The translations under genes were made by a program, and so were the position numbers. Below, one piece after another: positions 1 through 64,000 of a stretch of 64,000 bases of DNA (positions are counted from its first letter, which is position 1; every line of letters starts with the position of its first letter). The stretch covers positions 1,791,110 to 1,855,109 of the forward strand of contig NZ_CP123991.1 in the NCBI RefSeq assembly GCF_029919255.1, written 5' to 3'. This DNA comes from a cyanobacterium endosymbiont of Epithemia clementina EcSB. GTDB taxonomy: Bacteria; Cyanobacteriota; Cyanobacteriia; Cyanobacteriales; Microcystaceae. The notes below the pieces were generated by a model. That model was not told the origin of the DNA, did no database searches, and saw nothing but the letters and a program-made list of their open reading frames with translations.

Positions 1-1
1 T

Positions 2-673
2 TGTCTATATTTTACAGGCAGCAGGGGCGGATGGATTGGCATGATAGCCTTGTTAGTCGTCTTTATGTTATTGCTTTTCTTGTGGTTTTGGGAGCTTATA
101 CCTAATTTCTGGCGTAAGTGGCTATTAACTCTAGTATTAGGAGGATTTACAGGATTTATTCTGGTTGCGGTGATGACGGTAGAACCTTTACGGTTACGAG
201 TTATGAGTATTTTCGCTGGACGTGAAGATAGTAGTAATAATTTTCGTATGAACGTTTGGATGGGAGTGATCGATATGATCCGAGATTATCCCCTCACTGG
301 TATTGGTCCGGGAAATGGGGCTTTTAATATTGTTTATCCTCGTTATATGAGTCCTAAATATAGTGCTTTGAGTGCTTATTCTATCTTCCTGGAAACTGCA
401 GTAGAAATGGGATTAATTGGCTTAGGAATTTTTCTTTGGTTAATTGTGGTTACTCTTAATCAAGGGGTTCAACAAATGCAACGGTTACGTTTTAAACATA
501 ACACCCAAGGCTTTTGGTTAATAGCGGCGGTCGCTGCTATGGCTGGTATTTTAGCTCAAGGATTAGTCGATACAGTTTGGTATCGTCCTCAAGTTAATAC
601 CTTGTGGTGGTTTGTCGTGGCTTTGATTGCTAGTCAGTATCAATTTCAAACAAAAGAACAAGCAATAAAATAA
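2..673 (+). CDS. IctB-family / O-antigen ligase-like membrane protein (3' part)
   Basis: The gene enters from the left edge: codons before the first ATG (position 41) are open and read CLYFTGSRGGWIG, which fits the conserved segment of the cyanobacterial IctB family (Wzy_C/O-antigen ligase domain). About 223 C-terminal residues are visible, with several hydrophobic segments (roughly residues 14-30, 40-62, 150-170 and 175-210) and a large polar loop containing RMNVWMGVIDMIRDYPLTGIGPGN, typical of Wzy_C ligases. IctB was first described as a putative bicarbonate transporter, but the domain is that of polymer ligases, so the biochemical role is open. A strong hairpin follows about 90 bases after the stop. 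The product is a plasma-membrane protein; the exact substrate cannot be told from sequence. Confidence 0.8.
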   Translation, partial: CLYFTGSRGGWIGMIALLVVFMLLLFLWFWELIPNFWRKWLLTLVLGGFTGFILVAVMTVEPLRLRVMSIFAGREDSSNNFRMNVWMGVIDMIRDYPLTGIGPGNGAFNIVYPRYMSPKYSALSAYSIFLETAVEMGLIGLGIFLWLIVVTLNQGVQQMQRLRFKHNTQGFWLIAAVAAMAGILAQGLVDTVWYRPQVNTLWWFVVALIASQYQFQTKEQAIK

Positions 674-761
674 TTCAAGAGAAGTTACTTTATCGCCGTC
701 TGTCCAGTGAACACCATCTATAGGACACTTACTACTATTGAACAAGTTTTTTAAAACTCGC

Positions 762-820
762 AAACAATTATGCTGGCTTGGCTAGAGACTTCGTAGATAG
801 CCAAGTCAGCATAATTGTTT
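762..820 (+). terminator. 22-bp hairpin after the IctB-like gene
   Basis: Arms at 762-783 and 799-820 are complementary over 22 bp with one G:T-type mismatch and a 15-base loop. The right arm ends in GTTT and is followed by TTTG, so it can act as an intrinsic terminator for the gene ending at 673. Confidence 0.6.
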
Positions 821-999
821 TTTGTCAACACTCTTATAAATTCGGTATTTCATGTTTGTTATTAGCAAAAATAAATTCTAGAATAAATTTATAAATACGT
901 TCTAAGAACCATTAAAAGTATCAACTCTGCTTTTTATGTCAACACTCCTCATACAGACGAAGAGCGGGGGGGTTAACCTTGGTAAGCAAAGTTTTTCGA

Positions 1000-1480
1000 C
1001 CCAGTGACACTTATTAAAATGTCATATTCAGAGTTAGACAAATAGAAGAAGTGCTTTTCGATCTATGAAAGCTAATAGTTCTCAACAAGAAATCTCTCTA
1101 CTTCTAAACTATTTCGTTCCGGGCGTGATTCGATGACTCTTATATTCTATAACTACTATTGCTCATTCATATGTGTCTTTCAAAATTTTACGAGTTAATC
1201 TATCTTTTTTTCTCCTTTGCCATTCGTTCTCGATGCCGTTCAATTTTAGGGAATAAGAATATAACTATTTTTTATGAGTCTGCTTAACTCTTTTTCGCTC
1301 TCTTCTTTCAGATCAGCTACAAGTTACAGCTGACCTGAGATTAATGCACTATTTGTCTAGATTATCAAAATATTTTTCCTACAGCTTCGCGGAGCATTCC
1401 ATAATCTTATTAATCCAAATTTGTTCCATCGATGAATTGTTGTACAAACTGTTTTTAAATAGATGGCAGTATTCTCCATT
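1000..1480 (-). pseudogene. probable helix-turn-helix / IS630-type transposase relic
   Basis: On the minus strand, fragments in shifting frames resemble IS630-like helix-turn-helix transposases: TTIHRWNKFGLIRLWNAPRS is like the 'W.. GL .L ...PRSGR' end of their DNA-binding domain. It is followed by SLKLNGIENEWQRRKKIDLL and later by RPERNSLEVERFLVENY. Several stops and frame changes separate the pieces. The match is from memory of family patterns; a profile search would be needed to fix the family. Confidence 0.35.
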
Positions 1481-1799
1481 TACTGCTCAATGGCTCACAA
1501 GTTCACTACACTAGCTCTATCATTTTGTTCTTCGAGGAGCTTTTTTAACTTGACTTGGATGAAGTAAAATTCTTCCCTACCCTGACTTTATAAATACTCT
1601 TAAAGAAGAAGACGACATCAACCAATCAAAGTTTTTATGATTAAATCTGTCAGAATATTATGATATTTGTTTGTGGTGATTGTTTTTAACGCTGTATTGG
1701 TATTTCAGTATAGTGCTACTTGTTTATGCCTAACTACTTAGGAAAAATAATTTCATTCAACCCTTCTAGAAATGAAAAGAGTAATCACCCTTCTGTCAT

Positions 1800-2147
1800 C
1801 AGAAAATGGGGGTATGAGCTCCGTCGTAGAAATATAACCTTATATTAAAATATAAAATGGTTGATCGACTCACCCGAGACGATAAATTTGGATAGCCTTT
1901 AGAGCCGAGTTCAGTTAAACGGCGGACCAGACAAATAAATAGATCGGGAAAAGAGGATAGACAAATGAGTATAAGCATCTCTGGAATCAAAAAATACAGG
2001 AACTCTCCCATTAGAGATTTCAACACATAAAAACTGCAGTGCTTGCGAGGATAGTCTGTGGAGCGAACATCAGTCCATCTCCTCGCGGGTAGAGGCAGTT
2101 GTATCGAAGCAGAAACCTAATCCGTGAGGCTTAAGAATCACAGTCAT
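1800..2147 (-). pseudogene. decayed gene divergent from thiO-thiG, unidentified
   Basis: A minus-strand reading starts at the ATG at 2147 (MTVILKPHGLGFCFDTTA), meets a TGA at about 2072, and then coding-like text continues in other frames (VLKSLMGE, VPVFFDSRDAYTHLSI, LVRRLTELGSKGYPNLSSR). The pieces look like one protein broken by frameshifts. I do not recognise the family. Its start lies 67 bases from the thiO-thiG start, so the two were once divergently transcribed. Confidence 0.35.
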
Positions 2148-2214
2148 CTTACTGTAAGTTAGGATTTCAAACTCTATAATTAAGTAAAGAAGGGGTGAAA
2201 TTACGGAATAACAC

Positions 2215-4251
2215 ATGAACCCAACCAACAACATTCTTATTATTGGCGGTGGCATTATTGGCTTGTCCATCGCTGTTGATCTTAAACTAAAAGGCGCGTC
2301 TGTCACCCTCCTCAACCGCAATTTTTCCCAAACGGCAAGCCAAGCAGCTGCGGGAATGTTGGCCCCCCATGCAGAAGCCATAACTCCAGGCCCTTTTTTA
2401 AATTTATGTATTAAGTCTCGCTGGCTATACCCTGAATGGGTTCGCAAAATTCAAGATCTTACTGGACTCGATCTAGGATACAATCCTTGCGGTATCATGG
2501 CTCCTGTCTATGAGTTACCCTCCGAGGATTTGCACAATACCGCTAGCGCCCAGTGGTTAGACAAAACTGCCATTCGTTTCCATCAACCAGGGTTAGGAAA
2601 TGATGTCGTTGGAGGATGGTGGTATCCTGAAGATGGTCAAGTAGACAACTGCAAAGTGATGGAAGCTCTGGGCAAAGCAGCCCAGCAATTAGGCATTAAC
2701 ATCCGCAATGGAGTGACTGTTCAAACTATTCAACAAAAACAAGGCAAGGTGACTAGTGTTTTAACGACTGAGGGAGAAATTAAAGCGGAAATTTATGTAC
2801 TCGCTAGTGGATCTTGGTCCAGTCAAATTCTTCCCTTGCCTGTACGTCCAGTAAAGGGACAAATGTTGTCTGTCACCATGCCCCGACAACCCAAAGAACC
2901 CTTTTCTTTACAACGGGTGTTATATGGTCCAGCTACCTACCTTGTCCCCCGACGTAATGGTCGTTTAATTATTGGCGCAACCTCTGAAGAAGTAGGTTGG
3001 ACTCCCCAAAATACCCCTCAAGGTATTGAAACTTTACTAACTAGGGCGATCCGACTTTATCCTGAATTAGCTAATTGGCCAATTCAGGAATTTTGGTGGG
3101 GCTACCGCCCGGGAACTCCGGATGAATTGCCCATTTTAGGTAAAAGTTCTTGTGATAATCTCATTTTAGCCACAGGGCATTGTCGTAATGGTATTTTACT
3201 AGCTCCTATAACCGCCTCCTTAATTAGTAATTTGATTATTAACCAGAAGTCTGACCCTATTCTCGATGCTTTTCGAAGCGATCGTTTCTACAGTCGACCT
3301 ACTCCTACTCCTACTCCTACTCCTACTCCTACTCCTACTCCTACTCCGTTAAGTATGACAGCTTTTAATCCAATTTCTCCAACTCCCCTCAATGGAACTA
3401 ACGGCTCATTATCCTATCGCGAACTTTCTTCCCCTACCCACGATGACTTGATGATTGCCGGACGCAACTTTCACTCACGTTTAATGACAGGAACAGGGAA
3501 ATATCCTAACATTGCAAGTATGCAAAACAGTGTGGCTGCTAGTGGTTGCCAAATTGTGACTGTCGCTGTTAGACGGGTACAAACTAAAGCTCCTGGACAT
3601 GAAGGGTTGGCCGAAGCCTTAGACTGGAGCAAAACCTGGATGTTGCCCAATACTGCAGGGTGTAAAACAGCTCAAGAAGCTGTCCGAGTGGCTAGGTTAG
3701 GACGAGAAATGGCGAAATTATTGGGACAAGAAGATAATAACTTTGTCAAGCTAGAAGTCATCCCAGATACTAAATATTTACTACCTGATCCCATCGGGAC
3801 TTTGCAAGCAGCTGAAATCTTAGTCAAAGAAGGGTTTGCAGTACTTCCCTATATTAACGCCGATCCTCTATTAGCAAAACGTCTTGAAGAGATAGGATGT
3901 GCTACGGTAATGCCCTTAGGTTCTCCCATTGGTTCGGGTCAGGGTATTCGCAACGAAGCTAACATCACTATTATTATCCAAGAAGCAAAAGTCCCCGTAG
4001 TAGTCGATGCTGGGATAAGAACCCCCAGTGAAGCAGCAAAAGCGATGGAATTAGGAGCTGATGCAGTGTTAATTAATAGTGCGATTGCCTTGGCTAAAAA
4101 TCCCGTGGAGATGGCAAAGGCAATGGGGATGGCAACTGAGGCTGGACGTTTAGCTTATTTAGGAGGTCGTATTCCTGTTAAAGAATATGCTAGTGCTAGT
4201 TCTCCTTTGACAGGAACCATCGATAGCCAAAAGTTATCACTAACTAGGTGA
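2215..4251 (+). CDS. thiO-thiG: bifunctional glycine oxidase ThiO / thiazole synthase ThiG
   Basis: A 678-residue fusion for the thiazole branch of thiamine synthesis. Residues 1-360 are a ThiO FAD-dependent glycine oxidase: Rossmann motif [12 protein letters not shown] near residues 8-19, and the C-terminal [11 protein letters not shown] signature of the D-amino-acid oxidase family. ThiO makes the dehydroglycine consumed by ThiG. Residues about 395-678 are ThiG, which condenses dehydroglycine, deoxyxylulose phosphate and ThiS thiocarboxylate. The KLEVIPD segment carries the Schiff-base lysine, and PLGSPIGSG and [11 protein letters not shown] form the phosphate-binding end of the barrel. The two halves are joined by a Thr-Pro linker, (TP)8 at residues 363-378, encoded by an ACTCCT microsatellite. 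The fusion is common in cyanobacteria. No thiS or other thi gene is adjacent. A perfect hairpin overlaps the stop codon. Confidence 0.95.
3298..3348 (+). repeat. ACTCCT hexanucleotide microsatellite in the thiO-thiG linker
   Basis: Seven perfect ACTCCT units plus one ACTCCG encode eight Thr-Pro pairs between the two enzyme domains. Because the unit is a multiple of three, copy-number change alters linker length without a frameshift. Confidence 0.9.
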
Positions 4252-4283
4252 TACGTCTGCGCGACGAGTCGCGCAGACGTATC
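4250..4283 (+). terminator. perfect hairpin overlapping the thiO-thiG stop
   Basis: GATACGTCTGCGCGAC at 4250-4265 pairs with its exact reverse complement ending at 4283, giving a GC-rich stem of about 15 bp with a tight loop. The first base lies inside the TGA stop. There is no T-run, so it may act as an mRNA 3'-end stabiliser as well as a terminator. Confidence 0.55.
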
Positions 4284-5428
4284 CCATCGAGATACCTCCA
4301 CAGTAAGCACGGCCGACTATCCATCGGCTGTAAATACATCGTTTTTAAACCACCAGAGAAACTTTTTTACTCACTTTAAGCTTTTTAACGTTATTAATTG
4401 TGTAGCTGGCTTAACGTAGGGACGCATATCTCTACTGACTAGAGCAGTGGTTTTTTTTTCTTTGTATTTCCTAGCCTGTTTTCATGTATCAATTAGACTT
4501 ATTCTATTCCAGCTTTTCTAGCTTCGTTGTCAAGTCCTTAGTGTACTGTCATCCCGATGCTAAAACATTGCGGTGGTTGTTCTCCTACAGTTCGATACTT
4601 TCTACTCGTTTATAGCGCGAGGCCTCCCGTTTAGAAGCTAATAGAACAAAAAGTTTAGTTTTCATGATGGATGATTCTGATTTTTCTAAAAGACTAAAAT
4701 CTAGACAAATGCAACATAAATTTTATAAACCGTGAACCCCCGGGGGTTCACGGTTTATAAAACAGTATAAATTTTTACTATTTTAGTCCTTATCTTTTTG
4801 ATAGACAATATAGTTATTTTTTAAACTTTATACTTCGGACGCAGAAGTTTTCTTGAAAGAAAAAGTTTTTAACAAACAAATGAAAGACACGATAACAAAT
4901 TATATTGTCGAACAAGTAATTTTAATAAAAACGTAATTGTTACTTTATATAAACACACGGTTGTTATTCTCAACATCTAAGTTAAAGTGCGACAATATTA
5001 ACGCTTATATGAAATCGTAATTGCCAATAATCAAGAATAGGATTATCGTTGAAAAATAGTAGTATCTAATGAGTTTAACCAATGTATGTACTCCTAGTAA
5101 TTCATACAAATTAGTTAAATAATAACTAAAGTTAACACCACACCAATTTTACAATTACTTTTTTTAAACCCTTTTTACATCTTCTAATTGATTTAGATGT
5201 TAGTTACAAGCAACTTATCTAAAAAGATTCTAAACTATCAAAGCTAACCATATCTTTCTCGAAACAAAGCATTTTTATATTTACTATAATTGATATTTTA
5301 TGGAGGTTTAAAAAATCAGAACAACTAATAATATAGATGAAAAGTAAAAGATTTTTAGGCACTAGTTTGTAATAGAGTGTTTACTGATTTCTAACAACCT
5401 AAAAACTTTCTATTCTTATTATTTAGAT
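4252..5428. other. 1.2-kb AT-rich gap between thiO-thiG and hemJ
   Basis: Apart from the hairpin at its left edge and the perfect palindrome at 4721-4762, I see no gene, RNA gene or recognisable relic. The stretch from about 4760 to 5400 is very AT-rich with stops in all frames. Confidence 0.6.
4721..4762. repeat. 42-bp perfect palindrome
   Basis: Positions 4721-4741 and 4742-4762 are exact reverse complements with no spacer. The centre is ACCCCCGGGGGT and the outer ends are TTTTATAAA. It lies in relic DNA about 470 bases after thiO-thiG and about 670 bases beyond the 3' end of hemJ, so it is too far to be an obvious terminator for either. Confidence 0.85.
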
Positions 5429-5995
5429 TTATTTTTTTCTCGGACCTTCTATTTTTTCTTGATTAAGACGACGTTTTTTGGCATAAAATTGAATTGAAGC
5501 AGTTGTTGCAATAATAAGAGTGAAAACTAAAAAAGTAGTTAGGTCTAAGGGTAAATTTTTTTTAAAAACTGCTAGTAAAACAATTATGACCAATAATATG
5601 GTTGGAGCTTCATTGAAAGCGCGAAACTGTTGACCTGTCCATTGACATTTTTCCTTTTCCAACTGTTTCATAATCCAGCCACAAAAAAAATGATAAGCTA
5701 AAAGCAGGGCGACAAAAGCTAACTTAATATGTAACCATCTTAATTTTAAAATTTCAGGGTTTGTAAAAATCAAACCAATAGCCATAGTCACTGTCACGAT
5801 CATTCCTGGTGTGGTGATGATCTTATAGAGACGTTTCTCCATAATTTCGTATTGAGTTTTAAGGATCGTTTGAGCAGGTTCAGGTTGTTGAGAAGCCTCC
5901 GCATGATAGACAAACAAACGGACTAAATAAAATAACCCTGCAAACCAAACCACAATACCAATAAGATGAAAGGCTTTGAACCAGAAATACATCAT
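5429..5995 (-). CDS. hemJ: protoporphyrinogen IX oxidase HemJ
   Basis: A small polytopic membrane protein of the HemJ (UPF0093) family, which oxidises protoporphyrinogen IX to protoporphyrin IX in heme and chlorophyll synthesis in most cyanobacteria. The N-terminus YFWFKAFHLIGIVVWFAGLF with its histidine, then LVRLFVYHAEA, EIMEKRLYKIITTPGM and HIKLAFVALLLAYHFFCGW, are the conserved family blocks; four to five membrane segments are visible. An in-frame TTG lies at 6010, but family members begin just before YFWFKAFHLI, so the ATG at 5995 (188 residues) is preferred. No clear Shine-Dalgarno site is seen. The C-terminal tail is short and basic. It stands alone, with long non-coding DNA on its 3' side. 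Confidence 0.9.
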   Translation of the reverse strand: MMYFWFKAFHLIGIVVWFAGLFYLVRLFVYHAEASQQPEPAQTILKTQYEIMEKRLYKIITTPGMIVTVTMAIGLIFTNPEILKLRWLHIKLAFVALLLAYHFFCGWIMKQLEKEKCQWTGQQFRAFNEAPTILLVIIVLLAVFKKNLPLDLTTFLVFTLIIATTASIQFYAKKRRLNQEKIEGPRKK

Positions 5996-6353
5996 AATAC
6001 TTGTTGACAATGATATAAATTGAAACTAATTATTAATTGTGAGTGTATCGAATTCTCTGAGAGGTTTCTCAAAATACTCAACAAAAATTTATCGAAGATC
6101 TTAGATAACTTTTGAGACAATCTGTCTTCTTAGTACAAGATACTTGGTTTTCCAATATCTCAAAGGCAAAATCTGTTTCTGATACCAGATCTACTTTTGC
6201 AAGGAGCGGAGCAAATCATTGCCTATTTCCCATCAGGTAGACTCTGCAAGTAGACTGTATTTAGTTGACTTTAGACAAAACCTATAGTGACTTAAGACGA
6301 TCTTGAACTAGCTATAATCTAGAGGGACAATCGAGGAGTGAAACGGAACATAG
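5996..6353. other. divergent intergenic region hemJ / squalene-hopene cyclase
   Basis: 358 bases that should hold the promoters of both divergent genes. A candidate for the cyclase side is listed separately. Nothing else is recognised. Confidence 0.5.
6288..6318 (+). promoter_or_regulatory. candidate sigma-70-type promoter for squalene-hopene cyclase
   Basis: TATAAT at 6313-6318 is a perfect -10 hexamer 36 bases before the start codon, with a TGACTT-like -35 at 6288-6293 (19-base spacing). Prediction by eye only. Confidence 0.35.
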
Positions 6354-8285
6354 ATGCAGATACAAGAGAGTGTGTCATCGGTCGAAATTAACCCCTTCAA
6401 CCTTAGCCAGGCTATCATAGCCAGCCAAAACTATTTACTTTCCCTACAATATCCTGACGGGTATTGGTGGGGGGAACTTGAATCGAATATTACTCTAACA
6501 GCCGAAACTGTTCTACTTCATAAAATTTGGGGAACTGAAACAACTCTTCCCCTCCATAAAGTGGAAACCTATCTCCGTCGTCAACAAAATGAACAGGGAG
6601 GATGGGAACTTTTTTATGGTGACGGTGGAGAAATTAGTACTTCTGTTGAGGCTTATATGGCCTTGCGTTTGTTAGGAGTTTCTCAAGAAGATCCTGCATT
6701 AATTCGAGCTAAGGACTTTATTCTTAGCAAAGGGGGTATTAGTAAAACCAGAATTTTTACCAAGTTTCATTTAGCTTTAATAGGCTGTTATGACTGGCGA
6801 GGAATTCCTTCTATTCCTCCTTGGATTATATTATTTCCTAATAATTTTTTCTTCAATATTTATGAGATGTCTAGTTGGGCTAGAGAAAGTACAGTTCCTT
6901 TATTAATTGTCTTTGATGAAAAGCCTATTTTCCAGATTGAGCCAGCTTTTACGCTCAATGAGCTATATACCGAGGGGATTACAAATGTCAAATACATTTT
7001 GCCTAGTAATAAAAATTGGTCGGATATTTTTCTGATATTAGATAAAATATTTAAATGGAGTAGAAAAAATAATTTAGTTCCCTTTTATCAAAAAAGTATT
7101 CAAGCCTCAGAACAATGGATTTTAAAGCATCAACAAGAAAGCGGGGATTGGGGAGGAATTATGCCCCCGATGGTCAACTCATTAATTGCTTTTCGGGTAC
7201 TCAATTATAATGTAGCAGATCCCTGTGTTCAAAGAGGATTTGAAGCCATTGAGCGTTTTTCCATTGAAGAGGAAGAAACCTATCGTGTCCAAGCTTGTGT
7301 GTCTCCTGTTTGGGATACGGGTTGGGCGTTAAGATCTTTAGTGGAATCAGGGTTAAAACCGGATCATCAAGCTTTAGTTAAAGCAAGTGAATGGCTACTC
7401 AATAAACAAGTACTTGACTATGGAGATTGGGCGATTAAAAATTCTCAAGGAAAACCGGGAGGCTGGTCTTTTGAATTTACAAACCGTTTCTATCCAGATA
7501 TTGATGATTCTGGGGTAATAGTAATGGCTTTACATGGCATTAAAATGCCTGATGAAAATCGCAAACAAGCTGCTATTAATCGTTGTGTGGAATGGATGGC
7601 AACTATGCAATGTAAGTCTGGGGGTTGGGCAGCTTTTGATGTAGATAATGATAAAAATTGGATCAATGAGATTCCCTATGGAGATTTAAAAGCCATGATC
7701 GATCCCAATACGGCTGATATCACTGCCAGGGTGTTAGAAATGTTGGGGTCTTGTAGCTTGGAAATGGACGGTGATCGCGTTCAAAAAGCTTTAACTTATT
7801 TAGACAAGGAACAAGAAGCTGATGGTAGCTGGTTTGGACGATGGGGCGTAAATTATATCTATGGAACCAGTGGAGTATTATCTGCTTTAGCGGTCATTGC
7901 TGCGGATACCCATAAACCCCAGATGGAAAAAGCCGTTAACTGGCTAGTCAGTTGTCAGAATACTGATGGAGGATGGGGTGAAACCTGTTGGAGTTATAAT
8001 GACCCTTCCCTCAAAGGAATAGGGGTTAGTACTGCCTCTCAGACCGCTTGGGCCTTAATTGGATTATTGGACACGGGGGAAGCATTAGGAGCCTTTGCCA
8101 TCGATGCTATAAAACGGGGTATTAACTATTTACTAGCGAGCCAAACGGCTGAGGGAACCTGGGAGGAAGCGGAGTTCACTGGAACAGGGTTTCCGTGTCA
8201 TTTCTATATCCGTTATCACCTTTACTGCCATTATTTTCCGTTAATGGCCTTGGGCCGTTATGATAACCTATCATCCCAAATGTAA
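6354..8285 (+). CDS. shc: squalene-hopene cyclase
   Basis: A 643-residue enzyme that cyclises squalene to hopene/hopanol, the first step of hopanoid synthesis; it is a monotopic membrane enzyme. The catalytic DXDD motif is DIDD at residues 382-385, preceded by GGWSFEFTNRFYP. Many QW repeats are visible (for example GGWAAFD, GSWFGRWGVNYIYGT, GGWGETCWSYNDP and GTWEEAEFTGTGFP), as expected of the double alpha-barrel fold. Length matches the family (about 630-650). The C-terminus with YHLYCHYFPLMALGRY is complete. A TATAAT promoter lies upstream and a stem-loop at 8310-8336 follows. Hopanoids stiffen membranes and have been linked to reduced gas permeability in diazotrophs; relevance here is inference. 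Confidence 0.95.
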   Translation: MQIQESVSSVEINPFNLSQAIIASQNYLLSLQYPDGYWWGELESNITLTAETVLLHKIWGTETTLPLHKVETYLRRQQNEQGGWELFYGDGGEISTSVEAYMALRLLGVSQEDPALIRAKDFILSKGGISKTRIFTKFHLALIGCYDWRGIPSIPPWIILFPNNFFFNIYEMSSWARESTVPLLIVFDEKPIFQIEPAFTLNELYTEGITNVKYILPSNKNWSDIFLILDKIFKWSRKNNLVPFYQKSIQASEQWILKHQQESGDWGGIMPPMVNSLIAFRVLNYNVADPCVQRGFEAIERFSIEEEETYRVQACVSPVWDTGWALRSLVESGLKPDHQALVKASEWLLNKQVLDYGDWAIKNSQGKPGGWSFEFTNRFYPDIDDSGVIVMALHGIKMPDENRKQAAINRCVEWMATMQCKSGGWAAFDVDNDKNWINEIPYGDLKAMIDPNTADITARVLEMLGSCSLEMDGDRVQKALTYLDKEQEADGSWFGRWGVNYIYGTSGVLSALAVIAADTHKPQMEKAVNWLVSCQNTDGGWGETCWSYNDPSLKGIGVSTASQTAWALIGLLDTGEALGAFAIDAIKRGINYLLASQTAEGTWEEAEFTGTGFPCHFYIRYHLYCHYFPLMALGRYDNLSSQM

Positions 8286-8309
8286 TCCTTAATGAGAATG
8301 AAGTGGCAA

Positions 8310-8336
8310 GATTAGGTGAGCGATTCTCACCTAATC
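8310..8336 (+). terminator. hairpin after squalene-hopene cyclase
   Basis: GATTAGGTGAG at 8310-8320 pairs perfectly with 8326-8336 around a 5-base loop, 25 bases after the stop codon, followed by ACTTTT. Confidence 0.65.
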
Positions 8337-8358
8337 ACTTTTAAAAACTTCCAAACAC

Positions 8359-8404
8359 CAAATTAAAGTAGAGACAGAAGATTATCTGTCTCTACTTTAA
8401 TTTG
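8359..8404 (-). terminator. 20-bp perfect hairpin at the 3' end of the cyclophilin gene
   Basis: Arms 8359-8378 and 8385-8404 are perfect complements with a 6-base loop. The right arm covers the last codons and the stop of the minus-strand cyclophilin gene. With the hairpin at 8310-8336 it separates two convergent genes. Confidence 0.65.
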
Positions 8405-8910
8405 ACATTTTTTTGTTGAAGTTCGCCACAATCAGTAATAACAACTTTTGCTGTTGTCTGTCCTCCATCAGTTCCGACTTTTTCCATCATTTCTACGATT
8501 TCATATCCTTTGGATACTTTTCCAAAAACGACATGTTTACCATCTAGCCAGTTACAAGCGACAGTACAAATAAAAAATTGAGAGCCATTGGTATCAGGCC
8601 CGGCATTAGCCATAGACAAAATTCCAGGTTCAGTATGCTTGAGTTGAAAGTTTTCATCCTTGAAAGATCCACCATAAATTGATTTACCTCCTGTGCCATC
8701 ACCTCGGGTAAAATCGCCTCCTTGACACATGAAGTTAGGAATGATGCGATGAAAAGTACTATTTTTGTAACCAAAACCTGCTTCTCTAGTGCATAATTGA
8801 CGAAAATTATCAGCGGTTTTAGGGACAACATCAGCAAAGAGTTCAAATTCTATACGGCCAGTCTTCTGTCCATCAATTTCAATATCAAAAAATACAGTTG
8901 GATTCGCCAT
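8392..8910 (-). CDS. cyclophilin-type peptidyl-prolyl cis-trans isomerase
   Basis: A 172-residue single-domain cyclophilin that isomerises X-Pro bonds during protein folding, probably cytosolic since no signal peptide is seen. Family blocks are complete: [20 protein letters not shown] holds the catalytic Arg and the Phe/Met/Gln of the active site, and [20 protein letters not shown] follow. An open reading extends 20 codons further upstream, but the conserved domain begins at [14 protein letters not shown], so the ATG at 8910 is chosen. The stop codon lies within a perfect hairpin. The gene is convergent with squalene-hopene cyclase. Confidence 0.93.
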
Positions 8911-10311
8911 AATAAAAGTTTTGGTATTTAAGATTAGAGAGACAATGTGACAACAATGGACTTTACTCATTGAAATCCTTAGTCTTCGATTCTACTATAG
9001 GTGTGTCTACTATAGATTATTTATGGGAGATATAATCAGCTCTTCCAATACTTGGGTACAAACTTTTGAAATAATTATAGGATTTCATCTAGTTGGTTAG
9101 AGTACGTATAAAAAATTAATTAATTTCATCTCAAAACTAACCCAATGCGTAACTCATTAGAGGGAGTTATACATTGATAGATTAACTTAAATACAGTCAG
9201 TCTGAAAGTATAAAGCGATTACTAAAAATCGAGAGCATAAAATTGGAATAACAGAGGGTTTTGAATAACAGAGGGTATGGTCAGAATGGGAAATGATTAT
9301 CATGACTGTAACTATTACAAGGCAATCAACGTCCAAGTTCCATTTAGACCTCTATTCCTAGAATCTTCGCTAAATTTCAATATTCAAGCTGTAATTGTTT
9401 ATACGAGATGTTAAACAATTTATATTAAAATATGGTGTGAATCGTTGCTCGCGAAGAGAGGCTTATTAACCTATTGATTTATGCAGTGAAATCAAACACG
9501 ATGTTGAACTTATAGATGGAACCTTCAGTATTGAAGATACAGTGATTAAAACACTTTACAGTAATGCTAATTTTAGAAAAGTCATTGATTTTTAATCGTT
9601 ATTAAATAATTGAATCGACTCTTAACTGTTTTATACAAAAGAGATGAAATGATTTCCCTAGAGGTAAACGTCAACATCTAAACTAATTTAATCGGATATT
9701 TAAGTTTTATATTTTTGTTTAGTTTGTCCAGATAAAGATAGTTATTTCTTGTAAGAAGAAGGTACTATTTTTCAAATAGGGATTAAATCTTCCTATAAAA
9801 ACAGCCAGAAAACTATTTCTACAGAAAAAGTCTTAGAAATTATCGACCAATTTAAAAAAGTAAAATAAAATATATAAAATATTTATCAAAGGTAATTTTT
9901 AAAAAATAATTATTGAGTACAATTACTGTTTAGTATGGCAGTGAGGCGTAATAAATAAATTAGTTTTTATAAAAAATAGGTAGATTTAGTACTTTTTAGT
10001 TTCATATAAATTTTTACAAACTTCAATTTAATAGGAGTAAAAAAGTAAGTTAATAACTAATTATTATTAGATTCTATTTATTGAATAAAAATAATTATAA
10101 TTATTTTTATTTGTTTAAACTCAAGTCTCATCTCTTTTTTTTTTAAACAATGTTTTTATTGAACAACTTTATGCATTTTAGACAACTCATATTTAATGTT
10201 CATATTTGATGTAATTTATCAATACATAACTCCTAAGACCTTATGAAATATAAGATTTTTTAATTGCCATAAAATATACCGAGATAAAAAAATACATGTG
10301 TTTTTTTTGTT
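8911..10311. other. 1.4-kb relic region before the ABC ATPase gene
   Basis: No intact gene. Between about 9420 and 9870 the plus strand has coding-like fragments with stops and frame changes: CSEIKHDVELIDGTFSIEDT near 9481-9550 and later EEGTIFQIGIKSSYK with STEKVLEIIDQFKKVK near 9755-9866. They may be one or two decayed genes; I do not recognise the family. From 9870 to 10310 the DNA is extremely AT-rich with nothing recognisable. Confidence 0.45.
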
Positions 10312-11145
10312 ATGATTGTGCAGCGAGCAGATTTATCGCTCAAATTTCAGCGACTCAAAGATAGGCTAATGACTATTCATCAATCTGATCAACTTTTACT
10401 TAAAGCAAGCCACTTATACAAAAGTTTTGGGGGTCTACGTGCCGTTAATGATGCTCATATTGAAGTAGTAACCGGAAGCATTACGGGGTTGATTGGACCA
10501 AACGGTGCCGGTAAAACTACCTTATTTAACCTACTTTCTAACTTTATCCGTCTTGACCAGGGAGAAGTAATTTTTGATGGTTCTCCAATTCATCCCCTAT
10601 CTCCCTACGAAATTGCCCTACAAGGATGTGTTCGTACCTTTCAAGTAGCACGAGTTCTCTCTCGACTTACTGTCCTAGAAAATATGTTATTAGCAACCCA
10701 AAAACAAACAGGAGAAAATTTAATTCAAGTTTGGTTACAACAAAAACAAGTTAAACAGGAAGAGCGACAAAATCGAGAGAAAGCCTTATCAATCCTTGAA
10801 TGGGTCGGACTAGCGGCAAAAGCTCATGATTATGCTGGGGCTTTATCAGGAGGTCAACGTAAGTTGTTAGAAATTGCTCGCGCTGTGATGACCCGCCCCA
10901 AACTTATTTTACTCGATGAACCAGCCGCAGGAGTTAATCCTAAATTGATCGGACAAATTTGTGAACATATTGTCAATTGGAATCAACAAGGTATTTCTTT
11001 CTTGATTATTGAACATAACATGGACGTGATTATGTCATTGTGTAATCACATTTGGGTGTTAGCTGAAGGAACCAATCTTGCTGATGGTACTCCAGAAGAA
11101 GTTCAGAATAATTCCTCGGTTCTTGAGGCTTATTTGGGAGGTTAA
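10312..11145 (+). CDS. NatA/LivG-type amino-acid ABC transporter ATPase
   Basis: ATP-binding subunit of a hydrophobic/neutral amino-acid uptake transporter (LivG/NatA family), acting on the cytoplasmic side of the membrane. Walker A GPNGAGKT is at residues 62-69; the family-specific CVRTFQVARVLSRLTVLENM, signature LSGGQRK, Walker B LILLDEPAAGVNP and switch IIEHNMDVIMSLCNHIWVLAEG follow, so all catalytic motifs are intact. The usual partners (permeases, LivF/NatE, binding protein) are not adjacent; cyanobacterial nat genes are often scattered, so they may be elsewhere. The family core begins near residue 20, where a second ATG (10369) offers an alternative start; the first 19 residues look like an unconserved extension. 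The protein is complete at its C-terminus (SVLEAYLGG). Confidence 0.88.
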   Translation: MIVQRADLSLKFQRLKDRLMTIHQSDQLLLKASHLYKSFGGLRAVNDAHIEVVTGSITGLIGPNGAGKTTLFNLLSNFIRLDQGEVIFDGSPIHPLSPYEIALQGCVRTFQVARVLSRLTVLENMLLATQKQTGENLIQVWLQQKQVKQEERQNREKALSILEWVGLAAKAHDYAGALSGGQRKLLEIARAVMTRPKLILLDEPAAGVNPKLIGQICEHIVNWNQQGISFLIIEHNMDVIMSLCNHIWVLAEGTNLADGTPEEVQNNSSVLEAYLGG

Positions 11146-12599
11146 ATTACCCCAAATTGTAGAGTTTAACACTTCTTTTTTATAAAAAAAAGTTCTTTTG
11201 GGGAGTGGATAAAAAATTTTTCTAATACATCTCTCTTTTCAAAGAAATCGGCTTTGCTTTTATGTTCAATGTTTACCGCATCAGATATATTTGCATTAAC
11301 TATTTTTTTATCTTGAGTCTAATAAAAACTTCATTGTACTGTTTTCATTAACTTGGATTACAGATATTGTTGTTGTAGGAGTTAACAGCTGTATACCATT
11401 GTGGAAATTTATAGCCAGATTTTATAAAAGTGTTAAGATAAGTAGCTCGAAATAAACATCAAAAATAATAAATCTTTTTTTGTATCTCTGATATCTAAGT
11501 AATTAGAGTTAACTTTATATTGCTTTTATTGATATTATTTAAAGTAACTCTTTTAAATAAAACTTTGTTTAACTGTCTCAACTTAATCATATTCATTCTC
11601 AAATATCCTTCCAGAATTTTATTGGTTTTTATTAGATGTTATTTCCCATATATATACATTTAATTCTGAACTATAAGCTGGTATACAAAGTAGATATAAT
11701 CATTTTTATTTCTATTGTTTCAGTTTGGTGTTAACTAAACAACTTGTATACACCAAGTCATTATTAAGAACAATGTATTGTATCTATTCCTTTGTATTCG
11801 CCATATTTTTTAGCTTATCTATTTCTTAGCTTATCTGCTTCTTTATCTGTAAAAATTATGCTTTTTTGGCTTCTTTTTTTTTAAAAGACATGGATCAATT
11901 CTCGTACTCACTTTTGTTATTGTCTATGTATAGCCTCTTTTTTGGGGAGCTTACAGATTCTTCCGGAACTTAATTTAACTGCCTCTGTTTTTTTTAGATT
12001 TTATATTATTATCGGCTATTTAAGTTTTTTTCTTCTACTTCTTGGAGAATCTCACAATCCTTCTCTTCCTCTATAATCTATCCAGAGATTATCTTTCCAA
12101 TTGCCTTTTATGATAGATATTTTTACCCAATCTGTAATTTCTTTTAGCTGAATTTTATAGGCAAGCTAGCACTGAGTGAGTGGCATTCTCGAACCACTTT
12201 CTATTTTACACTGATTTAAGCTTACTTCCTTATTACTGGTTCCACCCTTTATGCGCCTCATCCCTATTGTATCTCTAGTTCTTTAATTATCGAGATAAAA
12301 AGCCACCCTACCGGTTACGATAGGGTGGATGAGGTCACTGGTTCCATCCGAGGAGGAAATCTAAAAACTTTAGGATTAAATTTATGAGGCAGTCTTTTAG
12401 AATCACAGCTTCAATAGCGGTGAAATCATGGACCGAACACAAAGCTTTTTATACCCGAGCAGAGAGAGCGTGTCACTTTTAGTTTCTACTACATCCGTGT
12501 CCTGTGGCGACGAAATGATTAGAACTAGTAATTTTTATCTCCGCATGTTCACAATATCTCAGCTTTTGTTCTCTCGCCGCTTCACCTAATAGGATGAAC
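11146..12599. other. 1.45-kb relic region between ABC ATPase and glutaredoxin
   Basis: No intact gene. AT-rich to about 11900. Between about 11940 and 12200 the minus strand reads fragments such as WIDYRGREGL and DSPRSRRKK, which resemble the 'GL..PRSGR' part of IS630-like transposases and the relic at 1000-1480. A hairpin is at 12303-12328. From 12330 to 12599 nothing is recognised. Confidence 0.4.
12303..12328. repeat. 8-bp GC-rich stem-loop
   Basis: CCACCCTA at 12303-12310 pairs with TAGGGTGG at 12321-12328 around a 10-base loop that can pair further. It lies about 270 bases past the 3' end of the glutaredoxin gene, so a terminator role is uncertain. Confidence 0.5.
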
Positions 12600-12911
12600 T
12601 CAAAGGGTGACAGATAAAAGAGTATCTAATTCATCAGTATCGTTGAGAGAATAAAGCGCATCACAACCTCCAATATGTTCGTTATTAATAAATATCTGAG
12701 GTAAACTACGCTTTCCGTTAGATCTTTGGGACATTTTATCTCTAGCTGCTTCGTTACCATCAATTTTATATTCAGTAAAATTAACTCCTTTCCACCACAG
12801 AAGGAATTTCGCACGAATACAAAAAGGACAAGTTCGCCAAGTATAAATTTCAACGTTAGCATTAATTTTTTCGGGATGACGGCCAAGAAATGAGTTAATT
12901 TTGTCTAACAT
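12600..12911 (-). CDS. grxC: glutaredoxin 3 (GrxC type)
   Basis: A 103-residue dithiol glutaredoxin that reduces disulfides and glutathionylated proteins using glutathione. The active site CPFC is at residues 28-31, followed by the family's NGKRSLPQIFINNEHIGGCD block, which binds glutathione (cis-proline and GGCD). The first 18 residues (MLDKINSFLGRHPEKINA) are a short extension relative to compact bacterial Grx3. In many cyanobacteria this gene precedes glutathione synthetase (gshB); no gshB is visible here. It stands alone between two relic regions. Confidence 0.92.
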   Translation of the reverse strand: MLDKINSFLGRHPEKINANVEIYTWRTCPFCIRAKFLLWWKGVNFTEYKIDGNEAARDKMSQRSNGKRSLPQIFINNEHIGGCDALYSLNDTDELDTLLSVTL

Positions 12912-13661
12912 GGGTCAAATTTTTAATTGTTAATTGTTTATAGCAAAAATTATGTATTTTTCTATAAAAATTTAGTTTATGGTTGCATTGATGTTATTTT
13001 AACTTAATTTTGGTTAACGGAATTTGTAAATATCTTTGATTCAATCTACCCTAGGCATTGAAGATAGATGCTAAAAAGCGCTCACCTTTTTCTTTTGTTG
13101 CAACCTTAACATCACCCATTACCCCACTTTGAGTCAATTTTTTGGTCAACTAAGTAAATATTAGTTTTCCTTTCATAGTCAGTAAACTATTTTGAGGTAA
13201 ATCTTGAGGATATTATTTAACTACTTTTTCCTTTTGTACTTGGTTTAGTAATAAGGAAAGTAGAACACTAATTTCTACATTTCTTGCATAAATTTCATGT
13301 TTTAATTTTTGTTTGATCAACAATTTTTTAGCAACATGTGAAACTTATCAAATAAACAGTAGTATAAACAGAGCAAAGCATAAGTGGGAATCCCTTATTC
13401 TAATTTTTCTAATTGCTTTCCCTAAAACCTCCATTTTAATCGCAGAATCTACTACTACTGAAAATGGACCCCATGTTGTCTAATCGCCCCTGCAGGTGAT
13501 ACCATAACAATATTTTCTAGATCCAACATCTCTTGAATGTTTGTCCGAGTTAAACAAATAAAAAATGGTTTTGGACAAATAAAACCGTGCATAATAATAT
13601 GAATTTGATTGCTAAAGTTATTTAGATCTAGTTAACGTAATCATAAGGATAATTTTAACTT
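12912..13661. other. 750-bp gap with a probable minus-strand gene relic
   Basis: On the minus strand from about 13215 down to 13062 a reading with one internal stop gives QDLPQNSLLTMKGKLIFT, then LTKKLTQSGVMGDVKVATKE ending ASIFNA. Around 13470-13560 the same strand reads LTRTNIQEMLDLENIVMVSP. These look like pieces of one decayed gene; the family is not recognised. Nothing else is seen. Confidence 0.35.
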
Positions 13662-14327
13662 TTACTGTTTGGCTTTATTTAAATGCGGAGGTTTACGGCG
13701 ACGACGATACCAAGCGGAAACTCCTACTAATATTCCAGTTAATGTAAACCCACATAGTAGGGGCAAAATATTGCCTCGATTGAGAGACTTAAAACCAGCT
13801 CCTATCATGACAAAAGGCAGAATGCCTGGAATAGTTCCCAAAGTAGTTCCAATCAAGTAATCTTGAAATCTAATTGATGTTAATCCTGCCGTAAGATTAA
13901 CAATCCCATAAGGAATAATCGGTAGTAAGCGAATGGCAAACAGATAAAATAAGCCACCCTGACGGATTTCTGCATCTATTGCTTCCCATTTTCCGGCAAG
14001 TTTTTGCATGACATATTTTCTTCCTAGGGTACGGGTAAAGGCAAAAGATAAAATGGCTGCTAACATGGCTGCAATTGTTGTCCAAAAAACTCCCCACCCA
14101 ATTCCAAATAATGCTCCACCACTTAAATTAAGGGGAGTTGAAGGTAAAATCAGTAAAGTTGTTAAAATGTAAAGAACTACGTAGATAATGGGAGCCAAAA
14201 TCCCTATTTTATTGAGCCAAACTTGTAATTCTTCAAGGTCAAATTTCCAAATCAAAACTACCCCAATTCCAGTAATAGCTAGACAAAAAATTGTCAGTAA
14301 AATTATTCCTTGTTTCCCTTTAGTCAT
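13662..14327 (-). CDS. TVP38/TMEM64 (DedA/VTT-domain) family membrane protein
   Basis: A 221-residue integral membrane protein with a VTT (SNARE-associated) domain. It starts with one membrane segment (residues 8-27), has further segments near 40-60 and 75-98, then the conserved amphipathic stretch FTRTLGRKYVMQKLAGKWEA, the FAIRLLPIIPYGIVNLTAG motif (Arg and Pro of the re-entrant loop), and LIGTTLGTIPG. The tail is basic (WYRRRRKPPHLNKAKQ). The family is associated with lipid scrambling or undecaprenyl-phosphate/phospholipid transport; the substrate here is unknown. AGGAGA 7-8 bases before the ATG at 14327 supports the start. Confidence 0.88.
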   Translation of the reverse strand: MTKGKQGIILLTIFCLAITGIGVVLIWKFDLEELQVWLNKIGILAPIIYVVLYILTTLLILPSTPLNLSGGALFGIGWGVFWTTIAAMLAAILSFAFTRTLGRKYVMQKLAGKWEAIDAEIRQGGLFYLFAIRLLPIIPYGIVNLTAGLTSIRFQDYLIGTTLGTIPGILPFVMIGAGFKSLNRGNILPLLCGFTLTGILVGVSAWYRRRRKPPHLNKAKQ

Positions 14328-15169
14328 CTACTTTTCTCCTCAAGAGACTTAAGCTATAAGAGTATCATACTAAATCCAGTTGGAAAAACCTATTTATTTA
14401 GAAAAGAAATAATTGAGATAAAGATGATGTATAGTAAAGCATTATGTATCTACAAAAAATCCACTAAAGCTTGAGAATAAACACTTAAAAAATAACTTTT
14501 ATGTATAATTAAAAAGCTAACTATGGAAACTTAGAAAATTTAAGAATAGATATCTCAATCTAAAAATATGTAGTTACTATTGCAAATAAACTTAGAGTAG
14601 AATTAAAGCTAATTCAGAAGTAACCTTTTCAGTCTTATTAAAAATAAAGCTTGCTATGATAGACCAAAACTATAAATAATAGTTATATCTAACTACTTTA
14701 ATAAAAAATATTATATAATTAAAACTTAATATTGAATAGATAACTACTGAATTTAGTCGATATAATATTTGGTTATATATGTAAAAAAAATGTTATTAAA
14801 TGAGCTTTTATTCAATTAGTAAAATAAAAAACAAAGAGTAAATTCATTGTCATTGGTTGAATTTTATGTATCTTTTAGAAGAGTACAGTAATCCAATTTA
14901 GTACAAATAAATATTTGGTATAGTTTTCGAATCAAAAAAAATTTATAGTACCTTTTCCTACTAAGCCATTAACTGTAATTTTTCCCCGTATTAGACAATT
15001 AAGTAGATAATCCTAAAGAAAACTACAATATAGGAGTAGTTAAACAGAGCAATCACTGGGTACAAGTCTGCCTCGAAATCCAACATCTCGTTTAACTTCA
15101 TCCTATAAACCAACAGGTTTATAACTTTTCCCTAACCAGAAATAGTTAACATTCTTATGAGATGAGTCT

Positions 15170-15420
15170 TTAAACATCTCGGATAAACAACCGAAGCCTA
15201 AATATTTGGATTCAGCGACAAAATACTAAATATAAAGGTTTAAATAACACTTAATCGTTGATTTTTTTGTGATGCTGCTGATAGTTATCTTCTATTTTGA
15301 TAACTCTCTTCATTTGATCGATTAGTTTTCTCTCCTTTATTTTTAGCGATCACTTTACGTCTTCATACTCATTATGTTTAACTTCATCTGTCAATACGTA
15401 AAAATAATTAATTATTCTTC
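15170..15420 (-). repeat. dispersed degenerate repeat A, copy 1 (probable mobile-element fossil)
   Basis: Shares the landmarks GAATATTTGGATTCAGCGA, the CTATTTTTAGCGATCAC-like block and a following ACTTCAT/TTAACT block with copies at 29610-29830 and 53270-53460, all in one orientation. Minus-strand reading gives LTDEVKHNEYEDVK with SLKIKERKLIDQMKR, broken by stops. The element family is not identified. Confidence 0.5.
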
Positions 15421-15862
15421 TGGAGAAGATAAAGAATTGAGTATAATTTTTGATGTTAACTTAGACAATATTTTATATAGATCGTAATCGTTTGACAATT
15501 GCAGGGTTAGCTTACGGAATCGAATTACTAGCTACAGAAGAAGATTTTATTATCCTAACCTATCTTGCCTATAATAGTTGTTGATGACTTATCTATTAAT
15601 TTTTGTTACCTGTAAGTTACTTGTTTAAAAGGGACAGCGGGTTAAACTTTTTAACAAAACTTTTTGGTTGAGATTAGTTTAGTTGCATTTTTTAAAATTG
15701 TCTATTTTTAGTATTTATCGCCTAAGCAAGAAATATTAATTAATATATTTTTTTGTTGTTTAATTTTAGATCTAAAGGACTACTTCTAAGTTTATTTAGG
15801 ATAATTATTATAAATATTGTCGGGATAATTAGACAACCTTTATGACGACAAAAAATAAACAG

Positions 15863-15890
15863 TCATAGATTAATTAATATTAATCTATGA
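15863..15890. repeat. 12-bp perfect stem-loop in relic DNA
   Basis: TCATAGATTAAT at 15863-15874 and its exact reverse complement at 15879-15890 flank a 4-base loop. No gene lies near. Confidence 0.6.
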
Positions 15891-16924
15891 AATTAAAAAA
15901 ATATTTATATTTCATAATTTTAGAAGAATCTTAATTCCTATGTCAATTATTGAATTTTTCCTAATTTAATAATTAAATTATTCCATTTCAAAATTATTAA
16001 TTTAATAGTTTCTTTGATTGTTAATTTTATATTTAGTTTCCTTGTTTATTAATTAATATTAGTATTCTTACTACCTATAGTATTCCTACTAATATTGTTA
16101 TTTTTCTTCAAGTTTAGTGAGATCAGCTGGTGTAGCTATCGAATTATTAGCTTTCTATTTAAATAGTCTAATTGTTAATTTTTATTTTTTGATGTTGATT
16201 TATATATTTATATAATAATTTTGATTTTTAAAATAGCCATTAAAGTACTAGTAATTTATGATATACTGTTTTTGTTCAATAAATTTTAGCGCCGATTTTA
16301 GTAGGAAAAAAAATTGTTAATTTTTTCGTTTTATTTGTTTACCGATTGTCTATTAACTCTCAACCTTAGTTCTGGTTAGAATTTTAGCTGTTAAAGTCTA
16401 ATTGTTATCTTGATATTTAAGTATCAAAGTATTCAAGGTAGTTCAACCATTAATTTTTATATTAGTACGAACGTTTTTTCTATAAATTGAAAAAGAAATG
16501 TTTGCATTTAGTTTAAATTACTGTAAATAAAACCTTTTAACTCAAATTAACTTAATCTTTCTTTTTTAAAAAAAATTAATCTTCATAAGGCTTGAAATTA
16601 ACGGGCGAGCATGGTTATATTTAACATATAGTACTAAACACTAAATAATAGTAACAGATTCAAAAACTATTTATTTTCAAAATCTCTTAAATTCAGAAAA
16701 ATATCCTCTGTTAAATTTGGTAAAAGCTCTATAAAGTGGTAATAAAAGAATATTTATGTGTACAAAAATATTCTTTTAAAGAACATAGATTGTAAGAAAT
16801 AAAACTACACCAAACTCAAGTAAATAGATAACTTTAATCTATACAAAAGAATTATAACCGATTATATTCAAATATGAGTTATTTTCCACAAATTATCAGT
16901 TACTAATTATCAAATAGAAAAATT

Positions 16925-17764
16925 ATGTCTAAAATTCAGTGGTACCCCGGTCATATTTATAAAGCAGAAAGACAACTCAAAGAACAGTTAAACAAAGTTG
17001 ATGTTGTTCTTGAGGTTCTTGATGCGCGAATTCCCCTAGCATCTCACCATCCCCAAGTTCCCCAATGGATCGGTGAAAAACCTCGAATTCTTGTGCTTAA
17101 TCGCGTGGATATGATACCGGAATTTGTACGTCAACAATGGATAACTTGGTTTGAAAATCATGGGGAAACGCCCTATTTCACTAATGCAAAACAGGGAAAA
17201 GGGGTGAAAGCACTCCATAAAGCTACTCAGACTGCAGGAGTAGCTATGAACAGACGAAGACGTGATCGCGGAATGCTACCTCGTCCAGTTCGCGCAGTTG
17301 TCATTGGATTGCCAAATGTGGGAAAATCTGCCTTAATTAATCGTCTTTTAGGACGTAAAATTGTCGCTAGTGCTAGAAGGGTGGGGGTGACTCGTCAAGT
17401 ACGTTGGGTTCGGATTTCTGATACTATTGAACTGTTAGATGCACCAGGAGTCATCCCTGGGAACCTAGAAAACCAAAAAGATGCTGTGAAATTAGCAATA
17501 TGTGAGGATATTGGGAAAGCAGCTTACGATAATCAAGAGGTAGCGGGCATGTTAGTTGATTTTCTAGTCGAATTGAACTTTGAGGAAATCTTACGTTCAC
17601 GTTACCACCTTGATATCCTAGACATGACGGGGGAGGAATACATTCAAACCATAGGTTATGAACGCTATCAAGGGGATGTTGAAAGAGCAAGTAGGCAATT
17701 ATTGGATGATTTCCGCAAAGGACTTATGGGGTGTATTCCTTTAGAATTACCACCGATGAAGTAA
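16925..17764 (+). CDS. rbgA: ribosome biogenesis GTPase RbgA (YlqF)
   Basis: A 279-residue circularly permuted GTPase that assists a late step of 50S subunit assembly. Motif order is permuted as expected: G4 NRVD at residues 59-62, G1 P-loop GLPNVGKS at 128-135, G2 region VGVTRQVRWVRI, G3 DAPG at 172-175. The N-terminal signature IQWYPGHIYKAERQLKEQL is the YlqF/YawG family start, and the C-terminal ANTAR-like RNA-binding region is present. Length is normal (about 280). It stands alone, flanked by 2.6 kb and 1.4 kb of relic DNA, which argues strongly for retained function. Confidence 0.94.
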   Translation: MSKIQWYPGHIYKAERQLKEQLNKVDVVLEVLDARIPLASHHPQVPQWIGEKPRILVLNRVDMIPEFVRQQWITWFENHGETPYFTNAKQGKGVKALHKATQTAGVAMNRRRRDRGMLPRPVRAVVIGLPNVGKSALINRLLGRKIVASARRVGVTRQVRWVRISDTIELLDAPGVIPGNLENQKDAVKLAICEDIGKAAYDNQEVAGMLVDFLVELNFEEILRSRYHLDILDMTGEEYIQTIGYERYQGDVERASRQLLDDFRKGLMGCIPLELPPMK

Positions 17765-17972
17765 CTAATGATATTAACGCTTGAGAAGAATACTTAACAC
17801 AATGGTATTTTTAAAACCGCAGATTTTAAACCTTATTGTTTTGAAAAAGTAGGAAGTTAGGTTGCTCTTTTGTGAGAGAAAAAAAAGGAACATGGACGGT
17901 AGTAGCCATTAATGAATAGTTACAAAATAAACTCCAACTTTGAGCCAAGTTGCCAGCTAAGTTTGAGATATT

Positions 17973-18004
17973 TAGAAGTTTACTTAGAAGTAAGTAAACT
18001 TCTA
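17973..18004. repeat. 14-bp perfect stem-loop
   Basis: TAGAAGTTTACTTA at 17973-17986 and its exact complement at 17991-18004 enclose GAAG. It lies 210 bases after rbgA; whether it serves as a distant terminator is uncertain. Confidence 0.6.
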
Positions 18005-18259
18005 AGTAAATTGACAATTCTTACTTATCTGCTACTTAAGATAAACTGAAAGTCGAGAAAATAAAGCTAACCTCTCCAGTTTTAATTCTTAGAGTTTTTG
18101 ATTAACTTATTTAAATGAGTAACTACTGGCAAGTTAGTAATAACTTTAAAGATAGATAAGAAATAGCTAATTCGGAATTAACGGTAAGAGGAAACCGATT
18201 ATCAGGGTAGACTGTAGGGAATTTGTCTAGACCTAAGTAAAAAATTTTTTTTAAGTAAT

Positions 18260-18720
18260 GATTAACCAATTTTAAGCTCATATAATGTTCCTAGTGTTTA
18301 ATGACAGTCAATAATGGCATTTATCTCCTTATTCTCTGTTACTAATTAGGCTGCGGCATAGGAACTCAGAAAAACGATAATAATGAGTACAGAGATAATA
18401 GCGATCATACGAAACCCTTTAATTTAATATTCGGACTGAGAAGGGAAGAGATGGTATCTCAATTGGTTGCCTCTGAAACCTTCCATAATTATTTAAAAAT
18501 CAATCAGCAAGCTAGATAATTACCGATTGCCAAACCTAGAGTAAGCCACAAAAAGGAAATTCTTATTGTGTAAGCAAAACTTACTTTGCCAACGAAGAAT
18601 AAGCCACTTTGACCTGTAGCCATAACGGATAAAACAATTTAAGGGTTGAAGTTGTGACTAGCTAGTAAGTAAGTGATCTTAAATAACCTCTCATGGTTAA
18701 TTTCCTTCCAATTGCTTGAT
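18260..18720 (-). pseudogene. sodium:solute symporter (SSF family) relic
   Basis: The minus strand reads VMATGQSGLFFVGKVSFAYT then FLWLTLGLAIGNYLAC and KVSEATN near 18600-18440, and MIAIISVLIIIVFLSSYAAA near 18420-18340. The SSF family has this order: 'ATGESGW..VG..G.AY', 'LWL.IGWA.GDY..W.FI', 'VSEET', then 'R..A.L..I.FLT.YAAAQ'. Stops (TGA, TAG, TAA) and frameshifts interrupt it and most of the roughly 500-residue protein is missing. Probably a former Na+-coupled proline, sugar or acetate transporter. Confidence 0.6.
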
Positions 18721-19213
18721 TACGAGATTTGGGAAGTGAGCGAGCTGATCGTAACATGGGTTTATTTAAAATAACTAACAATTGACCAGTTGATTGAGTT
18801 AGAAACAGAGGACGTAAAAATGATATCTTCCGTTTTTCCCAGGAAGTACAGAGGCTAAGGCGATCATTAAATTACTATGAAATCTTTCATTAGTGTTTAG
18901 TTGAGTGAGAAAAAACTAAAGGTTAATGCTGATAGTTTAAGTTTTACCTGTTTCCCAATGAAATTTAGACTAAAATGAGCACTAATATCAAGAGATACAA
19001 AGGGTAAAATAACACTTATTAGGGAAAATATTCGATGAGATACTCTATGGTTTGTAACCTACTGTCTAGGATTAAATTGAGACGGCTAACCAATGAGTAT
19101 CAGTATTTTGCAGCAACGGGATATACTTAAGGAAGTTGGTCAGTTTAAGTTTTGTGACGAACCTATTACAAATGACATAGAGGTGATTCGATGAATAAGC
19201 TATGGGGAGAATC

Positions 19214-19594
19214 ATGAGTAACATATCAGAATCTCAAACAGCCGCAACTATGATGACTAGAACGCCCCCATGGGGGACTGTAACTATTTTAGAAAAGGGG
19301 AATGGTTACTGCATCAATCGCATTGTAGTTCAACCTGGGGAGCATATCAGTACTCAAATGCACTATCATCGTAGTGAACATTGGATTGTCGTTTCAGGAA
19401 CTGCTAGAGTTATTTGTAATGGCCAAGAAAAACTTCTAAAACAAAAAGAATCTACTTATGTTCCTATGAACACTCGCCACCGTATTGAAAATCCTGGGGT
19501 AATTCCGTTGATAATGATTGAAGTACAAAATGGGGAATATTTGGAAGATGATGATATTGTTCGTTTTTCAGATTCTACTGAACTTATGATGTAG
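19214..19594 (+). CDS. cupin-domain protein, mannose-6-phosphate isomerase-like
   Basis: A 126-residue single cupin close to the C-terminal domain of type II mannose-6-phosphate isomerase / mannose-1-phosphate guanylyltransferase. TPPWGTVTILEKGNGYCINRI is the usual domain start, and the metal site is QMHYHRSEHWIVVSGTA (H-x-H...E/H type), followed by RHRIENPGVIPLIMIEVQNG. Stand-alone versions are common in cyanobacteria and are usually annotated as mannose-6-phosphate isomerase, though activity of the isolated cupin is not assured. An ATG lies at 19202, but GGGGAGA at 19204-19210 is a good ribosome site for the ATG at 19214, which is chosen. No sugar-nucleotide genes are adjacent. Confidence 0.85.
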   Translation: MSNISESQTAATMMTRTPPWGTVTILEKGNGYCINRIVVQPGEHISTQMHYHRSEHWIVVSGTARVICNGQEKLLKQKESTYVPMNTRHRIENPGVIPLIMIEVQNGEYLEDDDIVRFSDSTELMM

Positions 19595-21282
19595 GATTAA
19601 CTAGTGAAATATAAAATCAAGAAACTTCGGGGTTGGGAATTGACGGAATTTTTGAATTTATAGGGTTTCTTTTGAAGAAACTTTAGTTTACTATTGATAC
19701 TTTCTCGAATCGAAACCCCAATTGTTTCACAGCTTTTTAAGGACGATAGACAAACTTTTTGGCACTAATCAGCTGATTATAATTACCATCATACCATGTT
19801 TAAGTTTTTATCAAAAATATTTCTGAAATTTATCTTTTAATTGATGTATTTTTAATATAGTTTCCCGAAATCTATACTAACCTCTTCAAGATTAGTCAAA
19901 ACCTCTTTTCCCAAGCTTCTAAATATTTTGCTATTCCTCCAGATTTTCTTGTTTCTATAATTCCTAAGATTAATCTCGAAAGGGATAATTTTCTCTGCCA
20001 AAGGCAAATATATTATACTTAATTCGTCATCTTCATAAGATTTTCTGATGGTTAAACCATAATAAATACAAGTTGATGTTTTGTTTTAACATCTTATTCA
20101 TTGAACTGAGTTGAATATTTAATTTTATTAATATAAATTAAGCAAAAGTGTCGAGTCTAACATGATTTGAACAAAACACAAAACCTGCTATAGTACCAGC
20201 TATATAATTAAAGCTTTTAATAAGCTTAATTATTGGTAATAAAACTTTATATTTATACGTTTGACTTTTATGTCATAGGTTGGGTATAGTTTTTAAAAAA
20301 TAAAATGGATAAATTAAATACTATGAGTTACTACCATTTCCAATCTTCTCTTAGACAAAATACTTAGACTTGATATGTAATTTTATAGACTATAAAGTTA
20401 GTAAACTAATTTGTTTTAAATTAAATTAAAAGTTTTTGACCTAAAACGCGAAACTAAATTGGAAGTTTAAACAATAAATGGAACTTAAAATAATTTCCTT
20501 AATGGTTACTAAATTATCTTTAAATTTAACGTAAATCCTGATAATAAAGATTATGTCCTAATTTTATCAGAGTTGTCTAAAGATTAGATTTTAGTATTGT
20601 TTTAATGAATATAGATTTATTTTTTCTGAATATCTATTAACTATTCTAGAATAGCCCCCTAGGATAAAAGTTTATTAATAAAAAATAGAAAATTTATTAT
20701 ACTATCCATTGATAATTTTAACTCAATTGCAAAATTAGGACAAACTTAAGCAATTTTTTTGTCATTGTTCAACGATAACTTTTTTATATTTTATACAAGA
20801 AACATCATGTAAAAAACACACTCTTAACAAGGGGAAATTCGGTATTTAAATAAACTTTCATTTTTATTCCTTCTTGTTCAGCTCAGATAGCCAATTATCC
20901 GATTAACTTAAAATTTTTCACTACTTGTTTCTTAAATAGTTAGTAGCACTATAATAATTTTTCTTTGGAAATTACGTTCAATTAACAACTCTTAATTAAG
21001 TTGGTAAAAATTAAAGAATCAGCAAAATTTTTTAGGTAAATAGTAATGTCTAAGTTTGTAAAAAAAAGTTTATTCTTGACTTGAACTAAAAAAATCGAAA
21101 AAAATTACTTAATAGGCTTGATTATTTTTCTGAGAATTAAAAGGGTATCAAAGGATTTAATATTGGTATTTTTCAGTTTAAAATTATGTAAATATCTCAA
21201 ATTTAACATCTCTAGATATAATAATTAATTATCACGTGTAATTTCTTTAAAAACCATTTTTCTAAAAAACTATTAGAGAACA
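19595..21282. other. 1.7-kb AT-rich gap before recG
   Basis: Contains an ISL3-like transposase fossil at about 19855-20110. From 20110 to 21280 there are stops in all frames and nothing recognisable. Confidence 0.6.
19855..20110 (-). mobile_element. ISL3-like transposase fossil, copy 1
   Basis: Shares TATACTAACCTCTTCAA and a GGTTAAACCA...ACAAGTTG block with the copy at 52255-53015. On the minus strand the first reads EEVSIDF..LY, matching the ISL3 pattern 'LEEVSIDLWKPYK'. Only fragments of about 250 bases remain. Confidence 0.45.
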
Positions 21283-23742
21283 ATGTCTACGGAACTATCA
21301 GATTGGATACGCTTAGATAAATCTCTCTCAATTGAAGCAGAAAGCGGCTACACTAACCTTCAGGGAAATCAATATCGCTTTGGTGAATTCTTATGCCTTT
21401 TTTTTGGTAAAACTCCTCCTCTAGGAACTCCTGCTAGTGATCGTAGTCGCTGGCAAAGTTTTGCAGTTAAATATGCTCAATATCCTCAATTATCTCTCTC
21501 TCAACGCCGGAGTTTAATTAGCAACACTCGACAGTTTTTACATGAACTTAAACTTTCATTAGAAACTGCTTCTGAACCACCTCCTTCTAAATTACCGCGA
21601 ACTGTTCCTATTCCACGAAAGCAAGCTGATCCCCGCAAAATAACTTTAGAGCAATCCCTTAGTACTTTAGCCGAAGTAGGCTACAAAAAAGGCGAATTGC
21701 TAAAAAGACTAGGATTGTTTACTGTTAAAGATATACTGTTTTATTATCCTCGCGATTATATTGACTATGCTCGTCAAATGAGGATTTCTCATCTTAATCC
21801 AGGGGAAACGGTAACAATAGTAGGAAGTGTGAGAAAGTGTAATTGTTTTACCAGTCCCAAGAATAAAAAATTGAGTATTTTTGAGTTGATTGTACAAGAC
21901 AATAGCGGACAAATTAAACTCAACCGTTTTTTTACAGGAACCCGTTTTACTAATCGTAGTTGGCAAGAAAAACAAAAACTACTTTACCCTTTAGGCTCTA
22001 TCATTGCTGCTTCAGGATTAGTCAAAAAGAGTAAATATGGCGTTACTTTAGACAACCCAGAAATTGAAGTTTTAGATAGTTTTGTGACAAATATAGCATC
22101 GCCAAAAGTTGGGCGTATTTTGCCGATTTATCCTTTAAAAGAAGGTATTGATGCTGATTTAATTAGAAAGGTAATTGTAAGTTGTTTAGGAGCAATAGAA
22201 CAAATCAGAGATCCTCTTCCCGTAGCATTAAGAAATCAATACGGATTAATTAAATTAAAAGAGGCGATCACTAATATTCATTTCCCTCAAACTACTGATC
22301 TTTTGACTCATGCAAGAAGACGGTTAGTTTTTGATGAATTCTTCTATTTGCAAGTAGGATTTTTGCAACGTCGTCAAGAACAAAAACAAATAAAAAACAG
22401 TGCAATTTTTGTTCCAGAAGGAAAATTAATAGAAGACTTTAATAAATTGTTACCTTTTACTTTAACCAATGCCCAAAAACGAGTAATCAATGAAGTTTTA
22501 GAGGATTTAAACTCATCAACTCCGATGAATCGTTTAGTACAAGGAGATGTAGGAGCAGGAAAAACAATTGTTGCTGTATTCTCTATATTAGCAGCTATTC
22601 AGTCTGGTTATCAAGCTGCTTTGATGGCTCCGACAGAAGTATTGGCAAAACAACATTATCGAAAATTAGTATCTTGGTTTAACCTCTTATATCTACCTGT
22701 TGAATTACTAACTGGCTCAACAAGAATAGCTAAAAAAAGAGAAATTTATAGTCAATTAAAAACTGGAGAATTACCTTTATTAGTTGGAACTCACGCCCTT
22801 ATTCAAGATAAAGTAATTTTCCAAAGATTGGGGTTAGTAGTAATTGATGAACAGCATCGATTTGGGGTACATCAACGGGCTAAATTATTAGCTAAAGGTA
22901 GATCTCCTCATGTTTTAACTATGACAGCTACTCCTATTCCTCGCACCTTATCATTAACTTTACATGGAGATTTAGATGTTAGTCAAATTAATGAATTACC
23001 TCCAGGAAGACAGCCCATTCAAACCACAGTATTGATTAGCAAAGAACGCACCAAAGCTTATAATTTAATTCGGCGAGAAGTTGCTCAAGGAAGACAAGCT
23101 TATATTATTTTTCCCATGATTGAAGAATCAGAAAATTTAGATATTCGTGCCGCAGTAGAAGAACATAAAAAAATATCAGAAACTATCTTTCCTAAGTTAA
23201 ATATTGGATTATTACATGGCCGCATGAGTTCAGTAGAAAAAGACGAAGTTTTAACTAATTTTCGAGATGATAAAAATCAAATCATTATTTCAACGACGGT
23301 AATTGAAGTTGGTGTTGATGTACCTAATGCAACGGTAATGTTAATTGAAAATGCGGAACGGTTTGGACTGTCCCAATTACATCAATTAAGAGGAAGAGTA
23401 GGACGAGGTTCCCATAAATCCTATTGTTTGTTAATAAGTAACAGTAAAACTCCTGATGCACGGCAACGGTTAAGTGTGTTAGAACAGTCCCAAGATGGTT
23501 TTTTTATCTCAGAAATGGATTTAAGATTTCGCGGACCAGGAAGCGTTTTGGGAACCCGTCAATCAGGATTACCTGATTTTGCTTTAGCAAGTTTAGTGGA
23601 AGATCAAGAGATTTTAGGATTAGCTAGAACTGCTGCGGAAAAGATTGTTATAGCCGATAATCATCTAGGAGGAATGCCATCTTTGAAAAAGGAGTTAGAA
23701 CAACGCTATCAAAAACTAATGGGGGTAAATATTTTAACATGA
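21283..23742 (+). CDS. recG: ATP-dependent DNA helicase RecG
   Basis: An 819-residue superfamily 2 helicase that remodels stalled forks and Holliday junctions. An N-terminal region of about 120 residues is the usual cyanobacterial extension; the wedge/OB domain follows (residues about 150-330, with NPGETVTIVGSV and LSIFELIVQDNSGQIKL). Walker A is GDVGAGKT at 421-428 in FRLVQGDVGAGKT-like context, Walker B DEQH at 522-525, motif III TATPIPRTL, and the C-terminal helicase domain carries STTVIEVGVDVPNATVM and QLRGRVGRG. The TRG tail DMDLRFRGPGSVLGTRQSG-type block is present. All motifs are intact. A stem-loop 27 bases after the stop probably terminates transcription. There is 1.7 kb of relic DNA upstream and 2.8 kb downstream. 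Confidence 0.95.
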   Translation: MSTELSDWIRLDKSLSIEAESGYTNLQGNQYRFGEFLCLFFGKTPPLGTPASDRSRWQSFAVKYAQYPQLSLSQRRSLISNTRQFLHELKLSLETASEPPPSKLPRTVPIPRKQADPRKITLEQSLSTLAEVGYKKGELLKRLGLFTVKDILFYYPRDYIDYARQMRISHLNPGETVTIVGSVRKCNCFTSPKNKKLSIFELIVQDNSGQIKLNRFFTGTRFTNRSWQEKQKLLYPLGSIIAASGLVKKSKYGVTLDNPEIEVLDSFVTNIASPKVGRILPIYPLKEGIDADLIRKVIVSCLGAIEQIRDPLPVALRNQYGLIKLKEAITNIHFPQTTDLLTHARRRLVFDEFFYLQVGFLQRRQEQKQIKNSAIFVPEGKLIEDFNKLLPFTLTNAQKRVINEVLEDLNSSTPMNRLVQGDVGAGKTIVAVFSILAAIQSGYQAALMAPTEVLAKQHYRKLVSWFNLLYLPVELLTGSTRIAKKREIYSQLKTGELPLLVGTHALIQDKVIFQRLGLVVIDEQHRFGVHQRAKLLAKGRSPHVLTMTATPIPRTLSLTLHGDLDVSQINELPPGRQPIQTTVLISKERTKAYNLIRREVAQGRQAYIIFPMIEESENLDIRAAVEEHKKISETIFPKLNIGLLHGRMSSVEKDEVLTNFRDDKNQIIISTTVIEVGVDVPNATVMLIENAERFGLSQLHQLRGRVGRGSHKSYCLLISNSKTPDARQRLSVLEQSQDGFFISEMDLRFRGPGSVLGTRQSGLPDFALASLVEDQEILGLARTAAEKIVIADNHLGGMPSLKKELEQRYQKLMGVNILT

Positions 23743-23768
23743 TGATTATCATATTAGAATGTTTAAAC

Positions 23769-23813
23769 ATTTTCCTCAACAGTCGATTAGATTAAAGGAC
23801 TGTTGAGGAAAAT
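23769..23813 (+). terminator. 16-bp perfect hairpin after recG
   Basis: ATTTTCCTCAACAGTC at 23769-23784 pairs exactly with 23798-23813 around a 13-base loop, 27 bases after the recG stop. Confidence 0.65.
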
Positions 23814-23839
23814 ATGTAGCCTTCAATAAGATTTTTATG

Positions 23840-24436
23840 AATAAACAGTATAATAGGTATTACGATTGGTTGCAATTGTTCTTCCTGTCACCGCAATTTT
23901 AACCTTTAATTTTACTCAAAAATATTTTTCTGTGTTAGCTTATTTCGGTCTTTTTTTTAAGAGCTTTAGGAGTTACTTGAGTGGTAACATAACAAGTCGA
24001 TAATAATGCTATTGGTGTTATTAATTAACAACGTAAACTGACGTTCAAATTGCTTGCATAAGTCTTTCAAGCAATATAGATTTTTTCTCTTAACGCACTC
24101 TTGATTAAACTGAAATCAGCTTATTGAGGTTATCTAAAAAACTAGTGTTATACTATTTTAGCTATATCAAAATCTTGCTTTTTTGTTAAACTTACTACGA
24201 TATAAATGGACTTTTACTATGGTCGTACTGGTTGCGTTTTTAGGCACTTACTTAGGTATTTAATTGCAACAAACTGCTTTAAGATTTATTGTGGTATGGA
24301 TGGATCAAGCCCTGACTTCTACTAGTCCCATATTCGTTCTGTAGATTGCAGTCAGTCTCGGAACTTAGGTCAGTGTTAGAGGAATTATAGGAGCAATTAC
24401 TACGATCATAAGGATTATTTTATCTTCCTTAAAATA
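23840..24436 (+). pseudogene. EamA/DMT-family transporter relic
   Basis: From the ATG at 24219 the plus strand reads MVVLVAFLGTYLGI*LQQTA, then ALTSTSPIFVL*IAVSLGT, and VRGIIGAITTIIRIIL, with three in-frame stops (marked *). EamA carriers end with 'LG.YLG..LQQTAL....A.IAQTL.STSPLFVLPIA..LGE.VS.RAI.GA..A..GI'. The same frame holds the whole run, so decay here is mostly by point mutation. Upstream sequence from about 23840 is more eroded. The former role was drug/metabolite export. Confidence 0.7.
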
Positions 24437-26524
24437 AAAATTAATAAAAAATATTTCATAGAAAATAATATCAAGAGATAGAGTTAGAATGAGTATTTTA
24501 AACTACTAAATCTAAAAATCTTGGATACAATCTATACACATACTCGAACAGAAACTATCTAGGTTATTTCAAAATAAATCGGATCATCTATATAAATATA
24601 GACCAGACAAGATATATTTTTATTCGAAAGAACCTGGAATTTCCAGCTAAGAAATTATTTTAGTGACCTCGGTTCCTTGCTCATCAATAACCTAAAAAGC
24701 TGTGTAAGTTTCTGCATTACTGGGTTTAATACTGATTAATAATGTAGTGTTCTGTTCTAAAAGTGAGATACCAAGGAGTATTACTAGCAGTTTGATTTGA
24801 GGTATAGTCTTACATTTTATTGGAGTAATAATTCTAATTATAGATATAATCTTGTTCAAAACCGATAATATTTTTATTTCGATGAAAATACTTAATCTAG
24901 TCATTATAAGTCCTTCTCTCTTTCCGAGCTCTACTCGTAACTTAGAGGATGAACAGCTTAATCTAATTTTTACTCGCCAATACTTGGATAAAGTAAGGGG
25001 GTATTTTCAGGCGATCATAGGATTTTATATGAGTTGTTGAATTCCTATTAGTGGGAGAGGAGTTAGGTCAGAAACTATCAAAGTGCCTGCTAGATTTAAC
25101 CCTATTTCTAGGGGTCCAATTTCCTTAGTGAATTCCCCAGAAAAATAAGTCTTCGTACCAGAAAATTTTACTATGATTAAAAAGTTATAAAAATTAAGCA
25201 AATAATCATCCCTAAAATTGCTACTTATCTGCTTTTTTAAAATAAAAAAATTTAAATAATAATTAAGAATAAACTAAATATGCCAAAAACAAAGACTACC
25301 ATTTTGGTAATAGAATTAGGATAGTTTACTTTAAAAATACGGCAATAATAATTACAAATTCTACTATAAAATACACTACTATTAACCTTTGAAATTGACT
25401 TGCATGAGGATTAATAATTTAGTAGCGAATATCGTTGGTAATAGAATTAAGAATAATCAAAAACAACTCCGATACGGTTGATGAAGTTTCTGCCAATTCT
25501 CTGGCTACTACCAAAGTAATTATTTAAGCACCTAATTTGGCGATTTTTTGAGTAGATAAAATAATAACATTGCTGTCAATACTAATCCTACTGGTTTCTT
25601 TATCAGAGGTTAACTCAATTTAACTAAGTCAGTCCATTACTATTTTCATTTTAAAACCCTAATAACCTTTTATTCTTCTATTTTTTGCCAAATTTATTTT
25701 TTTGTCATTTATAAAAAAAAAGCATAAAAACAGATACTAATATTTAACTTTAAAAGATTTAATTACAGAGAAACTCTAGTTGTTTAGATAAAAAAGTAAA
25801 TAGATATAAAAAATATGATGAATATACAGAAAAAATGCGGTATTTCTTCTTAAGAAGAGCTAAGTGCATATAAGTGGTGTCGTTAAAATTTTAAAAAAGT
25901 TATAAATGGTGTTATGTACATCTTTTTTGTCTACAGATTTTTACTTAAAAAGTAAATATAATAGAAAGAAGATAGCATTTGATAAAACTTATAAAGTTGT
26001 CGTAAGTTTGTTTAAAAATTAATATAATTAAGCTAAGTTAATTAGTAAAATATTGCTTAAAATAATGATACTAGAAATTTTATTAAAGCAATGTAAATTA
26101 AACTCTAATTACCTAAATATGAGAAAAAAATATTTCCATTTAAACAACACCTATAAGTAAAATATCTTGTTTTACTTATAGGTGTTGTTTAAAAACCTTC
26201 AGCTACATTTTCTGAGAGTGTGGATAATAAATGACTATAAACAATAGATATATTAGAAGAAGAATTTAGCTTAATTTATCTAACATATCCAAAATATAAC
26301 AGCAGTTATCAGATAATTCTAAAAAAGTTTGGGAAGGTATGACTATGTCAAGTTAGCTGAAAAAGTTTTTAAAAAATTTATTTTTAGCAAAGAGTTTATA
26401 GATATCGATTAATTCTAAATAATTAGACTTAATCGTAAAAAGTGGATTAAACTCCCTGTCACAAATGACTTAGAAGTGTCGTGTACAATATTTTAGGTTT
26501 GTCTGACATTTTTATCAAAAATTA
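24437..26524. other. 2.1-kb relic region between EamA relic and folK
   Basis: No intact gene. The minus strand holds coding-like fragments near 24640-24790 (AETYTAF*VIDEQGTEVTK) and near 25440-25600 (IITLVVARELAETSSTVSEL), both broken and unidentified. A 24-bp perfect hairpin is at 26139-26193. The rest is very AT-rich. Confidence 0.45.
26139..26193. repeat. 24-bp perfect hairpin in relic DNA
   Basis: Positions 26139-26162 and 26170-26193 are exact reverse complements around a 7-base loop; the inner stem includes AACACCTATAAGTAAAA. The nearest intact gene (folK) starts 330 bases downstream and none ends nearby. Confidence 0.8.
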
Positions 26525-27016
26525 ATGAAAAAGATTCAATGTGCGATTGCTTTAGGGAGTAATTTAGGAAATTCTCTCAATATTTTAGAAAACACTATTC
26601 AAATTTTAGAACAATTATCAGAAGTCTATCTCAAGTCCTATTCTCATTGGTATGAAACTATTCCTATCGGACCTCCTCAACCAAATTATCTAAATGGTTG
26701 TGCTATCCTAGAAACCTATTTAGTTCCTAACAAATTGTTAGAAACATTATTCAATATTGAACAACAATGGGGACGAGCACACCAAGAAAGATGGGGACCA
26801 AGAACTCTGGATTTAGATTTACTATTGTATGGAGATTTAATTCTAAAAACTGATACGCTCCAAATTCCTCATCCCCGTATGACACAAAGGGGATTTGTCC
26901 TAATTCCTCTAGCAGAAATTGCCCCTAATTGGGTGCATCCTGTGAGCAAAAAGGAGATCATCGAGCTCCTTGACGAGGTAGACTGTTCTGGAGTCAGTCT
27001 TTATCAACCCAACTAA
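26525..27016 (+). CDS. folK: 2-amino-4-hydroxy-6-hydroxymethyldihydropteridine pyrophosphokinase
   Basis: A 163-residue HPPK that transfers pyrophosphate from ATP to 6-hydroxymethyl-7,8-dihydropterin in folate synthesis. Family features: ALGSNLGNSLNILENTI at the start, the pterin loop SHWYETIPIGPPQPNYLNGC, then RWGPRTLDLDLLLYGD (the PROSITE-type signature with the two metal-binding aspartates), and IPHPRMTQRGFVLIPLAEI. It is complete. It heads a tight three-gene operon: the NUDIX gene starts 15 bases later and the photolyase overlaps that gene. Confidence 0.95.
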   Translation: MKKIQCAIALGSNLGNSLNILENTIQILEQLSEVYLKSYSHWYETIPIGPPQPNYLNGCAILETYLVPNKLLETLFNIEQQWGRAHQERWGPRTLDLDLLLYGDLILKTDTLQIPHPRMTQRGFVLIPLAEIAPNWVHPVSKKEIIELLDEVDCSGVSLYQPN

Positions 27017-27031
27017 CTGATATGCAAATTT

Positions 27032-27592
27032 ATGTCTGTCTTCAACGAATCTCCTACCTATCTACGGCAACGTCTGTTTCACCGGGGACGCAAATTTAAT
27101 TTTGATGTTCATTCCCTACGTTTACATAATGGGGTTGAGGGGGACTGGGAATGTATTCGTCATCGAGGAGGAGCGTTGGCTGTTCTTATTACATCAAAGG
27201 GTGAACTGGTCTTGGTTAAGCAGTACCGTTTTGCTGTAAGAGGACGATTGTTAGAATTCCCTGCTGGAACCTTAAAACCAAATGAAGAAGCATTAGAAAC
27301 TATTAAGCATGAAATTCAAGAAGAGACAGGATATTGTGCTAATACCTGGCATTCTTTAGGTAAACTTTCTTTAGCCCCTGGTTATTCTGATGAGTATATT
27401 TATGTTTTTTTGGCACGGGATTTAGAAAAGTTAGATCATCCTCCCAAACAAGATAAGGAGGAACGTACTGAAGTGGTGTTAATGACGTTTTCGGAATTTG
27501 AAACAGCTCTCTTAAAAGGAGAACCTATTGATGCTAAATCCCTTAGTAGTTTTTTGATGACACGACTATTTCTAGATAAGATCAATGGCTAA
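27032..27592 (+). CDS. NUDIX hydrolase (ADP-ribose pyrophosphatase-like)
   Basis: A 186-residue NUDIX hydrolase, closest in layout to ADP-ribose pyrophosphatases (YffH/NudF type). An N-terminal beta domain (FNFDVHSLRLHNG) is followed by VLVKQYRFAVRGRLLEFPAG and the Nudix box GTLKPNEEALETIKHEIQEE ending TGY. In the box the usual Arg of REUXEE is His (KHEIQEE); the three catalytic glutamates are kept, so metal binding should remain. The gene lies 15 bases after folK and its last 8 bases overlap the photolyase start. NUDIX proteins beside folK sometimes act in pterin or nucleotide clean-up, but the substrate is not determined by sequence. Confidence 0.88.
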   Translation: MSVFNESPTYLRQRLFHRGRKFNFDVHSLRLHNGVEGDWECIRHRGGALAVLITSKGELVLVKQYRFAVRGRLLEFPAGTLKPNEEALETIKHEIQEETGYCANTWHSLGKLSLAPGYSDEYIYVFLARDLEKLDHPPKQDKEERTEVVLMTFSEFETALLKGEPIDAKSLSSFLMTRLFLDKING

Positions 27593-29015
27593 TTTAATTA
27601 TTTTCTGGCACCGTAAAGATTTACGAATTTCTGACAACATTGGCTTATCCAAAGCTCGTCAGCAAAGCTCTAAAGTGATTGGAGTATTTTGTTTTGATAG
27701 TGATATCTTAGAACGGGATGATATTGCTCCTGTAAGGATAACTTATATGATAGGTTGTCTAAAAGAATTACAACAAAAATACCTAGAATTAGGAAGTAAA
27801 CTATTATTTATTCAAGGAAATCCCAGTCAAGTTATCCCCAATTTAGCAGAAAGTATTCGAGCTGAATCAGTATTCTGGAATTGGGACGTTGAACCGTATA
27901 GCAGAAAACGAGATAAACAAGTTATTGAAGCTCTAGAAGAAAAAAGCATTAAATATCAAAGTTATTGGGATCAACTATTACATTTTCCTGAAGAAATAAT
28001 GAATCAATCAGGATATCCTTATAAGGTTTATACTCCTTTTTGGAAAAAATTATCGCAGCAAGAAAAATCTTATATCCCTAATCCTTTAGATAGCTTGGAA
28101 GAGTTAACTGAAATAGAACTAGAACAAGCCAAAAAAGTCGGTACCATTGAGTTGCCATCAGCGACAGAACTAGGGTTCAACTGGAGTAATAGTTTAATTT
28201 TATCACCAGGAGAAACAGCAGCTAAAGAAAGATTAGAATTTTTTTGTAATTCCGCAATTAATTCTTATCAAGAAATCCGAAATTTTCCAGCTATTGAAGG
28301 AACTTCCCAATTAAGTGCTGCCCTAAAATTTGGCGCAATTGGCATTAGAACTGTTTGGCAAGCAACAGTTAGTGTCTATGAAAATAGTCGTAGTGATGAA
28401 ACGAGAGAAAATATTGAAACCTGGCAAAAAGAGTTAGCTTGGAGAGAATTTTATCAACATTGTTTATACTTTTTCCCTGAATTAGTAGAAAGACCTTATC
28501 GAAAAGAATTTGAAGTTTTTCCTTGGGATAACAGCGAAGATGATTTTCAATCTTGGTGTGAAGGAAAAACAGGATATCCTATTGTAGATGCGGCAATGAG
28601 ACAATTAAATGAAACAGGATGGATGCATAATCGTTGCAGAATGATTGTGGCGAGTTTTTTAACTAAAGACTTAATTATTAATTGGCAATGGGGAGAAAAA
28701 TACTTTATGCAAAAATTAATTGATGGTGACTTAGCTTCTAATAATGGGGGATGGCAATGGAGTGCATCGAGTGGAATGGATCCCAAACCATTACGAATTT
28801 TCAATCCTGCAAGTCAAGCGCAGAAATATGATTCTAATGGGGAATATATTCGTAAATGGCTACCTGAATTAAGTTCTCTTGATACGGAATGTTTAGTAAC
28901 AGGAAAAATTTCTCCCCTGGACTGTTATAGTTGTGGTTATCCTCAACCAATTAAGAATCATAAACAACAACAAAGAGAATTTAAACAACGATATAAGAAA
29001 GTTAAAAATTTGTAG
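27585..29015 (+). CDS. phr: deoxyribodipyrimidine photolyase (class I CPD)
   Basis: A 476-residue light-driven enzyme that splits cyclobutane pyrimidine dimers in DNA. The N-terminal antenna domain begins LIIFWHRKDLRISDNIGLSK; the C-terminal FAD domain has ETWQKELAWREFYQHCLYFF, the FAD/CPD block TGWMHNRCRMIVASFLTKDL, INWQWGEKYFMQKLIDGDLA and SNNGGWQWSASSGMDPKPLR. All hallmark residues are present. Cyanobacterial class I enzymes typically use 8-hydroxy-deazaflavin as antenna, and a CofH gene for its synthesis is in this window (48623-49783). The start overlaps the preceding NUDIX gene by 8 bases, so translation is probably coupled. Confidence 0.95.
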   Translation: MANLIIFWHRKDLRISDNIGLSKARQQSSKVIGVFCFDSDILERDDIAPVRITYMIGCLKELQQKYLELGSKLLFIQGNPSQVIPNLAESIRAESVFWNWDVEPYSRKRDKQVIEALEEKSIKYQSYWDQLLHFPEEIMNQSGYPYKVYTPFWKKLSQQEKSYIPNPLDSLEELTEIELEQAKKVGTIELPSATELGFNWSNSLILSPGETAAKERLEFFCNSAINSYQEIRNFPAIEGTSQLSAALKFGAIGIRTVWQATVSVYENSRSDETRENIETWQKELAWREFYQHCLYFFPELVERPYRKEFEVFPWDNSEDDFQSWCEGKTGYPIVDAAMRQLNETGWMHNRCRMIVASFLTKDLIINWQWGEKYFMQKLIDGDLASNNGGWQWSASSGMDPKPLRIFNPASQAQKYDSNGEYIRKWLPELSSLDTECLVTGKISPLDCYSCGYPQPIKNHKQQQREFKQRYKKVKNL

Positions 29016-29860
29016 TTTTTGATACTTATTTGAATAACTTATCCGAACTATCCCTCACAATACATTTTTACAATGAAGAAACAAGTCCCTGATGAATTGT
29101 GTTTAGGTCAATTCTATAGATAGTTTTAATTTCTAATTTAGAACACAAACGTAAAGCGATCCAATCACTCAAATTTTCTCTTAACCTATTATTATACCCT
29201 TCAAGCAGTTTTAGGGAACCATCAAACCCTTTGAGTATTTGGCATTTCCCCTAATAGAGCTTGTTATTTTCTAAAATATTAGAAATAGTGAGTTCCATTG
29301 CTTTGTTAGTATCAATAGCTAATATTCTCGTCTGAATAAAACTTTGAGATTAATCGGTTATGAGATTATAGTTTTATCTTAATCATTGAGTTCATTAGTA
29401 GTTGATTAATCGCTCTCCTGAATATTTTCTAAAAAGAAGGGGGAACATTTACCCACCTGAGAGTTAAGCATTTATAAATCACATCTGTATTGTCTAGAAT
29501 AAATAAAGTTATAGCTATAAATCATAAAAATTACTTAAAAATGCTCAATAACGAGCAATTTTTTTAAAAAAAATAAGGGAACTATATCTTAGTAGTAAAT
29601 GCTTTAAGATTAAATAATTATCATAGTCTGAATATTTGGACTCAGCGATTAAATATCAAGTATAGAGTTCTAAATTAAACTCAGCTTTTAGTTTTTTTGG
29701 TAATAGTTCCGATACTAATTTTTTATTTTTACGATTACCTCCATTTTATCAGTTTTCTACTTTTTATTTTTAGGGATATCTTTATCTTTTCACACGAACT
29801 ATATATAAATATATTTGTCAATGTATAACTTTTGCTAGCCTAGGAATTAGGGATTTTAAA
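29016..29860. other. relic DNA after photolyase, including repeat A
   Basis: About 850 bases without an intact gene. The segment 29610-29830 is repeat A copy 2; the remainder shows nothing I recognise. Confidence 0.55.
29610..29830 (-). repeat. dispersed degenerate repeat A, copy 2
   Basis: Carries TGAATATTTGGACTCAGCGA and CTTTTTATTTTTAGGGATAT in the same order and spacing as copy 1 (15170-15420), clearly diverged from it. All frames are closed. Confidence 0.5.
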
Positions 29861-29890
29861 TAATTGTAAGATTAATAAATCTTACAATTA
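29861..29890 (-). terminator. 13-bp perfect hairpin at the end of the TAG-broken gene
   Basis: TAATTGTAAGATT at 29861-29873 and its exact complement at 29878-29890 flank AATA; the right arm includes the TAA stop of the minus-strand reading. Confidence 0.6.
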
Positions 29891-30163
29891 TTCCTTTGGT
29901 GCTAATTTATACTTAAAACTAGCACTAAAGGCAATAGTAGTTTCAGTACCTAAGACAGCAAGTAGTTCGAAAACGGCATAAGGAGTAACCTTTATGGCTG
30001 GCTATTGAATGAACTCATCGTTTTCTAAACTATTAAGTATATGATTAACAGTTTGCCTTGCCTCAATAATTGACTTATTGTTAAAGCTATTCAAATTTTT
30101 TAAGAAAAGAACATTCTTTACAAGAGTTAAATTGTTATCAGTTAATAATTTTTTTTTCATCAT
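29888..30163 (-). pseudogene. small unknown gene interrupted by one in-frame TAG
   Basis: From the ATG at 30163 (MMKKKLLTDNNLTLVKNVLF) the minus strand is open for 53 codons up to ...LENDEFIQ, meets TAG at 30002-30004, and continues in the same frame for 37 codons (PAIKVTPYAVFELLAVLGTE ... FKYKLAPKE) to TAA. No frameshift is needed, so a single CAG-to-TAG or similar change broke a protein of about 91 residues. The TAA overlaps a perfect hairpin. I do not recognise the family. It may be a young pseudogene or could be read through. Confidence 0.55.
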
Positions 30164-30295
30164 AATTTTTAAAATTTTTATGACTGATATTATAAGCAAT
30201 TAATTGTACTCTCACTAGAGACAACTAAATTAAAACTGCTAATAATACATTAACTAAAATTCAACTCTCTAAACACAGTAATGTAGATGAGCTTG

Positions 30296-31290
30296 AATAA
30301 GTCTAGAATAGAAAAATGGTTTTAAAAAGGCAATCACTGGATACCAGTATTCTGAAAAATTCAGCTACAGTTGACTCGCAAACATAAAATTTCCTCTAGA
30401 ACGAAAACAGAAGAGGAAATTTTATGTTTAGGTCTAAGAGTATAAAAAGTTAAATAAATTGCAGACTAAGTGAAACTTTTAAAAAATACGATGATAAAAA
30501 CAACTTCCAGGTGGATTAGTTAGGGAACAAAATTTAGAATTTAGCAAAAAGTTGGACGAGGATAAGTAAGAATTGAGAAGATATAGAAAATCTTAAATAG
30601 CCTTTATAAAAAATCCAAAATAATAATTATTTTGGATTTAAAAAATAAAAAAATTGAATAATTTTTTGATAAAAATTGTGATGTTCTGTTAAACAAGAGA
30701 TGTTAATAAACAACATGAATAATATTATTAATAATTACTATTTTTTCTAAAAAAAAGTTAAAAAATGAATAAAAATACCTTATAGAAAGGTAGTCAAAGG
30801 CTAAAATAATTAAATTAAATAGGTTTTAGTCTAAAAAATAGAGTAACTTGCCCCTATGTTAAAGTAGAAAATAAGAAAGTAATTATTCAGGAGTTTAAAA
30901 ACAATTAAATTTCATATTTTTATGATATAAATATACGAATCGAGTAAAAGTTTTAATCAGTTCTTATTGAGAGATAGTCAGAAAAAGTAAAGTTTCATAA
31001 AACGAACTAGATCAATAGGTGGATAAATATGAACAACTTACAAAAATAAAAGAATAGGTACGGTTTGATTTATTAAAAATGACTCAGTATATATATACAA
31101 GTGATTTAGTTAAAGCAAAATTGAAACAATGTAAATGAAGATGATTATATCTATTTTTTCCAGATAATTCTAGTCTAGAGGTATATGTAATAGAAGAGGA
31201 ATTACATCGAATCAAAGCCTACTGAGTTCTGGAAGAATGTTTTACTATAAATATGGTTTAGCTAAGGCGGTTAAACAAAGTATCAATTAA
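30296..31290 (+). mobile_element. IS630-like transposase fossil, copy 1
   Basis: Aligns at DNA level with 58565-58960 and 62990-63830 (shared block TCTAGAATAGAAAAATGG, CAGCTA and TTGACTCGCAA, CAGAACGA, AAAGTTAAA.AAATTGCA). The C-terminal part near 31090-31290 reads VYTSDLVKAKLKQCK, then EEELHRIKAY and SGRMFYYKYGLAKAVKQSIN, like the 'N..IEVIWNRLKY..' tail of IS630 transposases. Stops and frameshifts are everywhere, so it is dead. Confidence 0.6.
30380..30429. repeat. 18-bp perfect hairpin inside the IS630 fossil
   Basis: Positions 30380-30397 and 30412-30429 are exact reverse complements with a 14-base loop. The matching positions of the copy at about 63095-63145 form only an imperfect palindrome. 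Confidence 0.75.
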
Positions 31291-31502
31291 AGTAAGATAA
31301 ATTTAAGTCTAACTACTTCAATCTAGAGGTAGAAATAATTTACGTTTTTAACGTTTATTTAGAGCTATTTGTTTGAAAGTATTATTTTTAGCTTTAAAAG
31401 ATTTTCTAGGAAAAGAGTTCGATAAAGTAAGAGTAACATCATCAACATTTTACTAAATAGTGGATAAACTATCATGCTCACTATCAAAGGTAAAAGTAAC
31501 TG

Positions 31503-31536
31503 CTTGTGGTAAGTTTTTAGCAAGACTTACCACAAG
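31503..31536. repeat. 12-bp perfect stem-loop
   Basis: CTTGTGGTAAGT at 31503-31514 pairs exactly with 31525-31536 around a 10-base loop, shortly after the IS630 fossil. Confidence 0.6.
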
Positions 31537-31654
31537 GTAATTCAATCTTTCTGAATTATTAATTTAACTTTTCTAAATTCCTGATTCCACCTCTACTACA
31601 ACAATTTTCTTTAGAGCTTATCTAATAGAAGATTTCAAGCCTTTATTATAAACT

Positions 31655-31864
31655 TTGAACGAGAACGATTTTTATAAACAGCTTCTAGCAAATCAAACAC
31701 TTGTTATAACTACCCTAAATTTATTAACCCATATTGTCATAACTCAATTATTAACTTATGGAGAATGGCTTAGGTATGATACAGAGCAAGCTCAACTTCT
31801 GGTTTGTAAATATTCAAGTCATCTTGACAGTTTATTATTGCTTTTGATGCTGAGTTATCTTTAA
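31655..31864 (+). CDS. short open reading of uncertain status
   Basis: A 69-codon reading starting TTG AAC GAG-like (no ATG at its first codon) and containing TYGEWLRYDTEQAQLLVCKY, which looks protein-like, followed by a leucine-rich end. There is no clear ribosome site and relic DNA surrounds it. It is more likely a fragment of a decayed gene than a functional one; no family is recognised. Confidence 0.2.
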   Translation: MNENDFYKQLLANQTLVITTLNLLTHIVITQLLTYGEWLRYDTEQAQLLVCKYSSHLDSLLLLLMLSYL

Positions 31865-32457
31865 AACAAGGGCTAAAGCAATAATATTGATAAATTCAAT
31901 AAAATGTTCGTTATCATTTAATACATCGTGTCAATTAATTTATAATTATTTTTTTATACCGATATGACAAGGGAGATTGTACCAATACTCTAAATATGCA
32001 GCAGATATTTTAGCTTTCTCTGTTCTTATTATCAAGTTGCCAGGAAAATAGGTTGCCACTTATGCTTAGAGCGATGTCCTTTTATTAGTTAAATAAATCA
32101 GTTACAAAAGTTTTAACAATAAGATTAACAGGAAAAACAGGTTCTATTGTTGTGAAATAAATTGGTAAGTTTTTTACTGAAACTAAGCTAGGTTACTTTA
32201 CTATTTATTTAATTAATTTTTTAAAAAAAATTAACTTATAAAAAAAATTTTATTATTAAAAACTTTCTGATTTTATTGATGCTTAAGTTAGCTATTAAAA
32301 GCTGTAATATTTTCTTGTTTGAATTAGTGCTGTTCCTAAAATAAAAGTACCTATTAAAGAAGGTAAGCATCCTAAATTTAAATTTAAATTGGGGGGAACG
32401 CCAGAATAAATAGACTAGATAGCACAAAAAATTAGATTGATATAGCTAGAGCAGTGG

Positions 32458-32504
32458 GGATTAGTATTACTCATTTTAGTAAGTTAAATGAGTAATACTA
32501 ATCC
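32458..32504. repeat. 19-bp perfect hairpin
   Basis: Positions 32458-32476 and 32486-32504 are exact reverse complements with a 9-base loop; the stem contains GGATTAGTATTACTCATTT. It lies about 240 bases beyond the 3' end of the minus-strand solute-binding protein gene and may be its remote terminator. Confidence 0.7.
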
Positions 32505-32746
32505 TGATCATTATCTTAATAGTATTGGCGAAGTAAAGATCTTAATTTAAAAACGCAAAACAGAACAATATTTAATGAAATTAGGTATTAGTTATAGACT
32601 AATTTAGTGCAGGAGGTCTACTTGATAAACTAGGTAGCAAACAATAATTATTAGTTAATAAAAATGATCAATTATCAACTGAACTGCTTAATAGTAATCG
32701 AACTTTTATATTTGCTAAAACTATAAAGGGATTATAAAATCCTAGT

Positions 32747-33631
32747 TTACTCGTGATTTTGATTGAGCTGGGAGTGGCAGAAATTTTCGATTACCTCAAT
32801 TTCATCAATAACCCCGCTAAACCATTTTTTAAAAATTTTGCTCAACTTAGCATCTGTAATCACAGAGTTAACAACAGAGTTAACAAATTCTTGCCACTGA
32901 GAGTCGTTATCTGGCAGTATCAGTCCATATTCTTTACAATTAAAAGGTATTTTAGGGACCAGAACGTACTCTTTACCTAGGTTTAATTCTTGTAAAATAA
33001 CTTCACCGATTAACAGAATACTATCACCAGCAAAAGCATCAATTTTTTCTCCTTGTAAAGCTTGTATACCTCGGAAGCTTCCTGTAATTCCTTGAAATTT
33101 TGTAATATTAGCTGCCGGATACTTTATTTCTATTAACTGTTGACTATCCGTGTTATCAAGAACTCCAATATTAACTCTTACTAAGCTAGTATTTAAATTA
33201 ATATCATTCTGTTTTTTTTTATTGATTAGAAGTTGAGTCCCTGTTGATAAAAAAGGACTAGAAAATATAACATTTAATTCAGGGATTTTACGAATTACAT
33301 TTGGCCCGCATTCTAAATGAATTATCCCATCATTCACTAGTTCAAATCTATTTAAAAAGGTTGATTTATATAATCTCACTAATATAACTTCTTTATTTAA
33401 TTTTTCTTTTAATTTTTCTTTAAAAATATAGATAAAATCTAAACAAACTCCAGCGAGATTATTATTTGAATATCTATAGCCAAAAGGAACTGCATCTTCC
33501 CTTATTCCAATTTTAAGTAACCCTGTACGAACAATTTCGTTCAGAATGGATTTAGATTGTGCCTTTACTGGTGTAGAAAAAGATAGAAATAAGGTTAAAG
33601 TGCTCAGAAATAGCAAGCTTTTTGAATTCAT
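32747..33631 (-). CDS. family 3 extracellular solute-binding protein
   Basis: A 294-residue periplasmic binding protein of the amino-acid type (SBP_bac_3). It has a typical signal peptide (MNSKSLLFLSTLTLFLSFST PVKAQS, cleavage after VKA), then ILNEIVRTGLLKIGIREDAVPFGYR, the conserved start of the first lobe, and GIQALQGEKIDAFAGDSILL in the second lobe. Membrane transporter genes are not adjacent; such orphan family 3 proteins in cyanobacteria may work with a remote GlnP/GlnQ-like system. An in-frame TTG lies directly after the upstream stop at 33668, but the ATG at 33631 starts the signal peptide and is chosen. It lies 36 bases after the AI-2E family gene and is probably co-transcribed with it. 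Confidence 0.85.
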   Translation of the reverse strand: MNSKSLLFLSTLTLFLSFSTPVKAQSKSILNEIVRTGLLKIGIREDAVPFGYRYSNNNLAGVCLDFIYIFKEKLKEKLNKEVILVRLYKSTFLNRFELVNDGIIHLECGPNVIRKIPELNVIFSSPFLSTGTQLLINKKKQNDINLNTSLVRVNIGVLDNTDSQQLIEIKYPAANITKFQGITGSFRGIQALQGEKIDAFAGDSILLIGEVILQELNLGKEYVLVPKIPFNCKEYGLILPDNDSQWQEFVNSVVNSVITDAKLSKIFKKWFSGVIDEIEVIENFCHSQLNQNHE

Positions 33632-33667
33632 TTTTTTATTCGATGAGAAAAATAACCGAAAAGTCAA

Positions 33668-34705
33668 TTATACCCAAGAATCTAAAATATCTTTAAATAA
33701 AACTTCATCAATCCAGGTTTTAGCAACAACAGTTAGAGGGAGAGCCAATAACAACCCTAATAAGCCAAAAGATTGAGCAAAGAAAATCTGTGCCATTAAA
33801 GTAACAGCAGGTAATAGAGAAACTTGTTTAGCCATAATCGTTGGTGTTAGCCAGTAACTCTCAATGTTTTGAATAATAAAATACCAGATTAAAATTGCCC
33901 AAATTTTCCAAGGTTCGTCTAAGAGAGCAACCATAACAGGGAAAATAACGCTAGCAGCAGGTCCAATATTGGGTATAAAATTAAGTAATCCAGCCAATAA
34001 TGCATGGACTAATACTAGCTTAACCTGTAAAACTAATAAACCGACTCCACTCAGAATACCAATAAATAGACAATTAATAGTAATACCCATTAGCCAATTT
34101 CCTAGGGCAATCTCTGATAGATTTAAAATTTCATCAACTCGACGACGATAAAAAGATGGAAAAATTTTTAACAAAAAATTTCGATATTCTTGGGGATTAA
34201 TTGTTATCATAATTGTTAACACTAATACAAAAAATAATTGAAAAATTGCCGCTACTGAGTTGGAAAAAAAGGCAAAAAAGTTGCTGAATATCTTGGTGAA
34301 TAAAGGTTGTAATTGTTCAATAAAGTCTCTCAGAGAAGAAGGAGGGAGAAGCCAATCTAACCGAAACTGTTTTTGTCCCAATGAAATTAAAATTTCTCGA
34401 AGCTTTTCCCAAACTACGGGACTTAACTCTAGAAATTTATCAAATTGTCCAATAAAAGGTGGAACAATTAATAAGAAAAATAGAATAGTCAATAAAGAAA
34501 TGACTAAAAGAATAATTACAACAGCCATATTTCGTTCAATAGCCATTCTTTTAATCTGAAATTGTCTTAACCATTTAACTAGTCGGTTAAGTGCAGTAGC
34601 AAATATAACTGCTGTAAATACTAACAATAAAAGTTGACGAATTTCCCAGAGAATATAACCGGAAATTACTAAGCTAGAGAGTCCAAGCCACTGACCAAGT
34701 TTCAC
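33668..34705 (-). CDS. AI-2E family (PerM/YdiK-like) transporter
   Basis: A 345-residue polytopic membrane protein of the AI-2E/UPF0118 family. Features are the two N-terminal membrane segments (WLGLSSLVISGYILWEIRQ LLLLVFTAVIFATALN), a long amphipathic extramembrane part, then FIPNIGPAASVIFPVMVALL (family motif with P-N-I-G-P) and the C-terminal LPAVTLMAQIFFAQSFGLLG. The family name comes from autoinducer-2 export, but many members are exporters or Na+/H+ antiporters of other function; substrate unknown. The start is GTG at 34705; no upstream alternative fits. The solute-binding protein follows 36 bases later. Confidence 0.88.
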   Translation of the reverse strand: MKLGQWLGLSSLVISGYILWEIRQLLLLVFTAVIFATALNRLVKWLRQFQIKRMAIERNMAVVIILLVISLLTILFFLLIVPPFIGQFDKFLELSPVVWEKLREILISLGQKQFRLDWLLPPSSLRDFIEQLQPLFTKIFSNFFAFFSNSVAAIFQLFFVLVLTIMITINPQEYRNFLLKIFPSFYRRRVDEILNLSEIALGNWLMGITINCLFIGILSGVGLLVLQVKLVLVHALLAGLLNFIPNIGPAASVIFPVMVALLDEPWKIWAILIWYFIIQNIESYWLTPTIMAKQVSLLPAVTLMAQIFFAQSFGLLGLLLALPLTVVAKTWIDEVLFKDILDSWV

Positions 34706-36087
34706 GAGTTTATCAGACTAATCGATATACATTATTAATTATTTTAATCATAAAATTTAACCAGAATTTTATCAATGCCAAAAATATGGTCATATAGGCG
34801 ATAGCCATAAACCTTACCTTAGATTAAAAATAAAAATAGAGAATTTAAAATTTAACATCAATTTTTTACGAGGAATTTATTCCTTAATTTTGTCCAAAAT
34901 TATTTTATATAGCTTAGTATAACTTACTATACTAGTTTTTCTTAAAAGGAAAACCTAAAAATAAGTTTTATTTAAAATTAGTCAATCTAAATCTAGATTA
35001 ACAATGACAATAAGATACGAAAAAGCATGAAGATATTCTTGATTTGTATTGTTTTATTTTTCTGTACATAAAAACTGGTTCAAGCAATTATTTAAAATAC
35101 TCTGTTATTTAAATCATATCAACAATTAGCTCAAGGAATATAAATTTTATAAAAAAATCATTATCAGCAAGTTCTTGAGCATTTAATTCAAGTAACTAAT
35201 TTAGAGCCTACTTTACTTTAGGAATAGTAGCTTAGAATAATCTATGTTTTATCAACCTTTAATTAAACCGATATCAAGCTGTGAAACTTAATTTTATCCT
35301 GCTAATCAATTTAATCATTATAGAAAATAAGCCTATCTAAATCGAGGAATTAATGAATATAAACCAGGGAATCATGATGAAGCACTAGCTCAGTATCAAG
35401 AAGTTATTCAACGAAGTAACGATGATTACCGACCTTATTATCAATGAAGGAGCGGTTCATTTGTCCTAAAAAATACAGATTTGATCTAATAGATTATGAG
35501 AAGGTTTTATGAAAATATTTCTTGCTAGCTAGTACAAAAAAACTATAATTTGTTATGATCGTATCTTGGTTTTTTTTAAATCAAATAATATTGAAGAGAT
35601 AACTACTGATTTAACCAAGTCTATCGTCTCAGACAAGGTTAATGAGGTAAGTTATCATAATAGTAGTTATCTCTATCCTGAAAAATGGAAATTCTCAAGC
35701 TGTCTTTAACTATTTAACTGAAGTAAAAAGTAATTGGATGGAATTTGAACAGGAAAGCCACGGTGATATCCTAACAGTTCCAGTCAGCGAAAAAGCAGTT
35801 GATATTGACAAGATTAGTCAGTCCGAAAAAAGGATGCTCACTATATTTTTCTCAATCCTTGGCAATCTCTTTTGATTACTAGTGGGGTCGGAGCTATTTG
35901 TTTTTTTCGAATAAAATGTTTAATTTTGCTATATTTCGACTGTTGAGGCAGTAATAGCCACTATTTATAATTATCAAAAGAGATAACCCAGCCATTTACT
36001 CATGATAGGAGCATAATCAATACTATACCCCTATCCATTCGGTGTTAGGTCCCTCTCAGCTGCCATTAACTATGAGTTTGAGTCGAG
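34706..36087. other. 1.4-kb relic region between AI-2E family gene and ndh
   Basis: Holds a TPR-protein relic (35027-35446) and a 13-bp inverted repeat (35595-35607 with 35662-35674). Around 35740-35860 the plus strand reads DILTVPVSEKAVDIDKISQS, another unidentified broken piece. Confidence 0.5.
35027..35446 (+). pseudogene. TPR-repeat protein relic
   Basis: The ATG at 35027 starts MKIFLICIVLFFCT*KLVQA, a signal-peptide-like segment with a stop. Fragments ILKNHYQQVLEHLIQVTNLE-like and AYLNRGINEYKPGNHDEALA with QYQEVIQRSNDDYRPYYQ follow. The last two match tetratricopeptide units (..A..N.G......G....A...Y..A). At least five stops and frame changes are present. Confidence 0.6.
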
Positions 36088-37458
36088 TTAATTAACTTCT
36101 GCATGGTGGGCAGCTTCTGTTTGATAAACAATCGTCTCATGATCATCTTCAAGCTTGATTTCAGGATTTTTTCTTCCGGGTGTAGTAATCAAACGTGCAC
36201 CCTTGCTGCCCGTAAAATAACTCCAAGCCCACTGAATCATGACAATTAATTTATTGTCAAATTCGAGTAAGTAGAAAACATGGATAAATAACCAGACAAA
36301 CCAAGCGAGAAAACCAGATAATTTCAGCCAACCCATATCAACAACAGCCTTATGTTTTCCAATTACCGCTAAGTTTCCCCAGTCAGTATATTTGAAAGGA
36401 GATAAGGGACGGCTTTGGAGACTATTGCGGATAAAACGCGCTACATATTCCCCCTCTTGCATGGCAACGGGTGCAATACCAGGTAAAATTCCGCCTTTTC
36501 CATCAGAATAATGGGCTAAGTCTCCAATGACAAAGATATTCGGATACTTGGATAAGTTAAAGTTAGGTTCAACCATAACCCGTCCGGCTTTATCTAGTTG
36601 AGCCTCAGCACAATCGGCTAAGGTCTTGGCCATCGCAGACGCTTTCATCCCTGCTGTCCAGAGAACTGTGCGAGTGCGAATTTGCTCGATGGTTTCGCCC
36701 TGACTGTAAGTGACCAGCTGACCCTTAATGTTGGTGACTCTTACACCAGTTTTGACTGTTACCCCTAATCGTTCTAAAGATTTCTGAGCTTTAACGGAGA
36801 GATGAGGAGGATAGGTGGGTAAAATATACTGAGGACTTTGTAAGAGCACGATTTCAGATTGGGAAGTATCAATGTTGCGGAAATCTTCTTTTAGGGTTCC
36901 ATGGGCTAGTTCGGCTAAGGCTCCTGCCAATTCTACCCCAGCAGGACCCCCACCCACTAAGACAAAAGTTAACCAGTCTTTTCTTCTTTCAGGGTTAGGT
37001 TCTTTTTCGGCTGACTCAAAAGCGATAAATACCCGCTGACGAATTTCTAGGGCGTCTTCAATAGTTTTCAGTCCAGGAGCTTTTTCTTCCCAATCATTGC
37101 CAAAGTACTGATGGGTTACTCCTGTCGCGACAATCAGAGAATCATATTCAATTTCTCGGTAACGGAGTTTCACCGTTTGCCTTTCAGGATCAATAGCGGA
37201 TACTTCTCCCATTAGCACTTCTGTATTTTTGCTCTTACTCAACAAAGCCCGTAAAGGAGAAGAAATATCAGCCGGGGATAATCCTCCCGTGGCTACTTGA
37301 TACAGTAACGGTTGAAAAACGTGAAAATTACGTTTATCAATCAGGGTGACTTTGACGGGGGCTTTGGCAAGTTTTTGAGCAGCATAAAGTCCCCCAAAAC
37401 CACCACCAATAATCACAACATGATGAAGGTCAGTTTGATTTTTTTGTTGATTAACCAT
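36088..37458 (-). CDS. ndh: type II NADH dehydrogenase (NDH-2)
   Basis: A 456-residue FAD enzyme that passes electrons from NAD(P)H to quinone without pumping protons. Two Rossmann motifs are intact: VVIIGGGFGGLYAAQKL (residues 14-30, FAD) and FVLVGGGPAGVELAGALAEL (NADH). NIFVIGDLAHYSDGKGGILP and PVAMQEGEYVARFI are the C-terminal FAD/quinone blocks. The C-terminal GFLAWFVWLFIHVFYLLEF anchors the enzyme to the membrane. Cyanobacterial NdbA/B/C are thought to have regulatory redox-sensing roles as well as respiration. It is divergent from the oxidase operon at 38293, across 830 bases. Confidence 0.93.
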   Translation of the reverse strand: MVNQQKNQTDLHHVVIIGGGFGGLYAAQKLAKAPVKVTLIDKRNFHVFQPLLYQVATGGLSPADISSPLRALLSKSKNTEVLMGEVSAIDPERQTVKLRYREIEYDSLIVATGVTHQYFGNDWEEKAPGLKTIEDALEIRQRVFIAFESAEKEPNPERRKDWLTFVLVGGGPAGVELAGALAELAHGTLKEDFRNIDTSQSEIVLLQSPQYILPTYPPHLSVKAQKSLERLGVTVKTGVRVTNIKGQLVTYSQGETIEQIRTRTVLWTAGMKASAMAKTLADCAEAQLDKAGRVMVEPNFNLSKYPNIFVIGDLAHYSDGKGGILPGIAPVAMQEGEYVARFIRNSLQSRPLSPFKYTDWGNLAVIGKHKAVVDMGWLKLSGFLAWFVWLFIHVFYLLEFDNKLIVMIQWAWSYFTGSKGARLITTPGRKNPEIKLEDDHETIVYQTEAAHHAEVN

Positions 37459-38286
37459 AAGTTTTTGTCTCTTTATTTGGGTTAGTCTGGAAAAATTTTA
37501 GAAATACTGATACTCAAACAAAACCGACACGTCAACAATCTTGACTCAAGATGTATTGGAGATTAAAAGTTCCATTGAAGTGATTCTAGTGATTTTTTGG
37601 AGTGTTGGTTAGTGCCAGGCTCGTCCCTAACTCTAACATAATAGCCTAATTGATTTAAAAAGACCTTAAAGTATATGTTAATACTATTTAATTATTAGAA
37701 GACTGATTGATTACCAAATTTTTTATTTTTTTTTATAAAAATAAAAAAGCTTATTGATATTTAAAACAAAAACTAGATGATATAAGTTGAAATACTTGGG
37801 TAATTGTTTATCGATAAACTTTGTTATAAATTTCAAAAAAAATCAAATTAATATAGTTGAATTTTGGATAAAATCACGATACGATAAAAGAGGACTAATG
37901 AACAACTAGATTTTGATTTAAACTATGATAATGGTTATTAAGTTAATAATAACTCGATATTTAGAGTATTCATGCTAAAATAAAGTGCACTTAATTTATT
38001 GAAATATCTAGTTATTATTAACTAATTTTGAGTAATGTAAAATATACAATGAATAATTCCATTTTTTTATAAAATAAATGCATAACTCCTGATTGACAAA
38101 ATTAAGGTCAGATGATTGGGATATAAAATTTTAACTATATTTTAAACAAATCTTAAAAAAATGCACTATGTACTATTTTCTTATATAATTTAAGAAGTTA
38201 AAAAGTATACAAAATATTTTTTAATAAATCTCATATGTCCGTTATGGAACAACTAATGTACCAACAGGTGAAGAGCTGCCAAGAGG
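37459..38286. other. divergent regulatory region ndh / oxidase operon
   Basis: 828 bases, AT-rich. It contains the imperfect 21-bp inverted repeat at 37942-38022. No gene or relic is seen. Promoters of both transcription units must lie here but none is strong by eye. Confidence 0.5.
37942..38022. repeat. 21-bp inverted repeat upstream of the oxidase operon
   Basis: 37942-37962 and 38002-38022 are reverse complements with one mismatch and a 39-base spacer; the core is GTTAATAATAACT. It lies about 270 bases before the first gene of the oxidase operon. Confidence 0.65.
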
Positions 38287-38292
38287 ATGTTT

Positions 38293-38793
38293 ATGTTTAA
38301 CTATCTTCCACCTTTAAATGACCATAATTTACCCTATCCCGATACCATTCATCCCATCGTTGTACATTTCGTCATTGCAATGGTTTTGTTTGCTTTTCTA
38401 TGCGATACAATTGGCTACTTCACTCGCAATCCTCGTTTATACGAAGTAAGTTGGTGGAATATGTTAGTTGCTACCGTTTCTATTTTTATAGCCATTATTT
38501 TCGGTCAATATGAGGCAGGATTAGCTCAACCTTATGAAGTAGTACGACCTGTATTACATCTTCATACGTTGATTGGGTGGTCATTATCAGGAATCATTGC
38601 GGCAATTACGGGGTGGCGTTATGTAATTCGCTCAAAAACCCCTGAAGAACTGCCGGCCCCCTATCTAGGCTTGGTATTAATTTTAGTGGCAATTGTTGGT
38701 GTTCAAGTGTATCTTGGAGACGAACTAGTGTGGGTGTACGGGCTCCACACCGTTCCTGTTGTTGAAGCCATTAAAGAGGGAATTTTACAATAA
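38293..38793 (+). CDS. DUF2231 membrane protein, first gene of oxidase operon
   Basis: A 166-residue four-helix membrane protein of the DUF2231 family, which carries paired histidines that may bind heme. Segments: TIHPIVVHFVIAMVLFAFLC (residue 20s on), WNMLVATVSIFIAIIFG, LHLHTLIGWSLSGIIAAITG and LGLVLILVAIVGVQVYLG. The motif HPIVVHF and the later histidines HLHTLIGW are conserved in DUF2231. ATGs occur at 38287 and 38293; AAGAGG at 38281-38286 is spaced better for the second, which is chosen. The stop overlaps the next start (TAATG). Linked to oxidase subunits here, it may be an accessory or electron-entry subunit; this is inference. Confidence 0.85.
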   Translation: MFNYLPPLNDHNLPYPDTIHPIVVHFVIAMVLFAFLCDTIGYFTRNPRLYEVSWWNMLVATVSIFIAIIFGQYEAGLAQPYEVVRPVLHLHTLIGWSLSGIIAAITGWRYVIRSKTPEELPAPYLGLVLILVAIVGVQVYLGDELVWVYGLHTVPVVEAIKEGILQ

Positions 38794-39434
38794 TGAATCC
38801 TAAAGTAATTGATACATTCATAACTGATTTGGGCGCAAATGGACTTCCTTATTCAGTTCCTATCCATCCTAATCTAGTTCATCTGACTATAGGATTGTTT
38901 ATAATTGCCATTACTTTTGATACCCTAGGGGCAATGTTTGGGTTCCAAAAACCTGTGTTTAAATTCTTTGCCATTCCCGCTACCCGTAGCAATTTTTTTG
39001 ATGTCGGTTGGTACAATCTGTTAGCAGCCTCGATTATCACAATTTTCACTGTAGCGGCCGGATTTTATGAGATGATGTTAGCCAACCCCGTCACTGATGT
39101 TAAAAGTGCTTGGGGACTTGGTGCAATGGACACCATGTTGTGGCATGGTGTAGGGGGAGTATTTATCTTTGCTTTTATGATTGGAATGACTATCTGGAGA
39201 GGATTTCAACGATTTCTCTGGCGGAGAGAAAGAACCATCCAGGTACAGTGGGCGTATTTAGGAGTAGGTTTCTTTATGTTATTTCTGTTGTTCCTTCATG
39301 GAACCTTGGGGGCACAAATTGCTGCAGAATTTGGGGTCCACAACACAGCTGATCAATTGTTAGAATCAGGACACGAATCTCAGTTACTGATGTCAGAAGT
39401 CAATTACCCCAAAGAGTATAAGTCAAAATTATGA
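38793..39434 (+). CDS. DUF2231 membrane protein, second gene of oxidase operon
   Basis: A 213-residue DUF2231 homologue of the preceding gene, larger at both ends, with four membrane segments (VHLTIGLFIIAITFDTLGA, WYNLLAASIITIFTVAAGF, LWHGVGGVFIFAFMIGMTIW, AYLGVGFFMLFLLFLHGTLG). HPNLVHLTIG parallels HPIVVHFVIA of its neighbour, so both keep the histidine pair. Translation is coupled to the upstream gene by a one-base TAATG overlap. The oxidase subunit II gene begins 62 bases later. Function is not established. Confidence 0.85.
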   Translation: MNPKVIDTFITDLGANGLPYSVPIHPNLVHLTIGLFIIAITFDTLGAMFGFQKPVFKFFAIPATRSNFFDVGWYNLLAASIITIFTVAAGFYEMMLANPVTDVKSAWGLGAMDTMLWHGVGGVFIFAFMIGMTIWRGFQRFLWRRERTIQVQWAYLGVGFFMLFLLFLHGTLGAQIAAEFGVHNTADQLLESGHESQLLMSEVNYPKEYKSKL

Positions 39435-39496
39435 CCTTTCTGAGTAAAAATCTTATTGATTAAGGATTACTTTTATTGTTCTGGTATTTATTAATT

Positions 39497-40384
39497 ATGA
39501 GACTTCGCAACATCTTATTTTTGATTGCTTATGCGATTGCCTTAACATTGATTAGTCTTTGGATGGGGAAAGTTTCTTATTCTTGGTTTCCTCCCCAAGC
39601 TTCGGCAGAATCTCTATTAATTGATGAATTGTTTGCTTTTTTCGTAACTATAGGAACTTTTATTTTCTTAGGAATTGCCGGAGTAATCATCTACTCCGTT
39701 GTTTTCCAACGAGCAGCCAAATATGATTATAGTGATGGTCCTCATATTGAAGGAAACGTAGCCCTGGAAATTGTTTGGACATCCATTCCCATCCTTTTGG
39801 TATTTTGGTTAGCGGGATATAGCTATCAGGTTTACGATCAAATCGCTATTCGCGGTTCAATGGAACTGAACTCCTTACCAATTGTTTCTGGACAAACTGC
39901 TATTGTTATTACAGAACCTAGTCAAGCCATTGAAGTGATTGCAAAACAGTGGTCTTGGGTGTTTCGTTATCCTGAAAAGGATGTAACCAGTACCGAATTG
40001 CATCTTCCTGCAAATCAGAGAGTTAGCTTGACATTAAAATCAGAAGATGTACTGCATGGCTTATATATTCCAGCTTTTCGAGTTAAACAAGATATCGTTC
40101 CTAACAAAACCACTAACTTTGAATTTACTCCCATTAAGGAAGGGAGATATCGCTTAAGAGACTCTCAATTTAGTGGAACTTATTTTGCTACAATGCAAAC
40201 AGATGTAGTGGTAGAGTCCCCTGAAGCTTACCAAAAGTGGTTATTTGAAACAGCGAAACGCAAACCGTCTCCCGCAAATAATGTTGCAGCTTCAGAATAT
40301 GTCCAGCAAACAGAAAAAGCCTTTAAAACTGGCTGGCCGACAATTGTTCCAGCAGAACCGCCAGTAGTCAATTATCCTACCTAA
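39497..40384 (+). CDS. ctaC: cytochrome oxidase subunit II, ARTO type without CuA site
   Basis: A 295-residue subunit II of a heme-copper oxidase. Two N-terminal hydrophobic segments are followed by one near NVALEIVWTSIPILLVFWLAGYSY and a periplasmic cupredoxin domain (VIAKQWSWVFRYPE, LHLPANQRVSLTLKSEDVLH). The CuA loop, normally C-x-E-x-C-G-x3-H-x2-M, reads RDSQFSGTYFATM: both cysteines and the histidine are absent. This is the hallmark of the cyanobacterial alternative respiratory terminal oxidase (ARTO, Cox3), which is thought to take electrons from quinol rather than cytochrome c. An upstream TTG (39476) is in frame, but family members begin near MRLRNILFL, so ATG 39497 is chosen. Subunit I follows. 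Confidence 0.88.
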   Translation: MRLRNILFLIAYAIALTLISLWMGKVSYSWFPPQASAESLLIDELFAFFVTIGTFIFLGIAGVIIYSVVFQRAAKYDYSDGPHIEGNVALEIVWTSIPILLVFWLAGYSYQVYDQIAIRGSMELNSLPIVSGQTAIVITEPSQAIEVIAKQWSWVFRYPEKDVTSTELHLPANQRVSLTLKSEDVLHGLYIPAFRVKQDIVPNKTTNFEFTPIKEGRYRLRDSQFSGTYFATMQTDVVVESPEAYQKWLFETAKRKPSPANNVAASEYVQQTEKAFKTGWPTIVPAEPPVVNYPT

Positions 40385-40507
40385 TCTAGGTTCGGGGTTC
40401 GCAGTTAAAAATATACCTTTTATTTTTTTTCCCCTTATCAATCATTTGTATTTGTAACAAACATCAAATGATTATAGTTAGCCGCATTCAATGTCAGGAA
40501 AAAATAC

Positions 40508-42187
40508 ATGACAGACCTTAGAATTAAAGACACAAACATTGTTACGGAAAGCTATCAGGACCTGTCTGCCAGAGATTGGAGAAGATACTTTAGCTTTAGT
40601 ACAGATCATAAAGTTATTGGGATTCAATACCTAGTTACTTCTTTTATTTTCTTCCTCATTGGTGGAATCTTCGCCATGGTTATGAGGGGGGAATTAATTA
40701 CCCCGGAAGCAGATTTAGTTGATCGCACTTTTTACAACGGAATGTTCACGATGCATGGCACTATTATGCTGTTTTTGTGGACATTTCCCTCATTGGTTGG
40801 GTTAGCTAACTATTTGGTTCCCATTATGATAGGGGCAAAGGACATGGCTTTTCCTCGTCTCAATGCGGCCGCCTTTTGGATGGTTCCGGTGGTGGGGATT
40901 TTAATGTTAGCCAGTTTTTTTGTCCCCAGTGGATCAGCCCAGGCGGGTTGGTGGTCTTACCCTCCGGTTAGTGTTCAAAACCCCACGGGACAGTTGATTA
41001 CAGGACAGGTTCTCTGGTTGTTGGCAGTGGCTATTTCTGGAGTCTCCTCGATTATGGGGGCGGTCAATTTTGTAACTACTATAGTTAAAATGCGCGCCCC
41101 TGGAATGACCTTTTTTCGACTACCAATTTTTGTTTGGGCAGTCTTTAGCGCGCAAATTATTCAATTATTTGGCTTACCGGCCCTCACCGCAGGGGCAGTT
41201 ATGTTACTATTCGATGTCACCGTAGGGACCAGCTTTTTTGACTCCTCTCGAGGAGGAAACCCGATTTTATTTCAACACTTTTTCTGGTTTTATTCCCACC
41301 CTGCAGTCTATGTAATTATTCTGCCCATCTTTGGTATTTTCTCGGAAATTTTCCCCGTTTATTCGCGTAAACCTTTGTTTGGATATAAAATTGTTGCGAT
41401 TTCTTCGTTACTCATTGCTGGGGTTAGTGGCTTAGTTTGGGTACACCATATGTATGCTAGTGAAACCCCAGGTTGGATGCGGATGGTGTTTATGCTGTCT
41501 ACCATGTGTGTGTCAGTTCCCACCGGAATTAAAGTGTTTGCTTGGGTAGCTACTATCTGGGGAGGGAAACTACGCCTCAACACCCCTATGTTATTCGCTT
41601 TGGGGGCGTTGGTTATGTTTATTTTTGCTGGCGTAACGGGCATTATGTTGTCAGCAGTACCTTTGGACATTCATGTAAATAACACCTATTTTGTTGTAGG
41701 ACATTTCCATTATGTTCTCTATGGAACAGTCACAATGGGAATGTATGCCGCTATTTATCATTGGTTTCCTAAAATGACGGGGCGAATGTATTATGAAAGT
41801 TGGGGTCAAGTCCACTTCTGGTTAGCTTTTATCGGAACGAATTTGAACTTTTTACCTATGCACCCTTTGGGGTTACAAGGAATGTTACGTCGGGTATCTT
41901 CTTATGACCCTGAGTACACCTTTTGGAACGTGGTAGCGAGTCTTGGGGCATTTTTACTAGGAATGTCTACATTGCCTTTTATTGTCAATATGGTTAGTTC
42001 TTGGATACAAGGACCGATCGCCTCGAATAACCCTTGGCGTGCTATTGGGTTAGAGTGGATAATTGCCTCTCCTCCTAGTATAGAAAATTTCGAAGAGCTT
42101 CCCGTAATTGTTTCTGGCCCCTATGGTTATGGTAAGTCAGATCCATTAGTTGCTAATGAGGAAGCAATGGTAGGACATAGTAAATAG
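40508..42187 (+). CDS. ctaD: cytochrome oxidase subunit I, ARTO type
   Basis: A 559-residue, twelve-helix catalytic subunit with low-spin heme, high-spin heme and CuB. Visible ligands: MHGTIMLF (low-spin heme His), HFFWFYSHPAVYVIILP (CuB His and the cross-linked Tyr), VHHMY (two CuB His) and VVGHFHYVLYG (high-spin and low-spin heme His). The motif is HPAVY rather than HPEVY, so the D-channel-end glutamate common in mitochondrial enzymes is not at that place. AGGAAAA 6 bases before the ATG supports the start. The operon and the CuA-less partner mark it as the ARTO enzyme, which sits in the cytoplasmic membrane and in Anabaena is linked to oxygen protection of nitrogenase. Confidence 0.93.
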   Translation: MTDLRIKDTNIVTESYQDLSARDWRRYFSFSTDHKVIGIQYLVTSFIFFLIGGIFAMVMRGELITPEADLVDRTFYNGMFTMHGTIMLFLWTFPSLVGLANYLVPIMIGAKDMAFPRLNAAAFWMVPVVGILMLASFFVPSGSAQAGWWSYPPVSVQNPTGQLITGQVLWLLAVAISGVSSIMGAVNFVTTIVKMRAPGMTFFRLPIFVWAVFSAQIIQLFGLPALTAGAVMLLFDVTVGTSFFDSSRGGNPILFQHFFWFYSHPAVYVIILPIFGIFSEIFPVYSRKPLFGYKIVAISSLLIAGVSGLVWVHHMYASETPGWMRMVFMLSTMCVSVPTGIKVFAWVATIWGGKLRLNTPMLFALGALVMFIFAGVTGIMLSAVPLDIHVNNTYFVVGHFHYVLYGTVTMGMYAAIYHWFPKMTGRMYYESWGQVHFWLAFIGTNLNFLPMHPLGLQGMLRRVSSYDPEYTFWNVVASLGAFLLGMSTLPFIVNMVSSWIQGPIASNNPWRAIGLEWIIASPPSIENFEELPVIVSGPYGYGKSDPLVANEEAMVGHSK

Positions 42188-42237
42188 TTAACAGTTAATA
42201 GTTTTTGATTCCCTGATTTGAAAATTTGGAGAGTACA

Positions 42238-42840
42238 ATGGATAGTTCAGTTTCTTCAGAACAATTGCATGGGGCAATAGGAGGACATGAACACGATGCA
42301 GAGGGCAATAGTCTCTTTGCCTTTGTTGTGTTTCTTCTCTCAGAGAGTATTATTTTTCTCAGCTTTTTTGTCGGATATTGTGTTTACAAAACTACTGCGG
42401 TTGACTGGCTGCCAGCAGGCGTGACAGGACTAGAAATTAAAGAACCTGCTATTAATACGGCGGTTTTGGTGTCTAGTAGTTTCGTTATTTATATTGCTGA
42501 AAAATGTTTAGAACGCAGTCAATTTTGGGCTTTTCGTTTTTTTCTGTTAATAACTATGGCAATGGGAAGCTACTTTTTGATTGGACAAATTACCGAATGG
42601 AATAGTCTAGAATTCCGCTTCACCTCTGGCGTATTTGGGGGAATGTTTTATCTCCTAACAGGGTTTCATGGGTTGCACGTTCTCACCGGTGTTATTTTAC
42701 AAACTTTGATGTTAGGTCGTTCCTTTTTTCCAAAGAATTACGAAGGGGGACATTTTGGCGTGATGGCAACCTCTTTATTTTGGCATTTTGTTGATGTTAT
42801 TTGGATTATTTTATTTATCTTGATTTATCTATGGCAATAG
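42238..42840 (+). CDS. ctaE: cytochrome oxidase subunit III
   Basis: A 200-residue, five-helix subunit III. After a polar N-terminus (SEQLHGAIGGHEHDAEG) the segments are SLFAFVVFLLSESIIFLSFF, INTAVLVSSSFVIYIAEKC, FFLLITMAMGSYFLIGQ, GFHGLHVLTGVILQTLMLG and SLFWHFVDVIWIILFILIY. The FHGLHV and WHFVDVIW blocks are the family signature. The reading opens at a TTG at 42226, but GGAG at 42228-42231 is placed for the ATG at 42238. It lies 50 bases after subunit I and 38 bases before the GMC oxidoreductase. Confidence 0.92.
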   Translation: MDSSVSSEQLHGAIGGHEHDAEGNSLFAFVVFLLSESIIFLSFFVGYCVYKTTAVDWLPAGVTGLEIKEPAINTAVLVSSSFVIYIAEKCLERSQFWAFRFFLLITMAMGSYFLIGQITEWNSLEFRFTSGVFGGMFYLLTGFHGLHVLTGVILQTLMLGRSFFPKNYEGGHFGVMATSLFWHFVDVIWIILFILIYLWQ

Positions 42841-42878
42841 ATAATAGGTAACAAATAATAGGTAAGATAGAGGCAATT

Positions 42879-44396
42879 ATGATTATTGATGATCAACATT
42901 ATGATGTAATTATTGTTGGTACAGGGGCAGGAGGAGGAACTTTAGCTAATAAACTAGCCCCTACAGGTAAGAAAATATTAATCCTAGAAAGGGGAGACTT
43001 TATGCCCCTGGAGGAACAAAATAGAGCTAACGTTGATGTTTTTAAAAAAGAACGTTATCGTGCACCAGAACGCTGGTATAACAGGGATGGAGAGACGTTT
43101 TCTCCTCAGACAAATTATGCAGTTGGTGGGAATACAAAAATTTACGGTGCGGCATTAGTTAGAATGCGGGAAAAAGACTTTGAAGATGTGGAACATCAAG
43201 AAGGAATTTCACCCGCTTGGGGGCTAAAATATAGTGACTTTGAACCCTATTATACCGAAGCAGAAAAACTTTACATGGTTCATGGCCGAACGGGGGATGA
43301 TCCTACTGAACCTTTTCGTAGTTCGGATTATCCTTTACCCCCGATAGAGAACGAACCCCAAATTCAAAAGATTGTTGATGCGATCACCCAACAGGGGTTA
43401 CATCCCACGACATTGCCTCTAAGTTTAACTCGCGCAGAAGATGATCCTACAGGAGACTCGGAAGTCTTTGGTATTATGCCAGCCTTGAAACATTCCAATG
43501 TGACCCTTAAAACCTCAGCCAAGGCGGTCTGTTTGCTGACTAATTCCTCAGGAGAAGCAGTTAGAGCTGTAGAAGCCAAAATTTCTGGTCAATCTTACCT
43601 GTTTTTTGGAGAGATAATTGTTTTAGCGTGCGGTGCGATAAATTCATCGGCTTTACTGTTACGTTCTGCTAATCATAAACATCCTAATGGATTGGGGAAT
43701 AGTTCTGATCAGGTGGGGCGTAATTTTATGAAACATCATCAAACTGCGATGGTAGAATTGAGTGCCAAGTCAAATTCGGGACAATTTCTCAGAACAGTTA
43801 GTATCAATGACTTTTACTGGGGTGACGAAAATTTTCCTTACCCAATGGGTCATATTGAGAATACGGGGGGACTGCTTCAAGATATTATTTTTGCCGAATC
43901 TCCTCCCATTTTATCGGTTTTAGCCAAGGGTATGCCTGGGTTTGGACTTGAACAGTTAGCGAAACGATCTATCGGTTGGTGGATGTATACGGAAACCTTG
44001 CCTGATCCGAATAATCGTGTAAGAGTCAGCGGGGATAAGCTATATGTTGAATACACCCCGAATAATATTGAGGCACATGATCGCCTAATTTATCGCTGGA
44101 TAGATGTGTTAAAAAAGGGAGAACATAAGCTGGGGAATTCTGTTTTTGAGAAGCTAGCAGTTTACCCCCGTGGTGAAGTGACTATACAGGCGGTTGCTAA
44201 CCAATGCGGTACTTGTCGCTTTGGGGAAGATCCGGCTAGTTCTGTTCTTGACTTCAACTGTCGTGCTCATGATCTTGAAAATCTTTACATTGTTGATAGT
44301 AGTTTCTTTCCATCAAGTTCAGGGGTTCCTCCAGCATTAACAATTATTGCTAATGCCTTGCGGGTGGGCGATCATCTAATAAAGAGGTTTGAGTAA
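42879..44396 (+). CDS. GMC-family FAD oxidoreductase in the oxidase operon
   Basis: A 505-residue glucose-methanol-choline type flavoprotein. The FAD motif VIIVGTGAGGGTLANKLA is at residues 10-27; NYAVGGNTKIYGAALVRMR is the FAD-contact block. The C-terminus VDSSFFPSSSGVPPALTIIA with catalytic-type His/Asn context is the family end. The stretch QCGTCRFGEDPASSVLD near residue 445 has two cysteines and the G-T-C-R-x-G pattern of this subgroup. No signal peptide is seen. Its place directly behind subunit III suggests that it feeds electrons, perhaps to quinone, for the oxidase; substrate unknown. It ends the operon; only a weak stem (44443-44475) follows. Confidence 0.85.
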   Translation: MIIDDQHYDVIIVGTGAGGGTLANKLAPTGKKILILERGDFMPLEEQNRANVDVFKKERYRAPERWYNRDGETFSPQTNYAVGGNTKIYGAALVRMREKDFEDVEHQEGISPAWGLKYSDFEPYYTEAEKLYMVHGRTGDDPTEPFRSSDYPLPPIENEPQIQKIVDAITQQGLHPTTLPLSLTRAEDDPTGDSEVFGIMPALKHSNVTLKTSAKAVCLLTNSSGEAVRAVEAKISGQSYLFFGEIIVLACGAINSSALLLRSANHKHPNGLGNSSDQVGRNFMKHHQTAMVELSAKSNSGQFLRTVSINDFYWGDENFPYPMGHIENTGGLLQDIIFAESPPILSVLAKGMPGFGLEQLAKRSIGWWMYTETLPDPNNRVRVSGDKLYVEYTPNNIEAHDRLIYRWIDVLKKGEHKLGNSVFEKLAVYPRGEVTIQAVANQCGTCRFGEDPASSVLDFNCRAHDLENLYIVDSSFFPSSSGVPPALTIIANALRVGDHLIKRFE

Positions 44397-45599
44397 AAAC
44401 CGGAGGTTAAGAGTCAATATTGCCAATAAAAAGGTTTTAAAGTGGGGATGAAGACCAATGCTCTTTTAATCCCCATGTAGGGAAGCCCCAAAAAATACAA
44501 CTTTAACCTTTGTTATTATTTTTGTTTGACTGAATTGTTTATAAACAATATGACTATATGTTGATTAATACACAAACAGCGAAAGACTGTTTCTAAAATA
44601 GAAATGATGAAACAGTTAAATGCGGAGATAAAACATTAGGCTTTTAGAGTACTTAAGAAAATTATTCTATGAGCTGAGAGTTTTACTCTAAAAAACTTCT
44701 ACGTCTTTCTAGGTGACTTTGTTTTTTTCTGAATCTTCTAGATTGAGTATGATTGAGTTGACATCTAAATAATTTCCAAAACTTTTATTCTGAGTGTATT
44801 CTATAACTCTAAAAAATTTGATTTCCATAAATTTGATTTCCATAAAAATTAAGTTTTTTTGACCTTATAAAGCTTATGGAGTAAAATTTTCAGCTTTTAT
44901 TTATTATGATTTTGTAACAGCTAGTCTAAAAGAGCCTTAATTGTTTTAGTTATCTTAATATATTTCAAAGTCCAAGCTGCTCTACTACAGCACACTCATG
45001 TAGTATATGACTATCTGCTATTAACGAGTTTTCTCCATGTAAAAATATTTACAGGAGTAACAGGTAACTTTAATAATTAAAAAACATTTGATTTAGGTAC
45101 TTTTGAAATTACAGGTTTTTGTGATTGTAATCATAGTAGCTTTAGATAGGATTGTAGAATCAGCGAATTTTCTAAACTTATAATTTTTTATGATCTATAA
45201 GTTCTCATTTTAATTAACTTCGTTTTTATATTAATACCTTCTACTGTTCCTTAAGTTTTTTAAAAATAAAAATAGGTAACAATTTATACAAAAAATCTTT
45301 AATTATTCCACAGCTTTTTTGAAAAAAATAGTTGATTTTAATAGTTGTGACACCAAGTCTAGATTTTTATAAAAAAGACTGGTTAGGTTTTATTCCCCTA
45401 GTTTAATTTAACCTTTTGTTCTTGATATATTTTTTTATATAAAAAAATATGTTACTATTTAATCATGACATAGTTTTTGAAACTAATATTTTTAAGTTTT
45501 TTAACTTCTAGTCAAAGTTTTTTTGATTATATAGTTTATAATTTATGTAAATTTATTAACACTAAATAATAACTTGCCTGTCTTGCAATTAGATTAGTC

Positions 45600-46150
45600 T
45601 TATCAATCATTAACCGTTTTAATTACTTATTTTTTATCTGTCATTCTTGACCTAAATCTTTGAGCATTGTTTCTATTGATCGTACACTCAATCTATATAT
45701 TTTGGACATATTCTTAATTTCACTATTTAAGATTTATTCAATAATTTTTATCTTAAATCTTTCAGAAATGTAAAAAACTTAACTTATCTGTAAAGCTCTT
45801 TACACATTAATTGTGTCTCATTTGACTACGATATATCTTGAGATATACATATCTTGAGATATACGGGGTTCTCTGTCTAAGACAAATCTCTCATAAGTCA
45901 ATTGATGATTTTAATGAAGTTTCCTGGTGGTTGAACTATAACGAATACAGGTTGCTATCGAGTCTATTTTTTCGATAAGTCAAACTATTCCTATCTCGTC
46001 TCAAATCTGATAATGGGTAATGGTGAATCCTTCTAAATTTGAAATTTTAGACATAAATAAAATTAGCTCTTGAGCCGAAGATAATTTAATCCAAGAACAA
46101 AGTCTATTAGAATACTATCTGTATAATAATCATGGCTTTTGATAAGCTTA
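45600..46150 (-). mobile_element. ISL3-like transposase fossil, copy 2
   Basis: The minus strand reads IKNMSK(I)YRLSVRSIETM LKDLGQE at 45730-45660 in nearly one frame, matching the helix-turn-helix part of ISL3 transposases. Blocks at 45900-46050 (GGTTGAACTATA, ATACAGGTTGCT, TCTGATAATGGGTAATGG) align with 52720-52870. A perfect 16-bp tandem duplication lies inside at 45833-45864. Confidence 0.5.
45833..45864. repeat. 16-bp perfect tandem duplication
   Basis: ATATCTTGAGATATAC occurs twice in direct succession (45833-45848, 45849-45864); each unit is itself nearly palindromic. Confidence 0.8.
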
Positions 46151-46671
46151 CTATATAACGATTAAATTTTGTATTCACGTCTTTAATTTCTACATGATAG
46201 GTTTGGTAGAAACATTTAATTACTTTGTTTTTTCCTACTGACCTGTCGAAAGTTTAAACCAATTTACAATCAGAAAATATGGGGCGAGCTTGATCCACTT
46301 TTTTAGTTCTGTACGAGCTTTTATTAAATTAGAGTTGATGAGAGCTAAAGATTTAAATAATGTTTGACGTCAAATCCAAAGAGGATTATATCTTGAAGTT
46401 GATCATACCTTTATTTCAGAGCATTAGACTAAAATTTAAGACCCTTATCTCTTCAGAGATTTAGTTATTATCGAACAATCACGGGTTAGTCCAATGTTAT
46501 AGAGATCGTTTTATCCATTCCGGATGAAATATATCTGACGAAATTTGTCAATTGAGTATTCGATAATCAACCTTAATATTGGGTGCGAAAATTTTCCTTG
46601 ATTAACCTAACTAGTTTAAGTCAAGCTATGATTAAGTTAATCAGATTTAAGGAAATTTCAGGTCAACAACT

Positions 46672-46962
46672 ATGAACTATATAGTTCGAGCTTTCTATAA
46701 CTGGTATCGAAATGCAATGAAACGACCTCAATATCGTCGGCTTATTATTCTCGGAACTCTTATTTATCTATTAAGTCCTGTTGATATTTCACCAGATTTA
46801 ATCCCTATTTTAGGATGGATTGACGATGGCTTGCTGATATTTTTATTAGTGAGTGAACTTTCTAGCTTATTTTGGAAATATAGTCAAAAACGTCATAATG
46901 ATAGAACTGTTGATGACAATTCTTCCTATGCAACCACCATCGATGTTGAAGTCATTCAGTAA
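46672..46962 (+). CDS. DUF1232 (YkvA-type) small membrane protein
   Basis: A 96-residue protein with the DUF1232 core RRLIILGTLIYLLSPVDISP DLIPILGWIDDGLLIFLLVSE: two hydrophobic segments joined by the invariant SP.D..PD..P..G..DD motif. The N-terminus is basic and the C-terminal tail polar. Function of the family is unknown. It precedes purD by 115 bases on the same strand, and a shared transcript is possible. Confidence 0.88.
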   Translation: MNYIVRAFYNWYRNAMKRPQYRRLIILGTLIYLLSPVDISPDLIPILGWIDDGLLIFLLVSELSSLFWKYSQKRHNDRTVDDNSSYATTIDVEVIQ

Positions 46963-47077
46963 ATTATCTACTTTTATCTAGAAATAAGGAGAGAATATCA
47001 ATTTTTTAGCTTCTTAGTTTGATCCTTCGGTACCATTGTCGATGGTGTCTTAAATGTATTTTAGATAAGGAAAAAAG

Positions 47078-48349
47078 GTGAAAGTTTTAGTTATTGGCAA
47101 TGGAGGGCGCGAACACGCCTTAGCATGGAAACTGTTACAGTCTCCTCGAGTTGAACAGTGTTGGTGTGTTCCAGGAAATGGGGGAACCGCCCTATTAGAA
47201 GGGTGCAAAAATATCCCCTTAGCAGTAGAGGATATCGACGGTATTGCCCAAGTTGCCCTTCAAAATCAAGTTGATTTGGTGGTAGTCGGCCCAGAAGTTA
47301 CCCTATCGTTAGGGATTAGCGATCTCCTTCAACAAGAAGGTATCCCTGTTTTTGGTCCTACCCAACTCGGAGCAAAAATTGAGTCAAGTAAGTCCTGGGC
47401 AAAAACTCTCATGGCTGAAGCGGGAGTTCCTATCGCCCAAGGAGAAACTTTTTCTAATGCAGCCGCGGCTAAAGCTTATATCACTCAACAAGGAACTCCT
47501 ATTGTCGTTAAAGCTGATGGATTAGCGGCTGGAAAAGGGGTTATTGTCGCCCAAACAGTCCCAGAAGCCTATACTGCAGTTGATGACCTCTTTAAAGCGG
47601 GATTTTCCCTGATTGTGGTAGAGGAATGTTTAATCGGGGAAGAAGTCTCTATATTAGCTTTAACTGATGGAATAACAGTTCGTTCCCTACTACCTGCCCA
47701 GGATCACAAGCGCATTGGAGATGGGGATACAGGACTTAACACAGGGGGAATGGGGGCTTATTGTCCAGCTCCAATCGCCACACCAGACTTATTACAACGG
47801 GTCGACAAGGAAATTTTGCAACCCACTGTAACCGCTTTACGCAACCGTGGGATAGACTATCGAGGTGTTTTGTATGCAGGATTAATGGTATCGCCTCAAG
47901 GAGAACCCAAAGTATTAGAGTACAATTGTCGCTTTGGTGATCCTGAAACCCAGGCGGTGTTACCTTTGTTGAAAACTCCTTTAGATCAAGTTATCTTAGC
48001 TTGTGTACAACAGCGTTTAGGAGAGTTACCCCCCCTACGTTGGCGCTTAGGAACGGCGGTGTGTGTAGTGGCAGTTTCTGCGGGGTATCCTGGACAATAT
48101 GAGAAAGGGAAACTAATTACAGGTATTCAAGAGGCGGAGGCGATGGGAGTGACTGTGTTTCAGGCAGGAACTGCATTAGAAGGGGATCGCCTAGTAACAG
48201 ATGGAGGAAGGGTTTTAGGGGTAACAGCGATCAGACAAAATTTTAGTGAGGCTATCATTGGAGTTTATCAAGGGGTTGATTGTATTGACTTTGAAGGAAA
48301 ATATTATCGTCGAGATATCGGACATCGGGCGCGATCTAGAAAAGGCTAA
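47078..48349 (+). CDS. purD: phosphoribosylamine-glycine ligase (GARS)
   Basis: A 423-residue ATP-grasp enzyme for the second step of purine synthesis. Family blocks are VLVIGNGGREHALAWKL at the start, VVGPEVTLSLGISDLLQ, the ATP-grasp loop VVKADGLAAGKGVIVA, EEVSILALTDG, DHKRIGDGDTGLNTGGMGAY, and YNCRFGDPETQAVLPLL, all intact. The start is GTG at 47078 with AAGGAAAAAAG just before it. Length is standard. The cofH gene is convergent, 273 bases away. Confidence 0.95.
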   Translation: MKVLVIGNGGREHALAWKLLQSPRVEQCWCVPGNGGTALLEGCKNIPLAVEDIDGIAQVALQNQVDLVVVGPEVTLSLGISDLLQQEGIPVFGPTQLGAKIESSKSWAKTLMAEAGVPIAQGETFSNAAAAKAYITQQGTPIVVKADGLAAGKGVIVAQTVPEAYTAVDDLFKAGFSLIVVEECLIGEEVSILALTDGITVRSLLPAQDHKRIGDGDTGLNTGGMGAYCPAPIATPDLLQRVDKEILQPTVTALRNRGIDYRGVLYAGLMVSPQGEPKVLEYNCRFGDPETQAVLPLLKTPLDQVILACVQQRLGELPPLRWRLGTAVCVVAVSAGYPGQYEKGKLITGIQEAEAMGVTVFQAGTALEGDRLVTDGGRVLGVTAIRQNFSEAIIGVYQGVDCIDFEGKYYRRDIGHRARSRKG

Positions 48350-48622
48350 AATTTAGCCAACTTTAAAGTGAGAATTTTGCGCTATTGGGTAGGTGTAGAA
48401 ATATAGGTTAAGAGAAGATTAGCTAAGAGTCTTATGGGTTGCGCTTTAGAGTTATCTAGTTACCTATAACCCTAGGTACACCTTACACAGTGACGGTTTC
48501 AGCAGTTCTGACAAGTGTGCATTAAATATAAAGATTGTGCTACAGTAATGGGGAAGGAGCGCAACTAAACCTTAAAACCCCTATACTATACATCTTCTCA
48601 ATCCCCGCAGTTTCAACTACTG

Positions 48623-49783
48623 TTACTTACTATCAGGGATTGATAAAGAAGCTGAATATATAGTATCTCTTTGTTGATAGGGACGGTGGATAGATTGGAT
48701 CGCCTTCTGTAAGGTTTCTACTTCCATGCAAGTTCCCCCTTTTGCTCCTGCCATCGTGGTGATATTTTCTTCCATTAACGTTCCTCCAATGTCATTACAG
48801 CCCCATTGCAAGGCTTTTAATGCCCCATTTAGCCCTAATTTAACCCAACTGGGTTGATGGTTAGAGATCCAGTTTCCTAACATAATTCTTGCAACTGCTG
48901 TTAACAATAAATTATTTTCTAATATAGGTTGATCTCTTCCCACTCTTTTTCTTAGGGGTTGGGGGGCTTCTTTTCCAACAAAGGGTAATAAAACAAACTC
49001 CGTAATTCTGGCAGGATAACCCTTTTCGATAGCTGTTTTTTGAAGGTTTCTTAAATGAATTAAATGTTGTATTTGTTGTTGCGGGGTTTCGATATGACCA
49101 CATAATATGGTACTCGTAGTAGGGACTCCTAAACGATGGGCAGTGCTCACGATTTCTAACCAAGTTTGTGTATTGATCTTTTCAGGGCAAATAACACGCC
49201 TTACGTCATCATCCAAGACTTCTGCGGCAGTTCCTGGCATGGATCCTAACCCTGCATCCCGCAGGGCAATAATGACATCACTGTAACTAATGTCATCTTC
49301 TCTGGCAATAAATTGGACTTCTTGGGGAGAAAAAGCGTGTAAATGAAGTTGGGGGAATTCTCGTTTTAAAGTTTTTACTAATTTTAAATAATAATCAAGG
49401 GAAGTTTGGTTTAACTTAGCTTGGGGATGTAACCCTCCTTGTATACAAATTTCTGTCGCTTGTTTTTGAACAGCATAAGCAGCTTTTGCAAGTATTTGGT
49501 CTGTTCTTAACCAGAATGCCCCCGTTTGTCCTGTATCCCGTCGAAAGGCACAAAAATTACAATGTTGTTCACAAATATTCGTAAAGTTAATATTACAATT
49601 GATCACGTAGGTAACAGTATCTCCTACTTGTTGCTGACGCAGTTTATCTGCTGTTTTTCTGATAGTATTAACTGATGTTTTCTCAGTTTGAGTTAACAAA
49701 ATAATCCCTTCTTCTGGTAATAAATCAATCCCTTCTATGGCTTTATTTAAAATAATATCTATAGGTTTTATTTTATAAATCAT
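48623..49783 (-). CDS. cofH: 5-deazaflavin (F0) synthase subunit CofH
   Basis: A 386-residue radical-SAM enzyme. The [4Fe-4S] cysteines are C71, C75 and C78 in [32 protein letters not shown] and [20 protein letters not shown] are hallmark CofH segments, and LPGTAAEVL-type text ([20 protein letters not shown]) follows. CofH joins tyrosine-derived and diaminouracil parts and, with CofG, makes 7,8-didemethyl-8-hydroxy-5-deazariboflavin. In cyanobacteria this serves as photolyase antenna, fitting phr at 27585-29015. CofG is not in the window. The gene is complete and starts at the ATG at 49783; neighbours are unrelated. Confidence 0.92.
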
Positions 49784-50623
49784 ACTTATTTAATCAGTCG
49801 AAATTCAGTTTTCATTGAAATGAACCATTAAGCAGTATTGTATCGCCAAGATAGTCAGTCTTTCCATCCTCCCTGTCTTCTTTGTACTATCTATTTCTGT
49901 CGAGGAGAGAAAATATTGTTAATCAACAATAAAATCAACCTTCTGTTTAAACGGAAGGAAAAAGTCTTACAAAAATAGGATGCTCTTGATTTCAATGTTG
50001 TCAAGTTATTGCAATTATCGCCAACACTGTAAGGTCTAATACTTTCTCAAAAGTAGTAAGTATGTTGTTTTCAGCAGAAACCAGTGGTAGTTTTTTATTT
50101 TTACACACCTAAACTTGCTGTCGCTGAATATTGATCGACCAAGTCAGCTCGGTCCTATTATTCAAACAGTGTAAAATTTTGTTCTATAAATCTAATGTAC
50201 TTCGGTCAGGAGCGCAAATTTCGATTCACCAGTCCGGCGGACTTTACTGGAAGCTATCTTCATCACAGAGGTGATCACTTTTAACGACAGCAATCTAAGA
50301 AACAGGAGATAACAAGAAAACAATACATGGGAGTTCTTGAATAGCTTCACATGTATTAGTTTAAAGGCTGATAGCATTAACGAGATTGCAGCGGGTACAG
50401 GAATAAAACAATTTTGGTTGGTATAGGCTTTTACTTCGCGTGTACATCGATAAATTTCTAAGCCGGAGATGCTTAAATGTTGGATTTTTGGAGAAAAGCA
50501 TTTAGCATTTAAGGAGTTAGTAATGCTAGGTGATTGCCTAATCGAAGTTATCGAGGTTACTTACAAAAGGATATAAGAAGGCGCAATGTATTTTTGGGAT
50601 ATGGCAAACACTCTTTTGATTGT
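49784..50623. other. 840-bp gap before a small coding region
   Basis: Upstream region of cofH and of the small gene at 50624. A 61-codon minus-strand reading at 50192-50377 has no recognisable features and I do not treat it as a gene. Nothing else is seen. Confidence 0.5.
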
Positions 50624-50965
50624 ATGAACATTAAAGAAAAATTCGATCAATATCCTCCCGACATGCAGCAATGGATGATACAACAGGAAAAAACTAAATT
50701 AACTCGTATTAAACAAGCTTTAGAGAAAGGTAAAACAGTTTACACTCAATTAAAACAAGAAAATCAAGGGAAATGGTTAGAAGAAACTATTCAATTATTA
50801 GAACAATACTTAAACCTTCTCCCTTCAAGGGACTATCTTTTGGAAGAAGTTTCTGATAACTATATCTTACAAGTGTGGGAGAGACTAGAAAATGATTCTA
50901 GTTTATACGAATTAATTTCTCAAGTGGAAACACGATATGAAGAATTACTAAAAATAAAACTCTAA
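50624..50965 (+). CDS. hypothetical small helical protein
   Basis: A 113-residue, highly charged protein starting MNIKEKFDQYPPDMQQWMIQ. It is predicted by eye to be nearly all alpha-helix (KTKLTRIKQALEKGKTVYTQ, WLEETIQLLEQYLNLLP) and has no signal peptide or membrane segment. The open frame extends 30 codons upstream, but those residues (rich in Arg/Tyr) do not look conserved, so the ATG at 50624 is preferred. I do not recognise the family. Its stop overlaps that of the convergent gene at 50962. Confidence 0.6.
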   Translation: MNIKEKFDQYPPDMQQWMIQQEKTKLTRIKQALEKGKTVYTQLKQENQGKWLEETIQLLEQYLNLLPSRDYLLEEVSDNYILQVWERLENDSSLYELISQVETRYEELLKIKL

Positions 50966-51426
50966 TCAGGTTTATTTAAACGCAATTGTTTAAGCAAGCT
51001 GTACACAAGAGGAGAGAGAACAACCCCCATCGCTAAGACAAAAATTAACCCGCTAAACAGTGCATAAAGTGAGGCAAAAAACTTGGCACTATTGGTTAAT
51101 AATGGACTAACAGGACCCATTCCACTGAGAATCATAGACGCTTCCACCATAGCATCGATCCAACTTAAATGGGCAGTCCAATGATAACCAATAATACCGA
51201 CTAAAAGTCCGAGTAAGATAAAAAGAGTAGACAAACTCAGATAACTCACAAAATCACGAATAAACGTGTTCTCTGTACGAGTTCTTTTGTCCAAGAGTGA
51301 TTCTACTTGTTTCCAGTCTTCCATGGATTGTGATGGGGGCTTCTGTTTAGAAAATAGATGGACATTAGCCGAGTTTTTTCTCAGTTGTGGTTTGGTTACT
51401 GTTATACTCTTGAGTGGTTGTCTCAT
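50962..51426 (-). CDS. small two-helix membrane protein, ion-channel-like
   Basis: A 154-residue protein with a polar basic N-terminus (about 60 residues) and two membrane segments, YLSLSTLFILLGLLVGIIGYHW and FFASLYALFSGLIFVLAMGV VLSPLVY. Between them lies WIDAMVEASMILSGMGPVSPL, placed like the pore helix and filter of two-helix K+ channels, but GMGPV replaces the normal TVGYG filter. This may be a degenerate or distinct channel-like family; potassium selectivity should not be assumed. It is convergent with the preceding gene, with a 4-base overlap of stop codons. Confidence 0.6.
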   Translation of the reverse strand: MRQPLKSITVTKPQLRKNSANVHLFSKQKPPSQSMEDWKQVESLLDKRTRTENTFIRDFVSYLSLSTLFILLGLLVGIIGYHWTAHLSWIDAMVEASMILSGMGPVSPLLTNSAKFFASLYALFSGLIFVLAMGVVLSPLVYSLLKQLRLNKPD

Positions 51427-51680
51427 CTTTACCCTTAATAGTAAACATTCAACCCTAATAATAAACCCCCAAATCGGATTAGCCTAGTGGGGGGATGGGG
51501 AAATGTTACAAATTAGAAACATAAACTTTTTTGTAAAAATCAATACAGCTATTTAATTAAGAAATAATCTTCTAAAGCAAAAGCGAGCATTAATATTTAA
51601 GATCTTTTAAAGATATGGCAATGTAGAAAGTAAGTATTGAGAAATTTGGATAATCTTATTTGGGAACAAGCTTTTTTTTG

Positions 51681-51780
51681 ATGTCTGTACGAGATGATGC
51701 ACATTTTTCCTTGCGTCGCACTCTCGAAAAATATGGATGGATAATAACATAAGATTGTCTTATCTCTAACTCAGAACAAA
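51681..51780 (+). pseudogene. possible XisH-like fragment
   Basis: The ATG at 51681 opens MSVRDDAHFSLRRTLEKYGW IIT, then stop. XisH (fdxN element excision-controlling factor) proteins begin 'M..RD.FH..VK.AL.KDGWTIT.DPL'. The match is short and by eye only. The rest of the gene cannot be read. Confidence 0.3.
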
Positions 51781-52254
51781 TGTTCTTAAGAAGAGACTTA
51801 GGCTAGAGAAGTAGTTTAAGAAAACTTAACTCTACTATATCTTTAGTTTTTTTTGATAAAAATAGGTAGTTTTTTCTATGCTTAAAGCCTAATTTCTTAT
51901 GCTTTTTAAGCTTTTATAAAAATAAGTTTTTTGACATCAATCAGCTAATTTCAATAGGTATAAAATTTAGTCCTGTTTTTCTCTGTAAATTATTACAGAT
52001 TTCTTTTTTAGAAGAGGTCTTGATGAAAGAACTAGTGACGTTTTATACAACTGGTTTAATTTTGCTTTTTATTCTTTATTTAAATCTTCTTTATTTTTGA
52101 GCAAATATATTAATTTTTAACTAGTATTTTGATGATATTTAGCTTCTTATTTAAAGTTTTTTTGTTTGTATGGTTGAGTATTAATTTGCTTCATAACATA
52201 AAACATATATACTTTACTTCAGCTTGTAGTATTAGTTTGTTTATAATCTTATTA

Positions 52255-53015
52255 TAGGGTTTCTTAATATCTATACTAACCTCTTCAATCTTTATGAAAA
52301 TTTAATTCTTGTAAGCCTTTATCTATTTTACTAGTTCTGTATTTTTATTATTCTTATATTTTTTAATATTACTCTTTTACTTAAAAGTACTAACACTATA
52401 TAGTTACTTACTTTTTCTTTAAAAAGTATTTTTTGATTAATTACTAACTATTTGAATACCTTAGGGTGTTTCTAAAATTTTTAATTTTAATCTTCGAGAT
52501 CGTTGCTTTTTTTGTACTTTATTTCTTTTATACACATTCTTTATCTCATCATTTAAGATGGATTGAAGATTTTTTTTATTAATTGTTCAAGATCTGTGTT
52601 TTTTTTAGAAAAAAATTAACTCTTATTTAATTGTGTTATACCTTGATTATATTTATTTGACGATAATTAACCTTCAAATAGATATATTTCTCTTGCCTAA
52701 GGTAAATCTATAATAGTTAATTCATTATTTTTATAAAGTTTTATGGTGGTTAAACCACTCAAATACAAGTTACTGCCTGGTCTATTTTTAAATAAAAAAA
52801 CATTATTTTCTCATTGAAAATCTGATAATAAGTTATGGTAACTTTTTCTAAATTTAGAATCTTATTCATAAAAACTAGTTAAGTATTTGATATGTTATAT
52901 AATAACAAAATTAAGATATTGAGTCTAGTTAAAAAACACAAAATTTACCAGAATATTATCTGTCTAATAAACAATAGAGTTTGATAATGAAGTTATCAAA
53001 CCCTATTGTTTATCT
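52255..53015 (-). mobile_element. ISL3-like transposase fossil, copy 3
   Basis: The minus strand reads EVSIDI.KPYNK near 52295-52260 (ISL3 pattern EVSIDLWKPYK) and NLQSILNDEIKNVYKRN near 52580-52530, corresponding to the helix-turn-helix region of copy 2. Blocks at 52720-52870 align with copies 1 and 2. At its upper end lies a 21-bp hairpin (52967-53013). Confidence 0.55.
52967..53013. repeat. 21-bp hairpin at the edge of the ISL3 fossil
   Basis: 52967-52987 and 52993-53013 pair with one mismatch around a 5-base loop (core AAACAATAG...TTTGATAA) and are followed by CTTTTCTTT. Confidence 0.7.
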
Positions 53016-53269
53016 TTTCTTTAAAATACTTATCAGAAATAATTCAATTAATTTCTTGATAGTTTTATATTTATTGACTCAAAATATCTAATAAATTTAC
53101 TTGGATTTATGTTCAAATTAAATTATTTTAATGATTAAATTATCAATATTTAAAGTCCCATCAAAAAACTAAATATCTTATTTGACTTTGTTGAATAAAT
53201 AAACAGCTTCATTACATTGTCTTAGTCAAAAACTGTTCACGCTATTATGAGATAAATCCTCAAATATCT

Positions 53270-53460
53270 CTAGGAAACAATTGTGTACTGAACATTAGGA
53301 TTAAGTACTCAAATAGCAACTATAGAGGTTTGAATGACACTTGGAAGTTAATTTTTTGTAAAAGTTCCGACAACAGTCTCTAATCCTGACTACCTCTATT
53401 TTTAGCGCTCGCTTTATATTTCCGTACAGATTATATTTGAGTTTATCTATTAAGACTTAA
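53270..53460 (-). repeat. dispersed degenerate repeat A, copy 3
   Basis: Carries CTCTATTTTTAGCGCTCGCT, AGTTCCGACAACAG and ATTTGAGTTTATCTATT at the spacing of copies 1 and 2. Minus-strand text VLIDKLKYNLYGNIKRALKI corresponds to LTDEVKHNEYEDVK.SLKI of copy 1, so an ancestral coding sequence is likely. Confidence 0.5.
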
Positions 53461-53517
53461 CTCCTACTAATAATCAATTTAAATTAACCTAATTTTAGGT
53501 TTTAGACCTCTCTATAA

Positions 53518-53575
53518 GCTCAAAATTAAGCAGTATTTTGAGCACCAAAAGGATAATCTTTTGGTTTATTTTTTT
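53518..53575 (+). terminator. two adjacent hairpins followed by a T-run
   Basis: GCTCAAAAT (53518-53526) pairs with 53535-53543, and directly after it ACCAAAAG (53544-53551) pairs with 53558-53565, followed by TTATTTTTTT. The T-run sits on the plus strand, while the nearest gene, lysS, ends from the minus strand at 53638. Confidence 0.5.
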
Positions 53576-53637
53576 CTAATTCTTAGTAGAGAGGTTTATT
53601 GACAAAGTACTATTGATAGATACTGCCATTGTCAAAT

Positions 53638-55221
53638 TCAACTCTCAACTTTTTTGTCAGCATTATATTCACAAGATTTAACCGCAACACTCTGACTTTT
53701 TAAAAGAGGAAAAGCAATGACATCCCGAATACTGACTGAATCAGTTAATAGCATTACTAAGCGATCTATCCCAATTCCTAATCCACCTGTGGGGGGCATC
53801 CCGTATTCTAAAGCGGTTAAAAAATCTTCATCAACTCCTTGTGCTTCTAAGTCTCCTGTAGCCTTTTGAGCGGCTTGTTTTTCTAATCTTTGTCTTTGCT
53901 CAATCGGATCAGTTAGTTCAGAAAAACTATTAGCTAATTCTCGTCCCACAATATATAGTTCAAACCGTTCTACTAAACCTTTTTGAGAGCGATGAGGCTT
54001 AGCTAAAGGAGAAATTTCTACTGGAAAATCAAGAACAAAAGTCGGTTGAGTTAGTGTTTCTTCAACGGTTTGCTCAAAGGCTTCATTGAGTAATTTACCT
54101 ATAGAAAGACAATTATCAGGGACTTCAATTCCAGCTTTTCTAACAGCTTTTTTTGCTTCTTCTAAAGTTTTAAATTGATGAAAATCTAGACCGCTTTTTT
54201 CCTTAACAATTTCATGCATTGTTACCCTTCTCCACGGAGTAGATAAGTCAATTTCTTCCCCTTGGTAGATAACTTTTAAAGTTCCTAAAGTGTCCTGTGC
54301 CGCAGTAGTAATAATATTTACAGTTAATTCCATCATATCGAAGTAGTCCGCATAAGCTTGATACACTTCAATGGAAGTAAATTCAGGATTATGTTTGGTT
54401 GAAACCCCTTCATTACGGAAAATTCGTCCTAATTCGAAAACCTTTTCAAATCCTCCTACAATTAGCCTTTTAAGGTGTAATTCAGTAGCAATTCTCAGGT
54501 ATAAATCCATCTCCAAGGTATTATGATAGGTGGCAAAAGGACGAGCTTCCGCTCCTCCTGCTTCTCCCTGTAAAACAGGAGTTTCTATTTCAATAAATCC
54601 TTTTTCATCTAAATAGCGACGAATCGAAGCGGTAATCTGAGCACGACGGCGAAAAGTCTGTCTTGCCTGGGGATTAATAATCAAATCAACATAGCGTTGA
54701 CGATAGCGTTTTTCCGTATCTGTTAATCCATGCCATTTATCAGGTAAAGGTAACAGAGACTTGGTCAAAATAGTATAAGTATTAACATTAACAGATAATT
54801 CTCCCTTTTCAGTTCTTTTTATGTTTCCTGTTACCCCTAAAATATCACCAGTATCTGTTAACTTTTTGAGATTATTAAACGCATCAGGAAAATTATCCAT
54901 AGAGGATTGAATCCGTTTCTTGTCTAAGTATAATTGAATGGTTCCTGTTTCATCTTGCAGGTTAAAAAAGGCTAGTTTTCCAAACACCCTACGGGCAATA
55001 ATCCTCCCCGCGATAGCCACTTCTAGGTCAATTTCTTCCCCATCTTTAAGATCAATGTATTTATCCTGTAAGTCAGCCGCAGTATTGGTAGATTTCCATT
55101 TATAAGCGTAGGGAATTAAATTCAATCGTTTTAACTGCTCAACTTTCTCAAGACGTGTTGCGCGAATTTCTTCTAAAGTGGAGGCGGATTTGGATTCTTT
55201 TGGAGGCTGATTGGAAGACAT
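53638..55221 (-). CDS. lysS: lysyl-tRNA synthetase, class II
   Basis: A 527-residue class II synthetase. The N-terminal OB anticodon-binding domain includes [20 protein letters not shown] and ETGTIQLYL. The catalytic core has motif 2 ([20 protein letters not shown]) and motif 3 ([20 protein letters not shown]), then [12 protein letters not shown]. The C-terminus has a short cyanobacterial tail ([17 protein letters not shown]). Length and motifs are normal, and the ATG at 55221 is the only sensible start. Essential for translation; it stands alone amid relic DNA. Confidence 0.96.
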
Positions 55222-56294
55222 TGTAATTGATAATTAAGATAGTATAAAACTACGAAGAAAAACTTCTGTTTGGGATTACCTAGAAACAGGAACCTAAACG
55301 AAATTTCATTATAACTTGTTACTCTTAAATATCTCCCAATTTCACCAAAATATTATGCTTAACAAATATGGAAAATAACTTTGACTTATAGTAGTTATTA
55401 AATGTTTAATCTGAAGTTTTTGATACCTATGGGCTCTGGTCCTTACCAAAATCCACATTCACCATTAGACATCACAGTTTGTAAGTTAGTTCTTAGTAGT
55501 TTCGAGTCTAGCTTGAGTAATTCAAGTAAACGTGATATTGGAACCGCATACATTAGCCTCCGCGAGGTTAGTACACTTAGAACAAGTGCCATAGAGATTT
55601 GCTCCACCTAAATCAGCTCTTGTTAAATTAACATAACTAAAATTGGTTTCGCTAAGCTTCGCATTTCCTAAGATTTACCTGACTTAAATTGGTTTTCCAA
55701 AAATCTACGCGAGACAACTCTGCTTTTTCTTAGTGGAGTTAATTTCTGTCGATGTTTCTAAACCATAGTTAAGACTTTAAAGTTCTTTGGGTTTGGGTTG
55801 CTTCATAACACTTTTTCCAAAACTAGCTGCGGTTATCTGTCCGTTGATGTACGTCCACTTTACTTAATGTTTGGGCTTTTTGCTCAAATAATTGCTTAGG
55901 CATTTTGAAAATGTTTGTATTGCCTGTAGCGGGACGCAATTGCTTGACTACACAAATAGGAGTTCCTGAAACAGATAAATCGGCAGACCCAAAGGTTACC
56001 CTAAAAATCTCTTTGTCTAAAATAAGTTCTTAGAGGTCAACACCCGTTTTTTAATTGAAGTGGAGTTCTATTGACGAATTTTAATATAGTAGCTCATGAC
56101 ACCTCACCGACGTCATATTTTTTGGCTTTGACTAATTGGATTCAAAAAAAGGTCAATACCAATTAATTAGGATAGTCCAATTTCAATATTCTCTGAGGAA
56201 CATAATCAAAATTGTCTAAGTTGGCTATTTTTCTTTAGATAGAGTATCAGCAAGTCTCTCAATGTAGCCTTGCTGATGCTATAGAAGTTAGAAG
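55222..56294. other. 1.1-kb gap with kinase/pentapeptide relic
   Basis: Contains the minus-strand relic at 55430-56097. The first 200 bases carry the upstream region of lysS. Nothing else is recognised. Confidence 0.55.
55430..56097 (-). pseudogene. Ser/Thr kinase with pentapeptide repeats, relic
   Basis: From an ATG at 56097 the minus strand reads MSYYIKIRQ*, then in another frame GTPICVVKQLRPATGNTNIF and KQLFEQKAQTLSKVDVHQR, which match the N-lobe of cyanobacterial kinases ('CVVKQL.P....F..A..LF..EA..L..L'; the K of VKQL is the ATP-binding lysine). Directly after comes pentapeptide text ADLGGANLYGT and TNLAEANVCGSNI at about 55620-55530. Cyanobacterial SpkB-type proteins join exactly these two domains. 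Most of the kinase domain has been deleted and stops are present. Confidence 0.6.
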
Positions 56295-56504
56295 TCAATC
56301 GATGGAAATTGATTGGGGACCACTTCCGTTATCGGAAGTGCTGTCTGTATAAGTAAAATTAGTAAGTCCTTGTTTTTCTAACCAGCTTTTTAAGGGATCT
56401 TCGGATAATTTTAGTTTTAGACTTCCAGATATAAGCCCCCCAGTAAATACTAAGGGGTGTTGTAAAAATTCCCGAAAAATAGGCTGTAATTCGTCTATAA
56501 ACAT
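56295..56504 (-). CDS. small conserved cyanobacterial protein of unknown function
   Basis: A 69-residue protein, MFIDELQPIFREFLQHPLVF TGGLISGSLKL..., ending in GSGPQSISID. The hydrophobic middle (HPLVFTGGLISGSLKLKL) and the polar C-terminus recall a short conserved cyanobacterial hypothetical protein family I have seen without a function. AAGGAGA lies 6-7 bases before the ATG at 56504, a strong ribosome site, which together with the intact frame amid relics argues for a real gene. A GTG directly upstream of that ATG is in frame but less well placed. Confidence 0.75.
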   Translation of the reverse strand: MFIDELQPIFREFLQHPLVFTGGLISGSLKLKLSEDPLKSWLEKQGLTNFTYTDSTSDNGSGPQSISID

Positions 56505-56641
56505 CACAAATCTCCTTGTGTTTGATGAAATTAATAACTAGGGGTTTTGAAAAATTATTTTCTTCAATTATCCCCTTGTTAAAGGTTAAGTTAATCCAAG
56601 TAAATGGGATAAACTTACGGAGTAATTTGGTTAAGTCTACA

Positions 56642-57133
56642 ATGGCTGAATTGTCAAGAAGGATAAATCCAGTTCTACTGATGATTGTTGTTCCGTTGGG
56701 CTCGTGTTTATTTAGATCACTGTTTGAATAGTTGCCTCTGATACTACAACTATTTTGAGAGACACAACCTGAGAATTTGGGTGTAAGCGAGCAAAGACTG
56801 ACAGCTTATCCAAGTAGTCCCAACTGTATCAGTTCTCAAAGTTTTGACTCCGAACTTTACATTTATTCTATCACTCGTCAGTGTAGAACATCGTCAGCAA
56901 TCGCCACTCTTAAAGATATGACTAAAAATTAAGAGTGCACTCAAATTATCAAAGAAGCTGATGGTTATCTCTACGCTTAATTCACTAGTTGTTAGATGGG
57001 GTTCATTGATGATATAGAATTTTTTGTTAATAAACTTAAAAGGGTGATTGATGTGCGATTAGCTTCTCGTTCTGGAGAACTTATTTAGGAGTTAATCGTC
57101 AGCATGTTTAGTAAATTTATAGGCATTCAATAG
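56642..57133 (+). pseudogene. DUF1499-family protein relic
   Basis: The ATG at 56642 begins MAELSRRINPVLLMIVVPLG SCLF, a signal-peptide-like start, then stop and frameshift. ENLGVSEQRLTAYPSSPNCI, ECTQIIKEADGYLYA, MGFIDDIEFFVNKLKRVIDV RLASRSGEL and LGVNRQHV follow in changing frames. DUF1499 proteins have 'L..CPSSPNCVSSQ', 'A.F.S..MRFVDDVEFY......I.VRSASR.G..DLGVNR.RVE' in this order. At least four stops and several frameshifts are present. Confidence 0.75.
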
Positions 57134-57209
57134 TTAATGTTTTGAGTGTGTTAGAGTAGCCTAATATACTTTAATTGCCTAACAATCTTACTGTATTTTT
57201 CTGGAAATT

Positions 57210-58349
57210 ATGCAATTTATTATTGAAGCTATTGAAAAATCCCCCCAGCAAAAAATCACTTTTGCTGACTATATGAGTCTAGCCCTTTATCACCCCCAAG
57301 GAGGATATTATTCTTCTGGACGAGCAAAAATTGGAACTCAGGGAGATTTTTTTACAGCTTCTTCTTTGGGCTCAGATTTTGGAGAATTGCTAGCTGAACA
57401 GTTTTTGGAAATGTGGAAATTATTAGGCTCTCCCAAAGCTTTTAATTTAGTGGAAGTAGGTGCGGGAAGTGGTTGGTGTGCTGCTGACATTTTGAAGTAT
57501 TTACAGGATAATTATCCAGATTTTTATGAAGTAACCCAGTATATTATTGTTGAAGAAGCACAAGGATTAATTGAAAAGCAGGAAAGTATTCTTAGCCTGA
57601 CTGGTAAGGAGAGTAAAGTTATTTGGAAATCGTGGGATAAAATTGAAGACTCGTCTCTAACTGGTTGTATTTTTAGCAATGAATTAATTGATGCTTTTCC
57701 AGTTCATCTGATAACTATTAAAAATAAAAAAATAACAGAAATATATATAACGCAATCGGAAGGAAAAATAAAAGAAGTAATCTCAGAATTGTCAACAAAA
57801 AAAATTATTGATTATTTTAAGTTAGTTGATATTAATTTGAATTCTAATGAATATCCTGAAAACTACCGAACAGAAGTTAATTTGAAGGCTTTAGATTGGT
57901 TAAAAAAAATATGTAGTAAGTTAAAACGTGGTTATCTACTAACAATAGACTATGGGCATACAGCTAGTAAATATTATCATCCTCAACGCCATCAAGGAAC
58001 GTTAAAATGTTATTATAAGCACCGTCATCATAATAATCCTTATGTTAATATTGGACAGCAAGATATGACATCTCATGTCAACTTTACTGCTCTAGAAAAA
58101 CAAGGGAAACTATTAAATTTAGAAACTGTAAAATTAACTCAACAAGGATTATTTTTAATGGGATTAGGAGTGGGCAGTCGCCTGTTAGAATTGTCCACAG
58201 GTAACTATACTTTTCTTGACGTGATTAAACGTCGGGATACCCTTCACCAATTAATTGATCCCATGGGGTTAGGAGGGTTTGGAGTATTGTTACAAAGTAA
58301 AGGACTAACAAAAGAAGAAAAAAGGCGACCGCTTAAGGGTTTTTTTTGA
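57210..58349 (+). CDS. SAM-dependent methyltransferase, MidA/NdufAF7 family
   Basis: A 379-residue class I methyltransferase of COG1565. The N-terminal block is ITFADYMSLALYHPQGGYYS, then the SAM-binding LVEVGAGSGWCAADILKYL (G-x-G-x-G), EEAQGLIEKQ, and IFSNELIDAFPVHL, the family's 'NE..DA.P' motif. GYLLTIDYGH and the late DMTSHVNFTAL are also conserved. The eukaryotic homologue NDUFAF7 methylates an Arg of complex I subunit NDUFS2; a comparable role on NDH-1 in cyanobacteria is possible but unproven. The gene is complete and follows the DUF1499 relic. Confidence 0.88.
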   Translation: MQFIIEAIEKSPQQKITFADYMSLALYHPQGGYYSSGRAKIGTQGDFFTASSLGSDFGELLAEQFLEMWKLLGSPKAFNLVEVGAGSGWCAADILKYLQDNYPDFYEVTQYIIVEEAQGLIEKQESILSLTGKESKVIWKSWDKIEDSSLTGCIFSNELIDAFPVHLITIKNKKITEIYITQSEGKIKEVISELSTKKIIDYFKLVDINLNSNEYPENYRTEVNLKALDWLKKICSKLKRGYLLTIDYGHTASKYYHPQRHQGTLKCYYKHRHHNNPYVNIGQQDMTSHVNFTALEKQGKLLNLETVKLTQQGLFLMGLGVGSRLLELSTGNYTFLDVIKRRDTLHQLIDPMGLGGFGVLLQSKGLTKEEKRRPLKGFF

Positions 58350-59179
58350 AAAAACCATGGATGTTGAGTATTTTCAATACTAAGAATTACAACATTATCT
58401 TTTAATCTGTAAATACTTATTCACTTGCAAACTTGATTTTAAAATCAACATCATATAAATGGTTGAATTGATTGGGATTCACCAAACTCTAAAAGTTTGC
58501 CTTTTCTTGGTTATAAACTTTTTTTTAAAAAAAGCTTTTGAAAAAAAGTAAGCTATTATTTTTCCTATGAAAATAAAAAAGTCTAAAATAGAAAAGTAGT
58601 TTGAAAAGGCAATAACTAAATGCCAGCTTGCCTAAAAGTTCAGTTAATAGAATTAAAAAATAAAAATTGTTAAAGTTAGCTCGTAACCCAGAAATTTTCT
58701 CCAGAACGAGAGCTGAAGTTTTCTCTTTATAAGAAAGTAGAAAATCAAAGAAATTGCAGATGAGGTTAAATTATATACTATAAAAATAAGGGAATAGATA
58801 CGGTAATCTTTAAAAAGAATTACTTAGTATATACAAGTAGTTTAGTTAAGGTCAGACTAAAAAAATGCTAAAAAAACGGAGATGACATTAAACAAAAGCC
58901 CATGATATTACCGGAAGAAAGCGATTCGACAAAGTCTTTATCAAAGAAGTTGCCATAATTAAGACAATATAAATTTAACTATAACTGCTTAAATATTAGA
59001 GATACAAGATAATTTGCCTACTTTTTTGTCATCCTTATCAAGGATAGCCCATAGGTGATTACACCATAGGTAATTTACTACTATAAAAGTACTACTTGCG
59101 AAAATTGCTACTTGAGATATGGATATTCCATCTAGGGATTTAATTAACATAGACAATAATCTCCTCCAGATAGGCTTAA
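58350..59179. other. 830-bp gap with IS630 fossil
   Basis: Holds the IS630-like fossil at 58565-58960. The remaining stretches contain only A/T runs, including an imperfect A/T palindrome near 58505-58545. Confidence 0.55.
58565..58960 (+). mobile_element. IS630-like transposase fossil, copy 2 (internally deleted)
   Basis: Aligns with 30296-30480 (TCTAAAATAGAAAAGTAG, CTAAATGCCAGCTTGCCTAA, AGTTAGCTCG, CCAGAACGAGAGCTGAAG) and, after a jump, with the 31080-31130 part (TTACTTAGTATATACAAGTA and TTTAGTTAAG), so the middle of the transposase is deleted. The N-terminal text MPACLK..L and NPEIFSRTRAE-like fits the helix-turn-helix of IS630 proteins. Confidence 0.55.
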
Positions 59180-60832
59180 CTATTTAGAGTCGACATCAAC
59201 AGAAACTCCGGCTGATTCAAGTATTTCGATAAATTCAGTTTCTGAAAGTTGAGAAATACCAAACTTTTGAGCTTTTTTTAGTTTCTCACCAGGAGTTTTT
59301 CCCACAACAACGTAGTGAGTTTTGAAACTAGGGGAGCTGCTTAAAGTTCCTCCTGCTTTTTGAATATACGACTTAGCCTCATCTCGATTCATTTGGGATA
59401 AATTTCCTAATACAACTACTTTTTTACCCTCAAACAAATTCTCTTGGTTTAAACTTTTTTGGTTTTCTTGGGTTTCTTTTTTTTCTTGTGTATTTCCTCT
59501 AGTTAATTTCCCTTTAACTTCCTGGGTCTCTTCTAATTGAGTCTCTTCTAATTGGGTTTCTTCTAATTGGGTTTCTTCTAATTGGGTTTCTTCTGATATC
59601 GATTGTGATTGAGATGGAATATTATAAGGTTTAGCAACACTATCTTTAATACTCGATTGTTGCGTTTTTAACCCTTTGATTTTTTCTTCTAAAGAAGACA
59701 CCTGTTCACGTTCTTTAGTTATAGTTTCTTCAAAAGTTTCTTTCTCTTGAGTTAGACTATCTATTCTTTGTTGCAAGGTAGCTTCTAAAGCTTCTTTTTC
59801 TTTAGCTTGCTTTTGTAAAGTAGTGAGTTGTTCACGTTCTTTGGTTATAGTTTCTTCAAAAGTTTCTTTCTCTTGAGTTAGACTATCTATTCTTTGTTGC
59901 AAGGTAGCTTCTAAAGCTTCTTTTTCTTTAGCTTGCTTTTGTAAAGTAGCGAGTTGTTCACGTTCTTTGGTTATAGTTTCTTCAAAAATTTCTTTCTCTT
60001 GAGTTAGACTATCTATCCTTTGTTGCAGGGTAACTTCTAAAACTTCTTTTTCTTTAACTTGCTTTTGCAAAGTAGCGAGTTGTTCACGTTCTTTGATTAT
60101 AGTTTCTTCAAAAATTCTTTTCTCTTGAGTTAAACTATCTATCCTTTGTTGTAAATCAGCTTGTATAGTATCTTTTTCTCGGGCTAATCCCTGAAGTTGC
60201 CTTTCTAAAGAAACTGTTCGTTGATTTCCTTTATCGAGAATCTCTTCAAGTTTTTTCTTTTCTTGAGTAAAACTATCTACTTGTTGTTGTAAAGTAGCAA
60301 TTTTCTCTAATTCTTTTTGTAATGTATTGAATGTATGATTCTTTTCTCGACGCAAACTCTCAAGTTGCTGTTGAAGAGAAGAAACTTGCTCTTGTTGCTC
60401 AATTTGTAACTTGTGTTTTAATCTTTCTGATTCTTTAAGATCCTTTTCCAAAGATATAAGTTTTTCTTTATGTTTATCTAAATCTTTTGTTAAAGCGGTA
60501 ATTTCTTGCTGTTTTTTCTTTAAATTACTAGTTAAATTACTCTTGTCGAATTCTATTTGACTAACAGTCTCTTTCAAATTAGTAAGTTGACAAGAGACTT
60601 CATCAAGTTGATGCTGAATTTGCTCTTGATCATGAGTTAACGTTTTATTGGACATGACAGCACAAGTTAGCTGTTCATGTAGAGTTTCTTTCTCTTGGTT
60701 GATCTCTTTCTGTTTGTCAACGAGTTCTAATTCCCGTTTCATGCTATTACGACGAAGTTGCGAATAGTTCACCCAAGAAGCTCCTAAAACAAGCATCAAT
60801 GCGGCAATCTCATAAACTATTTGATTCGTCAT
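59180..60832 (-). CDS. membrane-anchored coiled-coil protein with C-terminal BRCT domain
   Basis: A 550-residue protein of unusual design. Residues 4-22 (QIVYEIAALMLVLGASWVN) form one N-terminal membrane segment. About 30-415 is continuous coiled coil, including four tandem 42-residue units that start LQQRIDSLTQEK and run to EKEALEAT (six heptads each). Next is a run of EETQL repeats (near 430-450). The last 80 residues are a BRCT domain: LFEGKKVVVLGNLSQMNRDE, then KAGGTLSSSPSFKTHYVVVG and KLKKAQKFGISQLSETEFIE, close to the BRCT of NAD-dependent DNA ligase. This suggests tethering DNA or a partner to the membrane, but function is unknown. AGGAGA before the ATG supports the start. Confidence 0.8.
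   Translation of the reverse strand: MTNQIVYEIAALMLVLGASWVNYSQLRRNSMKRELELVDKQKEINQEKETLHEQLTCAVMSNKTLTHDQEQIQHQLDEVSCQLTNLKETVSQIEFDKSNLTSNLKKKQQEITALTKDLDKHKEKLISLEKDLKESERLKHKLQIEQQEQVSSLQQQLESLRREKNHTFNTLQKELEKIATLQQQVDSFTQEKKKLEEILDKGNQRTVSLERQLQGLAREKDTIQADLQQRIDSLTQEKRIFEETIIKEREQLATLQKQVKEKEVLEVTLQQRIDSLTQEKEIFEETITKEREQLATLQKQAKEKEALEATLQQRIDSLTQEKETFEETITKEREQLTTLQKQAKEKEALEATLQQRIDSLTQEKETFEETITKEREQVSSLEEKIKGLKTQQSSIKDSVAKPYNIPSQSQSISEETQLEETQLEETQLEETQLEETQEVKGKLTRGNTQEKKETQENQKSLNQENLFEGKKVVVLGNLSQMNRDEAKSYIQKAGGTLSSSPSFKTHYVVVGKTPGEKLKKAQKFGISQLSETEFIEILESAGVSVDVDSK
59520..59595 (-). repeat. 15-bp tandem repeat encoding EETQL
   Basis: About five units of TCTTCTAATTGGGTT (plus-strand form) with few changes encode successive Glu-Glu-Thr-Gln-Leu pentapeptides before the BRCT domain. 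Confidence 0.85.
59704..60207 (-). repeat. four 126-bp tandem units in the coiled-coil gene
   Basis: GTTCACGTTCTTT recurs at 59704, 59830, 59956 and 60082, an exact period of 126 bp (42 codons). The two middle units are nearly identical, pointing to recent duplication or conversion. Confidence 0.9.
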
Positions 60833-61121
60833 ATTACTTCTCCTAAATAAAAGCAGCCGCAGGCTAACTGTTGATGTAGAGCGTATTCTTCAGTCAAGTT
60901 GATGTGACCTATCTATATTCTTACTATATATATCAGGCTGTCATACTAGAAACGGGGTAAATAGATTAAATCTTACAAATCTTAATAGAAGAAGAGGGGA
61001 GAGAAGTCGGAGAGGGTGAAAACTGTAAGATATGCAAGAGGGTTATTCTTAACATAATTTAAGAAATTTGAGAGCATCCATTGATAATTTAACTATCTTA
61101 AAATATTTACTAAATTAGTCT

Positions 61122-62264
61122 TTAACAAAGATTAATTTTGCCAGCTTTTACCTTAAGAATTTGGGAAGATTGTAACCACTGAGCATTAAAAGAATGTAAA
61201 TAAGTAGTCGTAATCAGGGTTTGAAATCGCCCTTGAATGACTTCTAATAGTTGGTTTTGTCGATTCGGATCAAGTTCAGCTAATACATCATCGAGTAATA
61301 ATAATGGCGGTTCTCCTATCACCTCTTCAATCAATTGAAGTTCGGACAATTTTAAAGATAAAACAAGAGTCCGTTGTTGTCCTTGGGAACCAGAAGATTT
61401 AGCAGGAGTTTGGTTAATTGTAAATCTCACATCATCTCGATGAGGTCCTACTAAGCTTGTCCCTAATTGTTGTTCTGCAATGCGACGCTGTTCCATTCTA
61501 TCAAGGAATGCTTGTTTCACTTGAATTGAATCATCTGAATCACAGAAAATATTAGGTAAATAGGTTATTTCTAAGGTTTCTTGTCCTCCACTAATATTTT
61601 TATGCCAAGTTTGAGCTAAAGAGGTTAATCTTTCTATTACTCTAGCCCTTCGCCTTGTTACCCGTGAACCCGTCTCTACTAACTGCCGATCCCAAAGGTG
61701 CAATTGAGATATCTCGAACTCTAAATCAGCGGATGTTTCCTGTTTGGCGACTTTTTTTCGTAATTTTTTTAGTAGGGCATTGCGTTGACGTAAAACTTGA
61801 TAGTATTCGTGTAATATGTAAGTATAGACCGGTTCTAGTTGAACTAATAGAGTATCTAGCCAACTTCGACGAGTATCAGGTGAACCTCTAACTAAGTCTA
61901 AGTCTAAGGACGAAAACCCTACCGCGTTAATACTTCCCAAAAATTCCAGATGGCGGCGTAGATTTTCCTGATTCAGAGTTAAAGTTCGTCTTCCTGGAGA
62001 ACGCAGGATAATGCCGAGGTCCGATTTACCGTAGGTCCGTTCAACATTTCCCAAAATTTGCCCCATATTCTTTCCTTCAAAAATTAAATCGCTGTCGCGG
62101 TTTGTTCGATGACTTTTGAGAGTGGCTAATAATTCCACTGCTTCAAGGATATTGGACTTTCCTTGGGCATTATTTCCTAACAAAATAGTTTTTTGTTGAT
62201 CAAATTTAACCGATTGCTCAAAATAATTCCGAAAATTATGTAAATGTAGGGTTTTGAGATACAT
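61122..62264 (-). CDS. recF: DNA replication and repair protein RecF
   Basis: A 380-residue SMC-like ATPase that helps load RecA at gapped DNA. It begins YLKTLHLHNFRNYFEQSVKF; Walker A is GNNAQGKSN at residues 30-38; the ABC-type signature SSGSQGQQRTLVLSLKLSEL and Walker B PPLLLLDDVLAELDPNRQ with D-loop are intact. ILLGNNAQGKSNILEAVELL is the RecF-specific form. It is not beside dnaA-dnaN-gyrB, which is normal for cyanobacteria. The gene is complete with ATG at 62264; the BRCT protein lies downstream on the same strand, 290 bases away. Confidence 0.94.
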   Translation of the reverse strand: MYLKTLHLHNFRNYFEQSVKFDQQKTILLGNNAQGKSNILEAVELLATLKSHRTNRDSDLIFEGKNMGQILGNVERTYGKSDLGIILRSPGRRTLTLNQENLRRHLEFLGSINAVGFSSLDLDLVRGSPDTRRSWLDTLLVQLEPVYTYILHEYYQVLRQRNALLKKLRKKVAKQETSADLEFEISQLHLWDRQLVETGSRVTRRRARVIERLTSLAQTWHKNISGGQETLEITYLPNIFCDSDDSIQVKQAFLDRMEQRRIAEQQLGTSLVGPHRDDVRFTINQTPAKSSGSQGQQRTLVLSLKLSELQLIEEVIGEPPLLLLDDVLAELDPNRQNQLLEVIQGRFQTLITTTYLHSFNAQWLQSSQILKVKAGKINLC

Positions 62265-62989
62265 TTTTTAGGCAGAGGCAAAAGAAGAGGATAGATATTA
62301 AGGGATAAGTAGAATGTATTGTAACTCTTCTCTTCTGCTTCCAACGTAATTCCCAATTATAAAGAGAGTACGATAATAAATACTTTTAAAGTTATTGATG
62401 CTACTGAGGATGGCTAGATCTTCATTCAAATCTTACCAATTCTGCCCTTGATAAATCAAGGAAAGTTGCTGATTTAATCGAACTATCATCCAAGGTACTA
62501 TTCAATAGTAAGGCTTTTAAGTCTCTTTTTTGGGGATTTACGTGAGTTCACAGTCCTATTCTACTCCCAGATCAGCTTGTCCCGCAGCTTTTCCGAGAAA
62601 AACCATAAACTCACTTGACAGATCGCTGATAAATTCTTAATTGTTGCTTAGCTTTTGGACCAGTTACTTTTTCTAAATCGGCAAACTGTGCAGTTTTAAC
62701 CGTCTTCTGAATAAGACCATTTTTTTAGTAAACTCTCAAATATCCAATAAAATTTAAAATACTCCAATTGAACCGATTCAAGTATTACCTTGAGCAGAAA
62801 TATGCCGTACTTACCTGACAATCTAATATTCCACTAATACAATCAGATTTTCCATAGAAATAATAATGGACTTTTTATCTCGAATTAATTTAATTTCTCC
62901 AAGAAAAATATCGTATCTGATTAACTAGTGTGTTTAAAGTAGGGGTAGGAAAAGATTTGATTTAAGTCAAGTAAGTTAATTTAAATAAG
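62265..62989. other. gap upstream of recF with SppA relic
   Basis: Holds the promoter region of recF and the minus-strand SppA relic at 62540-62930. Nothing else is recognised. Confidence 0.5.
62540..62930 (-). pseudogene. signal peptide peptidase SppA relic
   Basis: The minus strand reads, in shifting frames, KSIIISMENLIVLVEY, ISAQGNT with GSIGV, and QKTVKTAQFADLEKVTGPKAKQQL. SppA proteases have 'PVV.SM...AASGGYY.....D.I.A.P.T.TGSIGVI......LL.K.G......K.G...D..SP.R' in this order. The reading is broken by stops and frameshifts, the catalytic serine segment cannot be followed, and only about 130 codons remain. Confidence 0.5.
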
Positions 62990-63900
62990 TAAAAAATAAA
63001 AAAGTGATAAAAAAATGATTGCTAAATCCCAGCCTGCCTAAAAATTCAGCTAATAGAATTAAAAGAGTAAAAACTATCAAAGTTGACTCGCAATCCGAAA
63101 ATTTCTTCCAGAACAAGAACAATAGCAGAAATATTATGTTTAGACTCAAGAAGATAAAAAGTTAAAGAAATTGCACACTAGGTAAAATTATCACAAAGTG
63201 CAATTTATAGATGGATTAGTCTAGGCAGAGAAGGATTTTAATGTTTTCTGATAAGTGAAAAATAAAGAACTCGAAAGCAAGAAGATACTAAGTATTTTGA
63301 GGAAATTCAATAAAATGATGAAATAGCTCATGATAGCAAACAATTATCTAAATTTTTTCTTAAAAAGATAGAAGTAAAATTAAATTCTGGAAGAATCGGT
63401 AAAATTATCAAAAAAAAGCTAGAAATGGGAAAGAATAAAAGTGATAATAGGAATTGATCAATGTCCTATAAAAAAACAAAAAAGCACAAAAATTATAGAT
63501 AGAAAAATAGATGAAGCTAAAAAATACTGCACAAAGAAATAGGTAAGGGAGTTGTTCTTGATAATTACTCAGTGTATACGAATAATTATTGAGCTATGGA
63601 ACAGACTTGGATGAATAGAATTATTCGATACTCTGCGAATCCTTGGGAGAAATCTGTTGAAAATATTTAAATAAATCAGATTTTAATCTACGGGAATCCA
63701 TCAGTTAGTTGATCTAAAGAAAAAATAAAAAGTAATAGAACAGACCGAAAGAAAATGGTCAAGATGAAAAATAAGTTGCTTCTTATAAATAAATGGTTTT
63801 AATATGGACTATATTTAGAGACTTTTCAAGGTTAACAATTGGCAAGTAATAAGAAAAAAATGAGCCAGTAGGATGTTAAAAAATAAATATAAATTAGCCT
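62990..63900 (+). mobile_element. IS630-like transposase fossil, copy 3
   Basis: The best readable copy. Around 63020-63240 the plus strand gives CLKIQLIELK, LTRNPKISSRTRTIAEILCL, DSRR*KVKEIAH*VKLSQSA IYRWIS: the helix-turn-helix of IS630 transposases. Around 63545-63630 it gives GVVLDNYSVYTNNY*AMEQTW, the region of the catalytic Asp. Stops are frequent. The fossil may run to the window edge. Confidence 0.6.
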
Positions 63901-64000
63901 CGAAAATCTAAAGAAATTAACTAACTAAACACTGAACAAAATAGTCTAAACTTTATTTAACCGGTTAAAATTAGTGTCAAATTTACGTTAACTAATGTAT

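Follow-up and report, generated by a model that had tools for sequence, protein, structure and literature searches.

Scaffold proteins of the ZipA/EzrA type combine one N-terminal helix with an elongated cytoplasmic part and partner binding, a layout like the one predicted for the protein described here. RFC1, which is not known to have a membrane helix, contacts the 5' phosphate through Thr and Lys. A Thr/Ser before the Gly of the first strand and a Lys that starts the second helix are, as we take it from the literature on BRCA1 and RFC1, the residues of the phosphate pocket. According to the accessible part of PMC10504179, the BRCT pocket has been linked in prokaryotes to phosphates at nicks or ends; LigA of D. 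radiodurans lacking its BRCT shows a lower affinity for dsDNA. Taken singly, BRCT domains and coiled coils anchored in a membrane are known kinds of module; their combination was not found in the open-access library searched (titles and starts of abstracts, among the matches listed). The main text of PMC12903740, PMC5638926 and PMC11131595, as far as accessible, contains no occurrence of the term BRCT.

A gene encoding this combination is located in the window, i.e., the whole stretch of 64,000 nucleotides that was analyzed, which is part of an endosymbiont genome assembled as a single contig of 3,072,807 bp. A first-pass annotation had proposed that its product could hold DNA or a repair complex at the membrane. 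The features of the locus are listed in Table 1.

Table 1. Features of the BRCT gene and its surroundings (positions in the window)
Feature	Position	Strand	Basis or remark
Coding sequence, 550 aa: membrane helix, coiled-coil rod, linker and BRCT	59180..60832	minus	ORF call and Pfam
Shine-Dalgarno-like TAGGAG	60840..60845	minus	ends 7 nt before ATG
Single predicted membrane helix, residues 5-23	60764..60820	minus	mean hydropathy 1.51
Coiled-coil rod, about residues 28-395	59648..60751	minus	heptad periodicity; limits are a matter of judgement
42-residue (126 bp) tandem repeats in the rod, 3.8 copies, 93% match	59703..60179	minus	tandem-repeat listing
LEETQ pentapeptide array in the linker, 15-bp unit, 4.8 copies	59523..59594	minus	tandem-repeat listing
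BRCT domain, residues 463-537	59222..59446	minus	Pfam PF00533, E 2.8e-15
Leu475 codon, at the place of the conserved Thr/Ser of LigA BRCTs	59408..59410	minus	alignment of family and LigA BRCTs
Family-specific K-x-P-G-x-K-x-K-K-x-x-K stretch, residues 512-523	59264..59299	minus	alignment of family and LigA BRCTs
recF, upstream neighbour (context)	61122..62264	minus	same strand as BRCT gene

Protein layout and rod repeats

The 550-residue frame starts with ATG. For comparison, 33 loci of the same cyanobacterial family were used, and counts for the architecture and the BRCT refer to the 27 with one full open frame. The six loci left out were a broken gene (G002), one with a masked stretch (G001), one at a contig end (G004), one divided into two frames (G028), one at a contig start (G026) and a BRCT fragment of 51 residues, likewise at a contig end, which scored 47.9 bits with the family profile (G009). 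A Shine-Dalgarno-like motif (GGAG, AGGA or GAGG at -18 to -4) precedes the start in all 27 intact homologues, the starts of 12 of them having been shifted by eye to the ATG after such a site.

The one N-terminal membrane helix of the first-pass annotation was recovered as the sole segment above threshold, i.e., no other 19-residue window of the protein exceeded a hydropathy of 1.3. K/R residues are absent before this helix, and six are present in the 20 residues after it; by the positive-inside rule, an N-out/C-in topology is predicted. The pattern is shared by the family: 26 of the 27 homologues have no K/R before the helix (one in G003), and all have 2-7 within the 20 residues after it. Tyr is found at residue 7 or 8 in 27/27. 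The maximum hydropathy of the helix ranges from 1.14 to 2.11, with G008 and G030 below 1.3 (values of 1.14 and 1.28).

The window protein is rich in EKQLR and has only two prolines between residue 40 and the BRCT. Its coiled coil, which had been put at nearly 400 residues, is a real heptad rod (z = 8.4 vs. shuffles), but by reading its length is nearer 360 than 400 residues. Heptad periodicity was above that of shuffles in all 27 intact homologues (lowest z of 3.0). The rise per residue of a helical rod is 0.1485 nm; the window rod of about 362 residues, if helical, would thus measure about 54 nm. Across the 27 homologues, 240-623 residues separate residue 40 from the start of the BRCT alignment, corresponding to 36-93 nm (median 70) if wholly helical, which is an upper bound with the linker included.

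Repeats of 42 residues in the rod had been described as exact. The tandem array is real, but the repetition is near-exact only: at lag 42, identity runs for 40 residues at most, the most similar pair of copies shows mismatches at 4/126 bases and 2/42 residues, and the last copy has diverged. Close relatives of the window genome (G000) are two spheroid bodies, those of Rhopalodia gibberula (G005) and Epithemia turgida (G002), as well as uoEpiScrs1 (G003), which is probably an endosymbiont too. Counted by eye, the 42-residue unit is present in two copies in G003, two in G002, four in the window and six in G005, where differences among the first five copies do not exceed 3/126 bases; for G003, Tandem Repeats Finder lists no 42-residue array. 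With such lineage-specific tandem copies in four close genomes, the earlier conclusion that the repeats imply length change is supported. The EETQL repeat was likewise found again, as the LEETQ array of the linker. Among the three intact close relatives, this array is expanded in the window genome only; LEETQ occurs once in G005 and is absent from G003, which has LEETE there.

In several further genera, the rod contains tandem units of other kinds, e.g., of 39, 45, 46 and 49 residues with a DNA match of 93-98%, and no tandem array is listed for six of the 27 intact homologues. In all proteins but that of G011 (26 of the 27), self-identity at the best lag was higher than in any of 20 shuffles, some margins being small; the shuffles break the heptad order, and weak excesses carry little weight. 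A strict rule that the repeats preserve the heptad was rejected, as periods of 42, 49 and 35 residues are divisible by seven and those of 46, 39, 45, 52, 53, 31 and 24 are not. The homologue at a contig start (G026, L070:2-553) contains an exact 21-residue repeat, LRETTTNLTEKDLELISLQER, and the assembly breaks inside this repeat.

Distribution, genomic context and decay

The order of helix, rod and BRCT was found in 27/27 intact homologues, all from the same cyanobacterial family, so that the search for homologues of the same architecture, which the first-pass annotation had suggested, gave a uniform picture. Because all 27 share this architecture, a chance fusion is ruled out; none lacks the membrane segment or the BRCT, and two of the helices are weak. 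In a search of 59 relatives, long homologues were present in most same-family genomes. Outside the family, the BRCT matches were confined to short alignments and fell in frames of 393-1042 residues, most of which were close to LigA in length; the ORFs of four such loci (L077-L080) have 696-870 residues.

Among the best candidates scored, the family BRCT profile reached at least 120.7 bits in 43 of 50 family genomes, the broken G002 included, and other matches to this profile in the 50 genomes reached at most 104.9 bits. No family-type BRCT was found among the best candidates of G004, G009, G013, G019, G021, G060 and G063; G004 has the N-terminal part of a homologue at a contig end, and G060 and G063 are incomplete drafts, which were searched for the BRCT part alone. 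In the order sample, 17/17 listed family members had a family-type BRCT (lowest score of 128.4 bits, for the broken G002), and it was found in 0/225 other genomes of the order among the best candidates scored, with a best score of 111.1 bits in a 718-residue frame. In the class sample, 7/291 passed E 1e-33 (best candidates scored), all of them of the same family. These genome searches scored the best first-look candidates, in some cases the best 18-24 per genome, and "none" refers to these. A membrane-anchored protein with a very different BRCT in another family may have been missed.

With the Pfam BRCT model, two BRCT loci were detected in 12/12 family members of the phylum sample. Outside the family (n = 182), 172 genomes had one locus, five had none and five had two, i.e., a second BRCT is rare in the sampled cyanobacterial genomes outside the family. 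The window genome has two loci, namely the 550-residue gene and a 678-residue frame, which was taken as its LigA. Thus, the first-pass statement that the architecture is unusual for bacteria stands for cyanobacteria at large, but within one family the architecture is ordinary. Two drafts deviate. G064 has two family-type BRCT loci (C97:446-694 and C256:28847-29098), possibly due to duplication or an assembly effect. In G028 (L058:4170-6078), the membrane part and the BRCT part are located in separate ORFs, which may represent a frame break or a draft error.

Neighbouring genes were compared all-against-all across the 33 family loci. recF adjoins the BRCT gene in seven of them, all of the window's genus, and there is therefore no steady context tie to DNA repair. 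No neighbour is common to more than three genera. The widest-shared one is a CBS-domain protein, which is encoded beside the BRCT gene in 4/33 loci of three genera (L063, L066, L071 and L073; two of them Pfam-scanned). An upstream block comprising a helix-hairpin-helix protein, two genes upstream of the BRCT gene, and a TM2/SHOCT protein was present in 3/33 loci of two genera other than the window's (one locus scanned). Adenosine deaminase, AhpC/TSA, peptidase S13, DUF1517 and 3-hydroxyisobutyrate-dehydrogenase-like neighbours were shared by two genera at most. An operon or a common pathway was rejected, as no neighbour occurs in four genera and none suggests a shared pathway.

In the window, the downstream neighbour is a convergent Methyltransf_28 gene. 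Between it and the BRCT gene, about 830 bases (58350-59179) are free of ORFs of at least 80 aa, and a simple scan of this interval yielded no minus-strand terminator-like site. On the upstream side, a terminator-like hairpin of the minus strand (60854-60866) is located in the gap towards recF, a short way upstream of the Shine-Dalgarno-like site, and may separate the transcripts of recF and the BRCT gene; three terminator-like sites were found in the region vs. 1.4 expected. Elsewhere in the window, a perfect array of the hexamer CCTACT (3298-3347, 8.3 copies) lies inside a 678-aa ORF (2215-4251), and a group of imperfect tandem repeats, rich in AT and with a unit size of about 17-28 bp (15934-16098), is found where there is no ORF of at least 120 aa.

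Pairwise dN/dS values (Nei-Gojobori) of the whole gene were 0.29 for the window genome vs. G005 and 0.28 vs. G003. Against G003, values of 0.16 were obtained for both the BRCT and the membrane segment; the BRCT value of 0.36 against G005 derives from few changes. The linker showed 0.47-0.83, and recF 0.12-0.18. Since the whole-gene dN/dS is about 0.28, the BRCT gene is constrained, less so than recF. The first-pass remark that the frame stays open in a decaying genome is right for the window, but the G002 orthologue (L046:4934-6255) has a stop at the start of the BRCT, with flanking pieces that are still recognizable; among the four close genomes, the other three have an open frame. The break in G002 looks recent because the flanking pieces keep dN/dS values of 0.17-0.49. 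The broken copy shows gene decay under way in one of these four genomes. The two smallest family genomes (G013 and G021; 1.4-1.5 Mb) gave no family-type BRCT match among the best candidates scored. With a broken copy in G002 and no family-type BRCT match among the best candidates of six further family genomes, the two smallest included, some lineages can do without the gene. According to the accessible part of PMC11131595, hardly any photosynthesis genes are left in spheroid bodies, yet three of the four relatives keep a constrained frame. A purely photosynthetic role of the gene is therefore unlikely.

The BRCT head

The C-terminal BRCT proposed in the first-pass annotation was confirmed by Pfam with 56.7 bits vs. 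a cut-off of 21.3. Six of the 26 other intact homologues were scanned, and all of them exceeded the cut-off (38.8-61.0 bits). By profile, the nearest solved relatives are LigA BRCTs (2owo, 1l7b, 1dgs and 9vse; best E of 2.6e-20), followed by RFC1. An AlphaFold model of the domain from 11 sequences reached a pLDDT of 83 (best of five; the others 58-72), and one from three endosymbiont sequences was discarded (pLDDT of 45). In the retained model, the window head adopts the BRCT beta-alpha-beta fold. The best Foldseek match listed was the RFC1 BRCT (2ebu, 2k7f; E of 1.7e-07, 37% identity), and the next one was an integrative model with LigA; since the fold searches list many other BRCTs, closeness to RFC1 and LigA holds among the matches listed. 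When the BRCT model was superposed on a LigA model with VIA-align, a Z of 13.0 and an rmsd of 1.7 over 79 residues were obtained.

For comparison with LigA, 35 of 36 rows were used, the dropped row being the 51-residue fragment of G009. These rows were assigned to LigA by similarity and frame length (570-783 residues) and come from the same family of genomes. In a tree, the 27 family BRCTs formed one clade with a support of 100/99, apart from the 35 LigA rows; the alignment has few columns and the branching inside LigA is poorly resolved, so that the exact LigA parent is not fixed. The label "ligase-type" given to the domain is justified by its relationship to LigA in the profile search, but not by its pocket, from which the Thr/Ser is gone in 27/27.

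At position 475, before the invariant Gly476, Thr/Ser is found in 35/35 LigA rows vs. 0/27 family BRCTs, which have Leu (17), Val (5) or Ala (5); rows within one genus are near-copies, and counts of 27 and 35 do not represent independent events here or below. K/R at position 517 is common to both groups (27/27 and 35/35). Thus, of the two residues of a LigA-type phosphate pocket, the family BRCTs lack the Thr/Ser and have the Lys. K/R residues at 512, 519 and 523 are present in 26, 27 and 27 of 27 family BRCTs vs. 2, 3 and 10 of 35 LigA rows, and all five positions of the lysine patch are occupied in 26 of the 27. Pro514 is found in 27/27 vs. 8/35. The mean net charge is +5.3 for the family BRCTs (2 to 9) vs. 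+2.0 for the LigA BRCTs (-3 to 9), with overlapping ranges.

Since the pocket Thr/Ser is absent, the usual DNA-end mode was probably lost in the family BRCTs, and a conserved basic face has been gained. Judging from the alignment, the lysine patch makes non-specific binding of DNA or of an acidic partner plausible. The loss of Thr475 could equally mean that the head binds protein alone.

Proposed role and comparison with known systems

The reading preferred here, which is given about an even chance, is that of a membrane-anchored cytoplasmic tether or scaffold whose BRCT head would grip nucleoid DNA or an acidic or DNA-associated protein near the membrane. The short N-terminus would face outward, with rod and head in the cytoplasm as expected from the positive-inside rule, and the rod would pair into a coiled coil, probably a dimer. 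In the window protein, such a dimer would place its two heads at a distance of about 54 nm from the membrane, and across the family the heads would reach at most about 36-93 nm if the whole span is helical. The heads may grip their partner via the lysine-rich face and not via the phosphate pocket; the most likely partner would be the backbone of nucleoid DNA or else a protein that is acidic or associated with DNA, held near a plasma or thylakoid membrane. A single origin of the gene, with a LigA-type BRCT, is probable at the root of one cyanobacterial family or close to it; some reduced-genome lineages would later have lost the gene or carry it in broken form. A more far-reaching version is doubtful: a ligase-type BRCT would have given up the recognition of phosphates and DNA ends and turned into the lysine-rich head of a tether from membrane to nucleoid, the reach of which is tuned by rapid tandem duplication in the rod.

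The main rival, though itself rather unlikely, is a scaffold that binds protein only: the BRCT head would bind a specific non-phosphorylated protein of the division, pilus or envelope machinery in a ZipA- or EzrA-like manner and without contact to DNA. This would fit the loss of Thr475 as well as the finding that no link to DNA genes is widely conserved at the 33 loci, and cyanobacterial coiled-coil proteins at the periphery act in motility, according to the accessible part of PMC7002697. However, the lysine patch is nearly invariant, which suits a polyanion, and no candidate partner gene travels with the BRCT gene beyond three genera. The first-pass proposal, in which a membrane-held BRCT binds ends or nicks as LigA does and brings repair to the membrane, is improbable and did not survive as written, since Thr/Ser at 475 is missing in 27/27 and the recF adjacency is confined to one genus; moreover, no repair domain is attached to the window protein among the Pfam and NCBIfam matches. 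These points outweigh those on its side, i.e., that by sequence and fold no BRCTs among the matches listed are closer than those of LigA and RFC1, that LigA of D. radiodurans binds dsDNA less well without its BRCT (accessible part of PMC10504179), that Lys517 is kept in 27/27, that recF adjoins the gene in 7/33 loci and that a helix-hairpin-helix protein is encoded two genes upstream in 3/33.

The least likely explanation, and a very improbable one, is a drifting, near-neutral repeat protein, the rod of which grows and shrinks by replication slippage and the gene of which is on its way out in endosymbionts. Its dN/dS of about 0.28 overall and of 0.16 for the BRCT and the membrane segment (G000 vs. 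G003) argues against drift, as do the values of 0.17-0.49 for the pieces of the broken G002 copy, the frame that is open in three of four close relatives and the conservation of the ends in free-living genera while the middle varies. The differences in repeat units and copy numbers between relatives, the broken copy itself and the lack of a family-type BRCT match in G013 and G021 would be expected under drift.

A family-wide membrane-anchored BRCT that is altered at a LigA-invariant position offers a natural test of BRCT function beyond the recognition of DNA ends, and length change driven by repeats makes the rod length a ready-made experimental variable. If the more far-reaching version is true, the family would provide a bacterial parallel to the diversification of eukaryotic BRCTs and a new kind of linker between chromosome and membrane. 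Such a link, if true, would bear on DNA organization in unicellular cyanobacteria and in young nitrogen-fixing endosymbionts.

Several identities with known systems were rejected. The window protein is not the NAD-dependent DNA ligase LigA, as NCBIfam LigA models match by their C-terminal part only, and no ligase domain (adenylation, OB, zinc or HhH) is among its Pfam matches. An SMC/Rad50 identity was rejected because the NCBIfam matches are to inner parts of the models, lie mainly over the rod and are far below the cut-off; no ATPase head domain was matched by Pfam at E up to 1. A defence system was likewise rejected, since PADLOC matches were weak (best E of 1.5e-04) and mostly over the coil. 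No ZipA or EzrA model is among the Pfam and NCBIfam matches at E up to 1.

HmpF, Slr7083 and Fm7001 are likened to the window protein by their description in the accessible part of PMC7002697, as cyanobacterial and coiled-coil-rich proteins, some of them at the cell periphery; the term BRCT has 0 occurrences in its main text as far as accessible. In contrast to scaffolds of the ZipA/EzrA type, the window protein has a BRCT as its head. Unlike the family BRCT, the RFC1 BRCT is part of the eukaryotic clamp loader. The LigA BRCT and the family BRCT are alike in length and in most core residues. The family protein differs from LigA in that it is without the ligase domains and carries a membrane helix and a rod in front of the BRCT, and the family BRCT differs from that of LigA by the loss of Thr/Ser at 475 and the gain of the lysine patch and of Pro514.
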